A stretch of 64,000 nt of DNA from Sulfurovaceae bacterium (GTDB lineage: Bacteria > Campylobacterota > Campylobacteria > Campylobacterales > Sulfurovaceae). Of this stretch, positions 1 to 64,000 are shown one piece after another. The stretch is from positions 289,507-353,506 of the forward strand of contig JAQTLV010000001.1 of assembly GCA_028714675.1 (NCBI GenBank), read 5' to 3'. A program made the translations under genes and the position numbers. How positions within the stretch are numbered: the stretch's first letter is position 1; each line of letters begins with the position of its first letter. The notes beneath the pieces were generated by a model, which ran no database searches, was not told where the DNA came from, and saw nothing but the letters and a program-made list of their open reading frames with translations.

Positions 1-2
1 AT

Positions 3-131
3 GATGAAAGCAGAGTGACGCATTTTAATAAAATAAAGGATAATTTTTACATGACTATTTTACATGCAAAGCTAGTGTTAAAACGCATTTTTTTGTTAAA
101 GGGAATATTAAAAAAAGGGAAAACCGTATGA
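3..131 (+). CDS. C-terminal end of an upstream gene, cut by the window edge
   Basis: One reading frame is open from base 3 to a TGA at 129-131, giving 42 residues of a basic, hydrophobic tail. The TGA overlaps the ATG of the ammonia-lyase by four bases (ATGA), the arrangement used repeatedly between genes of this locus, so I read it as the end of a translated upstream cluster gene. The other two frames stop almost at once. Its function cannot be told from the tail; in aryl polyene clusters a glycosyltransferase or acyltransferase is often found next to the lyase, but that is only context. Confidence 0.6.
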   Translation, partial: DESRVTHFNKIKDNFYMTILHAKLVLKRIFLLKGILKKGKTV

Positions 132-1648
132 CACTTACGATAAATAATCAATTTATACCATTTGAAAGTTTGGTATCTGCTAGCTCAATAATACTTGACT
201 CTTCAGATTCGTTTAGGGAAAAGATAAAATCAGCACAAGATTTACTTCTAAAAGAGATTAGTGAGGGTAAACCAATATATGGCGTAACCACAGGTTATGG
301 AGAATCAGGGAAAAATTACTTGGTTTATGAAGATGCAGTAAAGCTTCAAAATAATCTATATAGATTTCATGGGTGTGGTGTTGGAGATATACTATCAGAG
401 CAAGAAATTTACTATATCATGTTAGTTCGTCTAATAAGTATATCAAAAGGATTTTCAGGAGTAAGTGTAGAGCTTTTAGAATCCCTAATAAGTTTTTTAG
501 AGCACGGGATATATCCTGCTATTCCTTCAAAAGGTTCCGTTGGTGCAAGTGGTGATTTGACACCACTTTCTTATATAGCAGCAGCTCTCGTAGGAGATAG
601 AGAGGTTATTTATAAATCTGAAATACGCCCTACATCCGAAGTACTAAAAGAGTGTGGTATAAAACCATATAGTTTTAAACCAAAAGAGGCACTTGCCATT
701 ATGAATGGTACATCTGTAATGACTGGTATTTTAGTACTTCAATTGCAGCATTTTGAGAAATTATTAATGCAATTAGAGAGTTTTGCTAGTTGTTTATTTG
801 AAGCGATGGAAGCAGATACTACAGCACTAGAACCGTTTGTTCATAATGTTAAACCGTTTGATGGACAGATAAAATCAGCAAAAAATATTTTAGCAAAAAC
901 TAGTGGCAATAGTTTAACACATGATCGTCTGAGTCGATACAAAAGTTTTTTTGATGTAGAAAATCATAATATTCAAGATAGATATTCTATCAGATGTGTG
1001 CCACAAGTTTTAGGTGTTGCGTGGGATAATTTGGCAATTGCTAAAAAATGGGTTGAGACAGAGATAAATTCTGTTAGTGATAATCCTCTTATGAATTGTG
1101 ATGAGCAAATTATTTATACCGGATGTAATTTTTATGGTGGATATATGGCTCATGCAGCAGACACATTAAAAATATGCTTGGCAAATATGGCAGATTTATT
1201 GGATAAACAGTTTGCTGTTTTAGTAGATGAAAAATTCAATCGTGGATTAGGGGAAAATTTAAAATTATCTAAAGAACATTATCATCATGGATTTAAAGCT
1301 ATGCAAATATCTTTGAGTTCTCTTAGTGCTGATGTTATGATGAGAATGCTCCCATCAAGTGTATTTTCCCGCTCTACAGAGTCTATGAACCAAGATAAAG
1401 TTAGCATGGGAACTACAGGAGCATTGGGGCTAAAAGGTGGCATAGAAGAGTTTTCTTCAATGATGGCTATAGCTATGCTAGGAATGGCACAAGCTATTGA
1501 CATTCGTGGTGTAGATAAATTTTCACCATTTGCCCAGAGTATTTATGATAAAATTCGTAAAATTTCACCTCCTTTGATTGAAGATAGACGTCTTGACATG
1601 GATATCTTAAAGGTCAAAGATATGTTACTTCGTGGAGATTTGATTTGA
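128..1648 (+). CDS. Aromatic amino acid ammonia-lyase (HAL/PAL/TAL family)
   Basis: A 506-residue lyase expected to remove ammonia from tyrosine, phenylalanine or histidine to give the arylacrylate. The self-cyclising Ala-Ser-Gly triad that forms the MIO cofactor is at residues 140-142 (GASGDL), the lid tyrosine motif TTGYG is near residue 57, and NGTSVMTG follows near 190. Length is normal for the family. The two residues that align with the substrate-selectivity pair (His-Leu in classic TAL, Ser-His in HAL, Phe-Leu in PAL) read Phe80-His81, so substrate is open. Tyrosine to p-coumarate is favoured because the gene starts a polyketide cluster where this acid serves as primer. It overlaps the next gene by four bases. 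Confidence 0.9.
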   Translation: MTLTINNQFIPFESLVSASSIILDSSDSFREKIKSAQDLLLKEISEGKPIYGVTTGYGESGKNYLVYEDAVKLQNNLYRFHGCGVGDILSEQEIYYIMLVRLISISKGFSGVSVELLESLISFLEHGIYPAIPSKGSVGASGDLTPLSYIAAALVGDREVIYKSEIRPTSEVLKECGIKPYSFKPKEALAIMNGTSVMTGILVLQLQHFEKLLMQLESFASCLFEAMEADTTALEPFVHNVKPFDGQIKSAKNILAKTSGNSLTHDRLSRYKSFFDVENHNIQDRYSIRCVPQVLGVAWDNLAIAKKWVETEINSVSDNPLMNCDEQIIYTGCNFYGGYMAHAADTLKICLANMADLLDKQFAVLVDEKFNRGLGENLKLSKEHYHHGFKAMQISLSSLSADVMMRMLPSSVFSRSTESMNQDKVSMGTTGALGLKGGIEEFSSMMAIAMLGMAQAIDIRGVDKFSPFAQSIYDKIRKISPPLIEDRRLDMDILKVKDMLLRGDLI

Positions 1649-2337
1649 AAAAAGTTCTTATTACTGGAGCTACAGGTGCTATTGGAGAGGCTTGTGCAAG
1701 ATATTTTTCCCAAAATGGATATTTTGTATATATCCATTATCATAGCAATAAAGAAAAAGCAGATACGCTTGTGGGTGAGTTAGGAAATGCTCAAAGTATA
1801 GGTTTTGATATATCTTCAGCTCAAAGTGTAAAAAGTGCATTAGACGGTATAGTAGTTGATGTTTTGGTAAATAATGCTGGCAAGACGAAAGATAAGCTAT
1901 TTTTTTGGCTTGAAGAAGATGATTGGAATGATGTTCTTCAAACCAATCTAACAGGTACATTTTATGTAACAAAAGCACTACTACCTGCTATGCAAAAAAA
2001 TAAAAAAGGCTCTATTGTGAATATAGCATCAGTTGCTGGAGTAGTTGGCAATGCAGGACAGACCAATTATGCTGCATCTAAAGGCGGTATGATAGCTATG
2101 AGCAAATCTCTTGCACTAGAGGTTGCTCGTCATAACATTAGAGTCAATTGTGTAGTGCCTGGATTTATACATTCTGAAATGACAGCAGGCTTTAATGAAA
2201 AGGATTTTGAAAAAGTTATCCCAATGAAGCGTTTTGGAAAACCACAAGAAGTTGCAGAAGTTGTTTATTTTCTAGCCGATAAAGCTACTTATATGACAGC
2301 GGATGTGGTAAATATCTCTGGAGGCATGGTAAGATGA
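1645..2337 (+). CDS. 3-oxoacyl-ACP reductase, FabG-like (SDR)
   Basis: A 230-residue short-chain dehydrogenase that would reduce the beta-keto group of the growing ACP-bound chain with NAD(P)H. Visible features are the nucleotide-binding glycine motif ITGATGAIG at residues 6-14, the NNAG motif, the catalytic Ser in NIASVAG and the YAASK active-site motif. It is the only ketoreductase in the locus and corresponds to ApeQ of aryl polyene clusters. It starts with TTG inside the end of the lyase gene and overlaps the ketosynthase start by four bases, so the genes are probably translationally coupled. Confidence 0.92.
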   Translation: MKKVLITGATGAIGEACARYFSQNGYFVYIHYHSNKEKADTLVGELGNAQSIGFDISSAQSVKSALDGIVVDVLVNNAGKTKDKLFFWLEEDDWNDVLQTNLTGTFYVTKALLPAMQKNKKGSIVNIASVAGVVGNAGQTNYAASKGGMIAMSKSLALEVARHNIRVNCVVPGFIHSEMTAGFNEKDFEKVIPMKRFGKPQEVAEVVYFLADKATYMTADVVNISGGMVR

Positions 2338-3563
2338 GAAGAGTAGTCATTACGGGTACTGGATTTTGTTCCCCTATTGGCAATAATACCAAAGAGTTGT
2401 TATATAATTTAGAACACCTAAAAAGTGGAATTGCCTATATGAATCAATGGGATGATATTAAAGGGCTTGAGGCAAGAATAGCAGGTGCTGTTAATATAGA
2501 TGATTTTAGTCAAATACCAAGAGCAAACAGAAGAACAATGGATCGTGTAGCTATGATGTGTGCATTGTCTTTGCAAGATGCAATCGGGCAGAGTGGTATC
2601 AATCAAGATATTTTATCTTCTCCAAGAACTGGAATCTCTTTTGGGTCTGCAATGGGGGGATTGGATACACTTTTTGATTATGCTAGTAATGTTTCTAAAA
2701 ATGAAGGTTTTGGACATCAAAATGCTACAGCTTTTTTGCGTTTTATGAGTCACACAGTTGCTGCAAATTTGGCTGTAATGTTTGGTATAGTTGGAAGAAA
2801 TATTCCTACGAGTTCCGCATGTACAGCATCTTCCCAAGCCATAGGAGCAGGATATGAATCTATAAAATATGGCATGAGTGATGTTATGTTAGTTGGTGGT
2901 GGAGAAGGATTGCATTATGTAGAGGCTGGTATCTTTGATAGTATGGGTGCTACTGATATTTCTCATAATAGTTGTCCAAATGAAGCATCAAGACCTTTCG
3001 ATGAACAAAGATCTGGGTTGGTAGTTTCAGAAGGTGCTGGGGCTTTAGTTTTAGAAGAGTACGAATATGCAAAATCAAGAGGCGCTGAGATAATTGGAGA
3101 GATTGTCGGATATTCTACTACATGCGATGGTAGTCATATAACTTTACCATCAGAAAAGGGCATGGAGGCTGTGATTAGAAATGCACTTCATGATGCAAAA
3201 ATGAATCCAGAAGATATAGGGTATATAAATGCACATGCTACTGCCACGGTAAAAGGTGATATATATGAATCAATTGCAGTAAGTAATATCTTTGGCAAAA
3301 ATACACCAATAAGTAGCATAAAAGGCTATACTGGCCATATGTTTGGAGGAGGAGGCGCATTTGAAACAATTGTTTCTTTGACTGCTCTAAATAATTCATT
3401 TTTGCCAGCCAACAAAAATTTAACAACACTTGATAGTAATTGTGCGCCACTGGATTATCTTTTTTCACATAGAGAAAAATCCATAGCAGCAGTAATGAAC
3501 AATAATTTTGCCTTTGGCGGCATAAATACTTCTATTATTATAAAAAAATTTGAAAAGGAATAA
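2334..3563 (+). CDS. Beta-ketoacyl-ACP synthase (FabF-like, ApeR-type)
   Basis: A 409-residue thiolase-fold ketosynthase that condenses an acyl starter with malonyl-ACP. The nucleophile is Cys163 (SSACTASS); the two catalytic histidines lie in NAHATAT and in KGYTGHMFGGGGA. The Ala in NAHATAT replaces the usual Gly of FabF. Full length with all catalytic residues present, so active. It sits between the ketoreductase and an ACP, the same order as in aryl polyene clusters, where the stand-alone KS of this type is thought to handle early elongation. Role assignment within the locus is inference. Confidence 0.9.
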   Translation: MRRVVITGTGFCSPIGNNTKELLYNLEHLKSGIAYMNQWDDIKGLEARIAGAVNIDDFSQIPRANRRTMDRVAMMCALSLQDAIGQSGINQDILSSPRTGISFGSAMGGLDTLFDYASNVSKNEGFGHQNATAFLRFMSHTVAANLAVMFGIVGRNIPTSSACTASSQAIGAGYESIKYGMSDVMLVGGGEGLHYVEAGIFDSMGATDISHNSCPNEASRPFDEQRSGLVVSEGAGALVLEEYEYAKSRGAEIIGEIVGYSTTCDGSHITLPSEKGMEAVIRNALHDAKMNPEDIGYINAHATATVKGDIYESIAVSNIFGKNTPISSIKGYTGHMFGGGGAFETIVSLTALNNSFLPANKNLTTLDSNCAPLDYLFSHREKSIAAVMNNNFAFGGINTSIIIKKFEKE

Positions 3564-3565
3564 CC

Positions 3566-3811
3566 ATGAATGATGCAGTATTTCAAAAAGTAAAAGATAT
3601 TATTGTAGGACAATTTGAAAAAAATCCAGAAGATATAAGTATGGATAAAACTTTATTGGATGATTTGGGGTTAGATAGTTTAGATATTTTTGATCTTATT
3701 TGTGCATTAGAAGATGAGTATGGATTTCATTTTGAGAGACAAATGGAAAGTTCTATCAATACAGTTGGAGATGTGGTTGCACAAATAGATATTTATCTAT
3801 CTCAAAAATGA
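3566..3811 (+). CDS. Acyl carrier protein 1
   Basis: An 81-residue carrier protein with the phosphopantetheine attachment site at Ser38 in the LGLDSLD motif. Acidic helical sequence and length match the ACP family. It follows the ketosynthase by two bases and overlaps the next gene by four (ATGA). It is one of four carrier proteins in the locus, so it is probably dedicated to aryl polyene assembly, though which chain it carries cannot be told. Confidence 0.92.
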   Translation: MNDAVFQKVKDIIVGQFEKNPEDISMDKTLLDDLGLDSLDIFDLICALEDEYGFHFERQMESSINTVGDVVAQIDIYLSQK

Positions 3812-5055
3812 TTTTCTCTTTACTATATATCATAACTGCTGTAGTAATTTACCACTATGCTGGAGTTAGCACAGCAGGTTTGGTATTGTGCATTATGGGT
3901 ATAGTAAATTTATTTTTTCAAATTTGGAAAAAAAGATACAATTTAGATACTCTTGCTTCGCCATTATTTGCTATAGTACTTGGTATTTGTGCTTTTTTTG
4001 TTTCGGATTTTATTATTATTAAGCTCTATCCATTGTTAATCTCTTTGGTATTTTGGGTATATTTTGTATATGCAGTAATAACAAAAAAATATCCACTTGT
4101 AACTTGGGTTGAAAAATTTAAAAAGAGACAATTATCCAATCAAGAGATGGTAGATATAAAAAAATCTCATTTTTTTTGGGTTATTGTGCTTGGTATAAAT
4201 ACTCTAATACATCTATATCTTGTTTTGTATGGTAGTGTTAACGAGTGGGCTTTATACTCATTTGTTGGTTGGTACTTGTATTTTGGTATAGCAATGGCTA
4301 TTCAACTATCTTTTGTATATTATAAAGTCATTTTTCAGTGGTTAAGAAATATATGGGGTTATGGACTTTTTGTTTTTGTTATCATCATAGCGTTTATATT
4401 TGGGGTATCAAGCTATTATATATTTAAGATTTTGTCAAAACCAAAACCACATGTAATTTTTCAAAGCATTGTTGCCATGATGTTTCGTGTTTTTTTTAGA
4501 AATTCGCCTGGGGTTAAAAAATTATCTTTAATAAAAAGTGATGAGATAAAAAGCGATAAACCTTATATTTATATTGCATCACATCAATCTTGGTTAGATT
4601 ATCCGCTTATGGGAGCATTTATAGTCGATCTATTTCATTTAACAAACAAAAAAAAAGCATTTGTCTGGTATCTTAGATTTACAGCAAGGCTTTTAGGTGT
4701 AATAGATGGCATCGGGAATCAAGCTCTGTATATATTGTTACAAAAATTGAGAAATGGTAGTAATGTGTTGATATTTCCAGAAGGCTCTAGAAGTATTGAT
4801 GGCAAAATAGGAAATTTTAAAAATGGTGCTTTTGCCCTCTCTATAAAATCAGATATTGAAGTAGTGCCAGTATTGATATCTGGGACAAGACTTTTAGTTA
4901 AAAAAGGATCGCTTAATTGGTTGGAAAATAAAAATGTAACCATAGAAGTTAAAATGCTACCACCCATAAAAGCAAACCCATCAGAAGATGTTACAAGTTT
5001 TGCTAATCGTGTAAGAGATATTATGCTTCAGAACCAAAATAATCATAGTGATTAA
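3808..5055 (+). CDS. COG4648-like membrane domain fused to a PlsC-type acyltransferase
   Basis: A 415-residue inner-membrane protein. Residues 1 to about 185 hold several membrane segments and match, by pattern, the COG4648 membrane protein of aryl polyene clusters (YPLLISL, PLVTWVEKF, a Trp-Ala-Leu-Tyr loop). Residues from about 210 onward are a lysophospholipid-acyltransferase (PlsC) domain with the HQSWLD motif (H-x4-D catalytic pair) and the FPEGSRS substrate motif. In many clusters these are two genes; here they appear as one continuous frame. It probably transfers an acyl group, perhaps the finished polyene, to a lipid acceptor. Its 3' end overlaps the convergent acyltransferase gene by 35 bases. 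Confidence 0.82.
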   Translation: MIFSLLYIITAVVIYHYAGVSTAGLVLCIMGIVNLFFQIWKKRYNLDTLASPLFAIVLGICAFFVSDFIIIKLYPLLISLVFWVYFVYAVITKKYPLVTWVEKFKKRQLSNQEMVDIKKSHFFWVIVLGINTLIHLYLVLYGSVNEWALYSFVGWYLYFGIAMAIQLSFVYYKVIFQWLRNIWGYGLFVFVIIIAFIFGVSSYYIFKILSKPKPHVIFQSIVAMMFRVFFRNSPGVKKLSLIKSDEIKSDKPYIYIASHQSWLDYPLMGAFIVDLFHLTNKKKAFVWYLRFTARLLGVIDGIGNQALYILLQKLRNGSNVLIFPEGSRSIDGKIGNFKNGAFALSIKSDIEVVPVLISGTRLLVKKGSLNWLENKNVTIEVKMLPPIKANPSEDVTSFANRVRDIMLQNQNNHSD

Positions 5056-5917
5056 ACCATTGATCTGGGTATTGTTTAACAATTTTTTCCATCAAGTCTG
5101 CATATTTTTGAGCAACATTTGATATAGCATCTTTTTTAGCCATAGAATAATCAAATGGAGTTAGAGTATAATAAAATGAATCATACTTATAAGTACCAAT
5201 TCTAAGTGTAAATATAGCAACAAGAGGCACCTTCCTGTTGTAAGCTACTTCAAAAGGATTTTTATTTATCCTTATTTTTTTACCTAAAAATTCAACAGGT
5301 ATGCTAGATGGAATACTTAAATATCTATCTGCCATCATGGCTACAATTTCTCTGTTTTGTAATGCTTTTGCTATTTTAAAGGCTACGGCTATCTGACCTT
5401 CACTCAAATCGATTATTTTCATTTCATTTATATTTTCATCTTTGATAGATTTTTCAAATGATTGAATACTCTGTTTTGTAATCTCTTCCATTACGATATT
5501 TATAGGAACATTTTTTTGCGTCAAGACATTGCCACCCAAAGCCCAGTCACCTATATGCGAGGATAAAAAAATTATGCCATTATTTTCAAGATTAATAAGT
5601 TTTAGATTGTGGATACTAATCTGATAGCGAGATAGATATCTTTTACTAAACATTCTATCAGACACAACCAAAGCAAATGTGTAAATATGTTTATAGTATA
5701 TAAAAAAATTAAATTTGCCAGTATTGAGGAGATAATATTCTTTTAAATGTTTTTTTAGTTTAGGCGTAGTTAGTGTAAAATAAAGCACTACAAAAAACAG
5801 AACTACATAAAGTCCAACATATCCAAAAATTTTAAAAAAAAGATATACTATAAAAACACCAACCCCACTGCCTCTTTGTTTTGTTTTTATCCATTTTTTA
5901 TCATCTATATCTTGCAT
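5021..5917 (-). CDS. LpxL/HtrB-like acyltransferase
   Basis: A lipid A acyltransferase-family membrane protein of about 298 residues. An N-terminal hydrophobic anchor follows the motif K-x-K-x-RGS, and the catalytic His-Asp pair is in SSHIGDWALGG. The reading frame runs open to an ATG at 5965, but the ATG at 5917 is preferred because family members begin shortly before the Trp-x3-K-x-RG motif. Such acyltransferases occur in aryl polyene and flexirubin clusters and are thought to attach or mature the lipid part. It is on the opposite strand to the core genes and overlaps the PlsC fusion gene tail to tail, but its type fits the locus. Confidence 0.8.
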   Translation of the reverse strand: MQDIDDKKWIKTKQRGSGVGVFIVYLFFKIFGYVGLYVVLFFVVLYFTLTTPKLKKHLKEYYLLNTGKFNFFIYYKHIYTFALVVSDRMFSKRYLSRYQISIHNLKLINLENNGIIFLSSHIGDWALGGNVLTQKNVPINIVMEEITKQSIQSFEKSIKDENINEMKIIDLSEGQIAVAFKIAKALQNREIVAMMADRYLSIPSSIPVEFLGKKIRINKNPFEVAYNRKVPLVAIFTLRIGTYKYDSFYYTLTPFDYSMAKKDAISNVAQKYADLMEKIVKQYPDQWFNHYDYFGSEA

Positions 5918-6078
5918 TTTGCCCGTTTTATTTTTTATACTAATTTTATCATACTTTTTTATCATACTTTATAAAAACAAAGTCTATTTTGATATTATTA
6001 TATATCTAAAATAATATAATAATTTTAAAATAAAAATAATTAGCAATAGTTGGTAAATATGTTTTTAAAAGGCTTTGA
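5918..6078. promoter_or_regulatory. Divergent intergenic region, AT-rich
   Basis: This spacer separates the leftward acyltransferase from the rightward PAP2 gene and must hold promoters for one or both. It is almost entirely A and T, with several TATAAT-like hexamers between 5990 and 6030, so no single -10 box can be assigned. No hairpin or operator-like repeat stands out. Confidence 0.4.
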
Positions 6079-6774
6079 ATGGCTAAAATAGATAGGTTTT
6101 TTGGGCATTTTGTTTGTAAAGATGATTCTTCTTTTTGGAATAATTTAAAATGTAGATTTCATTCATGGTGGTGCTTTAAATTTTTTGGTACAAGTTTGTT
6201 TATAGGGATTTTTTTTATAATATATTTTTATCTATTGAAAAATATTTTTTTCCCAATCACCATTATACCTATAACATCAATTGATAATTTGGTAAATTAT
6301 AATATATATTTTTTGTTCATATATATATCCCTGTGGGTATATGTATCTTTGCCACCACTACTAATGCCTAATCCCAAAGAAGTTTTTTATTATGGTATTT
6401 ATGCAGGTATATTGATGTTAATTGGAATACTATTTTATATATTTTTTCCAACTACAATATCTCAAGATGCCTCTATCTGGAATGATTCTGAATCTATGAA
6501 ATATCTCAAAAAGATTGATTTGGCAGGAAATGCATTCCCATCTATGCATGTTGCAAGCTCTCTATTTTCATATTATTGGATCAAATATCATTTACAACAT
6601 ATGGGCGCAAATAAATTTTTTTATATACTTAATCTGTTGTGGTGCGTAGGTATTATATATTCTACAATGGCAACAAAACAACATCTGTTTTATGATGTAC
6701 TTGGAGGGGCAATACTTGGATCTATAGTTGCGTTTTTTACTATAAGAGATGCTAAAAAAAGATTTTATAGCTGA
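6079..6774 (+). CDS. PAP2-superfamily membrane phosphatase
   Basis: A 231-residue protein with about six membrane segments. The PAP2 core motifs are seen as FPSMHVAS near residue 155 and TKQHLFYDVLGG near residue 205, each with its catalytic His; the Lys/Arg of the first classical motif is poorly conserved. Members dephosphorylate lipid phosphates or transfer head groups, with active sites facing the periplasm; the pattern resembles the AUR1-like branch. Its place between two lipid-modifying genes suggests a role in attaching the pigment to the envelope, which is inference. It overlaps the convergent deacetylase by 10 bases. Confidence 0.82.
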   Translation: MAKIDRFFGHFVCKDDSSFWNNLKCRFHSWWCFKFFGTSLFIGIFFIIYFYLLKNIFFPITIIPITSIDNLVNYNIYFLFIYISLWVYVSLPPLLMPNPKEVFYYGIYAGILMLIGILFYIFFPTTISQDASIWNDSESMKYLKKIDLAGNAFPSMHVASSLFSYYWIKYHLQHMGANKFFYILNLLWCVGIIYSTMATKQHLFYDVLGGAILGSIVAFFTIRDAKKRFYS

Positions 6775-7616
6775 TTATATTTGATAGCAAAATCACCCAT
6801 TTTTATAAAACTGTTAGAAAATTCTTTTATGAGGTTAGAAGTCTTTTGTTCGCATTTTATGCCCGTGTTATGATAATGAAAAAAAGAATCAATAAAGTTT
6901 AATTTTAATTTCGGCTCCATAGTATCAATTTCTCTCGGATGTAGATATAAGAAAACTGGCAAGTTTCGTTGATTATATTTTTTTATATTGTATTTGATAA
7001 ACCATTCTGGAAAAATTCTCAAAAATGCACCACCAGCATAACCAGTTTCAAAACCAAAAATATTGGTTGTTGATTGGGGTATTTCCAATATCTTATGATT
7101 TGTTGGGTAATGCGGTGTTTTGTCGAAATCTTTTATACCAAAGAGTTTATGCTCAGCTGGATATACAGAAGATGAGTATATATACCCTTCATTGGCTAGT
7201 ATTTCATAAAACCATTTGACAGTTTCATCTTTTATTGACCAAGACGGCGCTCTAAAACCAACTACTTTTTGACCTGTAATTTGCTCTAGTATATCAGTGG
7301 ATTTGTGAATATCTTCTGTAAATTCTTTTTGTCTCATACTGTATATTTGTTTGTGAGAGTTTCCATGCGATGCAATTTCATGTCCAGCATCAAAAAGTTT
7401 TTTTATCAAATGTGGCTTTTTTCTTGCTACATCTCCAAGTATAAAACATGTGGATTTTACATTGTTTTTATCACAAATTGCTATTAGTCTATCAATGTTG
7501 GCTTCTAAGTTTGTATCACTAATATTAGAATAATCATTAGCGTTTAAATCTCTATAGTTTGCATGAAACCACTCTTCTATATCAAATGTTAAAAAATTTA
7601 CACTCTTATTTTTCAT
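6765..7616 (-). CDS. Polysaccharide deacetylase with DUF3473 (XrtA-type)
   Basis: A 283-residue NodB-homology deacetylase. LTFDIEEWFH near the start holds the catalytic Asp and a metal-region Asp/Glu; HEIASHGNSH holds the metal-binding His-x3-His, and GFRAPSWS holds the conserved Arg. The C-terminal part (YAGGAFLRIFP and the YLHPREID motif) is the DUF3473 extension usual in deacetylases of exosortase-linked exopolysaccharide loci. No signal peptide, as usual for that subgroup. No exosortase or polysaccharide genes are visible here, so its role in this pigment locus is unclear; it may deacetylate a sugar on the product or be an independent gene. Confidence 0.87.
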   Translation of the reverse strand: MKNKSVNFLTFDIEEWFHANYRDLNANDYSNISDTNLEANIDRLIAICDKNNVKSTCFILGDVARKKPHLIKKLFDAGHEIASHGNSHKQIYSMRQKEFTEDIHKSTDILEQITGQKVVGFRAPSWSIKDETVKWFYEILANEGYIYSSSVYPAEHKLFGIKDFDKTPHYPTNHKILEIPQSTTNIFGFETGYAGGAFLRIFPEWFIKYNIKKYNQRNLPVFLYLHPREIDTMEPKLKLNFIDSFFHYHNTGIKCEQKTSNLIKEFSNSFIKMGDFAIKYNQL

Positions 7617-7736
7617 TGAATTATTATATCAAAAAACAATGTATAAAATAGAGGTATCAAAATGCATTTAGCAACTAAAAAGATAATAGTAGATACAATT
7701 ATATTAATTATTAATCAAGCAAAATCGGAGAGTTAT

Positions 7737-7991
7737 ATGGTAGATTATAGGACAATAAAAGAGCAGCTCATAGAAGCATTACAATTAGAGGACATTACGG
7801 CAGATGAAATAAATGATGATGCACCTCTTTTTTCAGAAGGTCTTGGACTAGATTCTGTTGATGCAATTGAGCTTGTAATTTTTTTAGATAATAACTATGG
7901 TATAAAAATGGACAACATAGGCCAATCTAGAGAAATTTTTACATCTATTCGTACGATGACAGATTATGTTAATCAAAATGCTAGCGTATAG
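7737..7991 (+). CDS. Acyl carrier protein 2
   Basis: An 84-residue carrier protein with the phosphopantetheine serine at position 40 (GLGLDSVDA). The frame is open upstream to an ATG at 7662, but the 25 extra residues are unlike any ACP, and a GGAG ribosome-binding site lies seven bases before the ATG at 7737, which fixes the start. It leads the segment containing the ABC transporter genes. Confidence 0.9.
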   Translation: MVDYRTIKEQLIEALQLEDITADEINDDAPLFSEGLGLDSVDAIELVIFLDNNYGIKMDNIGQSREIFTSIRTMTDYVNQNASV

Positions 7992-8018
7992 ATTAAAGAT
8001 AATGATTGTTGATATGTC

Positions 8019-8906
8019 GTGATTGTTGTTCAAGATATAACAAAAAGTTTTGATGGCAGTACAGTTTTAGATAGAGTATCTTTTTGTATTCCAAAAGGTT
8101 CTATTTCTGGACTTATAGGTCCAAATGGTGCTGGCAAAACAACATTGATGAAAATTTTATCTGGGCTAATTTCACAAGAATTTGGTCTTGTATCGATTGA
8201 TGGAGATAAGCTAGAAGAAAAATCTTTAAGAAAAATTCGTAAAAAAATAGGATATGTTCCTCAAAGTACAGCACTCTATACAGAACTTTCAGGATATGAA
8301 AATCTAAGTTATTTTGGTTCTATTTTAGGAATAAAAAATTATTTGTTAAACTCCGAAATACAAAGAGTAACAGATTTAGTTAACCTACAAGATCACATAA
8401 ACAAAAGAGTTTCAAATTACTCTGGCGGTATGCAAAAAAGACTCAATTTAGCAGTAGGGTTACTAGGAAATCCACCAATTTTATATTTAGATGAACCAAA
8501 TGTCGGTGTAGATCCTCATACTAGAAATGTTATATTAAATGTATTATCTAGTCTGCAAAAACAATATAACACTACTATAATATTTACATCTCATTATCTT
8601 GAAGAAGTAGAAAAAATATGTGATAGATTGATTATTCTTAGCAATGGACATGTGATTGCTGATGATAAGACAGAATCTCTTTTAGAATCTTTTAAAACTG
8701 TAGATATAGTTTTTGCAAATCCATTAAATTTGCCAGATAGTGATTTTAACAATCAAACACAAATCTCATTTCAATATCAAAAGCTAAGAGATATTATGCC
8801 GATATTGCTAGATAATTTAAACAATAATGAAATTTTAAATATACAGTATGGCAGTGGAACTCTTGATCGGTATATCGAGAAATTATCTCAAGAAAAGAGT
8901 ATATGA
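8019..8906 (+). CDS. ABC transporter ATP-binding protein
   Basis: A 295-residue ATPase with Walker A GPNGAGKTT near residue 33, signature YSGGMQKRL near 133, Walker B ILYLDEP near 152 and the switch His in FTSHYLEE. It begins with GTG. It pairs with the ABC-2 permease downstream, sharing an ATGA overlap, to form an exporter. The closest type is the drug/lipid exporter class (NatA/DrrA-like). In flexirubin-type loci such a pair is commonly present and would move pigment or lipid intermediates; substrate here is inferred from context. Confidence 0.9.
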   Translation: MIVVQDITKSFDGSTVLDRVSFCIPKGSISGLIGPNGAGKTTLMKILSGLISQEFGLVSIDGDKLEEKSLRKIRKKIGYVPQSTALYTELSGYENLSYFGSILGIKNYLLNSEIQRVTDLVNLQDHINKRVSNYSGGMQKRLNLAVGLLGNPPILYLDEPNVGVDPHTRNVILNVLSSLQKQYNTTIIFTSHYLEEVEKICDRLIILSNGHVIADDKTESLLESFKTVDIVFANPLNLPDSDFNNQTQISFQYQKLRDIMPILLDNLNNNEILNIQYGSGTLDRYIEKLSQEKSI

Positions 8907-10090
8907 TGGGTTATTATTGGGCTGCGATTCAAAAAGAGTTTTTGCTTATGAGCCGAGATATTCATACAATATTAGTGCTATTTGTAGTGCCAATGCTTTT
9001 TATTTTGATTATGAGTTTAGCAATGCGTAATGCATTTTCAGAACAACAATCTTTAGATATAAAAGCTTTGATAGCAATCCAATCAACATCATCAAATTCT
9101 CTTGAGTTTGAAAAACAACTCAAAAAAAACAATAGTTTTATATGGCAAAAAGTTAATTACAATGATATAAAAGAGAAAATGGCAAAAGATGATGTTTTAA
9201 TAGGCATAGTTGTGAATAAAGATTTTGGAGTATCGACTGAACAGACCCCAAAAGTTACACTTTTAATTGATCCAAAAATAACACCATCTTTAGAAATACT
9301 ATTAAAAGAAGAAGTTTCTCAAACAATTATGAAAATAGAGATGTCAGACACTATAAGTAAATTAAACCCTTGGATGACTACAGAAGAGAAACAAGAGTTG
9401 ATGAAAGACAAGAAGCTTTTTAATGAGGTATATGTTGGTAGTAAATCTTCAAATGCTAAAAAACCAACATCAGTTCAGCAAAGCGTTCCTGCATGGCTAA
9501 TCTTTTCTATGTTTTTTATCATTATTCCTATATCAAATACTTTTATAAATGAGCGTAGATCTGGCACTCTTTCTCGTTTGGCAACAATGAATGTAACCGC
9601 TAGTAATTTGCTTATATCAAAAGCTTTGCCATATATGATAATAAATCAAATACAACTTTTGCTTATGTTGTTGGTGGGGATATTTATAGTGCCATTGTGT
9701 GGTGGCGATAGGCTTGTTATAAATGGGCATTTTGGACTTTTGGCAATAGTATCTTTTGTTTTAAGTATAGCTTCTATTTCTTATGCATTAATGATATCAT
9801 CTTTTGTAAAGACAACAGAACAAGCAGTAAGTATAGGCGGCTTTACAAATATCATTTTTGCAGCAATTGGTGGGATTATGGTTCCGCTTTTTGTAATGCC
9901 TCAATTTATGCAAGATTTATCTATCTTGTCTCCAATGTCTTGGGGGTTAGATGCATTTTTAGGAATATTTTTATATGATGCTTCATTTGAAAAACTTTTC
10001 ATACCATTAGTAGCTCTACTGTTGTTTGGGTTGTCATGCTTTTTTGTAGCAATATATAAACTAAATATGCAAATTAAATATCAAGATTGA
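8903..10090 (+). CDS. ABC-2 type transporter permease
   Basis: A 395-residue inner-membrane permease. One membrane segment near residues 18-37 is followed by a large outside loop to about residue 190, then five clustered membrane helices. The conserved NERRSGTLSRL segment after the second helix is typical of ABC-2 permeases that export lipids, drugs or polymers. It partners with the ATPase gene it overlaps. The longer outside loop is typical of the YhhJ/YbhR type. Confidence 0.9.
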   Translation: MMGYYWAAIQKEFLLMSRDIHTILVLFVVPMLFILIMSLAMRNAFSEQQSLDIKALIAIQSTSSNSLEFEKQLKKNNSFIWQKVNYNDIKEKMAKDDVLIGIVVNKDFGVSTEQTPKVTLLIDPKITPSLEILLKEEVSQTIMKIEMSDTISKLNPWMTTEEKQELMKDKKLFNEVYVGSKSSNAKKPTSVQQSVPAWLIFSMFFIIIPISNTFINERRSGTLSRLATMNVTASNLLISKALPYMIINQIQLLLMLLVGIFIVPLCGGDRLVINGHFGLLAIVSFVLSIASISYALMISSFVKTTEQAVSIGGFTNIIFAAIGGIMVPLFVMPQFMQDLSILSPMSWGLDAFLGIFLYDASFEKLFIPLVALLLFGLSCFFVAIYKLNMQIKYQD

Positions 10091-10140
10091 TTCAAATATC
10101 TGCTTATGAGGTATATTCTCTAAAAATAGTTATGATAAAA

Positions 10141-10146
10141 TATAAT
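10141..10146 (+). promoter_or_regulatory. Possible -10 box before ACP 3
   Basis: A perfect TATAAT lies 50 bases before the GTG start of ACP 3, in a 106-base gap that is long for this locus. No good -35 hexamer is seen, as is usual in Campylobacterota. It could drive the segment from 10.2 kb onward as a separate transcription unit. Confidence 0.4.
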
Positions 10147-10196
10147 AAATAAGAGTTGTTTTAATATTTTGCAACTAAAAATATAAAAAAGGACAA

Positions 10197-10496
10197 GTGT
10201 TGGAAAAAAGAGCAGAAATTTTAAAAGTTATAAATTATTTTATAGAATTAGAAATTAGTGATAAATCAAATTATACTCCTTTGATAAATGAAGAATCATT
10301 GATTGGAGATTCTGGAATTGATAGTTTTGATTTTATTATGGTGTTTTTAAAAGTAGGAGAAGTTTATGGTATTGATGATAAGCTCTTTAAAGAAAAAATA
10401 GGCGGCTCAAATCCATCAGTTAAAACAATAATAGATTTTTTAGAAGAACATCAGAGTGTTTATAAAACTTTTGATGAAGTAACACAAGGAGTGTAA
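10197..10496 (+). CDS. Acyl carrier protein 3 (divergent)
   Basis: A 99-residue carrier-like protein. The attachment serine is at position 43 in GDSGIDSFDF, so the usual L-G-x-DS-L motif is altered to G-I-DS-F. It begins at GTG 10197 or at the TTG three bases on; an AAGGA-like site lies just upstream. It is followed closely by the ketosynthase at 10503, and the two may work as a pair. The odd motif suggests specialised interaction partners; that it is phosphopantetheinylated is inferred. Confidence 0.8.
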   Translation: MLEKRAEILKVINYFIELEISDKSNYTPLINEESLIGDSGIDSFDFIMVFLKVGEVYGIDDKLFKEKIGGSNPSVKTIIDFLEEHQSVYKTFDEVTQGV

Positions 10497-10502
10497 TACA
10501 AT

Positions 10503-11624
10503 ATGACAGGCATCGCGATTACACGAACCAAAGCACTATATACAGCAGAAACAAGTTTGATAAATGGCAACTATCCACAATACGCTAATTTTATACCATC
10601 TTTTTTAGATAAAGTAAGTACTGGCTATAGATACACCTGTGAAAACATGTACACAGAGTTATTTGACAAAGAAGAGACAGCTTTTTTAAAAGAATTGGCA
10701 CAAAAAGAGGGAAGAAATGCTGTTATAATTGCATCTGGGACATCGGAATGGGCAGGCTCAAGTCGTTTGATGGCAAATGTGGAACCAGACTTTACTATAA
10801 AAATACCTTTTTATATGTTGATAAATATACTAAGTGGTAAAATCGCCAATAAATTAGGTTGGACTGATTATTTGACAACAGATGCAACGGCATGTATTAG
10901 TGGTTATAAAGCACTTTTTGAAGCAGAATTGCTTTTGCGTAATGATATTGCAGATAGAGTTCTTGTTGTGGGCATTGATGATCAAGTTAATGCTATGGTT
11001 ATTGAATTGTTTGGAATGTTAGATGCATCACTGTCAGAAGCAGATGAAAAAAAAGGATTGAAGCCAAGTTCTTTTGATGAAGTAAATCATGGTTTTAGAC
11101 TTGGGCATGGTGTGGGCTATGTTTTATTGGAGAATGAAAAATCTTTAAAAGAGTCTGGAAACAAACCTATAGCTTATGTTGAAAAAACCGTTCTTGGGAT
11201 GGAAAAATTAGATAATCCATTTGGACAATCGCCAGATGGAGTAGGCTATAAAAAAGTGATTTTAGATGTTTTAGAAAAGTCTAATATATCTCAAAAAGAT
11301 ATTTCATTTATAAAAACACATGGTACTGGAAGTAAGTCAAATTCTATATCAGAATCAAAAGCCATAAGAGAGTGTTTTGGAGAAGATTTCATTGCTACAA
11401 GCTATAAATCAGAAATAGGACACACTCTAGGAGCAAATGCTATAGTCGAGCTTGATATTGCTCTAAAAGATGCCAAAAATGGATTTGTGAGAGGTATAAA
11501 AAATCGTACAAAAGAAGACCATCAATTTTTGTCTTATGATAAACCAATGGATGTTAAAAATATTTTATGTCTTGGTAGCGGGATGGGAAATGTATATGCT
11601 GCCTCTATAATAAAAGTAGTTTAA
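10503..11624 (+). CDS. Beta-ketoacyl synthase (divergent, catalytic residues present)
   Basis: A 373-residue ketosynthase. The nucleophile is Cys131 (DATACISG), with catalytic histidines in KTHGTGS and YKSEIGHTLGA. The first 70 residues are unlike FabF, and the protein is shorter than canonical enzymes. The full catalytic set means it can condense, so it is not a chain-length factor. Its position between a divergent ACP and a thioesterase suggests a specialised step such as priming. No closer functional label is justified. Confidence 0.83.
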   Translation: MTGIAITRTKALYTAETSLINGNYPQYANFIPSFLDKVSTGYRYTCENMYTELFDKEETAFLKELAQKEGRNAVIIASGTSEWAGSSRLMANVEPDFTIKIPFYMLINILSGKIANKLGWTDYLTTDATACISGYKALFEAELLLRNDIADRVLVVGIDDQVNAMVIELFGMLDASLSEADEKKGLKPSSFDEVNHGFRLGHGVGYVLLENEKSLKESGNKPIAYVEKTVLGMEKLDNPFGQSPDGVGYKKVILDVLEKSNISQKDISFIKTHGTGSKSNSISESKAIRECFGEDFIATSYKSEIGHTLGANAIVELDIALKDAKNGFVRGIKNRTKEDHQFLSYDKPMDVKNILCLGSGMGNVYAASIIKVV

Positions 11625-11629
11625 TTTAT

Positions 11630-12022
11630 ATGAAGGTAAGAGTATATTACGAAGATACTGATGCTATGGGCATAGTATATCATGCCAATTATTTCAAATT
11701 TTGCGAAAGAGCCAGAAGTGAATTGTTTTTGGATATGGGCATTGATATGAAAAATGAAAAAGGCTTTTTGGTTGTGAAAACCATAGAAGCAAATTATATC
11801 AAACCAGCATATTTGGGAGATATTTTAGAACTTGATCAAAGCGTTGATACTTTGCGTAAAAGTTCTGTTGTGGTAAAGCAAAATATATACTGTAAAAATG
11901 AAAAAATATTTGAACTTCGTATAAGATTGGTGTACATAGAAGATATGATACCAGCAATTATGCCAGACAAATACTATAACTTTTTTGAAGAGTATAATAA
12001 AAATTTTAAGGACAATCAATGA
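11630..12022 (+). CDS. Acyl-CoA/ACP thioesterase, YbgC-like hotdog
   Basis: A 130-residue 4-hydroxybenzoyl-CoA thioesterase-family protein. The signature YEDTDAMGIVYHANY with the catalytic Asp at residue 11 is at the N terminus, as in YbgC. It would hydrolyse thioesters and probably edits or releases chains from ACP, like ApeK in aryl polyene clusters. It overlaps ACP 4 by four bases. Confidence 0.9.
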   Translation: MKVRVYYEDTDAMGIVYHANYFKFCERARSELFLDMGIDMKNEKGFLVVKTIEANYIKPAYLGDILELDQSVDTLRKSSVVVKQNIYCKNEKIFELRIRLVYIEDMIPAIMPDKYYNFFEEYNKNFKDNQ

Positions 12023-12285
12023 GTGGTTCGCAAGATATAGATTTTAAAAATGAATTAAAATCAATGATAATTCAAGTGTGTGAAAAAGATATTGACATCA
12101 ATGATATTGATGATAATTCGGCACTTTTTGGAGCAAATACAGTATTGCAATTGGACTCATTGGACGCCTTGCAACTTTCAATGGAAGTTCAAAAAAGATA
12201 TGGGATTATTTTACCAGATAGTAAGGCATTTAGAAAAGCTTTTTCATCGATTAATGCATTTGCAGATTTTATAAAGTCAAATTAA
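12019..12285 (+). CDS. Acyl carrier protein 4
   Basis: An 88-residue carrier protein with the phosphopantetheine serine at position 47 (LQLDSLDA). It overlaps the thioesterase start-to-stop (ATGA) and is followed four bases later by a ketosynthase/chain-length-factor pair, so it is the likely carrier of the elongating polyene. The order ACP-KS-CLF resembles the elongation core of aryl polyene systems (ApeE/F with ApeO and ApeC). Confidence 0.9.
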   Translation: MSGSQDIDFKNELKSMIIQVCEKDIDINDIDDNSALFGANTVLQLDSLDALQLSMEVQKRYGIILPDSKAFRKAFSSINAFADFIKSN

Positions 12286-12289
12286 TTTT

Positions 12290-13414
12290 ATGAATGCTTA
12301 TGTCATTGAAGCTGTTGCTTTTTGTGCTTTAGGCAATAACGAAGATGAGATATTAGCAAATTTACAAAATCCACCCAAGTTGGATACTTTGTCTTTTCCT
12401 TTTGGGAGTGAGGTAAAAAATCGTCCATTTGGAAAAATGAAAATAAAAAATCTAGATTCATCAGAATCTTTAGACGATATTTTAAATAATTTACTAAAAG
12501 AGCTAATAAATAAAAGCAACCTAACTTCTCAAGAATTAGATGAATGTGCACTTCTTATAGGTTCGACATCGGCAAATATAGCATCTTCTGAACAACAATT
12601 AAAGCATGGTATTGATGATAATTTACCACTTTTTGGATACGGTTATATAGCTGAAAAATTGGCACAAAAATTTGGTATAAATTTAGAAGTCATATTTTTT
12701 ACTAGTGCATGTACATCATCAGCAAATGCACTATTGTATGCTCAAAGAGGTATAAACAGAGGCGATTTTAAGAGAGCAATTGTTATAGGTTTTGAGTTTC
12801 GTAATGAATTCTCACTATCTGGTTTTGAGGCATTGGGGCTATTGAGCGCTACTGAGTGTAGACCTTTTGATAAACTAAGAGATGGTTTGGTTCTTGGTGA
12901 AGGTTGTAGTGCAGTTTTGCTTGAAGACAAACCAAGAGATAATTCAAGATTCTTATGTTTGTGTGGAGGCGAAAATAGATGCGACATATCATCTCCAACT
13001 TCTCATGCCCTGAATGGTGTTATGGTAGCTAAAACTATCAAAGATGCGTTAAGTGATGCCAATATAACGGCGGAAGAAATATCAATTATTAAGTCACATG
13101 GAACTGGCAGCCTAAGTAGTGATGAAGCAGAAGAAAACGGTTTAACACAAGTTTTCACAAGTATGCCCTATACGATAGCGCTTAAACCATTTTTAGGCCA
13201 TACACTTGGCGCATGTGGAGTTATAGAATTATCTTTATTGTGGTTTAGTTTACAGAATGGATTTTTACCAAAAAATATTGAGCTAAAACAGTCCAATAAA
13301 TCTATGTCAAAACTAGATATTTTAGATAATGATAATGTTTATATTGTGTTAAATCATTTTGGTTTTGGCGGTAATGGAACAGTTTTGATATTGAACTACA
13401 GAGTAAAAGAATGA
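12290..13414 (+). CDS. Beta-ketoacyl synthase, KS of KS/CLF pair A
   Basis: A 374-residue ketosynthase with Cys141 (SACTSSANA), the His motif KSHGTGS and the second His in LKPFLGHTLGA. All three catalytic residues are present. It overlaps the chain-length-factor-like gene by four bases, the usual sign of an obligate heterodimer, and corresponds to ApeO. It would carry out repeated malonyl extensions of the aryl polyene chain. Confidence 0.88.
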   Translation: MNAYVIEAVAFCALGNNEDEILANLQNPPKLDTLSFPFGSEVKNRPFGKMKIKNLDSSESLDDILNNLLKELINKSNLTSQELDECALLIGSTSANIASSEQQLKHGIDDNLPLFGYGYIAEKLAQKFGINLEVIFFTSACTSSANALLYAQRGINRGDFKRAIVIGFEFRNEFSLSGFEALGLLSATECRPFDKLRDGLVLGEGCSAVLLEDKPRDNSRFLCLCGGENRCDISSPTSHALNGVMVAKTIKDALSDANITAEEISIIKSHGTGSLSSDEAEENGLTQVFTSMPYTIALKPFLGHTLGACGVIELSLLWFSLQNGFLPKNIELKQSNKSMSKLDILDNDNVYIVLNHFGFGGNGTVLILNYRVKE

Positions 13415-14196
13415 GAAATATATATATTCAATCAACATCGTTATTTTTATCTGACAATAACACACCACAAAGTGACATGAAAGAAGAGCTAAAATCAACC
13501 AGTGGACAAAGTTTTCGTAGAATTAACAGATACATACTTTTAGGATTAGCTGGTCTATTTAGATTGGCAAATATATCCAAGACTAACAAATTAACATCAT
13601 TATATGTAGGCACCAAAAAAGGATGCGTTCAAGACACCACAGAGATATTGCATCAAATGTATAAAGAGAAACTATTGCCAATGCCATTTGCATTTATAGC
13701 TGCAAGTGCAAATATGGCAAATTATCACATAGCAAATACACTTGGATTACAGAGTGGAAGTTATACCATTTCCCATGAGTATTCCCCGTTTGAAATGGCA
13801 TTTAAAATGTCATTAAGTGATTTGCTCGAATTTAAAGGCGACTCTTCAATTGTTGGCTGCATAGATGAGGAAATATCAACAGATGATGGTGTTAAAAATG
13901 GTAGTTATTGGATTAAATTGACAACAGATTCACAAGCAACTATAGGGAAAATTATTTCATATCAAGAATTTTCTACTTTTGATGAATTGTTTAAAACCGA
14001 CCTATCTGATATGAGCGTAATTGTAAATGATAGTACAAAAGAAAGCATAGAAAGTTTTGTAAACGGTTATACTAATTATAAAAATATTTTTGATATTTTT
14101 GAAACATTAGAAAAACAAGAGTATAAAACAATAGCACTTATTTTTCGTCTAAGTAGAAGCAAGATATCGTTGTGCGTGATAGATTCATCAAGATAA
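13411..14196 (+). CDS. Chain-length-factor-like protein of KS/CLF pair A
   Basis: A 261-residue protein with only the N-terminal half of a ketosynthase (Ketoacyl-synt_2 type). Where the KS has its Cys, this protein has a SHEYSPFEMA segment, so it cannot condense on its own. Proteins of this size next to a full KS act as chain-length factor in aryl polyene synthases (ApeC-like). It overlaps the KS gene by four bases and is followed by a 95-base gap, the probable end of a transcription sub-unit. Confidence 0.83.
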   Translation: MRNIYIQSTSLFLSDNNTPQSDMKEELKSTSGQSFRRINRYILLGLAGLFRLANISKTNKLTSLYVGTKKGCVQDTTEILHQMYKEKLLPMPFAFIAASANMANYHIANTLGLQSGSYTISHEYSPFEMAFKMSLSDLLEFKGDSSIVGCIDEEISTDDGVKNGSYWIKLTTDSQATIGKIISYQEFSTFDELFKTDLSDMSVIVNDSTKESIESFVNGYTNYKNIFDIFETLEKQEYKTIALIFRLSRSKISLCVIDSSR

Positions 14197-14203
14197 ATGT
14201 GAT

Positions 14204-14221
14204 ACAATATAAATATATTGT
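14204..14221. promoter_or_regulatory. Inverted repeat before the methyltransferase gene
   Basis: Arms ACAATATA and TATATTGT are perfectly complementary around a two-base centre. It sits just after the CLF stop codon and 70 bases before the methyltransferase start, with possible -10 boxes (GATAAAAT near 14243) beyond it. It could be an operator, but in such AT-rich DNA an 8-base perfect repeat may arise by chance. Confidence 0.3.
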
Positions 14222-14291
14222 TATAACTAAAATGGTTTTGTTGATAAAATAGAGTACTTTGTGTTGTAAAAGAGGATTAGGCAAAAAAATA

Positions 14292-15371
14292 ATGAATAAT
14301 TTTTTCGATGTTACCAAACTATCTGCGTTAGAGTCACAATATGAGGCTCAAAAAATAGCTTTTGCACCTGTTATATTTCAAGTGGCTAGGACGCTTAGAG
14401 ATAGCGGTATATTAAAGCTTATAGAAGAGACAAAAGATGGTTTAAGTGTTAGTGATATATCCAAGAAACTTTCTATGAGCGATTATTCCGTGGGTATATT
14501 ATTGGAGTCTGGATTGAGTGCAGGTATTGTATCAAAAAACGAAGAGAGATTTTTTTCTACGAAGATAGGATATTTTATATTAAACGATGAAATGACTCGT
14601 ATAAATATGGATTTCAATCACTATGTAAATTATTTAGGTTTGTATGAGCTAGAAAATTCTATTAAAGCCCAAAAACCATGTGGGTTAAAAATATTTAATG
14701 ATGATGATACAATATATCCTGGGCTATCAAAATTGCCAAAAGATGTAAAAAAAGCTTGGTTTGATTTTGATCATTTTTATTCAGATTCTGCATTTATCGA
14801 AGCTTTGGAAATACTAAAAAAATATAAAATTAAAAGACTTTTAGATATAGGAGGCAATACTGGAAGATTTGCTACTCTTTGTGCAAATACAATTCCAAGT
14901 TGTCACATAACTATAGCAGATCTTTTGGGGCAATTAGATGTTGCCAATCAAAAAATAAAAGATTTAGGATTGACAAACCAAATAGATACATATTGTGTAA
15001 ATATGCTAGATGAGTCAACAAGTATTCCAGATGGATTTGATTCTATTTGGATGAGTCAATTTCTTGATTGTTTTAAAGAAGAAGATATTATTAAAATACT
15101 TCAAAAAGCATCAGATGCAATAGATGATAGTGGAAGAATTTTTATTCTAGAGCCAATATGGGATCGACAACAATATGAAACATCCGCATATTGCATTATT
15201 AACACCTCCCCATATTTTACTGCATTAGCAAATGGCAATAGTAAAATGTTTAATTTCGGAGAACTAAATAAACTTATAATGAAAGCAGGTTTATTCGTAG
15301 ATGAGATACATGACCATGTAGGCTTTTCTCACTCGTTGATAATATGTAAAAAAATGGATGGTACAAAATGA
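14292..15371 (+). CDS. SAM-dependent methyltransferase with N-terminal winged-helix domain
   Basis: About 359 residues. The N-terminal 100 resemble the dimerisation/winged-helix domain of O-methyltransferases; the Rossmann domain has the SAM-binding motif LLDIGGNTGRFA near residue 180. This matches the methyltransferase (ApeB-type) of aryl polyene clusters, which methylates the aryl ring or its oxygen. The frame is open to 14259, but the ATG at 14292 starts the conserved part. It overlaps the LolA-like gene by four bases. Confidence 0.86.
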   Translation: MNNFFDVTKLSALESQYEAQKIAFAPVIFQVARTLRDSGILKLIEETKDGLSVSDISKKLSMSDYSVGILLESGLSAGIVSKNEERFFSTKIGYFILNDEMTRINMDFNHYVNYLGLYELENSIKAQKPCGLKIFNDDDTIYPGLSKLPKDVKKAWFDFDHFYSDSAFIEALEILKKYKIKRLLDIGGNTGRFATLCANTIPSCHITIADLLGQLDVANQKIKDLGLTNQIDTYCVNMLDESTSIPDGFDSIWMSQFLDCFKEEDIIKILQKASDAIDDSGRIFILEPIWDRQQYETSAYCIINTSPYFTALANGNSKMFNFGELNKLIMKAGLFVDEIHDHVGFSHSLIICKKMDGTK

Positions 15372-15850
15372 GAATATTATTTTATTTAATTTTATTAACA
15401 GTTTCTATATTTGCAAAAAATAACTTTACAGAAAAAAGATATTTTTATACACTTGATAAGACAACGATATTTAAAGGCTCCGTTGATATTGTAAATGATT
15501 CTTCCATGGTAGTATCTTATGTATCTCCAATAAATAAAAAATTAATCCAAAATGGTAACAAACTAACAATAGAAGACCTCGATGAGAAAAAAACTCAAGT
15601 TGTAGACTTATCAAAGCGTATGGATATGAATATGTATTTTAGTTTTATGAGAGCTATAAATAAAAAGGATTTTGAAACTTTAAAAACATATTTTGATATT
15701 GTTAAAAATGATTTTTCATATTCATTGTCTCCAAAATCAAAAATCAAAAAAGTAATCGAAAAAATGGACATAGTAATGCAAGGAGATAATATACGTAAAA
15801 TGATGATATATTTCAAAAATAGAGACACAATTGAAATTACAATACCGTGA
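15368..15850 (+). CDS. LolA-like outer-membrane lipoprotein carrier
   Basis: A 160-residue exported protein with an N-terminal signal peptide (about residues 1-16, ending in FAKN) and a LolA-type antiparallel beta fold pattern, including a FKGSVDI segment. In aryl polyene clusters a LolA-like protein (ApeL) always travels with the MMPL exporter and is taken to carry the hydrophobic product across the periplasm. Here it overlaps the MMPL gene by 20 bases. Confidence 0.82.
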   Translation: MRILFYLILLTVSIFAKNNFTEKRYFYTLDKTTIFKGSVDIVNDSSMVVSYVSPINKKLIQNGNKLTIEDLDEKKTQVVDLSKRMDMNMYFSFMRAINKKDFETLKTYFDIVKNDFSYSLSPKSKIKKVIEKMDIVMQGDNIRKMMIYFKNRDTIEITIP

Positions 15851-17969
15851 ACGAATACGCTTTTTATTAGTAGCGTTTATAATTATATTTTTAGGGATTG
15901 TTTTTTTATGGAAGTATCCTCCAGTTGGAGATATATCAAAGGCATTGCCAAATGATGATGCCATAAAGGTATTGGATGATTATAATCGCTTCAATTCTTC
16001 CAAAAAACTATTTATATTAGTTAAAGGTTTTAATGATGCTTCCTTGAACAAGGCAAACAAGATTAGCAAAGAGCTTTCATCTTTGTCCCAGGTAGAAAAT
16101 GTATATTTTGATATGGATATAGATAGTGATACAAAAGAGTATTTTTCTAAAAGTTGGTACTATTTTTCTGACTTTGATAGTTCTGTAAAATCTTTTGAGC
16201 AGGTAAAGCAAAAATTAAAAAATCTATCAGATCAAATGATGAGTGGAGATGTTTATACTCCACTAAATACGGATGATCCTATGGGGTTATTTTCTCAACC
16301 AACATTTATACAAAGTGCAAATCAAGATGGAAAATTAATAGTTCCAAACAAAGGTTACTGCATCATAGCTTCTATTCGCCCATCAGTTGGTGATATGGAA
16401 AAATCTACTATTTTATACAATGAAGTTAAATCAACTTTTGATAAATATGGCGATAGTATCATTGTATATAGCCCAAATTTTTATAGTGTAGAAAATTCAG
16501 CATATATTAGTAATGATATTCACAAGATAACTATAATTACCATTATAATATTGATATCAGTTTATTTCTTTTTATTGAGAACAAAAGTGATGTTGCTTTT
16601 TAGTATGACAACGCTTTTTGTCTCTGCCCTTATCGCTGTTTTAGTTTTAAGAGTGTTTTTTGACGATGTGTCTATATTGGTTGTCGCATTTGGAGCCAGT
16701 ATAGCGACAATAGCAGAAGATTATCTTTTCATGTTGTTTTTAAATGACGATTATAAGCATAAGAGATTTAATAAACAAGTTTTTTGGGGCTTTATAGCAA
16801 CAATCTTTGGATTATTTGTTTTAAGTTTTATATCATTTCCACTTATATCGCAACTCGCTATTTTTGCTCTAGTATCACTTAGTATTTCCTATGTAATATT
16901 TGCATTTATTTTTCCTAAACTAGAATTTTATAGCAAGGAAAATAAAGAGATACAATTGACACATAATTTTAACAGGTATGCCAAAATACCACCTATTTTG
17001 ATTACTATTATTTCTATAATTTTAATACTAATTTCCATACCTAGACTAAATTTTGATTCAAATTTTAGAAATCTTGATTATCAAAATATTCCACTCTTAG
17101 AAGCTGAAAAGATGTTTGAACAATCTTTGGGCGAAAGTAGAATGCCTGTTTTGATTTATGGTAAAAGCAGAGAAGATTTACTAGAAAAATCAAAGGAAAT
17201 TCGTAAACTTTTGCCAACAAGCTATACAGTTGCCAATGTTTCTTTGAGTGGTAAAGATGCTAAAAATAGATATGATATTTTGAAAAACTACAACTTTGAT
17301 TTACTTAACAAAAATATAGAAAAAGCATCAAAAGAAGTAGGATTTAGAGATGGAACATTTGCCAATAGCTATAATGGTATAAAAAATATTTCTACATATA
17401 ACTTTGATGATAAAGTAATTAATAAATTGGGTTTTGAAATTATAAAAACAGATAGAGGATATATGACTTTGGGCTACATAATGCCAAATGATAAAAAATA
17501 CATTGAAAATATGCCATCGGTCTTGGTTATAGACTCTAAATATCTACTTTCTTATAGTGCGAACAAGGCACTATCTTCTTTTAAACTATTTTTCATTATA
17601 GGTTTTATTGGGTTGGTGGCATTGATTGTATTTGTAGTGCGTAAAAGATTTCTGTATGCACTAAATTTTTTATTTTTTCCAACGGCTTTGGTGTTGAGTA
17701 TGTTTGCAATGATTGGTAATTTTAATCTTATGCATATTTTTGCGTTATTTTTAATGATGATTTATGGCATTGATTATGGCATATATCTCGCAAATGATAA
17801 GCTTGGCAACTCAATGCGAGCTGTTTTTTATTCTTGTATGACAACTTTTGCTGGATTTGGTATATTGTCACTTAGTAGTGTCCCAGCTGTTTATTCTATG
17901 GGATATGTAAGTATTGTGGCAATTCTTGCTATATTGATACTATTTTTCCAAAAAAAAGAGAGAGGTTGA
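15831..17969 (+). CDS. MMPL/RND-family exporter
   Basis: A 712-residue membrane protein with the MMPL layout: one helix near residues 10-28, a periplasmic domain to about 220, five helices to about 365, then the same pattern repeated to the C terminus. It corresponds to ApeM, the inner-membrane exporter of aryl polyenes. It begins with TTG inside the LolA-like gene; no in-frame ATG lies nearby. The ligase gene follows directly. Confidence 0.88.
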   Translation: MKLQYRERIRFLLVAFIIIFLGIVFLWKYPPVGDISKALPNDDAIKVLDDYNRFNSSKKLFILVKGFNDASLNKANKISKELSSLSQVENVYFDMDIDSDTKEYFSKSWYYFSDFDSSVKSFEQVKQKLKNLSDQMMSGDVYTPLNTDDPMGLFSQPTFIQSANQDGKLIVPNKGYCIIASIRPSVGDMEKSTILYNEVKSTFDKYGDSIIVYSPNFYSVENSAYISNDIHKITIITIIILISVYFFLLRTKVMLLFSMTTLFVSALIAVLVLRVFFDDVSILVVAFGASIATIAEDYLFMLFLNDDYKHKRFNKQVFWGFIATIFGLFVLSFISFPLISQLAIFALVSLSISYVIFAFIFPKLEFYSKENKEIQLTHNFNRYAKIPPILITIISIILILISIPRLNFDSNFRNLDYQNIPLLEAEKMFEQSLGESRMPVLIYGKSREDLLEKSKEIRKLLPTSYTVANVSLSGKDAKNRYDILKNYNFDLLNKNIEKASKEVGFRDGTFANSYNGIKNISTYNFDDKVINKLGFEIIKTDRGYMTLGYIMPNDKKYIENMPSVLVIDSKYLLSYSANKALSSFKLFFIIGFIGLVALIVFVVRKRFLYALNFLFFPTALVLSMFAMIGNFNLMHIFALFLMMIYGIDYGIYLANDKLGNSMRAVFYSCMTTFAGFGILSLSSVPAVYSMGYVSIVAILAILILFFQKKERG

Positions 17970-17971
17970 TT

Positions 17972-19201
17972 TTGGCAAATATAATTTTTATTGATCAAAA
18001 TAATAATACACAAACACAAGAAATATATTTGGATATGCAAAATACTAACAATAAAAATTCTGCATTTACAGTACCAGATAATAGTCATAAAGTTACTCAA
18101 TTATATGAGATAACAAAGTCAATAACTGATGGAAATATACCTATACTTTTTGATGATGCTATGAGTTCAAGCAGACAAAAAGGTTTGGAGTTGTCAAAAA
18201 AAACAGTTTTTGAGTACAAAGATGAGCTTAAAGATGCAATTGCCATTTTATTTACATCTGGCACTAGTGGAAATCCAATAGGTACTGTAAAAACAAAAGA
18301 TAATATCATTGCTGAGACGCAAGTGCATCTAGATTGGTTAAAAAACTATAAGTTTGAGCAATGTTTAGTAACAGTACCATTTTTCCATATTTATGGATTT
18401 TTATTTGGAGTAAGTATACCATTGGCTATGAATTTAGATATCGTTACTAAGGAGCATTTTCTGCCTCACGAAATTATAGATATATGTACAAAAAAACCGA
18501 CTTTATGTATAACTAGTCCAGTATTTATTAGATCTATGTTGCGTACAAATAACAATGTCAGCTTAGAACAAACAATTTTTATCTGTTCAAGTGGGGCATT
18601 AGAGAGTTTTGAGGCAGAAGAATTTGAAAAATTGCACAAAACTACTTTGGTGCAATTATATGGTTCGACTGAAACGGGAGGCATTGCTATAAGAAGACAC
18701 AATGATATCCATTGGCATCCTTTAAAAAATATATCTTTGCATAAACACAACGAAGGATTACTGCAAGTTTCATCTCCATTTATATCACCACATATTTATA
18801 ACAATGGATTGTTTACAAAAAATTCTTTACCATTTACACTATCAGATATTATTGAACTCGAAAAAGATAAATTCTCTATTCTTGGTAGAAGCGGCGAGAT
18901 TGCTAAGCTTGGAGGGAAAAGACTGTCTTTGATAGAGATTGAAAAGACATTAGAGAGCATTAATGGTATTGATGAAGCATTGGTTCAAATAGAGTATTCA
19001 CCAAAAAAATTACGGGGCGAAACATTAACTCTATTTTTAGTTGGAGATGAAACAAAAGCTGAAAAATCTACTATAAAGAAATTATTACATGAATATTTTG
19101 GCGGTATTCATATTGAGAATAAAATTACTTTTATAGATAGCATACCCAAAACAGCTATAGGTAAAAAAGTAAGAGTGCCATTTGGCATAAAGAAGGTTTA
19201 G
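17972..19201 (+). CDS. Acyl/aryl-ACP ligase, AMP-binding family
   Basis: About 409 residues, shorter than usual for the ANL superfamily. Motifs are FTSGTSGNPIG (phosphate loop, near residue 95), QLYGSTETGG (near 230), and the C-terminal catalytic Lys region PKTAIGKKVR. It would adenylate an aryl acid such as coumarate and load it onto ACP, like ApeH. A TTG at 17966 overlaps the upstream stop; the TTG at 17972 is preferred because an AGAGAGG site lies six bases before it. Its stop codon shares the bases TTAG with the stop of the convergent dehydratase. Confidence 0.86.
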   Translation: MANIIFIDQNNNTQTQEIYLDMQNTNNKNSAFTVPDNSHKVTQLYEITKSITDGNIPILFDDAMSSSRQKGLELSKKTVFEYKDELKDAIAILFTSGTSGNPIGTVKTKDNIIAETQVHLDWLKNYKFEQCLVTVPFFHIYGFLFGVSIPLAMNLDIVTKEHFLPHEIIDICTKKPTLCITSPVFIRSMLRTNNNVSLEQTIFICSSGALESFEAEEFEKLHKTTLVQLYGSTETGGIAIRRHNDIHWHPLKNISLHKHNEGLLQVSSPFISPHIYNNGLFTKNSLPFTLSDIIELEKDKFSILGRSGEIAKLGGKRLSLIEIEKTLESINGIDEALVQIEYSPKKLRGETLTLFLVGDETKAEKSTIKKLLHEYFGGIHIENKITFIDSIPKTAIGKKVRVPFGIKKV

Positions 19202-19563
19202 ATTGTGTTAAAAAATACAGATACTTCACCAGATGCAATTATGTTTTTTGATGAAGAATATGCCTCAAAACCAATTGAATATGAATTTCCAAATGAGTAT
19301 AAAATTTTTAAAAAAATTGTAGCATCTTTTGATGTAGGATTTGAAATTAATTTAACTTTTTTAAAAGAGGCTACTACGCCTATTTTATATTGTGGCGGGA
19401 GATTAAAGAGGCTAATGCCTTGTGCGGCAACTTCGCAAAACATTGACAATGTAGGTAGATATGGAAAAGATGCATTGAAAACTATCTCTTCATCACTCTT
19501 TTTTTCTACCATTGAATCTATAAATATAAGTGGTGGTTCATGTGGTAGTTGAGAGTATATCAT
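19198..19563 (-). CDS. 3-hydroxyacyl-ACP dehydratase (hotdog, ApeP-type)
   Basis: A 121-residue single-hotdog protein with the N-terminal motif LPHEPPLIFID (His8) and Glu44 in FCEVAAQ, the two catalytic positions of FabA/FabZ-like dehydratases. It would remove water from the beta-hydroxyacyl chain to form each polyene double bond. In described aryl polyene systems two such proteins (ApeI and ApeP) form a heterodimer; only one is in this window. It lies opposite to the core genes, with a shared upstream region toward darA. Confidence 0.85.
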   Translation of the reverse strand: MIYSQLPHEPPLIFIDSMVEKKSDEEIVFNASFPYLPTLSMFCEVAAQGISLFNLPPQYKIGVVASFKKVKLISNPTSKDATIFLKILYSFGNSYSIGFEAYSSSKNIIASGEVSVFFNTI

Positions 19564-19627
19564 GTGGCTTCCTAAAATTTATAGATATGTTAAGATAATT
19601 TTACTTAAAAGCAAGGAGATATAAATA
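19564..19627. promoter_or_regulatory. Divergent promoter region between dehydratase and darA
   Basis: A 64-base gap between outward-facing genes. For the rightward dar genes, GATAAT at 19594-19599 is a plausible -10 box and AAGGAG at 19613-19618 is a strong ribosome-binding site nine bases before the ATG. Regulation of polyene dehydration and resorcinol formation could be linked here; this is inference. Confidence 0.4.
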
Positions 19628-20545
19628 ATGAAAAAAAGAGTTTTGGTTTTGCATTATTCGCAAACAGGGCAACTAACTAATGTGCTAGAAAACATGATAG
19701 CACCATTGAAGAGTGCAAAAAATATTGAAGTAGTAATGACCAAAATAGAATCTACTGAAAATTTCTCTTTTCCTTGGAGTTTTTTTAAGTTCTTTGATGC
19801 TTTTCCAGAAACTGTTTATTTAGATGGGCCTAGAAATAAATCACTAGATATTGCAAATATAGACTTTGATCTCATTATCATTGGATATCAGCCTTGGTTC
19901 TTGTCTCCTTCTATGCCTATGTCATCTTTTATGAAGTCAGATGAAGCCAAAATAATTCTAAAAGATAAACCAGTTATTACTGTAATTGGGTGTAGAAATA
20001 TGTGGATAGAGGCACAAAAAACTATGAAAGAGTTGATAGAAAAATGTGATTCTAGGCTCATAGATAATGTTGTTTTAACTGATCAAAGTGGACCGTTAGA
20101 GAGTTTCGTTACAACTCCTAGATGGATGCTTACAGGCAAGAAAGATGCATTTTATGGATTGTCACCTGCTGGAATAAATGCCCAAGACATTAAAAAAAGT
20201 AGTCGTTTTGGAGAAAGAATTTTAGAAAAATTAAATGCAAATGCAGAAAAAAAAGACGAACCAATGCTCACGAACTTAGGTGCAGTTAAAGCTGACGATA
20301 GATTTGTATTTTCTGAAAAGATAGCAAAAAGAAGTTTTAGAATATGGGGGAAACTAATTAGACTTTTTGGCAAAAGAGGTGCGATTGCACGCAGACCAAT
20401 AGTGGTTATATATGTTGCATTTTTATTTACGCTTATAATAACTGTGGTACCCATTAACATGATGGTTCAAACACTACTTCGCCGCGTGTTTAAAGAAAAA
20501 AATGATAAAATACTTATAGAAATAGAAAAACCCTCTGGTAGATAA
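19628..20545 (+). CDS. darA: DarA-like dialkylresorcinol condensing enzyme/aromatase
   Basis: A 305-residue protein beginning with a flavodoxin-like strand and phosphate loop (VLVLHYSQTGQL, residues 5-16), with a hydrophobic helix near residues 257-280. This start pattern and length match the DarA family of dialkylresorcinol pathways, which turns the cyclohexanedione made by DarB into the aromatic resorcinol. It is directly followed by the DarB gene, the conserved pairing. The flavin-fold N terminus fits an oxidative role, but the exact chemistry is taken from the family. Confidence 0.85.
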   Translation: MKKRVLVLHYSQTGQLTNVLENMIAPLKSAKNIEVVMTKIESTENFSFPWSFFKFFDAFPETVYLDGPRNKSLDIANIDFDLIIIGYQPWFLSPSMPMSSFMKSDEAKIILKDKPVITVIGCRNMWIEAQKTMKELIEKCDSRLIDNVVLTDQSGPLESFVTTPRWMLTGKKDAFYGLSPAGINAQDIKKSSRFGERILEKLNANAEKKDEPMLTNLGAVKADDRFVFSEKIAKRSFRIWGKLIRLFGKRGAIARRPIVVIYVAFLFTLIITVVPINMMVQTLLRRVFKEKNDKILIEIEKPSGR

Positions 20546-20559
20546 AGTAAGTTTAAAAT

Positions 20560-21705
20560 ATGAATAATAGTGTGTATATTACAAGGATATCGTCATTTTT
20601 GCCAAACAATCCAGTCAATAATGACAAAATAGAGGATGTGCTTGGATGTATTGATGGGAAAAAATCTCGTGCAAAAAATATAGTATTAAAAAGCAATGGA
20701 ATAAAACAGCGTTATTATGTTTTAGATCCAAAAACTCGTAAGCCTTTGTATTCCAATGCTTCTATGACAGCAAAAGCTGTAGAATCATTGATAGATGAAA
20801 CTATACCATTATCATCTATTACATGCTTAGCATGTGGAACAACCACGCCTGATTACTTGATGCCAAACCATGCACTTATTACTCAAGGTGAATTGGGACT
20901 TACAGGATGTGAAGCTATAGCTACATCTGGAATTTGTTTAAGTGGAATTACTGCTATGAAGTATGCTTATATGGCAATATCTTGTGGCGAACATCAAAGA
21001 GCAGTTTGTACTGGTTCTGAAGTAGTTTCTTTGATGATGAGAGCTGAAATGTTTGAAAAAGAATCAAAAGATGCATTATCGATTCAAGAGAAACCAGAGT
21101 TGGCATTTGGGAAAGATTTTTTAAGATGGATGCTTTCAGATGGAGCAGGGGCAATGTTGCTCGAAGCAAACTCAAATACTTCTAACATATCATTAAAGGT
21201 TAATTGGATTGATATGCTTTCTTATGCTGGAGAAATGCCAACTTGCATGGTAGCAGGCGCTTATAAAACAGAAGATGGATTTTATCAGCCGTGGAAAGAG
21301 TTAACTCCTGTTGAATTTATATCAAAGAATGTATTTGCAATTGAACAAGATGTCAAACTTTTAAATGAAAATATTATTCTCTATACAGTAGAAAAACCAT
21401 TAAAAGAGATAGTTGAAAAACACAAATTAAATATGGATGACATTGATTTTTTTCTTCCACATTATTCTTCAGAATATTTCCGAGATAAACTTTTTCAAAG
21501 TATGAAAAATATTGGATTTGAGATACCACAAAATAAATGGTTTACAAACCTTACGACAAAAGGCAATACAGGAAGTGCTTCCATGTATATCATACTTGAA
21601 GAGTTGTTTAATTCTGGTAAATTATCCAAGGGACAAAAGCTGTTGTGCTATATACCAGAAAGCGGTAGATTTTCGACCGCATTCATGCTTTTAGAGGTAG
21701 TATAA
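20560..21705 (+). CDS. darB: DarB-like ketosynthase (KAS III type)
   Basis: A 381-residue FabH-like ketosynthase. Cys126 is the nucleophile (SGICLSG), His lies in LPHYSSEYF and Asn in FTNLTTKGNTGS, completing the KAS III triad. The N-terminal segment (YITRISSFLPN-PV-ND) is characteristic of DarB proteins. DarB joins two acyl thioesters, a beta-ketoacyl and an enoyl chain, through a Claisen then a Michael-type step to give a cyclohexanedione. Spaced 14 bases after darA. Confidence 0.9.
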   Translation: MNNSVYITRISSFLPNNPVNNDKIEDVLGCIDGKKSRAKNIVLKSNGIKQRYYVLDPKTRKPLYSNASMTAKAVESLIDETIPLSSITCLACGTTTPDYLMPNHALITQGELGLTGCEAIATSGICLSGITAMKYAYMAISCGEHQRAVCTGSEVVSLMMRAEMFEKESKDALSIQEKPELAFGKDFLRWMLSDGAGAMLLEANSNTSNISLKVNWIDMLSYAGEMPTCMVAGAYKTEDGFYQPWKELTPVEFISKNVFAIEQDVKLLNENIILYTVEKPLKEIVEKHKLNMDDIDFFLPHYSSEYFRDKLFQSMKNIGFEIPQNKWFTNLTTKGNTGSASMYIILEELFNSGKLSKGQKLLCYIPESGRFSTAFMLLEVV

Positions 21706-22110
21706 ATGAAACAAACCGAAGTACCTCAAGATAATACTGATATATTAAATGGCGTAAGAAAAGCACTATATGCTTTTGATGACAATGGAGAATGTGTAAT
21801 AACTCCAAGTAGTGGATGGTCTGTTGAAGAGATGGCAACTATGCAAGCAGTTGAAGAATTTAAAAGATTAGAAAAAGAGGCATATTTAGGATTTTTAAAC
21901 AAAGATGTTTCTCCTTTGACAGTATGGATGTATAGATGCCGTATGAGCATACCAACTTTGGCAAGTTGTATGGGGTATTGGCAATGGAAGGTTAAATCAC
22001 ATATGAAATATAATAATTTTAAAAAACTAAAACCAAAAGTACTGGAATTGTATTCACAAACTTTGAACATTTCACTAGAGCAGCTTCTTAACCCTAAAGA
22101 GTGTATATAA
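21706..22110 (+). CDS. Small conserved dar-associated protein, HTH-like C-terminal half
   Basis: A 134-residue soluble protein with no signal peptide or membrane segment. Residues from about 60 are helical; the region around 75-105 (MSIPTLASCMGYWQWKVK) has the spacing of a helix-turn-helix. I do not recognise a named family with certainty, though a protein of this size follows darB in flexirubin-type loci as I recall them. It starts immediately after the darB stop and its stop overlaps the next ATG, so it is co-translated with dar genes. A DNA-binding or a pathway-scaffold role are both possible. Confidence 0.75.
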   Translation: MKQTEVPQDNTDILNGVRKALYAFDDNGECVITPSSGWSVEEMATMQAVEEFKRLEKEAYLGFLNKDVSPLTVWMYRCRMSIPTLASCMGYWQWKVKSHMKYNNFKKLKPKVLELYSQTLNISLEQLLNPKECI

Positions 22111-23096
22111 TGAGTAACTTTACGCATAAACACTCAGCACATTGTGAAAGTGGCGTTATATCTTCACTATTAACACATAATGGTTTTAGCATGAGTGAAG
22201 CTATGGCATTTGGCATAGGCAATGGTTTATCGTTTGCATATCTTCCAATGGTAAAGATAGATGGTATGCCTCTTGTTGCATATCGCATGCCTCCTAGAGG
22301 GATAATTAAGACTCTTACAAAAAGACTTGGAATTACTCTTGACATAAAGAGATATTCAAATCCAAAAAAAGCACAAGATGAACTTATAAACATGATAGAT
22401 GATGGTAAGATTGTTGGGCTTCAAACATCTGTTTATTGGTTGCCATATTTTCCTACTGAAATGAGATTTCATTTTAATGCACATAATCTTATAGTTTATG
22501 GGAAAAATGAAGATAGCTTTTTGATAGGAGATCCTGTTTTTGAGCATACTGTTAGTGCATCTTTTGATGATTTAACAAAAGCAAGATTTGCTAAAGGTGT
22601 TTTTGCTCCAAAAGGTGCTTGTTATACTATTAAAAATATGCCAACAAATATTGATTTGCCAAAAGCAATCAAAAAGTCAATCAAGCATACGACAGGAATG
22701 ATGCTCAATAGTTTTATACCATGGGTTGGTATTCGTGGTATGAAAAAGATGAAAAAAGTAATTTTAGGATTACCAAAGCAACCTAAAAAATATGCTTCAT
22801 TATATTTAGGACATATAATTAGAATGCAAGAAGAGATTGGTACTGGTGGCGGAGGATTTAGGCTTATGTATGCCGCATTTTTGTCAGAAGCAGCTATACT
22901 ACTGAAAAACGAAGATTTAAAGGCTGCATCGCAAATGATGGGCAATGTGGGTGATGCTTGGAGGCGTTTTGCACTAAGTGCTTCACAGGCTTGTAGAGGT
23001 GGAGATTATAATGTTAATGAAATAGCTGCTACCCTACAAGAAGCTATAGATTTAGAAGAAGATACATATAGGTTTTTACGAGGTTTAAAACTGTGA
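22110..23096 (+). CDS. BtrH-like acyltransferase candidate (BtrH_N plus DUF4872-like)
   Basis: A 328-residue cytoplasmic protein. The N-terminal half looks like the BtrH domain, a papain-like fold: a Cys at residue 12 in HCESG, a His in HFNAHNLIVYG near 130 and an Asp in GDPVF near 145 could make a catalytic triad. The C-terminal half is helical, like DUF4872. BtrH moves an acyl group from a carrier protein to an amine in butirosin synthesis. The ATG at 22110 overlaps the preceding stop (TAATG); a GTG nine bases upstream is less likely. It could link polyene acid to the resorcinol. Confidence 0.8.
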   Translation: MSNFTHKHSAHCESGVISSLLTHNGFSMSEAMAFGIGNGLSFAYLPMVKIDGMPLVAYRMPPRGIIKTLTKRLGITLDIKRYSNPKKAQDELINMIDDGKIVGLQTSVYWLPYFPTEMRFHFNAHNLIVYGKNEDSFLIGDPVFEHTVSASFDDLTKARFAKGVFAPKGACYTIKNMPTNIDLPKAIKKSIKHTTGMMLNSFIPWVGIRGMKKMKKVILGLPKQPKKYASLYLGHIIRMQEEIGTGGGGFRLMYAAFLSEAAILLKNEDLKAASQMMGNVGDAWRRFALSASQACRGGDYNVNEIAATLQEAIDLEEDTYRFLRGLKL

Positions 23097-24205
23097 AGCA
23101 TGAAGTTTGGTTGACTTCTATGAGCGCATCTTGTGCTGCTGGATTAACGATAGAAGATATATATACTAAACTACTAAGCGGCAGTACTGCCATCTCTATG
23201 CAAGATAAATACATAGATAATATGATAGTTCCATTAGGGAAAATACCAAGCCAAATTGATTTTTATGAATTGATATATCAAAATGTTGCTACTGCATTAT
23301 CTAAAATATCCGAATTTGACTGTAGTGATACTCTTGTTTTGATTGGATCATCTGTGGGTGGTATGGGTAGAGCCGAGAGAAGTTATTTTACATATCATGA
23401 TTGTACGCACACAAGCATAGAAGAGTTAGCTATAGGCTCTATTGGTAAAAATCTAAAAAATAAGTTTGGTTTTAAAGATGCCATATCTTTTTCTACAGCA
23501 TGCACTAGTAGTTCAATGGCTATTGATTTTGCATTTGATTTGATACGATTCGGTAAGGCAAAAAATGTAGTTGTAGTTGGTGCAGATGAACTTAGCAGAA
23601 GTGCTGTAAATGGTTTTTGGCGGTTAGGTATAGGTTCAACGAATATAACTCGTCCTTTTGATGAATATAGAGATGGAATCAATGTAGGAGAAGGAATAGG
23701 TGTTATTGTGCTTTCAAATACTCCAAATGAACATAAAATAGCAATACTTGGATGCGGAACAACAAGTGATGCTTATAATATCACTCATCCTCACCCAGAA
23801 GGGAAAGGTGCATTGGGTGCTATGAAACAAGCTTTGCAAAAAGCATCTTTAGAGCCAAATGATATTGATTATATAAATGCACATGGAACTGGTACTGTAG
23901 CTAATGATGAAACAGAGGGAATGGCAATAGAAAAGATATTTGGGAATAGACCACTTGTATCATCTACTAAATCTGTAACTGGGCACACCTTGGGAGCTTG
24001 TGGGACATTGGAGATAGCTATTTGTGCTATGAGCATTATCCATGGGACTATTCCACCATCAATTGGCATATCAAATCCAATATCACATGATATAAACTTA
24101 GCACTAAAACCCATAAAGTCTAATCCAAAATTTGTACTTTCAAACGCATTTGGTTTTGGCGGTGGCAATGTGTCTATAATTTTAGGAAAAATAGATGTCG
24201 ATTAA
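23093..24205 (+). CDS. Beta-ketoacyl synthase, KS of KS/CLF pair B
   Basis: A 370-residue ketosynthase with Cys137 (STACTSSS), NAHGTGT and KSVTGHTLGA, so the catalytic set is complete. It begins with GTG overlapping the preceding TGA and overlaps the next, CLF-like gene by 11 bases. As the pair sits at the end of the dar segment, it may make the beta-ketoacyl substrate for DarB, separate from pair A that serves the polyene. That division of labour is inference. Confidence 0.88.
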   Translation: MKHEVWLTSMSASCAAGLTIEDIYTKLLSGSTAISMQDKYIDNMIVPLGKIPSQIDFYELIYQNVATALSKISEFDCSDTLVLIGSSVGGMGRAERSYFTYHDCTHTSIEELAIGSIGKNLKNKFGFKDAISFSTACTSSSMAIDFAFDLIRFGKAKNVVVVGADELSRSAVNGFWRLGIGSTNITRPFDEYRDGINVGEGIGVIVLSNTPNEHKIAILGCGTTSDAYNITHPHPEGKGALGAMKQALQKASLEPNDIDYINAHGTGTVANDETEGMAIEKIFGNRPLVSSTKSVTGHTLGACGTLEIAICAMSIIHGTIPPSIGISNPISHDINLALKPIKSNPKFVLSNAFGFGGGNVSIILGKIDVD

Positions 24206-24836
24206 TCTTGAAATATTGGTAATAAAATCAATAGAAGATGATGAAAAAATATTTAATCTAAATGAAAAAGATATAGTTTCAGATATGATGCTTCGTAGAA
24301 GACTTACTCGCAATGCTCGTATTGCTCTATATTTGACAGATTTATTAGATGCATGGGATATGCCAGTAGTCATAGGGAGTGCTTTTGGTGAAGTGGTAGA
24401 AACTTTTGAAATCATTCGTTCTATTGATATGTCACAAACCGTAAGCCCAACACATTTTCAAAATTCTGTTCATAATACACCTGCGTCATATCTATCAATC
24501 GTTGGAAACAACACAGGATATATTACTACGGTATCAGATATTGAAAATACAGCCGATTGTGTGCTTAGCGTTGGGGCTGTAAAATCTATGGAGTACGATA
24601 AATTACTTTTGATAGTTGTTGATGCTATGGGTTTTGATTGTTTTGATGATTTGAACAAATGTGGAGTAACTAAAAAAGAGTTTGGTGTAGCTATGGTAGT
24701 TCAACAAACATCCAAAGCCCCAACTATAACATTAGAACAGCAGAAATTTGTGGGGTATTCACCTAGCGTTTGGCCCATGCTTGAAATTATGAAAAAACTA
24801 TCTGATATAGAAAATATAATACAGATAAAAATATAA
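24195..24836 (+). CDS. Chain-length-factor-like protein of KS/CLF pair B
   Basis: A 213-residue, N-terminal-half ketosynthase homologue of the Ketoacyl-synt_2 type. SPTHFQNSVHN near residue 85 is typical of this family; no nucleophilic Cys is present at the expected site (the sequence there reads TTVSDIENTA or nearby). It would pair with the KS whose gene it overlaps. Shorter than its counterpart of pair A (261 residues). Last gene of the locus; a terminator hairpin overlaps its stop codon. Confidence 0.82.
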   Translation: MSINLEILVIKSIEDDEKIFNLNEKDIVSDMMLRRRLTRNARIALYLTDLLDAWDMPVVIGSAFGEVVETFEIIRSIDMSQTVSPTHFQNSVHNTPASYLSIVGNNTGYITTVSDIENTADCVLSVGAVKSMEYDKLLLIVVDAMGFDCFDDLNKCGVTKKEFGVAMVVQQTSKAPTITLEQQKFVGYSPSVWPMLEIMKKLSDIENIIQIKI

Positions 24837-24856
24837 ATTTTTATCTGTTGTTTTTT
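24821..24856 (+). terminator. Rho-independent terminator at the end of the pigment locus
   Basis: Arms ACAGATAAAAAT (24821-24832) and ATTTTTATCTGT (24837-24848) form a perfect 12-base-pair stem with a four-base loop that contains the CLF stop codon, followed by a T-rich run. The stem is AT-rich but long. It separates the locus from the convergent lipoprotein gene and may work in both directions. Confidence 0.7.
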
Positions 24857-24868
24857 AAAGAGAAAAAG

Positions 24869-25921
24869 TTATTTCTTCTTTTTCTTGCTATCTTGTTTTT
24901 TGCTTTCCGATTTAGTCTTTATCATTTTTATAATTTCATCAATGTCTATATCTTGAGTAATATTCTTTGTATCAACACTAAAGTGTGGATTGTTAAAGTT
25001 ACTGTATGATATATTCATTCCAAGATCAATATCAAATTTCTTTTTACTTATGTCAGAAATATTAAAATTTAAATTGTTATTATCTACATATCCATTATTG
25101 TCAATCTTTGAGTCTATTGTAGTTTGTAGATTGATAGTGTAAAGAAATATCATAATCAAATTTTTTAATTGGCTTCCGCTAAGTGGTGCTGGTGTATCTT
25201 TGTCTTCAGGTACATTTAGCTTATTGGCAACAATTGCTCCTACTAAAGTAGATATAAGATTTGCAGAGTCTTTATTGTCAAGCGTTGTTCTAATTTGTTT
25301 TTTATTTAAGTCTGTGTATTTAAAGTTTGAATTATTGATATCACTAAAAGCATCTACATATGCTTTTTTATAAGATTCTTGTTGTTTTCTAAAATACTCC
25401 TCATTCAAATAATTTTGCATATAAGACATAAATACTTTGCCACTCTTATCTCTGTTTAGTTTTTTGGATAATTGGCTATTTTTTGAAAAATCTAACATAA
25501 TAGTTTTTTCAAACATTTTAGGCGGCAGAAACAAAGTGTTGATTATAGATTTTCCTATGTATATACGTTGTTTTTTATAATCAACGAGCACAGGAAACTT
25601 GATAGAGGCATCCACATTATTTTGATTGTATCTAAAGTCAAAAATAATCTCTTCTTTGGCGTTAGTGCTATCTACTGCACCATTAAAAGCCATAGAAAGT
25701 CCTTGGATTATTGCCAAGCCCTGTTCAACTTTTTCTGTAGCATTTTCTTTTTTGATATCAAGTTTATTTATCTTTATTTCAGATTGATAGTTGTAGCCAT
25801 TCGTAGATAGATTTTTAGCAAATGCTTTCTTGAGTGCAACATCTGGGGCGCCATTTGAAGCACAACCTGTCATAATTACTATAATTAAAAAAGTAGATAG
25901 AAATAGAGCCAATTTTTTCAT
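24869..25921 (-). CDS. Uncharacterised lipoprotein
   Basis: About 350 residues with a lipoprotein signal peptide ending in the lipobox MTGC (Cys near residue 20), so it is lipid-anchored after export. The mature part is Lys/Asn-rich with no recognised domain and ends in a basic Lys-rich tail. An ATG at 25927 is possible, but AAGG lies seven bases before the ATG at 25921, which gives the usual M-K-K start. It converges on the pigment locus; no functional link is shown. Confidence 0.72.
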   Translation of the reverse strand: MKKLALFLSTFLIIVIMTGCASNGAPDVALKKAFAKNLSTNGYNYQSEIKINKLDIKKENATEKVEQGLAIIQGLSMAFNGAVDSTNAKEEIIFDFRYNQNNVDASIKFPVLVDYKKQRIYIGKSIINTLFLPPKMFEKTIMLDFSKNSQLSKKLNRDKSGKVFMSYMQNYLNEEYFRKQQESYKKAYVDAFSDINNSNFKYTDLNKKQIRTTLDNKDSANLISTLVGAIVANKLNVPEDKDTPAPLSGSQLKNLIMIFLYTINLQTTIDSKIDNNGYVDNNNLNFNISDISKKKFDIDLGMNISYSNFNNPHFSVDTKNITQDIDIDEIIKMIKTKSESKKQDSKKKKK

Positions 25922-25927
25922 ACACAT

Positions 25928-26064
25928 ACCTTGCTATAAATTTTTTTATGATAAATATATTATCTAAAGATATTGAAAGATAACCTATAATTAGGTAATC
26001 CATTTAAAAGATTAAGAGCTTATATAAAGATATAATATATATAAAAGTTTTTTTGGGAAAAATA
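25928..26064. promoter_or_regulatory. Divergent AT-rich spacer
   Basis: It separates the leftward lipoprotein from the rightward aminotransferase. GATATAATATAT near 26030 is a likely -10 region for the rightward gene. A short ACCTA/TAGGT inverted repeat is near 25985. Nothing else is distinct. Confidence 0.4.
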
Positions 26065-27330
26065 GTGAAATATATACGCAAAAATATCATTAAAGACAAA
26101 GGTATACTTTATTTTGATTATACTGCATCAGGACAAGGTTATAAACCGATTGAAAAAAAGATGCAGGATATATTAAAAACTTATGCTAATACACATTCAG
26201 AAGTCTCTTCTAGTTCAATTAAAACAAGCGAATACTATTCGCAAGCTAGAAAAGATTTGAAAAAAGCTTTGGAAATAGACGATAGATTTTATATTTTTCC
26301 TTGTGGTACTGGGGCAACTGGAGCGATTAAAAAATTTCAAGAACTTATGGGTATTTATATTTCTCCTAAAACTTTAAAAAGATATGGACACAAACCAAAT
26401 AATTTGCCCATTGTTTTTGTTGGACCTTATGAGCATCATTCTAATGAACTGAGTTTTAGAGAGGGATTATGCGAAGTTGTTAGAATCCCATTAGACAAAG
26501 ATGAAAAAATCGATATCGTTTTTTTAGAGAAAAAGTTGGAATCATACAAAGAACGAGAGATAATTGCATCTTTTTCTGTGGCATCAAATGTAACTGGTAT
26601 TTTAAGTGATTATAAAAGTATTTATAAACTTATAAAACGGTTCAATGGTATTTTGTGTCTTGATGCCGCCGCCGCATCACCTTATATAAATATAGACTGC
26701 AACTACTATGATGCCTTGTTTCTTTCTCCGCATAAACTTTTGGGCGGCATAGGATCTTGTGGTATTTTGGTCATGAAAAAAGAACTAACCACAGAGGCAA
26801 AGCCAACTTTTGCAGGAGGTGGTACAGTATCATATGTATCAAGAACTTCACATAATTTTTTAAGTGATATAGAAATGATAGAAGATGCAGGAACACCAGG
26901 CGTTTTGCAATTTATAAAAGCCTCTTTGGCATACAACTTACGGAATGAAATTGGACTTGAAAAGATTCATGATATCGAAGAAAAACTAAAATTTTATTTT
27001 GGTTCGAATCTGATAGCAATTGATGGGGTTAAATTATATTGTAAATATTCTCAAGAAAAACTACCTATTTTTTCACTTAATTTTGAGGGTATTAATCCAT
27101 ATGATATTTCACAGTACCTATCGGAACATTTTGGAATTCAAACTAGGGCTGGATGTAGTTGTGCAGGCCCCTATGGCCATGATTTACTCAACTTAAAAGA
27201 TGGACAGAGTTTTGATGAAAAACCAGGTTGGTTGCGAGTCTCCATACACTATACACATACTAAAAAAGATATCGACAAGCTTTTAAATGCAATAAAACAA
27301 TCAGTTGAGGTATTAAAAAATAAGTTATAA
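26065..27330 (+). CDS. Class V aminotransferase / cysteine desulfurase-like enzyme
   Basis: About 421 residues of PLP-dependent fold type I. The Lys that binds PLP is in SPHKLLGG near residue 230; an Asp-Ala-Ala-Ala motif (CLDAAAASP) precedes it. Near the C terminus RAGCSCAGPYGHD holds a Cys pair where SufS-type desulfurases have their sulfur-carrying Cys loop. It begins at GTG 26065 with GGGA six bases upstream; an upstream in-frame TTG at 26053 has no such site. Substrate (cysteine or selenocysteine, or another amino acid) is uncertain. Monocistronic. Confidence 0.78.
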   Translation: MKYIRKNIIKDKGILYFDYTASGQGYKPIEKKMQDILKTYANTHSEVSSSSIKTSEYYSQARKDLKKALEIDDRFYIFPCGTGATGAIKKFQELMGIYISPKTLKRYGHKPNNLPIVFVGPYEHHSNELSFREGLCEVVRIPLDKDEKIDIVFLEKKLESYKEREIIASFSVASNVTGILSDYKSIYKLIKRFNGILCLDAAAASPYINIDCNYYDALFLSPHKLLGGIGSCGILVMKKELTTEAKPTFAGGGTVSYVSRTSHNFLSDIEMIEDAGTPGVLQFIKASLAYNLRNEIGLEKIHDIEEKLKFYFGSNLIAIDGVKLYCKYSQEKLPIFSLNFEGINPYDISQYLSEHFGIQTRAGCSCAGPYGHDLLNLKDGQSFDEKPGWLRVSIHYTHTKKDIDKLLNAIKQSVEVLKNKL

Positions 27331-27410
27331 GTAAAAATCCATCTTGCGGAGATAAGTTAAATAAGTAAATTATTTCATGCAAATATCTTATTTGTAATTA
27401 TTATATATGT

Positions 27411-27416
27411 TATAAT
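27411..27416 (+). promoter_or_regulatory. -10 box of the SPFH gene
   Basis: A perfect TATAAT lies 21 bases before the ATG at 27438, giving a short leader with an AAAAAAGG ribosome-binding site. The upstream 106-base gap has no other feature. The neighbourhood ATTATTATAT-(AT)-GTTATAATT is nearly the same as the promoter at 35403. Confidence 0.55.
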
Positions 27417-27437
27417 TAAAAGAAAAAAGGTTTTTAT

Positions 27438-28424
27438 ATGGCATTTTTTGACCCTTTAAAACATCAATTGCGTTCAGTTATACAATGGGATAATCAAAGT
27501 GATGATTTGCTTTTTTATCAATGGAGTAACAATAACGATGAGATAAAAAACGCTTCAAAGCTTATAGTTGGACCAGCTCAGGGTTGTATCTTTGTTTATG
27601 AAGGTAAAATCCAATCTATTTTTGACAAAGAAGGCGTTTATAATATATCAACTTCCAATATACCATTTATCACAACCATTAAGAAATTTATGCAGTTTTT
27701 TGAGAGTGAACATAAAGCAGCATTTTATTTTTATAAAAAAAGTATTGTTACTAATCAAAAATGGGGAACAGTTTCGCCTATTAAATATATAGATCCTATA
27801 TATAAATTTCCTGTAGAGTTAGTTGCTTTTGGTAATTATAGTATGCAAATACAAGATCCCAAAAAGTTTTTTATATCCATTGTAGGGGAACAGGAAGTAT
27901 TTGGGATTGAAGAGTTAAAAAATATTGTTAATTCTCGTATTATCCATCCAATGAGTGATTATTTTGCATCATCAAAACTTTCATATAATCATATTGATGA
28001 ACATAGAGAAGAGATAGGGAATGCACTCGTAGAAAAACTTAGTAATATTTTTGAAGAGATAGGATTTTTGTTAAGTGATTTTAGGATAGAAGGAACTAGT
28101 TTTGATGAGCACACAAATAATAGGATAAATAAAATTGCCGATACAAAAGCAACTAGTTATGCTGCACAGGAAGCAGGGATAAGCTATAAGGATATGAGAC
28201 AGCTTGATGCATTAAGTGATGCAGCAAAAAATGAAGTTGGGGCATCTGGTGTTTTTCTTGGGGCAAATGCAGGACAAGCACTCGCAACAAATATGGTTGA
28301 TTCGCTTCAAAGAAACAACTCCGTTGAAGATAGATTAAGACAACTTAAAACATTTTTTGAATCACAATTAATTACACAAGAAGAGTATGAAAAGAAAAAG
28401 CAAGCCATATTAGAAGAGTTATAA
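27438..28424 (+). CDS. SPFH-domain protein (YdjI/virion-core-like)
   Basis: A 328-residue cytoplasmic protein without signal peptide. The main part has the SPFH pattern of the virion-core/YdjI family; the last 35 residues (VEDRLRQLKTFFESQLITQEEYEKKK) form a SHOCT-like short helical tail often used for oligomerisation. It is followed one base later by a zinc-ribbon gene, so the two form a unit. SPFH proteins scaffold membranes or membrane proteases; function here is unknown. Confidence 0.8.
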   Translation: MAFFDPLKHQLRSVIQWDNQSDDLLFYQWSNNNDEIKNASKLIVGPAQGCIFVYEGKIQSIFDKEGVYNISTSNIPFITTIKKFMQFFESEHKAAFYFYKKSIVTNQKWGTVSPIKYIDPIYKFPVELVAFGNYSMQIQDPKKFFISIVGEQEVFGIEELKNIVNSRIIHPMSDYFASSKLSYNHIDEHREEIGNALVEKLSNIFEEIGFLLSDFRIEGTSFDEHTNNRINKIADTKATSYAAQEAGISYKDMRQLDALSDAAKNEVGASGVFLGANAGQALATNMVDSLQRNNSVEDRLRQLKTFFESQLITQEEYEKKKQAILEEL

Positions 28425-28425
28425 A

Positions 28426-29049
28426 ATGAGATGTAAGTTTTGTTCAGCACCTCTTCCCAAAAAAGGATTGGTGTGTAGTTATTGCGGACAACGCAATCCG
28501 CTAAATCTTGATGTGCTTTCAAAAATAGATATAGAAGAAAAAAAATCTGAGTATAATTGTCCAGTATGTAATGTTTTAATGGAAAATATAAATATAGGTA
28601 TAAAAACAAAAGTCTTAATACAAAGATGTGATAAATGTGATGGAATTTTTATTTTAGAAGATATTTTAGAGCAACTCTTAAAAAGCAAAAGTCTTATAAA
28701 AGAAGATATAGATTTACATATGTTGCGATTTATTCAAGACAACCCAAGACACAAGCAAGAAAATATTATTAGTTATAGAAAATGCCCAGTATGTGATAAA
28801 ACAATGCAGAGGATAAATTATAAAACTATTAGCGGCGTTATAATAGATAGATGTCTCCGCCATGGCGTATGGTTAGATGGTGGAGAGCTTAGGCAGCTTT
28901 TTGAGTGGAAAAAAGTAGGCGGTGAGATAAAAGTTAGAGGTCAAAAGCCTGTTGAAGTAAAAAAAACAGAAACTATATTTAGTAAATATCAAGAAGGACC
29001 GCTTATTGATCCAGTTGGTAATTTTCTCAATTGGCTACAGGGTGGATAA
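28426..29049 (+). CDS. Zinc-ribbon protein (zf-TFIIB type)
   Basis: A 207-residue soluble protein with three Cys-rich modules: CKFCSAP...CSYCG at residues 3-22, CPVCNVL...CDKCDGIFI near 45-80, and CPVCDKT...CLRHGVWLDGGEL near 120-155. The last two are zf-TFIIB repeats, where the G-x-(F/W)-L-D-x-x-E-L helix follows the second metal pair. Paired with the SPFH gene; zinc-ribbon partners of SPFH/YdjI proteins are common, but their job is not established. Confidence 0.82.
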   Translation: MRCKFCSAPLPKKGLVCSYCGQRNPLNLDVLSKIDIEEKKSEYNCPVCNVLMENINIGIKTKVLIQRCDKCDGIFILEDILEQLLKSKSLIKEDIDLHMLRFIQDNPRHKQENIISYRKCPVCDKTMQRINYKTISGVIIDRCLRHGVWLDGGELRQLFEWKKVGGEIKVRGQKPVEVKKTETIFSKYQEGPLIDPVGNFLNWLQGG

Positions 29050-29051
29050 TT

Positions 29052-30347
29052 TCATCTCAAAGATTGGGCAATTAGCTCAAGTGGATTTTTAAATATAGTT
29101 TCAACTTCAGCACTATTCATAGCTTCGCTTAGTTGTACTCTACATGCACTACATTCAGCACTTACATATTTTGCTTTTGTTTCCTTTATCATCGCCGCTT
29201 TTGGTTTGCCGGCAAGTTCAGCTAAATAAAACTTTTCGCTCTGTATAGTAACACCACCAAATCCGCAACATCGATTAGGATCACTCATCTCAACCATTTG
29301 ATAATTTGGTGCTAAAAGGTTTCTAGGTTCTTGGTATATGCCTTGTACTTTTCTAGCATGACATGGGTCATGGTAAGTAACCAAATCATCAAATTTTTTA
29401 CCTTTTGTTGCAAGAAGTTCTTTTAAGTTTGTATTATCATGTAACCATGAAGATGCCATATGTATTTTTGGCAAAAGTTTCTCTATGCGAGGGATGAGTT
29501 CATGATGTTCATTGTTTATGCAAAATACTTTCCAATCATGTTTTATCATGGCACTACAAGTGGCTTCTGGTATAACCATTGCATCATATTCATCCATAAA
29601 TGTTTCAAAATAATCCAAATTTTTTCTAATTAAATACTCAACAGTGTTTGTATCCCCTGTAAAATATGCAGGTGCTCCACAACAAAGTTGTTTTTTTGGA
29701 ATAAAAACATCTATTTCTAATTTTTCTAAAATTTCTACTAAACTATCACCTATAGTAGTGTAGTTGTAGTTTGCCAAACATCCTATAAAAACAGCAACTT
29801 TTTGTTTTGGTTGTTTTTTTGGGGTTATATGTTCTGGATAGCTATTTAGAAAACTTGTCTTTGATATAGAAGGGAGAAGCCTTCCTTTTTTAACCATAGG
29901 AAGTGAAAACTTAGCCTTTAGTCCTCTTCCTTGTTCATCAACACTCAAAGCACATGTTTTGAACATAAACCCAAGTTTCATAACTATGTCCATAATTGTA
30001 CGATTTCTAAGTAAAAAGAAAAATGCTCTTTTAAACCATGATATTCCATATTTCCCAGCAATATCTGCACGAACTTCTTCTATAACCATGTCAGTTGCAA
30101 GTGTATTTGGACACACGCTAACACAATTTGTACATAAAAAACAGCTTTCAAATATATCTTTAGCATTTCTATCTAACTCTAGATTGCCTTTTTGGTAAGC
30201 TCCAAGCAAATCTATAAAACCTCTAGGAGATGTTGTTTCATCTGGATTTATTTGGTGAATTGTACATACAGGCACACACTTTCCGCATTTTACGCAAGCA
30301 TCACTTGTTTCAATGAAGTTAAATATATCTTTTGCTTCTTTGTTCAC
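29052..30347 (-). CDS. Fe-S oxidoreductase, GlcF/HdrD-like
   Basis: A 431-residue soluble protein. Two 4Fe-4S ferredoxin motifs lie near the N terminus (CVKCGKCVPVC and CFLCTNCVSVCP), and two CCG-type domains follow (GAPAYF after LCC, and NRCCGFGG). This layout is that of glycolate oxidase iron-sulfur subunits, LutA and heterodisulfide reductase relatives. No flavoprotein partner is next to it. GTG start with GAGG seven bases before it. Physiological donor and acceptor are unknown. Confidence 0.85.
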   Translation of the reverse strand: MNKEAKDIFNFIETSDACVKCGKCVPVCTIHQINPDETTSPRGFIDLLGAYQKGNLELDRNAKDIFESCFLCTNCVSVCPNTLATDMVIEEVRADIAGKYGISWFKRAFFFLLRNRTIMDIVMKLGFMFKTCALSVDEQGRGLKAKFSLPMVKKGRLLPSISKTSFLNSYPEHITPKKQPKQKVAVFIGCLANYNYTTIGDSLVEILEKLEIDVFIPKKQLCCGAPAYFTGDTNTVEYLIRKNLDYFETFMDEYDAMVIPEATCSAMIKHDWKVFCINNEHHELIPRIEKLLPKIHMASSWLHDNTNLKELLATKGKKFDDLVTYHDPCHARKVQGIYQEPRNLLAPNYQMVEMSDPNRCCGFGGVTIQSEKFYLAELAGKPKAAMIKETKAKYVSAECSACRVQLSEAMNSAEVETIFKNPLELIAQSLR

Positions 30348-30372
30348 CCTTTTACCTCTATCCTTTTACCTA

Positions 30373-31740
30373 TTATACAGTTTTTGAAAAACTTTTTTTA
30401 CTATCTTTGTATTTATTCATATATGCATCAAAAGGCATGGCTATATTTCTTATCAACATTGCTCCTGTGCGATTTGCTTCGATTTTTTCATCATTTACAG
30501 ATATTAATCCAGCGTCTTCATATTCCTTTAGAGCAGTTAGTGCATCAGCAAAATAGTCTTTAAAAACTATTTTATGTTCTCTTTCAACCCTTTTTATATC
30601 TATAGAAAAGTTTGCCATAAGTTCCATTATCACACTTTTTCGCACCACATCATCATCGCTCAAGCTAACGCCTCTCTCAAATGGTAGTTTTCCAGCATCT
30701 ATAGATTGCTCATATATATTCATATCTTTTGTATTTTGTGCGTAGTATCTTTCACCTTCACCAATACTGGTCAATCCAATACCTATGAGATTAGCACCAC
30801 CTTTTGTAGTGTATCCTTGGAAGTTTCTATGTAATTCACCTTTTGCAATTGCTGTAAAAAGTTCATCTTCTGGTTTGGCAAAATGATCCATACCTACCAT
30901 CTTATAACCATTTTTTTCAAAGAAATCAATAGTGTATTTGAAGATTTCGAGTTTTACACTTGGATGAGGTAAAGTCGTTTCATCAAATTTTCTCATAGTT
31001 TTTTTAAGCCAAGGCACATGAGCATAATTAAAAACTGCAAGTCTATCTGGGCTAAGTGAAAATGCGAGTTCTAAAGTAGTTTTAAAACTCTCAAAGCTCT
31101 GATATGGCAAACCATATATCAAATCCATATTGATAGAATTAATCCCATATTTTCTAGCCAAATCAACCGCATTTTTAGTAATATCAAATTGTTGTATTCT
31201 ATGTATGGCTTCTTGTACTTTTGAATCAAAATCTTGCACCCCAAAACTGATACGATTAAATCCATGTTTTATAAAAACTTTCATTTGATCTTCGTTAAAA
31301 AATCTAGGGTCTATTTCACAACTAATCTCAGCATCTTTTGCCCATGAAGTAAACTTTGACTTTAGATATGTGACAATCTCATCAAGTAAGACAGCACTAT
31401 AGTATGTAGGCGTTCCCCCACCAAAATGGAACTGTATAACCTCTCTTGAAGTATCTAAGTACTGTGAAAGTATATCAATTTCTCTTTTTAGGTACTCTAC
31501 ATATTTTTCTAATTTATCTTCTTTAGAAGTGAAAACTACATTACATCCACAAAAATAACATGCACTTCTACAAAATGGCAAATGAATATAAATTGAGATT
31601 TTTTCTTTTCCATTTTCTAAGTATTTTATATAATCATCATATTTGAAATCTTCATTAAATTCTAATGCAGTAGGATAGCTTGTATATCTTGGACCTGCCT
31701 TACTGAATTTTCCAAATTTTTCAAAATCAATATTGCTCAT
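30373..31740 (-). CDS. hemN: Oxygen-independent coproporphyrinogen III oxidase
   Basis: A 455-residue radical-SAM enzyme that oxidatively decarboxylates coproporphyrinogen III to protoporphyrinogen IX in heme synthesis. The CRSACYFCGC motif near residue 58 holds the cluster Cys residues and HFGGGTPTY follows. The ATG at 31740 is chosen because GAAGG precedes it and HemN proteins begin shortly before the FSKAGPRYTSYPTA motif; the frame is open to 31782. It is in line with argF and hemB on the same strand. Confidence 0.95.
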   Translation of the reverse strand: MSNIDFEKFGKFSKAGPRYTSYPTALEFNEDFKYDDYIKYLENGKEKISIYIHLPFCRSACYFCGCNVVFTSKEDKLEKYVEYLKREIDILSQYLDTSREVIQFHFGGGTPTYYSAVLLDEIVTYLKSKFTSWAKDAEISCEIDPRFFNEDQMKVFIKHGFNRISFGVQDFDSKVQEAIHRIQQFDITKNAVDLARKYGINSINMDLIYGLPYQSFESFKTTLELAFSLSPDRLAVFNYAHVPWLKKTMRKFDETTLPHPSVKLEIFKYTIDFFEKNGYKMVGMDHFAKPEDELFTAIAKGELHRNFQGYTTKGGANLIGIGLTSIGEGERYYAQNTKDMNIYEQSIDAGKLPFERGVSLSDDDVVRKSVIMELMANFSIDIKRVEREHKIVFKDYFADALTALKEYEDAGLISVNDEKIEANRTGAMLIRNIAMPFDAYMNKYKDSKKSFSKTV

Positions 31741-31805
31741 CGTGCCTTCTTTGTTTAATTTTATTATTTTTTGGATTGCCATATTTCGTTTTACGATAAC
31801 AATAC

Positions 31806-32723
31806 TTATCTATGCTCATCAAGCCAGACCATGATACCTTTTTGCATATGAAGTCTGTTTTCTGCTTCTAAAAACACAACATCTTCAAATTTTTCAAAAA
31901 TCTCTTCAGTTACTTCATATCCTCTATATACTGGTAAGCAGTGCATAAATACGGCATCACTTTTTGCTTTATTCATCATTGCATCATCAACCATATATCC
32001 TGCGAATGCTTTTACTCTAGTTTCTTTTTCGCTCTCTTGTCCCATAGATACCCATGTATCAGTTATAATGACATCAGCATCTTTGACTGCCATGTTAGGA
32101 TCATTATAAAAGCTTAGTTTTGCTTTACTCTCCAAAGCATAATCTTTAGCAATTTTTACAATATCATTATCGCACTCATAACCTTTTGGAGTGGCAACTC
32201 TCATTTCAAGTCCGAGTTTGGAAGAGAGCATAAGCCATGAGTGAGTGATATTATTTCCATCTCCAACATATGCCACTACAGGATTAGTTTTTCCAAGTTC
32301 AAGCAGAGTAAAATAATCTGTCATTATTTGTACTGGATGATATTCATTGCTAAGACCATTAATTACAGGTACTTTTGAATACTTAGCAAACTCATCAAGA
32401 CGAGATTGTTCAAAAGTTCGTATCATAATCATATCAACCATTCTAGACATTACTCTAGCAGTATCTTTTAGTGGCTCACCACGCCCTAATTGAATATCAT
32501 TTGATGACAAAAATAGCCCAATACCACCAAGTTGGTATATGCCTGTCTCAAAACTTACTCTTGTTCTTGTTGAACTTTTTTCAAATATCATACCAAGAGT
32601 TTGGTTTTCTAAATATGGTACAAACTCTTTTCTTTTTGTTTGTGCTTTTATTTTTTTTGCAAGTTCTATCATTTCTAGAAGTTCATCACGACTAAAATCT
32701 TTTATGCTCAAAAAGTGCTTCAT
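31806..32723 (-). CDS. argF: Ornithine carbamoyltransferase
   Basis: A 305-residue enzyme that makes citrulline from ornithine and carbamoyl phosphate. STRTRVSFE (carbamoyl phosphate binding), HPVQ and the ornithine motif HCLPVYRG are present. Two adjacent ATGs occur; AAGGA is six bases before the one at 32723. It lies between hemN and hemB, all leftward. Confidence 0.95.
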
Positions 32724-32777
32724 CATCTATCCTTGGAGGAGGTAAAGAAAATATTGTACCATAAAAGGGTTATAAAA

Positions 32778-33755
32778 CTATTTATTAAGTAAGATTGCTG
32801 CTTCTTTTGCATGGTATGTTATGATGATATCAGCGCCAGCTCGTTTAAATCCAAGTAGTGTTTCCATCATAACTCTATCATAATCTATCACGCCAGCAGC
32901 TCCTGCCATTTTTAGCATTGAGTATTCACCGCTAACATTATACACAGCAAGTGGTTTTGAAGTATTGTTTCTCACATCTCTGATGATATCCATATAAGCC
33001 AATGCTGGCTTAACCATAAGTATATCAGCTCCCTCGTCTTCATCAGCCTTACTTTCATTGATAGCTTCAAGTCTATTTGCAGGGTTCATTTGGTATGTTC
33101 TTCTGTCCCCGAAACTCGGAGTAGATTCTGCTACATCGCGAAATGGTCCATAGTAAGCTGAAGCAAATTTAGTGCTATAGCTCATAATAGGAAGATTGAC
33201 AAAATCTGCACTATCTAATCCAGCTCTAATTGCAGTTATCATTCCATCCATCATGCCGCTTGGAGCAATTAGGTCAGCGCCAGCTTTTGCATGTACTACT
33301 GCTTGAAGACCAAGATTTGTTAATGTTATATCATTGTCAACACTATGAGTATGTGGGTCAAGTACACCACAATGACCATGGTCTGTGTATTCGCAAAAAC
33401 ATAAATCAGTTGCCACGAGCATATCGGGATACTCTTTTTTGATAGCTCTAATAGTACTTGCGATAATGCTATGCTCGCACATAGCTTCGCTTCCAACGCT
33501 ATCTTTTATATCTGGTATACCAAATAAAATAACAGCTTTTATGCCGATAGATAACAATTCTTTGCATTCTTTTAGTATCTCATCAATACTCATTTGATAA
33601 ACCCCAGGCATAGAGGCAACCTCATTTTTTATGCCATTACCACTTCTAGCAAAAAGTGGATACATAAAGTCATCGACTCTCAAATGAGTTTCTTGTAGCA
33701 TATCTCTAAGAACTGGATTCATGCGATTTCTTCTAAATCTTGTAAACATAGTCAT
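32778..33755 (-). CDS. hemB: Delta-aminolevulinic acid dehydratase (porphobilinogen synthase)
   Basis: A 325-residue enzyme that condenses two 5-aminolevulinate molecules into porphobilinogen. The zinc site has three Cys (DLCFCEYTDHGHCG, near residue 120), marking the Zn-dependent class. Active-site lysines are in MSYSTKFASAYYG and in LMVKPALAY. Second heme gene of this leftward group. Confidence 0.96.
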   Translation of the reverse strand: MTMFTRFRRNRMNPVLRDMLQETHLRVDDFMYPLFARSGNGIKNEVASMPGVYQMSIDEILKECKELLSIGIKAVILFGIPDIKDSVGSEAMCEHSIIASTIRAIKKEYPDMLVATDLCFCEYTDHGHCGVLDPHTHSVDNDITLTNLGLQAVVHAKAGADLIAPSGMMDGMITAIRAGLDSADFVNLPIMSYSTKFASAYYGPFRDVAESTPSFGDRRTYQMNPANRLEAINESKADEDEGADILMVKPALAYMDIIRDVRNNTSKPLAVYNVSGEYSMLKMAGAAGVIDYDRVMMETLLGFKRAGADIIITYHAKEAAILLNK

Positions 33756-33785
33756 TATATCCCTGTATTTTTTTGCACAATTATA

Positions 33786-34172
33786 CTAATAACCTTCTTT
33801 TTTTATCAAGTCGCTAAGTTCACAATCGCCCATATCACAATTTGTTTTTGCCAATACTTTTGCTTCGTCATATCTTTTTTTCTCAAGATATATCAGACCT
33901 AGATTGTGATATGCATCTTTGTCTTTAGGATTTATTATTATGGCTTGTTTATAGTCAGCGATAGCTAAATCATATTTGTGTAAATCATCATAACATACAC
34001 CTCTATTGTAATAAGCATTATCTAAATCTTCACCTTTCGCAATGGCTTTTGTATAATGCTCAACAGCTTTTTTATTATCTTTTTTGATGGTTTGCCAATA
34101 ATATCCATCATCAAAACTATTTGCATATATTTGAGCCACTAAAATTAAAACTAACAAAAATATCTTTTTCAC
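33786..34172 (-). CDS. Short secreted TPR protein (paralogue of the next gene)
   Basis: A 128-residue exported protein: signal peptide (about residues 1-17, KKIFLLVLILVAQIYAN) then about two tetratricopeptide repeats and a Cys-bearing C-terminal motif CDMGDCELSDLIKKEGY. Its ends are nearly the same as those of the 332-residue neighbour, so it looks like an internally deleted copy. GTG at 34172 sits exactly where the paralogue has ATG, with the same AAAAGGA site seven bases upstream. Confidence 0.78.
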   Translation of the reverse strand: MKKIFLLVLILVAQIYANSFDDGYYWQTIKKDNKKAVEHYTKAIAKGEDLDNAYYNRGVCYDDLHKYDLAIADYKQAIIINPKDKDAYHNLGLIYLEKKRYDEAKVLAKTNCDMGDCELSDLIKKEGY

Positions 34173-34173
34173 C

Positions 34174-34240
34174 AAATCATCCTTTTAATAAATTTATGTT
34201 GTATTTTACATCAAGTTTATTTTTTAAACAAGATGTTTTT
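34174..34240. repeat. Duplicated leader, left copy
   Basis: This stretch, holding AT-rich DNA, an AAAAGGA ribosome-binding site and the ACATC hairpin (read on the minus strand), is nearly the same as 35251-35318. Each copy is placed directly before a TPR gene start. The duplication therefore covered regulatory DNA as well as coding DNA. Confidence 0.7.
34208..34236 (-). terminator. Hairpin in the repeated TPR leader (left copy)
   Basis: Arms ACATC-GTTT and AAAC-GATGT pair around a short loop, with a TT/TT mismatch inside the stem. It lies downstream of the longer TPR gene and upstream of the short one, so it may be a weak terminator or part of the shared leader. A second copy is at 35286-35314. 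Confidence 0.45.
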
Positions 34241-34251
34241 TGCAATAGGTA

Positions 34252-35250
34252 TCAATAACCTTCTTTTTTTATCAAATCATTGAGCTCGCAATCACCTATT
34301 TTGCAATTTACTTTGGCCAACTCTTTTGCCTCTTTGTATCTTTTTTGTTTAATATATATTAATCCTAAATTGTGATATGCATCAGTATTTTTTGAACTCA
34401 CTTTTATTGCTTCTTTGTAGTATTGTATAGCTCGCTTATCATCACCAAGATTATCATAACTCAAGCCCATGTTGTAAAAATAACTGCTATTTTTAGGATA
34501 TATGGATATAGCTTGTTCATATTTGATGATAGATTTAGAATATTCACCCAAATAATAGTATGCTAACCCCATATTAAAGTAAGACTTATGATCACTAGGA
34601 TTTATTCTGATAGCTTTATTTGCTGCATCAATAGCTTTTTCATATTTTTTTTGGTCTATATAAATACCACTTAGATTTCCATAAGCCAAATAATAATCAT
34701 TGTTTAATTCTATAGCTTTGCTGTAATATGAAATTGCTTCATCATATTGTCCTTTTTTATCATACGAAACTCCAATATTATTATAACTTTGGTAATCATC
34801 TGGTTTTATTTCAAGTGCTTTTTTGTAATTATATATTGCTTCATCATAGTTGCCTAAATTGTTATTTAGATATCCTAAATTGTAATATGCATTATAATAT
34901 TTTGGATTTGCTATTATCGCATTTTTATAGTCAGATATTGCTCTGTTATAATCTTTTCTTTTTTCATATAAAAGCCCTCGGTTATTGCTTGCTTGATAGT
35001 CGTTCGAATTTATGTTTAGAGCTTTTGTATAATCTGCAATAGCTAGATCATATTTTCCAAGGTTGTCATAACTTACGCCCCTATTGTAGTAAGAGTCTTG
35101 TACATCTTCACCTTTGGCAATCGCTTTTGTATAAAACTCAATTGCTTTTTTGTCATTTTTTCTGATAGTTTGCCAATAATATCCATCATCAAAATTATTT
35201 GCATATGTTTGAGCCACTAAAATTAAAATTAATAAAAATATCTTTTTCAT
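34252..35250 (-). CDS. Secreted TPR-repeat protein
   Basis: A 332-residue protein with a signal peptide (residues 1-17) and about nine consecutive 34-residue tetratricopeptide repeats of the N-x-G-x2-Y type, ending in CKIGDCELNDLIKKEGY. TPR arrays bind partner proteins; this one acts in the periplasm, or is anchored outside. No lipobox. It shares both ends and its leader with the shorter gene downstream, evidence of tandem duplication. Confidence 0.85.
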   Translation of the reverse strand: MKKIFLLILILVAQTYANNFDDGYYWQTIRKNDKKAIEFYTKAIAKGEDVQDSYYNRGVSYDNLGKYDLAIADYTKALNINSNDYQASNNRGLLYEKRKDYNRAISDYKNAIIANPKYYNAYYNLGYLNNNLGNYDEAIYNYKKALEIKPDDYQSYNNIGVSYDKKGQYDEAISYYSKAIELNNDYYLAYGNLSGIYIDQKKYEKAIDAANKAIRINPSDHKSYFNMGLAYYYLGEYSKSIIKYEQAISIYPKNSSYFYNMGLSYDNLGDDKRAIQYYKEAIKVSSKNTDAYHNLGLIYIKQKRYKEAKELAKVNCKIGDCELNDLIKKEGY

Positions 35251-35318
35251 TAAAACATCCTTTTAATAAATTTACTTTGTATTTTACATCAAGTTTGTTT
35301 TCAAAACAAGATGTTTTT
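35251..35318. repeat. Duplicated leader, right copy
   Basis: Counterpart of 34174-34240, placed before the longer TPR gene. The hairpin arms at 35286-35314 include GTTTT/AAAAC, making the stem longer than in the left copy. The leader pair allows one to date the duplication as fairly recent. Confidence 0.7.
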
Positions 35319-35402
35319 TAAAAATAGTATGTCTTTAAAATAATTATTCACTTTGTGTGGTAAAAATACAAAATTTATGGTTTAACTAATATTATTATAT
35401 GT

Positions 35403-35408
35403 TATAAT
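35403..35408 (+). promoter_or_regulatory. -10 box of the Lys-rich membrane protein gene
   Basis: A perfect TATAAT lies 34 bases before the ATG at 35443. TTTAAC at 35381-35386 is a weak -35 with 16-base spacing. A strong GAGGAGA ribosome-binding site follows. The box and its flanks closely resemble those at 27411. Confidence 0.55.
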
Positions 35409-35442
35409 TTTAAAATTAAACAAGGTAGAGGAGACTATCATA

Positions 35443-35943
35443 ATGGCAACAGCAAAAAAAGCAAACAGCGAAGCAAAACCAGCGGTAAAAAAAACAACTA
35501 GAAAACCATCAAGTGCCAAAAAAGAAACTATAGATGAGATAAAAGATGATATAAAAAATACAGTTAATGATTTGGGAGAAAAAGCAAAAGATGCTGCGTC
35601 TTCCGCAAAAGAAAAAATGAATGAATTTGCTCATGATGCAAACGAAGCAAGAGTTCACATAACAGAAAAATTAATAGATTCTACAGAAAAAACTTTTAAT
35701 TTTTTTGAACCAATAACACATCAAGTAAGAGCATTGGTTCTTGGTTTTGGAGAAGTGGTAGTTACCATTTTTGTGGTAGTTGGAATCGTTGCGGCAGTAA
35801 TAGGCGGTCTTTCAGATATGGCAAATGTTGGGTTTTTTGCAGGACTTAGTAGTATGTTTCAAGAGATAGTAACTGTTGTTATGGGAGCGCTTGCTATATT
35901 TTTGCTTTTTGCTATCAAAGAGAATTTGGATAACAATAAATAA
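35443..35943 (+). CDS. Lys/Ala-rich membrane-anchored protein
   Basis: A 166-residue protein. Residues 1-35 are a basic Lys/Ala/Pro/Thr tail like those of DNA-binding histone-H1-like proteins; 35-90 is a charged helix with KEKM and heptad-like spacing; two membrane helices follow at about 103-125 and 135-155. No named domain is recognised. The strong ribosome-binding site and promoter suggest high expression. It might tether something to the membrane through the basic tail; this is a guess. Confidence 0.65.
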   Translation: MATAKKANSEAKPAVKKTTRKPSSAKKETIDEIKDDIKNTVNDLGEKAKDAASSAKEKMNEFAHDANEARVHITEKLIDSTEKTFNFFEPITHQVRALVLGFGEVVVTIFVVVGIVAAVIGGLSDMANVGFFAGLSSMFQEIVTVVMGALAIFLLFAIKENLDNNK

Positions 35944-35959
35944 TCTTATTTTTATTTAA

Positions 35960-36000
35960 AACTTTTTCAGCATTCTTTTGTAATGGAAGCTGAAAAAGTT
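35960..36000. terminator. Bidirectional hairpin terminator
   Basis: Arms AACTTTTTCAGC (35960-35971) and GCTGAAAAAGTT (35989-36000) form a perfect 12-base-pair stem with a 17-base loop. It lies between a rightward gene and the convergent trpA, with A/T runs on both sides, so it can serve both. Confidence 0.7.
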
Positions 36001-36004
36001 AAAA

Positions 36005-36745
36005 CTATTCGTTTATTATATTTTTTATATTTTTAGCAATTGTGGTTATTTTGTTCAACTTTTGAGTGTTATTTAAAGTAACATCTAGTAATACTTTAAC
36101 GAGTGCAGATCCTACTATAACACCATCTACACCATTTGCTTTTTCTTTTGCAGTATGTTCATCTACGCCAAATCCTACATATATTGGAGTTGTTGAATAT
36201 TCTCTGATTGAAGATATAATCTCATCAAGTGATTCACTTTTTCCACTTCCAGTAATTCCTGCATAAGCTACAAGGTAGATAAATTTTTGAGAGTTTTTGA
36301 CTATTTTTTTGATTCTTTCTTCTGTATCTGTTGGAGCAATGAAATCAATCAAAGTCATGCCATTCGCTCTCATTTTTTCTTGATAAGGTATAGCTTCTTC
36401 ATATGGTAAATCCGGGATGATAAATCCACTTAAATTTGCATTTTTTGCCTCGTCTATAAATTTATCAAAACCTTTGTGATAAAAAGAGTTAAAATACCCC
36501 ATCCACAACGTATCTATATGAGGAGCAATTTGTTTTGTAGTTTCAAAAAGTTTATCTATTTTAAACCCATTTTGAAGCGAAAGCAGACCCGCTTTTTCTA
36601 TCACAGGACCATCTGCTACTGGATCCGAAAAAGGGATACCAAGTTCAAGTGTATCAACTCCAGCTTCTTTGAGAGACATTGCCAAATCAATAGTAAACTC
36701 AAATGAAGGGAACCCTGTTGTTATATATGCTACTAATTTTTTCAA
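36005..36745 (-). CDS. trpA: Tryptophan synthase alpha subunit
   Basis: A 246-residue TIM-barrel enzyme that splits indole-3-glycerol phosphate. LELGIPFSDPVADGPVI holds the catalytic Glu and Asp60-type residues, and GFG and GSALV near the C terminus bind phosphate. It begins with TTG. No trpB is adjacent, so the subunits are encoded apart. Confidence 0.95.
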   Translation of the reverse strand: MKKLVAYITTGFPSFEFTIDLAMSLKEAGVDTLELGIPFSDPVADGPVIEKAGLLSLQNGFKIDKLFETTKQIAPHIDTLWMGYFNSFYHKGFDKFIDEAKNANLSGFIIPDLPYEEAIPYQEKMRANGMTLIDFIAPTDTEERIKKIVKNSQKFIYLVAYAGITGSGKSESLDEIISSIREYSTTPIYVGFGVDEHTAKEKANGVDGVIVGSALVKVLLDVTLNNTQKLNKITTIAKNIKNIINE

Positions 36746-36829
36746 TTTCTTGACTCTTTTATTTAAAATGAATGTGATATTATACTTTTTTTTGATAAAA
36801 TAGAGTCAAATCTATACAAAGGTTTTTAG

Positions 36830-37621
36830 TTGGATAAAAAAACTACGCTCAAAACATTACAAAGCATGAAAGGTCATGAAAAGATTGTAATGGTTACAGC
36901 TTATGATGCACTTTTTGCTTCATTATTTGATGAACATGTGGATGTGATTTTGATAGGTGATAGTCTAAATATGACTTTTGGTGGGCAAGATGATACGCTT
37001 AGTATAAGTATGGAGCAAATGATTTATCATGCCAAAGCAGTATGTAGTGGAGCAAAAAAAAGTTTTGTACTTCTAGACATGCCTTTTGGAACATGTGGAA
37101 ACAAAAAACAAGCACTCAAAAATGCAACCAAAGCTTACAAACAAACAAAAGTAGATGCAGTAAAAATTGAAGGCGGTAGAGAAAAAGCCGAAATAGTAAA
37201 GTATTTGACCGATAATGAAATAGCAGTTTGTGGCCATGTAGGCTTGAAACCGCAATCTGCTAGAGGCGAGGGTGGATATAGCGTAAAAGGCAAAAGTGAA
37301 GATGAAAAAAAATCTATATTAGAAGATGCTATAGCTCTTGAGGCAGCAGGAGCAATTATGATTGTTATAGAAGGCGTGAAACCAGATGTTGCTTTGGCTG
37401 TTACAAAAGCAGTTAAAATACCAACCATTGGCATAGGAGCTGGAGTTGATTGTGATGGTCAAGTTTTGGTTTGGAGTGATATGTTGGGGCTTAATGATAT
37501 TTTTGTACCAAAATTTGTAAAAAGATACACAGATGGCAGCAGCATTGTAAAAGATGCCATAAAACAATATGCAGATGAAGTTAAAAAAGCTTCATTTCCA
37601 AATGAACAATTTACATATTAG
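36830..37621 (+). CDS. panB: 3-methyl-2-oxobutanoate hydroxymethyltransferase
   Basis: A 263-residue enzyme of pantothenate synthesis, adding the hydroxymethyl group from methylene-tetrahydrofolate to alpha-ketoisovalerate. MVTAYDALFASLFD and ILIGDSLNMTFGG hold the metal-binding Asp residues, and EGGREKAE and GHVGLKPQS follow. TTG start with AAAGG upstream. First gene of a rightward unit running to the AI-2E family transporter. Confidence 0.95.
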   Translation: MDKKTTLKTLQSMKGHEKIVMVTAYDALFASLFDEHVDVILIGDSLNMTFGGQDDTLSISMEQMIYHAKAVCSGAKKSFVLLDMPFGTCGNKKQALKNATKAYKQTKVDAVKIEGGREKAEIVKYLTDNEIAVCGHVGLKPQSARGEGGYSVKGKSEDEKKSILEDAIALEAAGAIMIVIEGVKPDVALAVTKAVKIPTIGIGAGVDCDGQVLVWSDMLGLNDIFVPKFVKRYTDGSSIVKDAIKQYADEVKKASFPNEQFTY

Positions 37622-37629
37622 GAGAGTAT

Positions 37630-38034
37630 ATGAAATTTAAAATAGGTTTGAGTACATTATTGATGAGTTATAGTTTACTTGTCTTTACTGGATGTGGAGT
37701 AGTGCAATTTAATGGCAATGTTTCGTCAACGGTTAAAGAAAATGGGTTACCACTACCAGCACCGCATGCTAGAAATACAGATTCTACAACTAGAAAAATA
37801 GAAAATGCATTTGAAAAAAGTAAAGATTTATACAGAACTTATATATATGCAGATAGAGATGGTTCTAATGTTATTCTTAGCGGTATAGTAATTAATGAAA
37901 AACAAAGATTTATTGCAAGTGCTATAGCAAATTCATTTATAACAAATGGTTTTGTAATAAATAGAGTTGAGATATACAAACCAAATGTTGTAAAAAATCA
38001 ATCGACAACAAAAATAGCTCAAACAAAAAAATAG
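37630..38034 (+). CDS. Small lipoprotein
   Basis: A 134-residue lipoprotein: signal peptide with lipobox FTGC (Cys near residue 22). The mature part has a low-complexity stretch followed by a compact domain (residues about 65-118) with a DGSNVILSGIV segment like a BON or similar small beta-alpha domain; the call is tentative. It sits eight bases after panB and abuts ruvB (stop and start codons touching). Confidence 0.75.
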   Translation: MKFKIGLSTLLMSYSLLVFTGCGVVQFNGNVSSTVKENGLPLPAPHARNTDSTTRKIENAFEKSKDLYRTYIYADRDGSNVILSGIVINEKQRFIASAIANSFITNGFVINRVEIYKPNVVKNQSTTKIAQTKK

Positions 38035-39051
38035 ATGCAACGAGTTGTTGAGATAGAAAAATTTGAGAGCGATAACAATATAGAGTTTTCGCTTAGACCT
38101 ACTGTATGGAATGAATACATAGGTCAAGAAAAAATTAAAAAAAACCTACAAGTTTTTATAGAAGCTAGCAAAAAAAGAGATGAAGCGTTGGATCATGTTC
38201 TTTTTTTTGGTCCCCCAGGACTTGGTAAAACAACATTAGCAAATCTTATTTCTATTCAAATGCAAACAAATATCAAAACAACAGCTGCCCCAATGATAGA
38301 AAAAGCTGGGGATTTGGCAGCACTTCTCACAAATATAGAAGAGGGCGATATCCTTTTTATAGATGAAATTCATCGTTTAAGTCCTGCTGTTGAAGAGATA
38401 CTTTATCCAGCTATGGAAGATTTTAGACTGGATATCATTATAGGTTCTGGTCCAGCTGCACAATCGGTTAAAATTGATTTACCTCGTTTTACACTTATTG
38501 GTGCAACAACAAGAGCAGGGATGATAAGTAATCCACTTAGAGACAGATTCGGCATGCATTTTAGAATGCAATTTTATAATCAAAGCGAACTAGCCAGTAT
38601 AATAGAGCAAGCTGCACAGAAGCTTGGCAAAAGAGCCAAAAGTGACTCTGCTCTTGAGATAGCCAAAAGAAGCAGAGGAACACCAAGAGTAGCACTTAGA
38701 CTACTCAAACGGGTAAGAGATTTTGCGGAAGTAGCCAATGAAAATGAAATCACACTAGAAACTACAAAACATGCACTTAATGAACTTGGTGTAAATACTT
38801 TGGGGTTTGATGAGCAGGATTTGAAACTTTTGGATTTGCTTTTGGGTGCGAAAGGAAAACCTATGGGGTTAAGTACAATTGGAGCTGTTTTGAGTGAAGA
38901 CGAGGGAACTATCGAAGATGTGATAGAGCCATATTTGATTGCAAACGGATTTATTGAAAAAACAGCTAGAGGACGCATAGCAACACAAAAGAGTTATGAA
39001 TATTTTAGACTGCAAAGCCCACATGATGACACAGGAGGTCTTTTTGAATAA
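38035..39051 (+). CDS. ruvB: Holliday junction ATP-dependent helicase
   Basis: A 338-residue AAA+ motor that drives branch migration with RuvA. Walker [10 protein letters not shown], Walker [10 protein letters not shown], sensor motif GATTRAG, and the C-terminal winged helix (TARGRIAT) are all present. Length is standard. Its ATG immediately follows the lipoprotein stop codon. Confidence 0.97.
39033..39038 (+). promoter_or_regulatory. Ribosome-binding site deciding the AI-2E transporter start
   Basis: AGGAGG inside the last codons of ruvB, five bases before a TTG at 39044. It is the best match to the anti-Shine-Dalgarno sequence nearby and makes the TTG the likely start, ahead of the ATG at 39065. 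Confidence 0.7.
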
Positions 39052-40072
39052 TAACAATAATTATATGGTTTTATTTTTTATAGGTCTTGCCACACTAGGT
39101 GCTTATACTATTTATAAACCATTTCTACTTCCAGTTGTTATAGCAATACTTTTGTATATGGCTACATACAATATATCAAATAAGCTAAGCAAATATCTTA
39201 AAAAGAGATGGATGTCAGCAACAATCATAACTATATTTTTATTGTTTGCCATATTTGCTCCTATGGTTTATCTAGTAACTATAGGCATGAAGTATATCTC
39301 CACTTTAGATCAAAGTATAATTTTGCAAATTTTGGAAAACATAAAAGCGACAGCAAAAGATTTGCCTTATATTGGCTCAAGCATAGAAAATAATCTAAAT
39401 ACAGACAAAATACTTTCTTATCTTCAAGAATCAAGCGGGTATATAACAAACTTTACACAAGTAGGACTTGGATTTATCAAAAATACTCTATTTGTGCTTG
39501 TTTTTTACTATTTTATTAATTATTATGGTGATAAGATTTTTTCTATCATAAGTTCATTTTTACCGCTTTCAACTACAAACAGTTCCAAGATGATACAAGA
39601 TATATCAGCAACTATGGAAGTTGTATTTTACTCTACCATAGCAACTTCTGTATTTGAGGGTATTTTATTTGGGATAATTGCTACATTCTTTGGCTTTGAT
39701 GGGATTTTATTTGGTGTAATTTATGGATTTGCATCTCTAATACCTATAGTGGGTGGAGCTATAGTATGGTTGCCACTTAGCCTTTATCTTTGGTCAAATG
39801 GAGATTCACATGGTGCTTTAATGTTGGCTATTTTGTCAATAGTTATAATTTCTGTCATAGCAGACACTTTCATAAAACCTATAATAATAAAAATAATAAA
39901 AAGAGATTTTCTAAAAAGTTCTGTTGAGATAAATGAAATGGTTATATTTTTTGCAATACTAGCAGGTATGAGTAGTTTCGGATTTTGGGGGATCATCCTC
40001 GGACCTGCTATGACATCTTTTTTTATAGCTATGATGAAAATATATTTAGAACAAAATGCAAAGCTAGATTAA
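39044..40072 (+). CDS. AI-2E family transporter (PerM-like)
   Basis: About 342 residues with seven or eight membrane helices and the family's central [11 protein letters not shown] motif. The family was named for AI-2 export, but members serve varied export roles, so substrate is open. The start is set by AGGAGG five bases before TTG 39044, overlapping the ruvB stop. It ends three bases from the convergent VWA gene. Confidence 0.86.
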
Positions 40073-40075
40073 TTT

Positions 40076-41794
40076 TTATTTCTTCATTTCCCAATCGTCT
40101 TGATTGGGATTAGTCTCTTTGCTTTTTTCCAATAGATTTATTATTTCAAGTTCTTCATTCAAAGATTTATCATTGATTTTATTCATCTCTAGTTTATAAT
40201 AGTTGGCAAATTTGTTAAATACCTCTTTATAGTTTTTTGAAACATTCAAATTACAAGAGCCTCTTTCCCATTCTGATACAAATGGATACATAGGATGCAA
40301 TGGAGGATATATAAAGATTCTTTTTTCTAAAACGACAGGTTTTTCATATATCCATTTTGGTTTATCATTGCACGATGCTCTTGTGTCTATGAGCCAATTT
40401 TTCATTAAACTCACATAATCACTAAGCAGTATTGCTTTTTGTATTCCACTGTTTTGGCTATCAGTTAAATATACATTTTGTTCATTTGTATGAGATTTGC
40501 CATTTACATCTTTGTAGTTTGCTATAAGTTTGATATTTTGATTATCCACCCTGTCATTTTTATTTAATTTAAGCAAAATCACTCCACCTTTTGTCGCTTC
40601 ATCAGTAGCTTTTGAAGGAAAGAGAGTATTTACTTTCATAATTTCACCTGTTGCCATATTTGCCTCAGGAGAACCATATACTCCAGCTATACTGTAAGCA
40701 TCACCATCTAGTTTTAAAGATAAATCATACACAAGAGGTGTAACCATATACTCAAATTCATCATCCAAAAGCTTACTAAACTTTTCAGATGAGTGAACAC
40801 TGTGATAATTAGCACCTTTTATCTTACTAACATATTCTACAAGGTCATTGTTGAAATCCACACCAATTCCTACAAATGTTGTATGTATTCCTCGTTCACT
40901 TGCATCTTTTGCCATTCCAAAAAGCCCATCTTTGTCAAGTTCTCCAGTGTTGGGCATAGCATCTGTTAAGAAAATGATACGATTTTCATAATCGCTATCT
41001 TTTGGCATATTATCAAAAAGTTCCAGTCCTGCTTTGTAGCCAGCACTCCAGTTGGTACCACCTCTATCAGTTATATCAAGTATATGTTTTTTTACTTTTT
41101 CTTGATCTCTCTCTCCGACACTTTTTAGCTTTAATGCCCTATAAGCACCATCATCAAAAAGTATCATACCTTCTCTGTCGCTACCTTTTAAATGAGATAA
41201 CATTGCCACTATAGATTCATTTGCTATTTGTATTTTAGTTTTATGCTCTTTGTCTTTTTCTTTGCCATCATAATAGTAGCTATCAAAACCACTTCCCATA
41301 GAACCAGAAATATCTAAAACTATCACAAGGTTGAGTTTTTTTCTTTTAAATTCACTCTGTTTGATATCACTATTTAAACCAACACTCAAAAATATCTCTT
41401 TATTTTTTGTAAATGGATTTATTTTTGTTGTGCTGTTGTAGCTAGGGCAAAAAAGCTCTTTACATTCGCCCTTTAGTGCGGTATCAAAGAAATGACCATA
41501 AAATACACCTTCATAAGTGATAGAGTTTATTTTTGGCAAGTATCCATTTTGTATATTTTCTTTGAAGTTATTGGCATCTTTTGCACCACCAACGCTAAGT
41601 CCTATATTTCCAGCACTTTTTGCCAAAGGAGAAGGCATCGGTATAGGAGAGTATGCTACTGCACCAGATGGCATAACCATACTTTCCTTGTAAACTTCTG
41701 TGGCATTATACTCCCAGTCATCAACAACTTTAGCAGATATATTTGTTATTAAAATGAAGCATAAACCTACTAGTATAAAAAATAATTTTTTCAT
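40076..41794 (-). CDS. Exported VWA-domain protein
   Basis: A 572-residue protein with an N-terminal signal peptide and a von Willebrand A domain from about residue 155. The metal-site motif VLDISGSMGSG gives the D-x-S-x-S pattern; Thr and Asp partners lie in DRGGTNW and FLTDAMPN. A VIT-like or uncharacterised beta region precedes it. Such proteins bind partners at the cell surface. Start at ATG 41794 with AAGGA six bases before it; a GTG is next to it. Confidence 0.83.
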   Translation of the reverse strand: MKKLFFILVGLCFILITNISAKVVDDWEYNATEVYKESMVMPSGAVAYSPIPMPSPLAKSAGNIGLSVGGAKDANNFKENIQNGYLPKINSITYEGVFYGHFFDTALKGECKELFCPSYNSTTKINPFTKNKEIFLSVGLNSDIKQSEFKRKKLNLVIVLDISGSMGSGFDSYYYDGKEKDKEHKTKIQIANESIVAMLSHLKGSDREGMILFDDGAYRALKLKSVGERDQEKVKKHILDITDRGGTNWSAGYKAGLELFDNMPKDSDYENRIIFLTDAMPNTGELDKDGLFGMAKDASERGIHTTFVGIGVDFNNDLVEYVSKIKGANYHSVHSSEKFSKLLDDEFEYMVTPLVYDLSLKLDGDAYSIAGVYGSPEANMATGEIMKVNTLFPSKATDEATKGGVILLKLNKNDRVDNQNIKLIANYKDVNGKSHTNEQNVYLTDSQNSGIQKAILLSDYVSLMKNWLIDTRASCNDKPKWIYEKPVVLEKRIFIYPPLHPMYPFVSEWERGSCNLNVSKNYKEVFNKFANYYKLEMNKINDKSLNEELEIINLLEKSKETNPNQDDWEMKK

Positions 41795-41862
41795 CACAAA
41801 TCCTTGATGTAATATGAAAAATTATAGCATATAAAAATAGATTTTTAATATTTTTAGTTAAA

Positions 41863-42423
41863 TCAAACTGCACCCATAATTTTTTTAGAGCTTTCACCTT
41901 TGAGGCTCAATACCTCTTCAAAACTCATTTTTGTTTCAGTGCAGTCAGTAGTCAAAAGCTCTTCATAAAGTGCTTCTATTTTCTCTTCATTACCCATTTT
42001 TTTGAGTTCACTTTTTTCCAAGTTTGAAAGATCTAAAAGTTCATTCCAAACAGAGCTTTCATGTAGAGAGTAAGCATTTATATTAACACCTTCATATTCG
42101 AAAGTAGCATTTTTATTTAGATCAGTTACATATAAAACTACCAATGTAGTAGGAGCAAAAAATGCTTTGTATTTTTCAAAAAAAGCTTCAAAATGTAAAA
42201 TACTCTCCAATTCAGCTGAGAAAAATTTCATTTTTTCATCATCAGCAACCAATATAACTTGTTTTGCTTGAACTTTTGGAGGCAATTTTCTATCTGGGGA
42301 TAATTGTTTGCCTTCTTCTACTATCAAAGCTCCTCTGTATCCAACCAATCCATTTCCAAGTTTTCCACTAAATGATGGTTGCCATACCAAATCTTGCTCT
42401 TTGACATATTCTAATATTGACAT
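41863..42423 (-). CDS. Uncharacterised soluble protein
   Basis: A 186-residue acidic protein with no signal peptide, membrane segment or recognised motif. It begins after a good AAGGA site. The sequence alternates strands and helices through residue 120, then becomes helical and Glu-rich. Divergent from ribA; no functional clue in context. Confidence 0.7.
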   Translation of the reverse strand: MSILEYVKEQDLVWQPSFSGKLGNGLVGYRGALIVEEGKQLSPDRKLPPKVQAKQVILVADDEKMKFFSAELESILHFEAFFEKYKAFFAPTTLVVLYVTDLNKNATFEYEGVNINAYSLHESSVWNELLDLSNLEKSELKKMGNEEKIEALYEELLTTDCTETKMSFEEVLSLKGESSKKIMGAV

Positions 42424-42577
42424 ATATATCCTTTATAATTTAATATAAAATATCATACATTAACTGTTCCGTGGAAGATTATTATTTTCCTCTATTTGTG
42501 TGATTTTGGTAAAAAATAAATACATATAATTTTATGATTATTTGTAGATTTTAACTCATTGTGCTATAATCCACGCT
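42424..42577. promoter_or_regulatory. Divergent spacer with a strong ribA promoter
   Basis: TTGTAG at 42542-42547 and TATAAT at 42565-42570 are spaced 17 bases apart. The predicted transcript start (about 42577) coincides with the ATG at 42578, so ribA mRNA may be leaderless. No Shine-Dalgarno sequence and no FMN riboswitch-like structure is seen. Confidence 0.6.
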
Positions 42578-43159
42578 ATGAAAAAAGAGATAATAGTTTC
42601 AAAAATTGCAAATTTGCCAACAAGATATGGCAACTTCAATATCAAAGCTTATAAAGATGGTTGTCAAGAACATCTAGCAATCATGAGCAAAAACTTTTTT
42701 GAGCTCGAAACTCCACTTGTTAGAGTTCACTCAGAGTGTTTGACTGGTGATACATTCGGAAGTCTTAAATGTGATTGCAATAACCAACTTCATTTAGCGC
42801 TTGAGCTTATAGCCAAAGATGGTGGAGTTGTGATATATCACAGACAAGAGGGCAGAAACATAGGACTTGTAAACAAAGTCAATGCATATTGCCTGCAAGA
42901 TGAAGGTTACAATACAGTAGAAGCCAATGAAAAATTAGGATTTAAAGCTGACGAGAGAGAATATAGCGCTGTTAAATTTATCATCAAAGATTTAGGTATA
43001 AAAAAACTAAGAATCATCACAAACAATCCAAAAAAAGTAAGCTTTTTGGATGAGCTTGATGTAGAAGTAGTTGAGAGAATCCCTTCTATCACTCCCAAGA
43101 ATGTACATAATGAAAAATATCTAAAAGTAAAAAAAGAACAGATGGGGCATCTTCTTTGA
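42578..43159 (+). CDS. ribA: GTP cyclohydrolase II
   Basis: A 193-residue zinc enzyme that opens GTP to 2,5-diamino-6-ribosylamino-pyrimidinone phosphate, the first step of riboflavin synthesis. The zinc ligands Cys54, Cys65 and Cys67 (SECLTGDTFGSLKCDC) are at the same positions as in E. coli, and the R-Q-E-GR motif HRQEGRNIGL follows. Free-standing RibA, not fused to RibB. Followed by rsmG at a six-base gap. Confidence 0.96.
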   Translation: MKKEIIVSKIANLPTRYGNFNIKAYKDGCQEHLAIMSKNFFELETPLVRVHSECLTGDTFGSLKCDCNNQLHLALELIAKDGGVVIYHRQEGRNIGLVNKVNAYCLQDEGYNTVEANEKLGFKADEREYSAVKFIIKDLGIKKLRIITNNPKKVSFLDELDVEVVERIPSITPKNVHNEKYLKVKKEQMGHLL

Positions 43160-43165
43160 AGGTAT

Positions 43166-43771
43166 GTGAAATTGGATTTATATAAACTTTTAGATGCCAA
43201 TGATATTCACATCTCTGCTTGCGATGTGGAAAAACTAGATAAATTTAGTGATATCTTGTTGGAGTGGAATAAAATACACAATCTTACTGGTGCAAAAGAT
43301 AAAAAAAGTGTATATGAAAACATCATAGATGCTCTTTATCCTATAAGTTTTATTTCTTTTCCTAAAAATGTTTTAGATGTTGGTACAGGGGCAGGTTTCC
43401 CTGGGCTTGTGTTAGCAATCGCGAAAGAAGAAAGTCATTTTACACTGTGTGAACCACTTAAAAAAAGAGCAACATTTTTAAGATTTGTTGTAACGATGCT
43501 AGGGCTTTCAAATGTTACTGTAGTATCCAAGAGAGTAGAAGATCTTGAAGTGTTTAATTTTGATTTGATTACATCAAGAGCAGTTACAAATACAAAATTA
43601 CTTCTTAGTTTAACACAAAACCAAAGAGGTGTAGATACAAAGTATTTGTTGTACAAAGGAAGCTTAGTTTTTGATGAAATAGACAATATATCTGATTGTG
43701 AGCTAAAATATGATATATTTACTAAAAATAAGAGAAATTATCTCTATATTTGGAGTGTAAATGTTGTTTAA
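43166..43771 (+). CDS. rsmG: 16S rRNA (guanine527-N7)-methyltransferase
   Basis: A 201-residue SAM methyltransferase of the GidB family. LDVGTGAGFPG is the SAM-binding motif and LITSRAV the family motif. The start is GTG at 43166 or TTG at 43172; the latter is better placed relative to GAAGG at 43158. It overlaps the next gene by 11 bases. Confidence 0.94.
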   Translation: MKLDLYKLLDANDIHISACDVEKLDKFSDILLEWNKIHNLTGAKDKKSVYENIIDALYPISFISFPKNVLDVGTGAGFPGLVLAIAKEESHFTLCEPLKKRATFLRFVVTMLGLSNVTVVSKRVEDLEVFNFDLITSRAVTNTKLLLSLTQNQRGVDTKYLLYKGSLVFDEIDNISDCELKYDIFTKNKRNYLYIWSVNVV

Positions 43772-43973
43772 ATTACTTGTTTTTGGTTTAGCTATTTTTG
43801 GTGCATATGTTTTGTTAAAGAATAAACTCGGATCAAACGAATCAAAAAAAGAAAATGCTCAAAATATGTTAGAATGCGAAGAGTGTGGTGCATACTTTAT
43901 AAAAAGTGATGGTGTTAGGTTCGGCGGTAAAATATATTGCTCCAAAGAGTGCAAAGATAAAGCAAGGGGTTAG
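43761..43973 (+). CDS. PP0621-family small membrane zinc protein
   Basis: A 70-residue protein with one N-terminal membrane helix (residues 3-20) and a C-terminal Cys pair module (CEECGAYF, CSKECKDKA) that resembles a zinc finger. This is the pattern of the PP0621 family. Function not established. Three bases before the next gene. Confidence 0.82.
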   Translation: MLFKLLVFGLAIFGAYVLLKNKLGSNESKKENAQNMLECEECGAYFIKSDGVRFGGKIYCSKECKDKARG

Positions 43974-43975
43974 AT

Positions 43976-44362
43976 ATGTTACTTTTCGGTCACCCATTGA
44001 TAGAAGTAGAGCCTTGGTATAAAGTAAAATCTATAGAGGATATAAATAAAACTCCTTCAAATAGCACTATGGTATTAGAGAGTATAGAAAAATATGCTCA
44101 TATCGCAAAGCATTGCAAAGAAAATAGTGTGAATTTTGCTTGTAGTGTTGATTCTGTAAAACAAGCCATTATCGCCAATGCTCTAAATACTACTTATATC
44201 TTGTGTAGTGATAATGCCTTGGCAAGTGAAGTTCAAAAAGTAGCAAATGAATATTTGTGGAGTGCGAAAGTTATATCTATCATAGCAAATGAGGAAGCGA
44301 TAGAAGAGATAGCTAAACTCGGAATTGACGGTGTTGTGATAAATAGTTATATAGAGTCTTAG
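43976..44362 (+). CDS. Conserved small protein of unknown function
   Basis: A 128-residue cytoplasmic protein with an alternating beta-alpha pattern (ILCSDN, AKVISIIAN, GVVIN) like a Rossmann-type fold. No motif recognised. It belongs to the ribA-rsmG unit by spacing; small proteins at this place are common in Campylobacterota, but I cannot name it. Confidence 0.72.
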   Translation: MLLFGHPLIEVEPWYKVKSIEDINKTPSNSTMVLESIEKYAHIAKHCKENSVNFACSVDSVKQAIIANALNTTYILCSDNALASEVQKVANEYLWSAKVISIIANEEAIEEIAKLGIDGVVINSYIES

Positions 44363-44380
44363 ATAATAAAAACAACAAAT

Positions 44381-45550
44381 ATGAAATCAAAAATACTTTC
44401 ACTTGATAGAAATATTTTAACCCTTGGAGCAAATAGTTTTTTTACAGATTTTTCTACAGAGATGATATTGCCACTTTTACCAATATTTATGGATAAGTTT
44501 TTGCATGCGAGTAAATCTGAAATAGGATTTATCGAAGGTTTGGCGGAGTTTGGTGTAGCAATGCTTATAGCATTAAGTGGATTTTATTCAGATAGAATCG
44601 GAAAGAGAAAAGGGATAACTGTTTTTGGATATGGTTTATCAAATCTCATAAAACCATTAGCTTTTTTTGCCAGTAGTACAGTAATGATAGCCATGGTTAG
44701 AGTAGGCGATCGCATAGGAAAAGGTATCAGATCTGCTCCTAGAGATGCACTCATAAGCCAATCAACGCCTAAAAATATGAGCGGTTTTGTATTTGGATTG
44801 CATAAAATGATGGATGGAGCTGGTGCATTGGCAGGTTCATTTGTTGCTTTTATCGTTTTATGGTATCTTGGCAGTAGCGAATCAACATTTAGAATGATTT
44901 TTCTTTTGAGTGTAATTCCAGGTATTATATCTATGGCTATTTTGATATTTTTATTATCCGATAAGCCTTTCATTCCATCAAAAGAGAAACTATTTCGTCC
45001 ATCGCAACTTTCTTACAAATTTTATTTGATTGTATTGTTTCAAGGACTTTTTTCTCTAGTTGCTATGAACTATTCATTTATGATTTTAAAAGCCAAAGAT
45101 AATGGGATGGCACTAGCTATCATACCGCTTGCTTATGCGCTTTATAATTTTTGTATTTCTTTTTTTGCTATCCCGATAGGAAATATTTCTGATAGAGTTG
45201 GAAAGCCTACGCTACTTTCTGTTGTATATTTTGCTTTTGGGCTTAGCGCATTTTTTATAAATACAAAAATAGCATATGCTACATGGATAGCTTTTGCCAT
45301 TTATGGATTTTTCGGTGGTGGGTTTAACTCTTTAGCAAAAGCAATCATATCTGATTTGACACCAGTAAACCTAAAAGCTACTGCTTACGGGGTTTATTAT
45401 AGTTTTGTTGGAATTTGCACATTTTTATCATTATATTTTGCTGGTTTTATATGGGATAATTTTAGCTCAACCATATTATTTGACATAGTTGCTGTAGGCT
45501 CTATCTTGCTTGCTTCACTTTTATTTTTAAATAGAAAAATATGGCAATAG
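44381..45550 (+). CDS. MFS transporter
   Basis: A 389-residue protein with about 12 membrane helices. The loop 2-3 motif (GFYSDRIGKRKG) and the matching GNISDRVGKP in the second half are classic major facilitator signals. Close in pattern to MFS members of the multidrug/unknown class; substrate cannot be told. Confidence 0.87.
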   Translation: MKSKILSLDRNILTLGANSFFTDFSTEMILPLLPIFMDKFLHASKSEIGFIEGLAEFGVAMLIALSGFYSDRIGKRKGITVFGYGLSNLIKPLAFFASSTVMIAMVRVGDRIGKGIRSAPRDALISQSTPKNMSGFVFGLHKMMDGAGALAGSFVAFIVLWYLGSSESTFRMIFLLSVIPGIISMAILIFLLSDKPFIPSKEKLFRPSQLSYKFYLIVLFQGLFSLVAMNYSFMILKAKDNGMALAIIPLAYALYNFCISFFAIPIGNISDRVGKPTLLSVVYFAFGLSAFFINTKIAYATWIAFAIYGFFGGGFNSLAKAIISDLTPVNLKATAYGVYYSFVGICTFLSLYFAGFIWDNFSSTILFDIVAVGSILLASLLFLNRKIWQ

Positions 45551-45571
45551 ATATTTTCATATCAGAATTGG

Positions 45572-45577
45572 TATAAT
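45572..45577 (+). promoter_or_regulatory. -10 box of the metallopeptidase gene
   Basis: TATAAT 28 bases before the ATG at 45606; AGGAGTT gives the ribosome-binding site. Confidence 0.5.
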
Positions 45578-45605
45578 TTTTAAATATTTTTATCAGGAGT
45601 TGTAG

Positions 45606-46493
45606 ATGAAATGGGAAGATAGAGACGAGAGTCAGAATGTAGAGGATAGAAGGAGCAGCTCTGGTAGTGGTGGTGGTATGCCAAGCCTTGGCGTATTGAT
45701 GTTTTTATGGCCTATTGTAAGACCGCTTTTAAGAACAAAGCTTGGGTGGATACTTATAGGTATTGGAGTCTTGATGTATATAAGCGGGTTTAATCCATTG
45801 AAGCTTTTAGATTCCACATCAAGTAATGCCCCAACAGTTGCCAACAAAGCACTTGATGATAAACATGCCAAGTTCATTTCAACTATCCTAGGGGATACAG
45901 AGAGAATTTGGCAAGAGATATTTAAAAATCAATATAATGAAAATTATGTGCCACCGCAATTAGTTTTATATAGAGGAAGCACAAGAAGTGCATGTGGACA
46001 AGCTCAAGCACAAGTAGGACCTTTTTATTGTCCACAAGATGCTAAAGTGTATATGGATTTGAATTTCTTAGATGAACTTGTTAGTAGTCATGGAGGCGGC
46101 GGGGATTTTGCCGAAGCTTATGTACTTTCACATGAAGTAGGACATCACATACAAAAACTGCAAGGTATATTGGACAAAGTTCAGAGATACAATGCAAGTG
46201 GTGCTAGTGAACAGCAACAAAATGCTATTCAAGTAAGAGTTGAGCTTCAAGCTGATTGTTATGCAGGGCTTTGGGCACACCATGCTCAAAAAAGGTACTC
46301 TATGTTAGAACCTGGCGATATAGATGAAGCATTAAATACAGCATCTTCAATCGGCGATGATGTTTTGCAAAAAGAATCGCAAGGATATGTAGTCCCTGAT
46401 TCATTTACTCATGGAAGTGCAGCACAAAGAAGCGAATGGTTTAGACGCGGTTTTGAGATAGGTACACTTGAAGCTTGTGATACTTTTAAATAG
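45606..46493 (+). CDS. Neutral zinc metallopeptidase (YpfJ family)
   Basis: A 295-residue protein with a membrane helix near residues 45-62 and the zincin site LSHEVGHHIQ near residue 180. The third ligand motif, ELQADCYAG, follows 35 residues later. Matches the YpfJ putative neutral zinc peptidase family. The stop abuts the convergent pabB stop with no gap. Confidence 0.9.
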   Translation: MKWEDRDESQNVEDRRSSSGSGGGMPSLGVLMFLWPIVRPLLRTKLGWILIGIGVLMYISGFNPLKLLDSTSSNAPTVANKALDDKHAKFISTILGDTERIWQEIFKNQYNENYVPPQLVLYRGSTRSACGQAQAQVGPFYCPQDAKVYMDLNFLDELVSSHGGGGDFAEAYVLSHEVGHHIQKLQGILDKVQRYNASGASEQQQNAIQVRVELQADCYAGLWAHHAQKRYSMLEPGDIDEALNTASSIGDDVLQKESQGYVVPDSFTHGSAAQRSEWFRRGFEIGTLEACDTFK

Positions 46494-47459
46494 TTAAAAC
46501 GGCAAGTAAACTTTTCTTATCATCTCTTCATACTCATCATTCGCATCACTATCAAGCGTGATGCCACCACCACTTTTATACACCAATTCATCATCGCTTT
46601 TTTCTATAAATCGTATCATAACAGCAGAATTTAGGGTTTTGCCATCATAGATTCCAAATATTCCACTATAAAATCCTCTTTTATGATTTTCTGTTTTTTC
46701 TATGATTCCAAGTGTACTTTTTTTTGGAGTTCCACTAATTGAACCTGCTGGGGTAAGAGCATCAAGAATATCTCCTATATGCTCATGCCAATTTGATTCT
46801 AACTTGCCACTGATATGCGAGCTAACTTGCAATAGATTTTGGCTTCCTGCTTTTATCTCATCTATATATCTAAATGAGTTTACTTTGATTTTATTTGCTA
46901 CAATGCCTAGATCGTTTCTCATCAAATCAACTATCATAGTATGTTCTGACATCTCTTTTTGATTTGAGAGTATTTCTTCTTTTGCATTTTTTATAGATGC
47001 GTCAATAGTACCTTTCATGGGATAGGTAGAGATAGTGTTGTCTTTTATCTCTATAAATTTTTCAGGTGAAAAACACACAAATTGATCTTTAAAATATAGC
47101 TTATATTTAGCTTTTGAATGAGTAAATATCTCTTTTAAATTCAAATCTGTTTTTATTGGAGTAGAAAATGTGAGATTTAGCAGATATGTATTGCCTCGTT
47201 TTATCTCGTCTATAACTTTATCAAAGGATTGTTTGTATTGTAAAAAATTTAATGGATATTTCTCAAACTTATATGATTTTGATAATGGAGTAGGGGTATA
47301 ATTTCTAGTGTTTTCTATTTTATAGTATATATCTTGTTCTAGTTTATCTAATGAAGAACAAAAAATACTTTTTTTGTCATAAGAGATGATAAATAAAAAA
47401 GGAGTTTTTGAGCTTCCAAATTTATTTAGAGTAGAAAAATTGTCACTAAAATAATCCAT
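46494..47459 (-). CDS. pabB: Aminodeoxychorismate synthase component I
   Basis: A 321-residue chorismate-binding enzyme, lacking the long N-terminal domain of anthranilate synthase, so PabB rather than TrpE. SGTPKKSTLGIIE and GFYSGIFGIYDG are conserved. It would make 4-amino-4-deoxychorismate for folate. Overlaps the pyrB stop by one base (TAATG). Confidence 0.88.
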   Translation of the reverse strand: MDYFSDNFSTLNKFGSSKTPFLFIISYDKKSIFCSSLDKLEQDIYYKIENTRNYTPTPLSKSYKFEKYPLNFLQYKQSFDKVIDEIKRGNTYLLNLTFSTPIKTDLNLKEIFTHSKAKYKLYFKDQFVCFSPEKFIEIKDNTISTYPMKGTIDASIKNAKEEILSNQKEMSEHTMIVDLMRNDLGIVANKIKVNSFRYIDEIKAGSQNLLQVSSHISGKLESNWHEHIGDILDALTPAGSISGTPKKSTLGIIEKTENHKRGFYSGIFGIYDGKTLNSAVMIRFIEKSDDELVYKSGGGITLDSDANDEYEEMIRKVYLPF

Positions 47460-48340
47460 TATGAATCAAGTAATAAAAGTTTTAAAATAGCCATTCTCAC
47501 AAAAAGACCATTTGTTACTTGAGTTAAAACTTTACTTCTTTTATCATCTAGTATCTCATCGCTTATATCTATATTTCTCATCACGGGTCCTGGGTGCATG
47601 ATGATGATATCCCGAGAACCAATATTTTCTTTTGTAAGGCAATAGTGTGAAGCATAAGTTTCGTAATTTTCAAATACAGGTTTGTTGTGTCTCTCAAATT
47701 GAGCTCTAAGACTCATCACAACATCAACATCATCAAGTACATCTTCGAGTTTGTCAAATTTTGGCAAGTTTGTATCTCGTGGCATAAAAGGTTCTGGTGC
47801 AACTAACGATATTTTTATACCAAATCTACCAAATAGTGCAATTGCAGAACTTGCAACTCTTGAATTTACGATATCACCAACAATAGCTATCTTGAGTCCA
47901 TCGAGACTTCCAAAATGTTCTTTTAATGTAAAAAGATCAAGTAAGGCTTGAGTAGGGTGGGCATAGCTGCCAGATCCAGCATTTAGTAATGGGGTTAAGT
48001 TCATATCGGAGAGCTTTTTAGCTAAATGATTATCGCTATGTCTAATAATAACACCATCTGGTAGCATGGCACAAAGGTTTAGAAATGTATCTTCTACACT
48101 CTCTCCTTTGTTGGTACTGCTTTTTGATGGATCTAAATGCACTACATTTGCACCTAATCTTTTTGCTGCTACTTCAAAAGAACTTCTTGTCCTTGTGGAG
48201 TTTTCAAAAAAAAGTGTAAAAAGTAGTCTGTTTTTGAGTAGAGAAACTGGTTTTTTTTGAAGTTTAAAACGCAAGGCATCATCTAAAATTTGTTCGATTT
48301 GTTTTATAGTTAAATCATCAGTGGTTATGAGATGTTGCAT
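47459..48340 (-). CDS. pyrB: Aspartate carbamoyltransferase catalytic subunit
   Basis: A 293-residue enzyme that starts pyrimidine synthesis from aspartate and carbamoyl phosphate. STRTRSSFE binds carbamoyl phosphate; STNKGES carries the mobile Lys, and HPTQALLD is present. ATG at 48340 has GGAG six bases upstream; the open frame reaches 48352 with a TTG. No regulatory pyrI neighbour. Confidence 0.96.
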   Translation of the reverse strand: MQHLITTDDLTIKQIEQILDDALRFKLQKKPVSLLKNRLLFTLFFENSTRTRSSFEVAAKRLGANVVHLDPSKSSTNKGESVEDTFLNLCAMLPDGVIIRHSDNHLAKKLSDMNLTPLLNAGSGSYAHPTQALLDLFTLKEHFGSLDGLKIAIVGDIVNSRVASSAIALFGRFGIKISLVAPEPFMPRDTNLPKFDKLEDVLDDVDVVMSLRAQFERHNKPVFENYETYASHYCLTKENIGSRDIIIMHPGPVMRNIDISDEILDDKRSKVLTQVTNGLFVRMAILKLLLLDS

Positions 48341-48395
48341 AAATTTCTCCAACTTTATAGTGTAAAATTATACCCAATGATTTGTAAAATAGCCA

Positions 48396-49043
48396 TTATT
48401 TGTTTATGTGGTCTTTTGCAAACTCAGTAAGTCCATCTTGCACACTCCACCAAGCTGGGAACTCTTCATCGTAATATGGTTTTGTAACAGAATCAAATGT
48501 TTGAACATCACTAAAAATGTTGACACACCAGTCAAATGAAAGTTGTCTGTTTCGTAAAGATTCTATTGACAAAAGAGTATCATTGATAGAGCCTAATCGT
48601 GATGAGGTAACTAGAAGTGCATGAGCATCAAAAAAGCTTATCAAATCTATCATTTTAAGCTCTTTTGTAACTGGAACCATCAAGCCTCCAGCACCTTCTA
48701 CCAGGACTATATCACCAAGAAGTGATAGTTTTTCAAAGTCACTTTTTAGTTTTGATATATCTATCTCTTTTTTACTATCCGCAACATATGGAGATGCTGG
48801 CAGAGTAAAAGTGTATGATGTGATATCAAACGGTGTCAATGAACTTAGATTTGCATTGACACTTTGTGCTTTTTCAAGAAGCATTGAGGCATCATGTGGA
48901 CTTTTTTCGACCCCAGTTTCGATAGGTTTATAAACAACAGGCTTTAATCCAAGCTTAGAAAACTCTTCAATTAATTTTAGTGTGGTATGTGTTTTTCCAA
49001 CATCAGTATTTGTAGCGGTTATAAAAATAGGTTTCATTTGCAT
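48396..49043 (-). CDS. bioD: Dethiobiotin synthetase
   Basis: A 215-residue ATP-dependent carboxylase of biotin synthesis. The P-loop ITATNTDVGKTH at the N terminus and VEGAGGLMVP near residue 110 are diagnostic. The start is ATG 49043 or the ATG six bases on. Alone here, without other bio genes. Confidence 0.93.
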   Translation of the reverse strand: MQMKPIFITATNTDVGKTHTTLKLIEEFSKLGLKPVVYKPIETGVEKSPHDASMLLEKAQSVNANLSSLTPFDITSYTFTLPASPYVADSKKEIDISKLKSDFEKLSLLGDIVLVEGAGGLMVPVTKELKMIDLISFFDAHALLVTSSRLGSINDTLLSIESLRNRQLSFDWCVNIFSDVQTFDSVTKPYYDEEFPAWWSVQDGLTEFAKDHINK

Positions 49044-49137
49044 TTTTTTGCTTATTTTGGTATAAAATATGTATAGAAATTTTAGTATAATAGTATTAAA
49101 TAATGGTGATTAATAATATAAATAGTAAATTAAAAGA

Positions 49138-49196
49138 GCGACTAGTCGCGAGGGCAGTCTGCCGAAGACCATATTTTGGGCTCTGCTCAAAATATG
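49138..49196. repeat. Palindrome-rich element upstream of clpS
   Basis: Three structures in 60 bases: a perfect 12-base palindrome GCGACTAGTCGC (49138-49149); GGCAG/CTGCC around one base (49153-49163); and CATATTTTG (49170-49178) with CAAAATATG (49188-49196), a 9-base-pair stem extendable by two pairs. The first two are GC-rich in a very AT-rich spacer. It may be a dispersed palindromic element or RNA structure controlling clpS; nothing here decides. Confidence 0.6.
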
Positions 49197-49227
49197 AGAA
49201 ATAATTAAATAGTAAAAGGAAAAACAA

Positions 49228-49524
49228 TTGCCTAAAATAGATTTGGAATTGGAAAGTATTTATGAGCTTGAAGAACCTAAAAAATACAAAGTATTACTAC
49301 ATAATGATGATTACACGACAATGGACTTTGTTATTTTCGTTTTAACTACTATATTTCATAAAACTTCGAGTGAAGCTACAAATATAATGATAGAGGTTCA
49401 TGAAAAAGGCAAAAGTTTGTGTGGAATATTTACAAAAGAGATAGGAAGTGCAAAAGTAAATCAAGTAGCAATTGCGGCAAAGCAAAATGGCTTTCCACTC
49501 CTTGCTACACTTGAAGCAGAGTAA
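49228..49524 (+). CDS. clpS: ATP-dependent Clp protease adaptor
   Basis: A 98-residue adaptor that hands proteins with N-degrons to ClpAP. The signature LLHNDDYTTMDFVI (with the Asp residues that read the N-terminal amino group) and the C-terminal domain are present. TTG start with AAGGA seven bases before it. First of the clpS-clpA-aat set. Confidence 0.95.
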   Translation: MPKIDLELESIYELEEPKKYKVLLHNDDYTTMDFVIFVLTTIFHKTSSEATNIMIEVHEKGKSLCGIFTKEIGSAKVNQVAIAAKQNGFPLLATLEAE

Positions 49525-49535
49525 AGGAAAAAAAG

Positions 49536-51725
49536 ATGTACAGTCAAAAACTAAAAGATATATTTGAAGATGCCCTTGATTTTGCCATAGAAAACAATCA
49601 TGAATATATTACAACAGAACATATTTTATACTCAATCGCACAATCTAGTATTGGAAAGGAAATTTTAACATCTCTTGGGGTGGATATGAATTTTACAATA
49701 GAATTAGAAAAATATATTCACAAAAATACACCAAAGGCCATAGATTCTTTAGAGCCATTAGAGACACCATCTCTTAGGGATGCTCTAAATGATATGATTG
49801 CCCATATTCAAAGTTCTGGAAAAAGAGAGGCTGATATCGGAGATATGTTAGCATCTATATTTTTACAAGAAGAGAGTTATGGAGTTTATCTGCTTAAAAA
49901 GCAAGGAGTTGAAAGACTCGATATACTTGAAGTTATATCTCATGGTGACTTTGATACATCAGGAGAAGATGATGTTTCTGTCGGAGAGGGCGAGGGTAAA
50001 TCCGCATTGAAAAGTTATTGTTTGGATTTAACTCAAATTGCACGAGAAGGCAAAATAGATCCAGTAATCGGAAGAGAAAAAGAGATAGATAGAACGATGC
50101 AAACTCTTTGTCGTAGAAAGAAAAACAATCCTCTTTTGGTTGGTGAAGCAGGAGTTGGCAAGACAGCCATAGTTGAAGGATTGGCGCTTAAGATTATCAA
50201 CAATGAAGCACCAGAGATTTTGGCAGATCATCAAATTTTTGCTCTTGATATGGGGGCATTGATAGCTGGAACTAAATACAGAGGTGATTTTGAAAAAAGA
50301 TTAAAAAGCGTACTCAGCGAGATAGGGAAATTGCCAAAAACTATACTTTTTATAGATGAAATTCATATGATAGTAGGAGCTGGAGCAACAAGTGGCGGAA
50401 GTATGGATGCTTCCAATTTACTAAAACCTGCTCTTGCTAGGGGGGATTTGAAATGCATAGGGGCAACAACATATGCCGAATTTAGAAACTTTTTTGATAA
50501 GGATAAAGCACTAAGTCGTAGATTTGCTAAAATAGATGTAAATGAGCCAAGTTTTGAAGATACTCTAGCAATACTAAAAGGTGTAAAATCAAAATATGAG
50601 GATTTTCACCATATCAAATTTAGCGATGATGCACTTAAGCGTGCCATAGAACTTTCTGTTAGATATATCCATGATAGATTTTTGCCTGATAAAGCTATGG
50701 ATATAATAGATGATGTTGGTGCTAAGTGTGTTTTGGAGCAAAAAAGAGACATAGAGATAACTGCTGATGATATAGAGGAGAATTTGGCTATCGCATTGTC
50801 CTTGCCGCTTGGAGTTCTCAAAAGCAATGATGCTGCGAAGTTGTCAAATATACAAAGTGAGTTAAATTCTCGTATAGTAAATCAAGAAAAAGCTATAGAA
50901 GTTATCACAAATGCCATAAAAAGATCATATGCAGGACTTAATGGTGAGCATAAACCAATAGGAAGCTTTTTATTTGTTGGACCAACTGGCGTTGGGAAAA
51001 CAGCACTTACGATAGAACTTGCCAATGTTATGCAAATGCATTTTGAGAGATTTGATATGAGTGAGTATATGGAAAAACATACAATAAGCAGACTTATAGG
51101 TTCTCCTCCAGGATATGTTGGATTTGAGCAAGGCGGACTTTTGACTGAAACCATAAAAAAACATCCACACTCAGTTATATTGCTTGACGAGATAGAAAAG
51201 GCTCATCCAGATATGTTAAATATCTTACTTCAAGTTATGGATAATGCAACTTTGACAGATAATAATGGAAATGTTAGTGACTTTAGTCATGTTATTCTCA
51301 TAATGACATCAAATCTTGGAACAAAAGAAGCAAACGTAATGGGCTTTACTAAAGATACTTCATCAAAAACAGATAATGCATTAAAAAATTTCTTTTCACC
51401 AGAATTTAGAAATAGACTTAGTGCTGTTGTAGAATTTTCACCACTTGATTTGGATAGTTTGGTAAAAATTGTCGAGTTAGAGATGGATAAACTAAATGAT
51501 ACTTTAGAATCTAAAAATATTAAACTTACCATTACTCCAAAAGCCAAGGAGTATATAGCCAATAAGGGCTATGATGATAGATATGGAGCTAGACATATAG
51601 CAAGAGTTGTTGACGAGCTTATAAAAGAGAAATTAAGCGATGAGATACTTTTTGGTAAACTAAAAAATGGTGGTAAAGTAAAAGTGGGATTTGAAAAAAA
51701 TAATTTAATTTTCACTATTTCATAA
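49536..51725 (+). CDS. clpA: ATP-dependent Clp protease ATP-binding subunit
   Basis: A 729-residue AAA+ unfoldase with two ATPase domains: Walker [10 protein letters not shown] (D1) and GPTGVGKTA (D2), with the N-domain before residue 145. Length matches ClpA and not ClpB, as the long middle coiled coil is absent. Works with ClpP and ClpS. Confidence 0.96.
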
Positions 51726-51726
51726 A

Positions 51727-52425
51727 ATGGAAGAGATGTTTACTATAGATGAATTAGGTGAGAATTATATATTTCCAAATCCTAGATTTGCATCTGATGA
51801 GGGATTATTGGCATATGGTGGCGATTTGTCGCCAAATATGCTGCTTTCGGCATATAGCAAGGGGATATTTCCATGGTTTAACGAAACAGATCCAATTCTC
51901 TGGTGGTCTCCGAATCCAAGATTGATTCTTTTGCCAACAAATTTTAAAACTTCAAAATCATTACTAAAAACCATAAAAAGTGGTAAATTTGAAATCAAAT
52001 TTGATCATGATTTTGCAGGTGTGATAAAAAACTGTGCAGTAACACCTAGATTTGGGCAAAATGGAACATGGATAACATCCCAAATGCAAGAAGCATATTT
52101 AGAACTATTTAAAATGGGATTTGCACATAGTGTCGAGACTTATTTAGATGGAAAACTTGTTGGCGGGCTTTATGGTATCGCTATGGGAAAAGGATTTTTT
52201 GGAGAGTCGATGTTTTCTCATGTTGGTGATGCATCTAAAGTTGCACTCAAGATATTAAGTGATGTTTTAGCTTGCAAAGGTTATGATTTTATTGACTGTC
52301 AAATAAGAACAGAACATCTAGTAAGTTTGGGTGCAATTGAGATTAGCAGAGATGATTTTCTTGATAGATTGGAACTTTCACTAAAAAAGCCAAGCGACAC
52401 AGAAAGCTGGCAACATTTTATATAG
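51727..52425 (+). CDS. aat: Leucyl/phenylalanyl-tRNA-protein transferase
   Basis: A 232-residue enzyme that adds Leu or Phe to proteins with N-terminal Arg or Lys, creating N-degrons for ClpS. FPWFNETDPILWWSPNPR and GGLYGIAMGKGFFGESMFS are the family signatures. One base after clpA, so this operon couples degron creation, recognition and unfolding. Confidence 0.96.
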   Translation: MEEMFTIDELGENYIFPNPRFASDEGLLAYGGDLSPNMLLSAYSKGIFPWFNETDPILWWSPNPRLILLPTNFKTSKSLLKTIKSGKFEIKFDHDFAGVIKNCAVTPRFGQNGTWITSQMQEAYLELFKMGFAHSVETYLDGKLVGGLYGIAMGKGFFGESMFSHVGDASKVALKILSDVLACKGYDFIDCQIRTEHLVSLGAIEISRDDFLDRLELSLKKPSDTESWQHFI

Positions 52426-52433
52426 GATTGTAA

Positions 52434-53432
52434 ATGGTAAATAGAGATTTGGGATATTCTTTGTGGTTGGATTTCATAGAGAGAGATTTTTTAAAAACAC
52501 AGTTTTCTGAGCTTGTAGAAAAAGGTATAATAAATGGTGCCACAAGCAATCCAGCTATTTTTTCAAATGCAATTATATCATCACCAGCATACAAAGAGCA
52601 ATTAACCACACTAAAAGACAAAACCCCAAAAGAAAAATACGAAGCACTTGCTATCGAAGACATTAAACTTGCTGCACAAATTTTAAGACCCCTTTATGAT
52701 AGAGGCGATGATGGATTTATAAGTTTAGAGGTAGATCCATTTTTGTGCAATGATACGAAAGCAACTGTTGCTGAAGCAAAAAGGCTTTTTAAGGCAGTAG
52801 GCGAGCCAAATGTAATGATGAAAGTTCCAGCCACGAAAGCTGGATATAGTGCCATGAGACAACTACTAGCTACTGGGATTTCAGTAAATGCGACTTTAGT
52901 TTTTTCTCTTAGCCAAGCTAGAAAATGTTTAAGAGCTATGAAGAGAGGTTCAGCCGTTTTTGCAAATAGTGGAGGAAGAAGGGTAGAAGGTGTTATATCT
53001 GTATTTGTTAGCAGATTTGATAGAGAGCTTGATGAGAAGTTAGAAACTTTTGGTATAACTGGAACAAAAACAGGTGTATATAATGCAGCTAGAATTTATA
53101 GGGTAGTACAAAAAAGTGATGCTCCAAATGTAAGAGTTTTGTTTGCAAGTACGGGCGTTAAAGAGCCAAGCGATTTACCAAAAGATTATTATATAAGAGA
53201 GCTTTATGGAAAACACTGTATCAATACAGCCCCACTTGCGACCATAAAAGAGTATATAAAAACTCCTCAAGAAACAGAAACATTACCGCTAGGAATAAGT
53301 ATCACAAAACCATATTTTGAGAAACTTGAAGCAAATGGTATAGATATGTTTGGTGTTTATGACAAGCTTTTAGATGAGGGGCTTAAAGCTTTTGAAGACT
53401 CATTTACAAAGATGTTAGATAGTTTAAAATAA
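52434..53432 (+). CDS. tal: Transaldolase
   Basis: A 332-residue enzyme of the pentose phosphate pathway that moves a dihydroxyacetone unit. The Schiff-base Lys is in MMKVPATKAG near residue 130; ISVNATLVFSLSQA follows. Standard length for the longer class. Confidence 0.93.
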   Translation: MVNRDLGYSLWLDFIERDFLKTQFSELVEKGIINGATSNPAIFSNAIISSPAYKEQLTTLKDKTPKEKYEALAIEDIKLAAQILRPLYDRGDDGFISLEVDPFLCNDTKATVAEAKRLFKAVGEPNVMMKVPATKAGYSAMRQLLATGISVNATLVFSLSQARKCLRAMKRGSAVFANSGGRRVEGVISVFVSRFDRELDEKLETFGITGTKTGVYNAARIYRVVQKSDAPNVRVLFASTGVKEPSDLPKDYYIRELYGKHCINTAPLATIKEYIKTPQETETLPLGISITKPYFEKLEANGIDMFGVYDKLLDEGLKAFEDSFTKMLDSLK

Positions 53433-53433
53433 T

Positions 53434-53736
53434 ATGCAGCCATTACCACTAAAAAATGAATTTTTTGAGTGGCAAAATGAGGTCTTGATACTAAATGTTC
53501 TTGGCACTCCAAGTGCCAAACAAGATAAGATACTAAAACCAAAAGGCACACAACTCAAAATTAGTATCAAAAAAGCGCCAGAAGATGGGAAAGCTACCGA
53601 TTATATGGTAAAGTTTTTAGCTAATGAATTTGGTGTAAGCAAGAGCAATATAGAAGTTGTTTATGGAGAAACTTCTATAAATAAACAGTTTCGTATAAAA
53701 TCTCCTAAAAAAATACCTGAGTGCATAAGTTTTTAG
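53434..53736 (+). CDS. DUF167 (YggU-family) protein
   Basis: A 100-residue protein with the DUF167 pattern: short strands, KISIKKAPEDGKA near residue 50, and a GVSKSNIEVVYGETSINKQFRI end. Structure known for relatives, function not. It follows tal by one base. Confidence 0.85.
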   Translation: MQPLPLKNEFFEWQNEVLILNVLGTPSAKQDKILKPKGTQLKISIKKAPEDGKATDYMVKFLANEFGVSKSNIEVVYGETSINKQFRIKSPKKIPECISF

Positions 53737-53746
53737 TGTGAATTAG

Positions 53747-53767
53747 ACCCTGAAACGAGTTCAGGGT
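53747..53767. repeat. Palindrome between convergent genes
   Basis: ACCCTGAA and TTCAGGGT pair perfectly around ACGAG. The core resembles the ACCCTGAA-type palindromes scattered in many bacterial genomes. It is between DUF167 and a convergent gene and could act as a bidirectional terminator; no T run follows on the + side. Confidence 0.5.
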
Positions 53768-53794
53768 GACTGGTTTTGTATTGATCGATGACAA

Positions 53795-55639
53795 TCAATT
53801 AAACACACCTTTGATTTCATTTTCTATAGCCCCAGGAGCAGTTGCTATAGTCATAAAAGTCCCCATATCAAGAAGCGGATACATCAATGCTATATAGTAT
53901 TTAGGATGTAATATGTAAGCCTTGTTGTTTTCAACTAGAATAGTATATGGCAAAACTATCGTATTTTGAGAACCTATCTTTGATGCAAATTTAGATGTTC
54001 GGTCGCTTAATTTGATACCAAAAATAGTTGCATTGCTTGATACCTTTTGTTCATACACTAAATTTTTGCTTGCTTTTATTTTAGCAATAAGTGTTGCATT
54101 TGTTCCACTTGCGATTTCAATCATATCTTGATAATATGGCATTGATACCATAAAGTGATAGTTTGCTAAATCTTTAAAATTAAGTTTATCATCAGAGTTT
54201 ATAGAATTTGGAAAAATTTTTCTAATTCTTTCAAGTGTTTTTTGTGCCATTGCTTTATCGTAATCATCTTGTAGAAATGCATTAAATTGATATATTGGAT
54301 TTGTAATTGTTAGTTGATTGTTTGTTTTGTCAATCAAAACTTTCAAGTTAGCACTAAATCCTCTATGTGGTTTTACAGAGCCAGATATAATTTCACTATT
54401 GGTAAAAATGACTACGCTTTGATTTGCATTTAATTCTTGCGTTGCGATATGCGTAAAGCCACCTTTTTTTAAGCTTGAGATTACCTCATTTGTTTGCATA
54501 TATTTTGATCTCAAATATGCAGGAACTTGACCATTTACGACCTCTCCCGCTTTTGGATTGGGTTTTAAGAATTTATTGTTATTGGCAGTATTATTGCTAA
54601 TTTTGTTTTTTGAATCATTATCAATAGATGAAGTTTTGGAGTTGGTGTTGCCTCCAGTTTCAACAGCACCTAGACTTTGAAGTATTTGAGGTATTTGGGT
54701 ATCTAATTTATGAATATAATCCAATCTTTTTTTGTCTGTGATTTTTAGAGTAGTTGCCCAGTTTTGTAGTTTAGGCATACCTATAATTAGTTTATTTGAA
54801 CCTTTTTTGATATACATATACATTGTGCACGGTGCAAATATTCCAGCATCAGGTCTCATTCCTTGTTTGTCAAATATGTTGTATGAAAATTCCAAATGAC
54901 ACAAGGAATATATCCAAAATGCATCATATTCTGGTAGAGGAGTAGGTGCATTTTCTTTTAGATTTACTTTAAAATCATAGTATCCTGCTATGATATATTT
55001 ATTGTCTTCAAATTCTGCTTCAAATTTTTCCTGAAATTTATCAACAAATTCTGACAAGTCTTTTGGTCTTTCGAATGTTATTTCATAATTCATAATCCTG
55101 TTGTTATCTAGTGAATTATATGTTATGTAGCTTTTTTCGCCACCATAAACTTTTTGGATTTTCTCATCGAGAGGTTTAAACATGGATATAAATTTTGTTT
55201 TAATACCCTCGTCTTCTACCCCAGCGATATCTAAAATTGCCTCAGGGGTTAAGTGCATCACTTTAGTGGTGTTTTCACCTGTTTTGTTGTAAGCTAACAT
55301 ATTAAAAGGGCTATAAAGCGCAAGTCTTGGCTCGACTGCCAATAGCTCTCTTACCTTGTCTAGGTTGACAGTTGGCATAAAGCTAATTAGCTCAAGGTTA
55401 GTTGAGCCAAAATGTTTTTTATATGAATCGTTAATTCTTTTATGTGGATCAGTTACTATAAAACCAGTATCTGCTAGTTTATTGTCCATAAGGTCATCAA
55501 ATTTTGCCTCTCCGTTGCCGTTTATGGTATAAACTACTGCCAGATTTTTTTCTTGTTTTGGGGCTTGATACCAAAGCCACCATGTAGCAATACTTCCGAT
55601 AGCTAATAAAACAAAAATTATTTTAATTATTCTATTCAC
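53795..55639 (-). CDS. Membrane-anchored protein with DUF302-like modules
   Basis: A 614-residue protein with one N-terminal helix (about residues 5-22) and the rest outside. Near residues 85-140 (FMPTVNLDKVRELLAVEPRL, LYSPFNMLAYN) and again in the C-terminal part (NKAYILHPKYYIALMYPLLD) the sequence looks like DUF302, a heat-stable alpha/beta fold. A low-complexity linker with Asn/Ser/Lys lies around 325-355. Function unknown. Right neighbours are two other exported proteins on the other strand. Confidence 0.72.
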   Translation of the reverse strand: MNRIIKIIFVLLAIGSIATWWLWYQAPKQEKNLAVVYTINGNGEAKFDDLMDNKLADTGFIVTDPHKRINDSYKKHFGSTNLELISFMPTVNLDKVRELLAVEPRLALYSPFNMLAYNKTGENTTKVMHLTPEAILDIAGVEDEGIKTKFISMFKPLDEKIQKVYGGEKSYITYNSLDNNRIMNYEITFERPKDLSEFVDKFQEKFEAEFEDNKYIIAGYYDFKVNLKENAPTPLPEYDAFWIYSLCHLEFSYNIFDKQGMRPDAGIFAPCTMYMYIKKGSNKLIIGMPKLQNWATTLKITDKKRLDYIHKLDTQIPQILQSLGAVETGGNTNSKTSSIDNDSKNKISNNTANNNKFLKPNPKAGEVVNGQVPAYLRSKYMQTNEVISSLKKGGFTHIATQELNANQSVVIFTNSEIISGSVKPHRGFSANLKVLIDKTNNQLTITNPIYQFNAFLQDDYDKAMAQKTLERIRKIFPNSINSDDKLNFKDLANYHFMVSMPYYQDMIEIASGTNATLIAKIKASKNLVYEQKVSSNATIFGIKLSDRTSKFASKIGSQNTIVLPYTILVENNKAYILHPKYYIALMYPLLDMGTFMTIATAPGAIENEIKGVFN

Positions 55640-55815
55640 TTATAATCCTTTATAATAAAACATATTGTATGATATATAAATAAAACTTAAAATAATATAT
55701 TATAAAATCAAATTATAAATTTAATCGATAAGCACTCTATAACCAAAGTTTAATACTATTATGTATAAAATCTATCAAAAAATTACCAGAAATAATTCTA
55801 AGCAAGGATAGTTGA
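55640..55815. promoter_or_regulatory. Divergent AT-rich spacer
   Basis: It must serve the leftward DUF302-like gene and the rightward lipoprotein. AT-rich with several TATAAA-like stretches; AAGGA at 55803 is the ribosome-binding site of the lipoprotein. No repeat stands out. Confidence 0.35.
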
Positions 55816-56337
55816 ATGTATAAATTGAGCCAGTTTATGATTTTTGTCTTTATGGTAAGTATATTACTTGGATGTTCACCAGTCATCAAAGAAGGCTATC
55901 TGGAGTCTGTAAGACCACTTTTTAGCACAAAAAATCCTAACTTAACACTTCAAGTAGCAACACAAAAATGCAAAGAAGCCAGCAAAGATAAACTATTAAA
56001 GTGCTTTTTGAATTTAAAATCAAATTGCAATAAAAAAGTAGAAGATATTGATATAGTTGCCAAAAATCCATCAAACGGTGAGCGTTATAGCAATGCTACG
56101 GTGAAAAATTTTTATTTAAGAGAAAATGAGTGCAATATGGCAAATCAGATTGAAGATACAAGTATCAAAAGTCTTGCAAGTTATAAAGAGATAGAACAAT
56201 GGAATCAGATATGTAATCTTACTGTGTCAAAGATTTATGAAGATAAGTGTTTGGATGAAGCTGGGTTTGAAGCTAGAGAACAAAAGAAAAGAAAATTAGA
56301 ATTAGAACCATGGATTAAATTAAATATAATACAATAA
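55816..56337 (+). CDS. Cys-containing lipoprotein of unknown function
   Basis: A 173-residue lipoprotein with lipobox LLGC (Cys near residue 20). The mature part has several Cys residues, in positions that could form disulfides in the periplasm. No recognised domain. It is 17 bases before the next exported protein and probably cotranscribed. Confidence 0.72.
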   Translation: MYKLSQFMIFVFMVSILLGCSPVIKEGYLESVRPLFSTKNPNLTLQVATQKCKEASKDKLLKCFLNLKSNCNKKVEDIDIVAKNPSNGERYSNATVKNFYLRENECNMANQIEDTSIKSLASYKEIEQWNQICNLTVSKIYEDKCLDEAGFEAREQKKRKLELEPWIKLNIIQ

Positions 56338-56354
56338 AAACAACAGAGGTTTAA

Positions 56355-57794
56355 ATGAAAAAAATATTCATATTTATTATATCTTCTACAATATATCTAT
56401 CTGCAATTACATCAGGAATATACAAGATAGATGATATTCCAGACTATGCTCTACTTAAAAAATCATTTAAACCATTTGATACAAATGATAGATATGTCAA
56501 AAAACACTATAAAGTAAATTATGAAAATATGATAGGCAAAGAGTTGAAAGCAAAATATGCGGTAGTTACCAGTAATGCGAAAAATGATGAATATGATTCT
56601 CCTATGAATAAAGTCATCTTGCTCAATACCGCTGATGCAAAATACAAAAAAAATGTCAGTTACTCGGACAAATTTGTAAGAAAATATGTAAGTTTGAGTT
56701 TCAAGGTAGATGCGAAAACATATCAGGATAAAAAATACTGGTACTCTGACAATCTAGATGGTTTTTATGATTATTCTTATGACTTGGAAAACTTTGCTCC
56801 AAGTGATTATGATCACAGATTTTATGATGACAATAAAAGCTATGGTGTATCATCTGACAATGATACCTTTTATTCTTCAAAAGATATTTTTATACTAAAG
56901 TCAAATAGCGTAAAAGTATTTGTATTATCAAGCAAATGGGAAGAGCCGAAAATTCCTTATTTTGATCCTCGACTAAAAGAAGCAACATACAAAACTATGC
57001 AACAAGCAGCTATTTTTCGTCTTCAAACCCCAAGAAAATATATAGATATACTCAACATTCCTAAAAAAGTATCATTTTGGCAAGGCAACAAAGAATATGC
57101 GCTAAATAATGGGGATTTTTTGGCAATTACAAAAAAGGATAGCGAGTGGTATTATGGAGATTTTATCTATCCTGATGGGAAATTTATATCTGGTAAAATA
57201 AATATGGATGACTTGTCCGATGGTGATACCAGTACACAATATATCACAAACTATAAATTTAAAATATTCCATTCTATCAATAAGCAAGATGATGAAAATG
57301 ACAATTTACCAATGGGAGCAGAGTCAGAAATATATGCGATAAGAGTTTATGATAAAAATAACAAAAAAATCCAAACTATTAGAAATGCTGGATATTTGAC
57401 AGATCAAAATAATACACTCGATATGATTGATGCAAATTTTGATGGATATGAAGATATGATGATATATTCTCACGATGGAGGAGCTGGACCAAATAATGGT
57501 TATAATTTTTATATATACGATCCTAAAAGTAAACAATTCGAATACGATCAGACATTGTCAGAGTTGACACAAATACAAGTTGATACAAAAGCAAAAATGA
57601 TAACTGCTGCTTGGAGAAATGGTGCTGCCCAGCATGGCTATGAAGAGTATAAATGGATAAATGGAAAGTTGACAATGACAAAACAAACAGTTGAAACTTA
57701 TACGCAAAATGATGAAATACAAACCGTGACTTGTGTGAATCAAAAAGGCAAGTTAAAGTGTAAGACAATAATAGAAAAAGATGTCAATCAGTAA
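56355..57794 (+). CDS. Exported protein with XAC2610/FG-GAP-like C-terminal domain
   Basis: A 479-residue protein with a signal peptide (residues 1-18). The long Tyr/Asp-rich N-terminal part is not recognised. Residues 345-420 (MIDANFDGYEDMMIYSHDGGAGPNNGYNFYIY) carry the D-x-N-x-D-G-x-x-D calcium-binding pattern of FG-GAP/XAC2610-like domains. Its 3' end overlaps the open frame before L25. Function unknown. Confidence 0.72.
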   Translation: MKKIFIFIISSTIYLSAITSGIYKIDDIPDYALLKKSFKPFDTNDRYVKKHYKVNYENMIGKELKAKYAVVTSNAKNDEYDSPMNKVILLNTADAKYKKNVSYSDKFVRKYVSLSFKVDAKTYQDKKYWYSDNLDGFYDYSYDLENFAPSDYDHRFYDDNKSYGVSSDNDTFYSSKDIFILKSNSVKVFVLSSKWEEPKIPYFDPRLKEATYKTMQQAAIFRLQTPRKYIDILNIPKKVSFWQGNKEYALNNGDFLAITKKDSEWYYGDFIYPDGKFISGKINMDDLSDGDTSTQYITNYKFKIFHSINKQDDENDNLPMGAESEIYAIRVYDKNNKKIQTIRNAGYLTDQNNTLDMIDANFDGYEDMMIYSHDGGAGPNNGYNFYIYDPKSKQFEYDQTLSELTQIQVDTKAKMITAAWRNGAAQHGYEEYKWINGKLTMTKQTVETYTQNDEIQTVTCVNQKGKLKCKTIIEKDVNQ

Positions 57795-57882
57795 AAATGC
57801 ATTAATCTATCGACAAGCCTTTATCGAAAATTTAAAATTATTTCGATATAATAAGTCCCTAAAAATTACAAAAAGGAATCCA

Positions 57883-58419
57883 ATGTTAGAAGGTATCGTT
57901 AGAGAGAGTATCGGTAGTGCGCCAGCAAAACGCCTAAAACGAGATGGTTATCTAATTGCCAATATTTATGCTAATGGCGTCGAAAGCGTTTTTGCAGCAT
58001 TTAAAAGAGGTGATTTTATAAGAGCGGCAAGGTCAAAAACAACACTTACACTTCCAGTAAAAGTTGATGGCAAAGAGTATAATGCAGTTATCCAAGAGTA
58101 CCAATTTCATCCAGTAACTGGAGATATTACTCATGTTGACCTTAGAGTTGCACTTCCAGGTGTTGTAACAGATTACTTAGTACCTGTTAAAACTACTGGA
58201 ACACCAAAAGGTTTGAAAAATAAAGGTGTACTTATACAATCTAAAAAAAGATTGAAATTAAGAGGCAAAATCGAAGATATGCCTGCAAACATCACACTTG
58301 ATGTTACAGATCTTGATAGAGATGATTCTATTCTTGTAAGAGATATAGAAGCTCCAGCAAATACTCGTATCATGGATAGAACTCATGTTGCGATTTGTGG
58401 TGTAATCAAGTCTAAATAA
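57883..58419 (+). CDS. rplY: 50S ribosomal protein L25 (CTC form)
   Basis: A 178-residue L25 of the long TL5/CTC type, binding 5S rRNA. The N-terminal L25 domain (RESIGSAPAKRLKRDGYL) is followed by the C-terminal beta domain. The frame is open to 57781, inside the preceding gene, but AAGGA is five bases before the ATG at 57883 and family members begin here. Its stop overlaps the pth ATG (TAATG). Confidence 0.95.
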   Translation: MLEGIVRESIGSAPAKRLKRDGYLIANIYANGVESVFAAFKRGDFIRAARSKTTLTLPVKVDGKEYNAVIQEYQFHPVTGDITHVDLRVALPGVVTDYLVPVKTTGTPKGLKNKGVLIQSKKRLKLRGKIEDMPANITLDVTDLDRDDSILVRDIEAPANTRIMDRTHVAICGVIKSK

Positions 58420-58985
58420 TGTTACTTTTTGTAGGTCTTGGCAATCCCGACAAGGAATACGAAAACAACAGACACAACATTGGCTTTAAAGCCATTGATG
58501 TGCTACTTAAAAATGAAAATTTTTCTGAAGTATCTAAAACTTCATTTCACGGTAAATTATACAAGTCTTCAAATAATCTATTTTTAAAACCATTGACATA
58601 TATGAATCTATCTGGTAAAAGCGTACAAGCAGTTGCAAATTTTTACAAGATAGAATTAGATAGTATCGTTGTAATCCATGATGATTTGGATTTACCTTTA
58701 GGTGCCATTAGGTTTAAAATAGGTGGTGGTGATGGAGGACATAATGGACTTAAGTCAATTGATGGTATGATAGGCAAGAATTATATCAGATGTCGCATAG
58801 GTATAGGTAAACCAACACGAAAAAGTGAAGTTTCTAGCTATGTTTTGGGTGATTTCAACCGACAAGAAGAAAAAATTATGGATGATTTACTTATTTTTTT
58901 AAAAGAAGCTCTAAATAACATAGATAAAATGTCATTTTCACAGTTTCAGTCAAAATATACACTCAAACCAATAGAGGCAAAATAA
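58419..58985 (+). CDS. pth: Peptidyl-tRNA hydrolase
   Basis: A 188-residue enzyme that frees tRNA from dropped-off peptides. VGLGNPDKEYENNRHNIGF holds the catalytic His, and HDDLDLPLGAIRFK holds the Asp. Overlaps both neighbours by one base, within the L25-pth-lptF/G unit common in this phylum. Confidence 0.96.
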   Translation: MLLFVGLGNPDKEYENNRHNIGFKAIDVLLKNENFSEVSKTSFHGKLYKSSNNLFLKPLTYMNLSGKSVQAVANFYKIELDSIVVIHDDLDLPLGAIRFKIGGGDGGHNGLKSIDGMIGKNYIRCRIGIGKPTRKSEVSSYVLGDFNRQEEKIMDDLLIFLKEALNNIDKMSFSQFQSKYTLKPIEAK

Positions 58986-60052
58986 TGAAGCTGTATCAGC
59001 TATACATAGCAAAGTATTTTTTAAAAAACTTTATTGTTATACTTCTTGGCATGACGATTATGTTTGTTTTGATAAATTATTTGACATACGGCTCAAGAAT
59101 AAATGGGGCTTTTAACCAAAAAATATCATACATGTTTTATAGCTGGGAGCACTCATTGTCTATATTGTATCCACTGGCATTGGTATTTGGAGTGATTACT
59201 ACAAAAATTCAACTTGTGAAAAGTAACACTATGGGCGCATTGTATTCGTTTGGATATACAAATAAAAGATTGCTTTTGCCAATACTTATAATAACAACTT
59301 TAATATATGTAATTTTCATATTTTTACAAACAACTTCATTTGCTTACGCAAAAGATGATGCTGATTCTTTTATTGGTAATGGCGGTAAAGTCAAGGCTGC
59401 TGAAAAACTTTTTTTAAAATATAATAATACTTATATATACATAGATAAATTAGATCAAGCAAATAAAAAAATATATGGACTATCTCTTTTTGAAGTAGAA
59501 AATAATAAAATAAAATATACAATGAAATCTCCAGTTGGCATTTATAATGGAAGTTCTTGGACACTAAAAGATGCTGTTATGAAAACTAATTATTATGAGA
59601 ATGAAATGCTCACAAAATACTCGACAGCAAAATACACAAATTTTAATACTTTGGATGGATACAAACCAATAGTTATAGATAGTGTTGGTGATAATGGCGG
59701 TTCAATGAAATTGGGCGATGCATATGAAACATATAAACTTTTAGCAAATCAAAATATAGACACAACCAAGATAAGAGCATCAGTTTATAGCAAAACAATA
59801 CTACCAATGTTTATTTTTGGTCTTATTGTTTTGATATTTTTTAAAATACCCTACTTGGTTAGATATGAAAATATGACAAAAATTGCGTCAATTGCTATAG
59901 CTGCGTCTTTGTTGATATGGGCTAGTTTTACAGGTATCAATTTCTTTGGGTCTAATGGTGTTGTATTGCCAGAAATTGCATCATTTGTGCCAATCATTAT
60001 ATTATCCATTATTGGACTTAAAAGTTATTTTTCAAAAGAAATATTAGTATAA
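58985..60052 (+). CDS. LptF/LptG-family LPS export permease
   Basis: A 355-residue inner-membrane protein with three helices at each end and a periplasmic jellyroll-like domain (about 105-265), the YjgP/YjgQ layout. It helps pass lipopolysaccharide from the inner membrane to LptC/A. Only one copy is in the window; whether it is LptF or LptG cannot be told. Confidence 0.88.
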   Translation: MKLYQLYIAKYFLKNFIVILLGMTIMFVLINYLTYGSRINGAFNQKISYMFYSWEHSLSILYPLALVFGVITTKIQLVKSNTMGALYSFGYTNKRLLLPILIITTLIYVIFIFLQTTSFAYAKDDADSFIGNGGKVKAAEKLFLKYNNTYIYIDKLDQANKKIYGLSLFEVENNKIKYTMKSPVGIYNGSSWTLKDAVMKTNYYENEMLTKYSTAKYTNFNTLDGYKPIVIDSVGDNGGSMKLGDAYETYKLLANQNIDTTKIRASVYSKTILPMFIFGLIVLIFFKIPYLVRYENMTKIASIAIAASLLIWASFTGINFFGSNGVVLPEIASFVPIIILSIIGLKSYFSKEILV

Positions 60053-60055
60053 GGC

Positions 60056-60125
60056 ATCAGTATAGGTCCCTTGAAATATTTTTTAGATAAAATACTGATT
60101 ATTAAGCCATGATTGTTTAATGGCT
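60056..60125. other. Short repeats before lysA
   Basis: ATCAGTAT (60056-60063) and ATACTGAT (60092-60099) form an 8-base inverted repeat around 28 bases; AGCCAT/ATGGCT (60105-60110 and 60120-60125) form a small hairpin. GATAAAAT near 60085 may be a -10 box. Too short for a lysine riboswitch. Confidence 0.35.
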
Positions 60126-60149
60126 ATATTTAATTAGGAAATTTTGACA

Positions 60150-61358
60150 ATGAATATAGACTTTTCTTCACTTGCTGCCAAATATGGCACACCATTATAT
60201 GTTTATGATTTTGATTATATTAAAAATAGATACCTTGAGCTAAAAGAAGCTTTTAGTGGTCAAAAAAATATTATTAATTATGCTATTAAAGCAAACTCAA
60301 ACTTATCAGTTATTTCGCTTTTGGCTGAGCAAGGAGCTGGCGCAGATTGTGTAAGTATCGGAGAAGTTAAAAGAGCTATTTTGTCAGGTGTCAGTAAATA
60401 TAAAATTATATTTTCAGGAGTTGGTAAAAGTGATGATGAGATCAAAGAAGCTTTAAATCTTGATATTTTGCTCATAAATTTAGAGAGTGAAGATGAGATG
60501 AAGAGGGTTGAAAGCGTTGCTAAAGAGTTAGGCAAGATTGCCAGAATTTCAATTAGAGTTAACCCTAACATAGATGCAAAAACTCATCCATATATATCAA
60601 CAGGTTTACATGATGACAAGTTTGGTGTAGAGATAGATATGGCGAAAAGAATGTATATCTATGCTAAAAAATCTTCATTTTTAAATCCAGTTGGGATACA
60701 TTTTCATATAGGTTCACAATTAACAGAGCTTGAGCCTATAAGTGAAGCTTGCTCCATAGTTGCAGATTTGGCACATACTTTAAAAGCTCTTGAAATTGAT
60801 ATTAAATTTTTTGATGTTGGAGGTGGACTTGGAGTTGTTTATGACGATGAGCTAACTATAAACATACAAGAATATGCCGATATGATAAAAAATGCAACTA
60901 AAAAACTAGATGTTACTATCCTTTGTGAACCAGGCAGATATATGGTAGCAAATGGTGGATATTTTTTGACAAAAGTATTGTATGAGAAAAAAAATAACAA
61001 AAAAAGATTTATTATAGTCGATGGTGCTATGAATGATTTAATTAGACCATCTTTGTATGATGCATATCATAAAATAGAAGCTATTGGTAAAAATGGAGAA
61101 AATTCTATTGCTGATGTAGTTGGTCCAATATGTGAGAGCGGAGATTTTTTTGGTAAAAATGTTAGTTTACCGCAACTAGAGCATAATGACCTACTTATAG
61201 TCAAAAGTGCTGGGGCATATGGGTTTAGTATGTCAAGCAATTATAACACAAGAGGAAGAGCAGCAGAAGTTGCCGTGCAAGATGGAATTGATAGAATCAT
61301 AAGAAAAAGAGAAGTTTTTGAAGATATGATAGCTCTTGAAAAAGAGTTTTTGGTATAA
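60150..61358 (+). CDS. lysA: Diaminopimelate decarboxylase
   Basis: A 402-residue PLP enzyme that makes lysine from meso-diaminopimelate. NYAIKANSN carries the PLP Lys (near residue 47), HFHIGSQ and CEPGRYMVANGG are family motifs. ATG at 60150 is chosen with AGGA ten bases upstream; a TTG at 60144 is the alternative. Its end overlaps only the upstream extension of pheA's frame. Confidence 0.96.
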   Translation: MNIDFSSLAAKYGTPLYVYDFDYIKNRYLELKEAFSGQKNIINYAIKANSNLSVISLLAEQGAGADCVSIGEVKRAILSGVSKYKIIFSGVGKSDDEIKEALNLDILLINLESEDEMKRVESVAKELGKIARISIRVNPNIDAKTHPYISTGLHDDKFGVEIDMAKRMYIYAKKSSFLNPVGIHFHIGSQLTELEPISEACSIVADLAHTLKALEIDIKFFDVGGGLGVVYDDELTINIQEYADMIKNATKKLDVTILCEPGRYMVANGGYFLTKVLYEKKNNKKRFIIVDGAMNDLIRPSLYDAYHKIEAIGKNGENSIADVVGPICESGDFFGKNVSLPQLEHNDLLIVKSAGAYGFSMSSNYNTRGRAAEVAVQDGIDRIIRKREVFEDMIALEKEFLV

Positions 61359-61377
61359 TAGCTCAAAGGAAAAAGCA

Positions 61378-62445
61378 ATGGATTTAGAATCATTAAGAAA
61401 TGAGATAGATACGATTGACGACCAAATACTAGAGCTTATAAATAAAAGAATGGATTTTGTCCATTTGGTTGGGAATCTAAAAAATATCTCAAAATCTCCT
61501 ATATACAGACCAGAGAGAGAACAATCTATATTAACAAGATTAAAAGCAAAAAATGCAAAAATACAAGGAAGATTAGATGATAAGTCTATAGATGCTCTAT
61601 TCTTGGAGCTATTTGCCGTTGCTAGAAATTTAGAGCTTCCAGAAGCTGTGGCATATTTAGGACCAGAAGCAAGTTTTACACATCAAGCGGCAGAGGTTAA
61701 GTTTGGAGCTACTAGTAAATATTTTCCTATATCATCAATTGCTGGAGTATTTAGAGAAGTACAGAAGGGAACCGTTAAATTTGGAGTAATCCCAATAGAA
61801 AATAGCTCAAATGGTATCGTTAGTGATACTATCCATGGGCTCGATACTTATAATCTCAAAATTGTTGCTGAAGTAATGATAGATATACATTTGGTTCTTG
61901 CTTCTATAGCCGATGACATTAGTGATATAAAAACAATATATTCAAAAGATATAGCATTTGAGCAGTGTCGTAATTTTTTGCAAGATTTGGGGTTAAATGA
62001 AGTTAGTTTAGTGCCTGTTGAATCTACTGCAAAAGCTGCTAAAATGGCATCAAGAGAGCCATATTCTGCTGCAATTTGTCCTGACATTGCAGCAAAAATG
62101 TATAATCTTCCAATAAAATTTAACAATATAGAAGACAACAGCAACAATAAAACAAGATTTTTCATCATTAGTGATTTTGAAAATGCTCCATCTGGAAATG
62201 ATAAAACATCTTTATTGGTTAAATTATTAAATAAACCAGGTTCTCTTGTAGAATTTCTAAATGACTTTGAAGAAGCGAAAATAAATTTAACAAAAATAAA
62301 ATCACATATAGTTGGTGGCGAATCCATATTTTTTATAGAATTTAATGGTCATAAAGACGATCCCGTTATAAAAAGTATATTAGATAAACACAAAGAGAGC
62401 ATAAAAATTTTAGGATCATATACAAAAGAGGTAGAGGATATATAA
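61378..62445 (+). CDS. pheA: Chorismate mutase / prephenate dehydratase
   Basis: A 355-residue bifunctional enzyme of phenylalanine synthesis: chorismate mutase (residues 1-90, LRNEIDTIDDQILELINKR), prephenate dehydratase (AYLGPEASFTHQAA near 98), then an ACT domain (KPGSLVEFLNDF) for feedback control by Phe. The ATG at 61378 has AAAGGA seven bases upstream; the open frame extends upstream into lysA. One-base overlap with the hisC gene. Confidence 0.95.
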   Translation: MDLESLRNEIDTIDDQILELINKRMDFVHLVGNLKNISKSPIYRPEREQSILTRLKAKNAKIQGRLDDKSIDALFLELFAVARNLELPEAVAYLGPEASFTHQAAEVKFGATSKYFPISSIAGVFREVQKGTVKFGVIPIENSSNGIVSDTIHGLDTYNLKIVAEVMIDIHLVLASIADDISDIKTIYSKDIAFEQCRNFLQDLGLNEVSLVPVESTAKAAKMASREPYSAAICPDIAAKMYNLPIKFNNIEDNSNNKTRFFIISDFENAPSGNDKTSLLVKLLNKPGSLVEFLNDFEEAKINLTKIKSHIVGGESIFFIEFNGHKDDPVIKSILDKHKESIKILGSYTKEVEDI

Positions 62446-63542
62446 TGAAATTTAATGAAACATTAAATGATATAACACTATATGAAGCAGGAAAGCCTAT
62501 AGAGCTTGTTGTGAGGGAGTTTGGAATAGACCCATCCAAGGTTGTCAAACTAGCTTCAAATGAAAATCCATTGGGTACTGCTCCATCTGTTACAAAAATT
62601 TTGAGTGAAAATGCTACAAAAGCACATCTTTATCCAGACGATAGTATGCATGAGCTAAAAGAGTCTTTGGCAAAAAAATATTCAGTTAATCCCAAAGAGA
62701 TTATCATAGGTGCTGGGAGTGATCAAGTTTTAGAGTTTATATCAAGATCTTTGTTATCACAAAATGATACAGTTTTAATGAGTAAGGTAACATTTGCTAT
62801 GTATGAGGTTTATGCAAAGCAAGTTGGGGCTAAGATTGTTAGAACACCTAGTTTTATCCACAAAGTAGATGAATTTATAACATATTACAAAGAGCATAAA
62901 CCAAAAATTGTATATCTATGTATTCCAAATAATCCAATTGGAGATTGTTTGACAAAAAAAGAGGTATTCGAGATAATAGATACTATTGATAGTGATACAT
63001 TAGTTGTTGTTGATTGTGCTTATATGGAATACGCATCATATAAGAGCAATGATTATCTCATAACTCCAAAAGATACTTTGAAATATGATAATGTTATATA
63101 TCTTGGAACTTTTTCAAAAGCATATGGTCTTGGAGGAATGAGAGTAGGATATGGTATAGCAAGAAGTGAAATAATTGAGCAAATTGCAAAAATGAGACCA
63201 CCTTTTAATATATCTTCTCTTTCATTGGCAGCTGCTATAGAAGCTCTAAAAGCAGATGAGTTTTTGAAAGATTCACTAAAACTCCATAGCGAACAGATAG
63301 TTAGATATGAAGAGTTTGCTAAAATTAATGGCATAGAATATATAGATAGTTATACAAACTTTATAACATATATGCTTGATGATATTTATAATTCTAGTAT
63401 TATTGCTGATGCACTATTGAAGCAAGGAGTTATCATAAGAAATCTTGCTAGTTATGGTTTAAATGCTATTCGTATAACTATAGGTACTGCAAAACAAAAT
63501 GATAGATTTTTTGAAGCAATACAGCCTTTACTTAAGAGATAA
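62445..63542 (+). CDS. hisC: Histidinol-phosphate / aromatic aminotransferase
   Basis: A 365-residue fold type I PLP enzyme. SNENPLG and the PLP-Lys motif GTFSKAYGLGGMRVGY are of the HisC family. Next to pheA it may also or mainly transaminate phenylpyruvate, as HisC-like enzymes do in several bacteria; both roles are possible. Confidence 0.92.
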   Translation: MKFNETLNDITLYEAGKPIELVVREFGIDPSKVVKLASNENPLGTAPSVTKILSENATKAHLYPDDSMHELKESLAKKYSVNPKEIIIGAGSDQVLEFISRSLLSQNDTVLMSKVTFAMYEVYAKQVGAKIVRTPSFIHKVDEFITYYKEHKPKIVYLCIPNNPIGDCLTKKEVFEIIDTIDSDTLVVVDCAYMEYASYKSNDYLITPKDTLKYDNVIYLGTFSKAYGLGGMRVGYGIARSEIIEQIAKMRPPFNISSLSLAAAIEALKADEFLKDSLKLHSEQIVRYEEFAKINGIEYIDSYTNFITYMLDDIYNSSIIADALLKQGVIIRNLASYGLNAIRITIGTAKQNDRFFEAIQPLLKR

Positions 63543-63543
63543 A

Positions 63544-64000
63544 ATGGAAATTAAAAACTTTACAGCACAAGAGCTTGAAGAGTTATCTGCCAAGATAAGA
63601 GATAGAATTTTAAGTGTTGTTAGTAAAAATGGCGGACACCTTAGCTCTACTTTAGGAGCCACCGATTTGATAATTGGTATGCATTATGTGTTTGATGTAA
63701 AAAAAGATCCATTTATTTTTGATGTTAGCCATCAGAGCTATGCACATAAACTTTTAACTGATAGATGGAATGACTTTGATACATTAAGACAGTTTAATGG
63801 CATCAGTGGATATACAAAACCAAAAGAGTCTAAATTTGATTATTATGTGGCAGGACATAGTTCAACATCTATATCTATTGCTACTGGGGCAGCAAAGGCC
63901 ATTGCTCTTAAAAACGAAGATAGAATTCCTGTTGTGTTGATTGGAGATGGCTCCATGAGTGCAGGAATGGTTTATGAGGCTTTAAATGAACTTGGAGATA
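63544..64000 (+). CDS. dxs: 1-deoxy-D-xylulose-5-phosphate synthase, 5' part
   Basis: The first 152 codons of a gene that runs off the window. ISGYTKPKES, VAGHSSTSISIATG and IGDGSMSAGMVYEAL (thiamine diphosphate-binding GDG) identify DXS, the first enzyme of the methylerythritol phosphate isoprenoid pathway. It starts one base after hisC. Confidence 0.95.
   Translation, partial: MEIKNFTAQELEELSAKIRDRILSVVSKNGGHLSSTLGATDLIIGMHYVFDVKKDPFIFDVSHQSYAHKLLTDRWNDFDTLRQFNGISGYTKPKESKFDYYVAGHSSTSISIATGAAKAIALKNEDRIPVVLIGDGSMSAGMVYEALNELGD

Follow-up and report, generated by a model that had tools for sequence, protein, structure and literature searches.

Flexirubins are widespread pigments that are used in classifying Bacteroidota. 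A 2014 gene list for Azoarcus BH72 gives azo0290 (darE) as a 'BtrH-like peptidase' with no role, and the pigment of this strain, arcuflavin, is predicted to be an ester of a polyene and a dialkylresorcinol (PMC3949708). Extracts of Azoarcus contain no free resorcinol, yet the Azoarcus Dar proteins make resorcinol in E. coli (PMC3949708). In P. chlororaphis, free dialkylresorcinol is made from darABC with darSR, two regulators, and the described locus has no DarH gene, the counterpart of Azoarcus darE (PMC6403133). Heterologous expression of darA and darB from C. pinensis also yields the free resorcinol moiety (PMC3992019). Because free resorcinol is obtained from these two gene sets, DarH is dispensable for ring formation. 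The authors of the C. pinensis study assigned the joining of the two pigment halves to the ligase-like protein FlxW, an assignment that is speculative (PMC3992019), and in E. coli, ApeD and ApeJ have been proposed to attach the polyene to lipid (PMC8253772).

We analyzed a stretch of 64,000 nucleotides of DNA from a Sulfurovaceae bacterium (the window), in which the following features bear on pigment synthesis:

128-1648, + strand: aromatic amino acid lyase (TAL-like), predicted to supply the polyene starter (PF00221, E 4.8e-143)
3808-5055, + strand: PlsC-domain fusion protein (PF01553), a rival candidate for the joining step
5021-5965, - strand: LpxL-like acyltransferase (PF03279), a rival candidate for the joining step
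7662-7991, + strand: acyl carrier protein of the polyene type, possible acyl donor (PF00550; ACP2 matches in dar and polyene-only loci)
11630-12022: 4HBT thioesterase-family protein
12019-12285, + strand: DarC-like acyl carrier protein, judged by synteny, and possible partner (PF00550; beside a KS_D homologue in dar loci)
17966-19201, + strand: AMP-dependent ligase, probably activating the aromatic starter (PF00501; TIGR02372 4-coumarate-CoA ligase below cut-off)
19628-20545, + strand: DarA, dialkylresorcinol condensing/aromatising protein (in the sampled dar loci, the orthologue lies immediately upstream of darB)
20560-21705, + strand: DarB, KASIII-like dialkylresorcinol cyclase (NCBIfam StlD/DarB family, 583 bits, cut-off 450)
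21706-22110, + strand: DarG family protein, Azoarcus DarD, 134 aa (NCBIfam NF053536 DarG_fam, 137 bits, cut-off 70)
22110-23096, + strand: DarH, Azoarcus DarE, BtrH-related papain-fold acyltransferase of 328 aa, proposed polyenoyl-ACP:dialkylresorcinol O-acyltransferase (Pfam, NCBIfam, triad and structural matches)
23093-24205, + strand: aryl-polyene type ketosynthase, the KS of pair B (matches to both Pfam ketoacyl-synt domains, N and C)
24195-24836, + strand: CLF of pair B (Ketoacyl-synt_2), which served as our aryl-polyene marker (PF13723, E 1.8e-20)

The order darA-darB-darG-darH in the window is that of darA-darB-darD-darE in Azoarcus, and arcuflavin is of the same ester type (PMC3949708). 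The 2 loci differ in that the Azoarcus genes are followed by ABC genes and the polyene starter is a hydroxybenzoate, whereas the window has the KS/CLF pair immediately after darH and encodes an aromatic amino acid lyase. DarA was named by synteny with Azoarcus darA because Pfam and NCBIfam profiles gave no match of its own. The darH reading frame is intact, from an ATG at 22110 to a TGA ending at 23096 on the + strand; an alternative GTG start at 22101 would add 3 residues. The gene had been placed between the dar genes and KS/CLF pair B in translational overlap, and this is borne out at both ends: the TAA of darG (22108-22110) and the ATG of darH (22110-22112) have 1 base in common (TAATG), and the TGA of darH (23094-23096) and the start region of the KS gene (GTG, 23093-23095) overlap by 4 bases (GTGA). 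DarH thus lies downstream of darA, darB and darG and upstream of the KS/CLF pair. Nearly all dar loci have DarG alongside DarB and DarH, either of which it could partner.

The gene content also bears on the C. pinensis proposal, in which a ligase-like enzyme (FlxW) would activate the polyene acid in its free form and couple it to the resorcinol (PMC3992019). The annotated part of the window has a single AMP-binding protein, which is needed for the starter. Likewise, the Azoarcus gene table (Table 1) contains one AMP-binding protein, ArcT, which is active on 3-hydroxybenzoate, and the arcuflavin ester is still predicted (PMC3949708). We consider a ligase highly improbable as the joining enzyme.

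Family searches placed the window protein in a curated family. Its Pfam domains are BtrH_N (residues 11-142, E 2.4e-48) and DUF4872 (residues 153-321, E 6.5e-50), both of which are found in members of the BtrH_N family, and it matches the NCBIfam equivalog NF053550, 'BtrH-related acyltransferase DarH', with 457.3 bits (cut-off 300) over model positions 1-324 of 325. As in the dar loci of NF053550 members, DarG and DarB are encoded alongside, and we found no difference between the window protein and this family. The genome also holds darA, darB and an aryl-polyene KS/CLF pair together, the combination that marks a locus for a polyene-dialkylresorcinol ester (flexirubin/arcuflavin). We therefore count darH as a known gene, since it is a member of NF053550 and equals Azoarcus darE by gene order; judged from its sequence, the window gene encodes DarH, an already catalogued protein of a known type of pigment locus. 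The first-pass annotation had described a BtrH-like protein: the 2 domains confirm the likeness, but the protein is not an unassigned relative, as it belongs to the curated family DarH. It is a known family member with a predicted role and no new kind of system. Our literature search found neither an experimental function for DarH nor a test of polyene-resorcinol joining by it, and returned no text on DUF4872 and no paper describing the NCBIfam naming of DarH.

We then determined the distribution of DarH in 397 genomes of Campylobacterota (the phylum of the window), 398 of Pseudomonadota and 293 of Pseudomonadales. In Campylobacterota, the 22 genomes (of 397) that encode a PF14399 protein are exactly those that encode DarB, while genomes without dar have no PF14399; in the 1.75-Mb genome of the window, DarH is the only PF14399 protein. 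DarB, DarG and DarH are adjacent in 20 of the 22 dar genomes, the contig ending at the dar locus in G364 and the locus being rearranged in G232, with DarH on another contig. Orthologous darA-darB pairs (at least 49% identity to the window DarB) are present in 13 of the 398 Pseudomonadota genomes, and all 13 have PF14399, with DarH located about 1 kb further along in G409 and present only as a fragment in G670. Seven Pseudomonadota carry distant DarB-like proteins (31-41%) that have no DarA, DarG or DarH alongside, and no PF14399 was found anywhere in these genomes; G777, which bears one distant DarB copy as well, was counted among the 13. In Pseudomonadales, DarA is present in 10 of 293 genomes, DarB-DarG in all 10, and PF14399 in all 6 that were new, the other 4 being already among the 13 Pseudomonadota. 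Altogether, the DarH gene was found in 41/41 sampled darA-darB genomes, counts that are not independent because related genomes have common ancestry. A genome-contig scan with DarB gave only 2 close relatives, and a viral-contig scan with the DarH alignment gave no match.

The aryl-polyene marker PF13723 follows the same pattern, being present in 35/35 dar genomes tested, 0/10 dar-negative Campylobacterota and 1/10 dar-negative Pseudomonadota. No PF14399 was found in 4 polyene-only genomes in which PF13723 is present (G568, G594, G748 and G406). Our sample held no genome with darAB that lacks the polyene marker, and that contrast is provided by the published P. chlororaphis locus. DarH is present together with resorcinol and polyene genes and absent with either alone, indicating that it belongs where both halves are made. 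Since the whole dar module, including the ABC pair, ACP and KS, co-occurs as well, co-occurrence alone cannot single out the reaction of DarH.

The same genomes bear on 2 further proteins, the PlsC fusion and the LpxL-like protein, which the first-pass annotation had named as rivals and either of which might make the ester in a manner comparable to E. coli ApeD and ApeJ. Both are acyltransferase-family proteins with matches in polyene loci, and polyene with impaired attachment accumulates in apeD and apeJ mutants (PMC8253772); homologues of both, however, occur where no resorcinol is made, which fits a role in lipid attachment. The dar genomes G219, G388 and G364, which are 98-100% complete and have the rest of the genes, contain no orthologue of the LpxL-like protein, and their best matches are no better than those in the dar-negative G139 and G250. 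Because it is missing from 3 near-complete dar genomes, the LpxL-like protein cannot be the general joining enzyme. For the PlsC fusion, the dar genomes G394 and G232 have weak or partial matches and no full-length orthologue. This protein is poorly conserved, with weak matches in other dar genomes as well and weak or partial ones in the Pseudomonadota tested, so its absence is less certain, and by these comparisons its candidacy is only weakened. Of the 2 rivals, the LpxL-like protein therefore falls and the PlsC fusion loses ground, and we regard an ester made by either of them as unlikely. The 2 genes are convergent (PlsC fusion +, LpxL-like -, 3808-5965) with a 35-base overlap, and in some relatives each half of the PlsC fusion has its match in an ORF of its own.

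To assess the active site of DarH, we aligned 41 family members, 34 dar-linked and 7 other. The predicted catalytic residues are encoded as follows:

22143-22145, + strand: codon (TGT) of Cys12, predicted nucleophile, in the HCESG motif (invariant in the 41 aligned members)
22482-22484, + strand: codon of His125, predicted catalytic base (invariant; aligned with CtaG H128)
22530-22532, + strand: codon of Asp141, third predicted triad residue (34/34 dar-linked and 6/7 other members; aligned with CtaG D144)

H11, C12, R59, Y113, H125, E241, G244-T245-G246-G247, F250 and R251 are invariant in the 41 proteins, and D141 is kept in 40. In a set of 26 family members that includes non-dar relatives (approximately 20% to 30% identical), Cys12 and His125 are also invariant and Asp141 is present in at least 90%. 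The HCESG motif at Cys12 is specific to the dar-linked members, the others having HCGS, HCET or HCAS. The plausible Cys-His-Asp triad noted earlier is accordingly a conserved one whose residues align with those of solved relatives. When DarH is aligned to CtaG by profile, H125 and D141 correspond to construct residues 134 and 150, with a spacing of 16 in both proteins; these would be H128 and D144 if the construct carries a tag offset of 6 residues, and H128 and D144 are residues mutated in deposited structure variants.

In the tree, the dar-linked proteins form one group (support 99/98), within which the window DarH is on a rather long branch. Five genomes of the same genus were sampled, of which G139, G250, G251 and G313 have no dar genes and G364 does, and the window DarH does not group in the tree with this sole same-genus copy (L016). 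The lack of dar in 4 of the 5 genomes together with this separation suggests that the dar locus of the window may have been gained separately.

An AlphaFold model of DarH was made from 3 input sequences (pLDDT 65, pTM 0.68). Residues 1-11, 106-125 (<50) and 141-146, which surround the active site, have low pLDDT. In this low-confidence model, Cys12 begins a helix (residues 12-23), His125 begins a strand and Asp141 directly follows the next one, an order that tentatively corresponds to the papain arrangement. The top full-length structural matches of the model (VIA-align) were AziU3 (Z 16.1), CtaG (Z 14.4) and CcbD (Z 13.1), and Foldseek returned AziU3 (E 1.8e-7) and CtaG (E 3.7e-6). We gave more weight to the full-length span of these matches than to their Z values because the helical C-terminal domain, taken by itself, finds unrelated bundles too. 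Searching the PDB with the DarH sequence alone gave chance matches only, while profile searches reached AziU3 and, weakly, CtaG.

CtaG of Ruminiclostridium cellulolyticum is, like DarH, a BtrH_N protein, and its C11A, H128A and D144N structures correspond to C12, H125 and D141. It differs in pathway (closthioamide) and acceptor and is approximately 14% identical to DarH. CcbD is a carrier-protein-dependent ping-pong acyltransferase (PMC12945683) that has a Cys-His-acid triad like DarH and takes its acyl donor from a carrier protein; it differs from DarH in having Glu as the third residue, forms an amide onto an amino-sugar in celesticetin biosynthesis and is approximately 12% identical. BtrH of butirosin biosynthesis is an acyl carrier protein:aminoglycoside acyltransferase (PMC10318531), which has the BtrH_N domain in common with DarH and whose acceptor is an aminoglycoside amine.

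The same fold and triad would be capable of hydrolysis, and DarH could be an ACP-directed thioesterase or editing enzyme that releases the polyene acid or stalled chains, the ester being made by another enzyme. A non-dar BtrH/DUF4872 protein on the Acinetobacter baumannii plasmid NZ_CP040051.1 (L073, 7980-8951) adjoins 2 PaaI-type thioesterases, with P450 genes near. Against this, polyene-only loci function without any BtrH-like gene, so that polyene release or editing alone needs no DarH; moreover, the window already encodes a 4HBT thioesterase-family protein, and BtrH and CcbD are transferases. We judge a thioesterase function of DarH quite unlikely. A protease function was set aside, as the described BtrH relatives are acyltransferases and the locus offers no evident peptide substrate.

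Our plasmid searches found BtrH/DUF4872 proteins outside dar loci, as well as orphan DarB-like genes in Bacteroidota; neither group has a direct bearing on DarH function. Matches were reported on 45 Acinetobacter plasmids. An archaeal BtrH/DUF4872 protein on the Haladaptatus plasmid NZ_CP085306.1 (L075, 7995-8975) lies among kynureninase, indoleamine dioxygenase and benzoate-CoA ligase genes, which suggests a CoA-linked acyl substrate. The orphan DarB-like ketosynthase genes, on Bacteroides ovatus and Prevotella nigrescens plasmids (L070, L071), are next to a regulator of the HTH or TetR type, and their surroundings contain no annotated DarA or DarH.

The explanation that we favor, and consider probable, is that DarH, as a BtrH-family enzyme, moves the ACP-bound aryl polyene via Cys12 to a hydroxyl of the dialkylresorcinol, giving the ester. 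DarH combines a papain-like N-terminal domain with the helical DUF4872 C-terminal domain. The aryl-polyene chain, finished on an acyl carrier protein, would be transferred to Cys12 as a thioester, and one of the phenolic hydroxyls of the dialkylresorcinol, activated by His125-Asp141, would accept the chain in ester linkage to form the flexirubin-type pigment. Of this, the analysis shows the family, the relationship in fold, the conserved triad and the presence alongside both pathway halves; an ACP-bound donor, a resorcinol as acceptor and the ester chemistry are predictions. Genes for acyl carrier proteins, the putative carriers of the acyl donor, are present in the locus. The characterized relatives documented here, BtrH and CcbD, form amides and not aryl esters, which speaks against the ester reading; even so, we find it fairly likely that DarH is a papain-fold maker of aryl esters, working by a ping-pong mechanism from the polyene carrier protein to a phenol. 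The first-pass proposal of this protein as a candidate for the joining step is strengthened by its presence with darAB in all 41 sampled dar genomes, its lack where only polyene or only resorcinol is made, and the triad match, and from genome comparison DarH is the best candidate for joining the 2 halves of the flexirubin-type pigment.

The co-occurrence of DarH with both pathway halves and the loss of the LpxL-like gene from 3 dar genomes bring the question of the joining enzyme within reach of a test on one gene. If the proposed reaction is true, DarH would fill the joining step of flexirubin-type pigments, and the BtrH family, which is documented here for amide formation, would be extended to O-acylation. 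DarH would then also serve in genome surveys as a marker that distinguishes joined pigments from dialkylresorcinols that stay free and from plain aryl polyenes.
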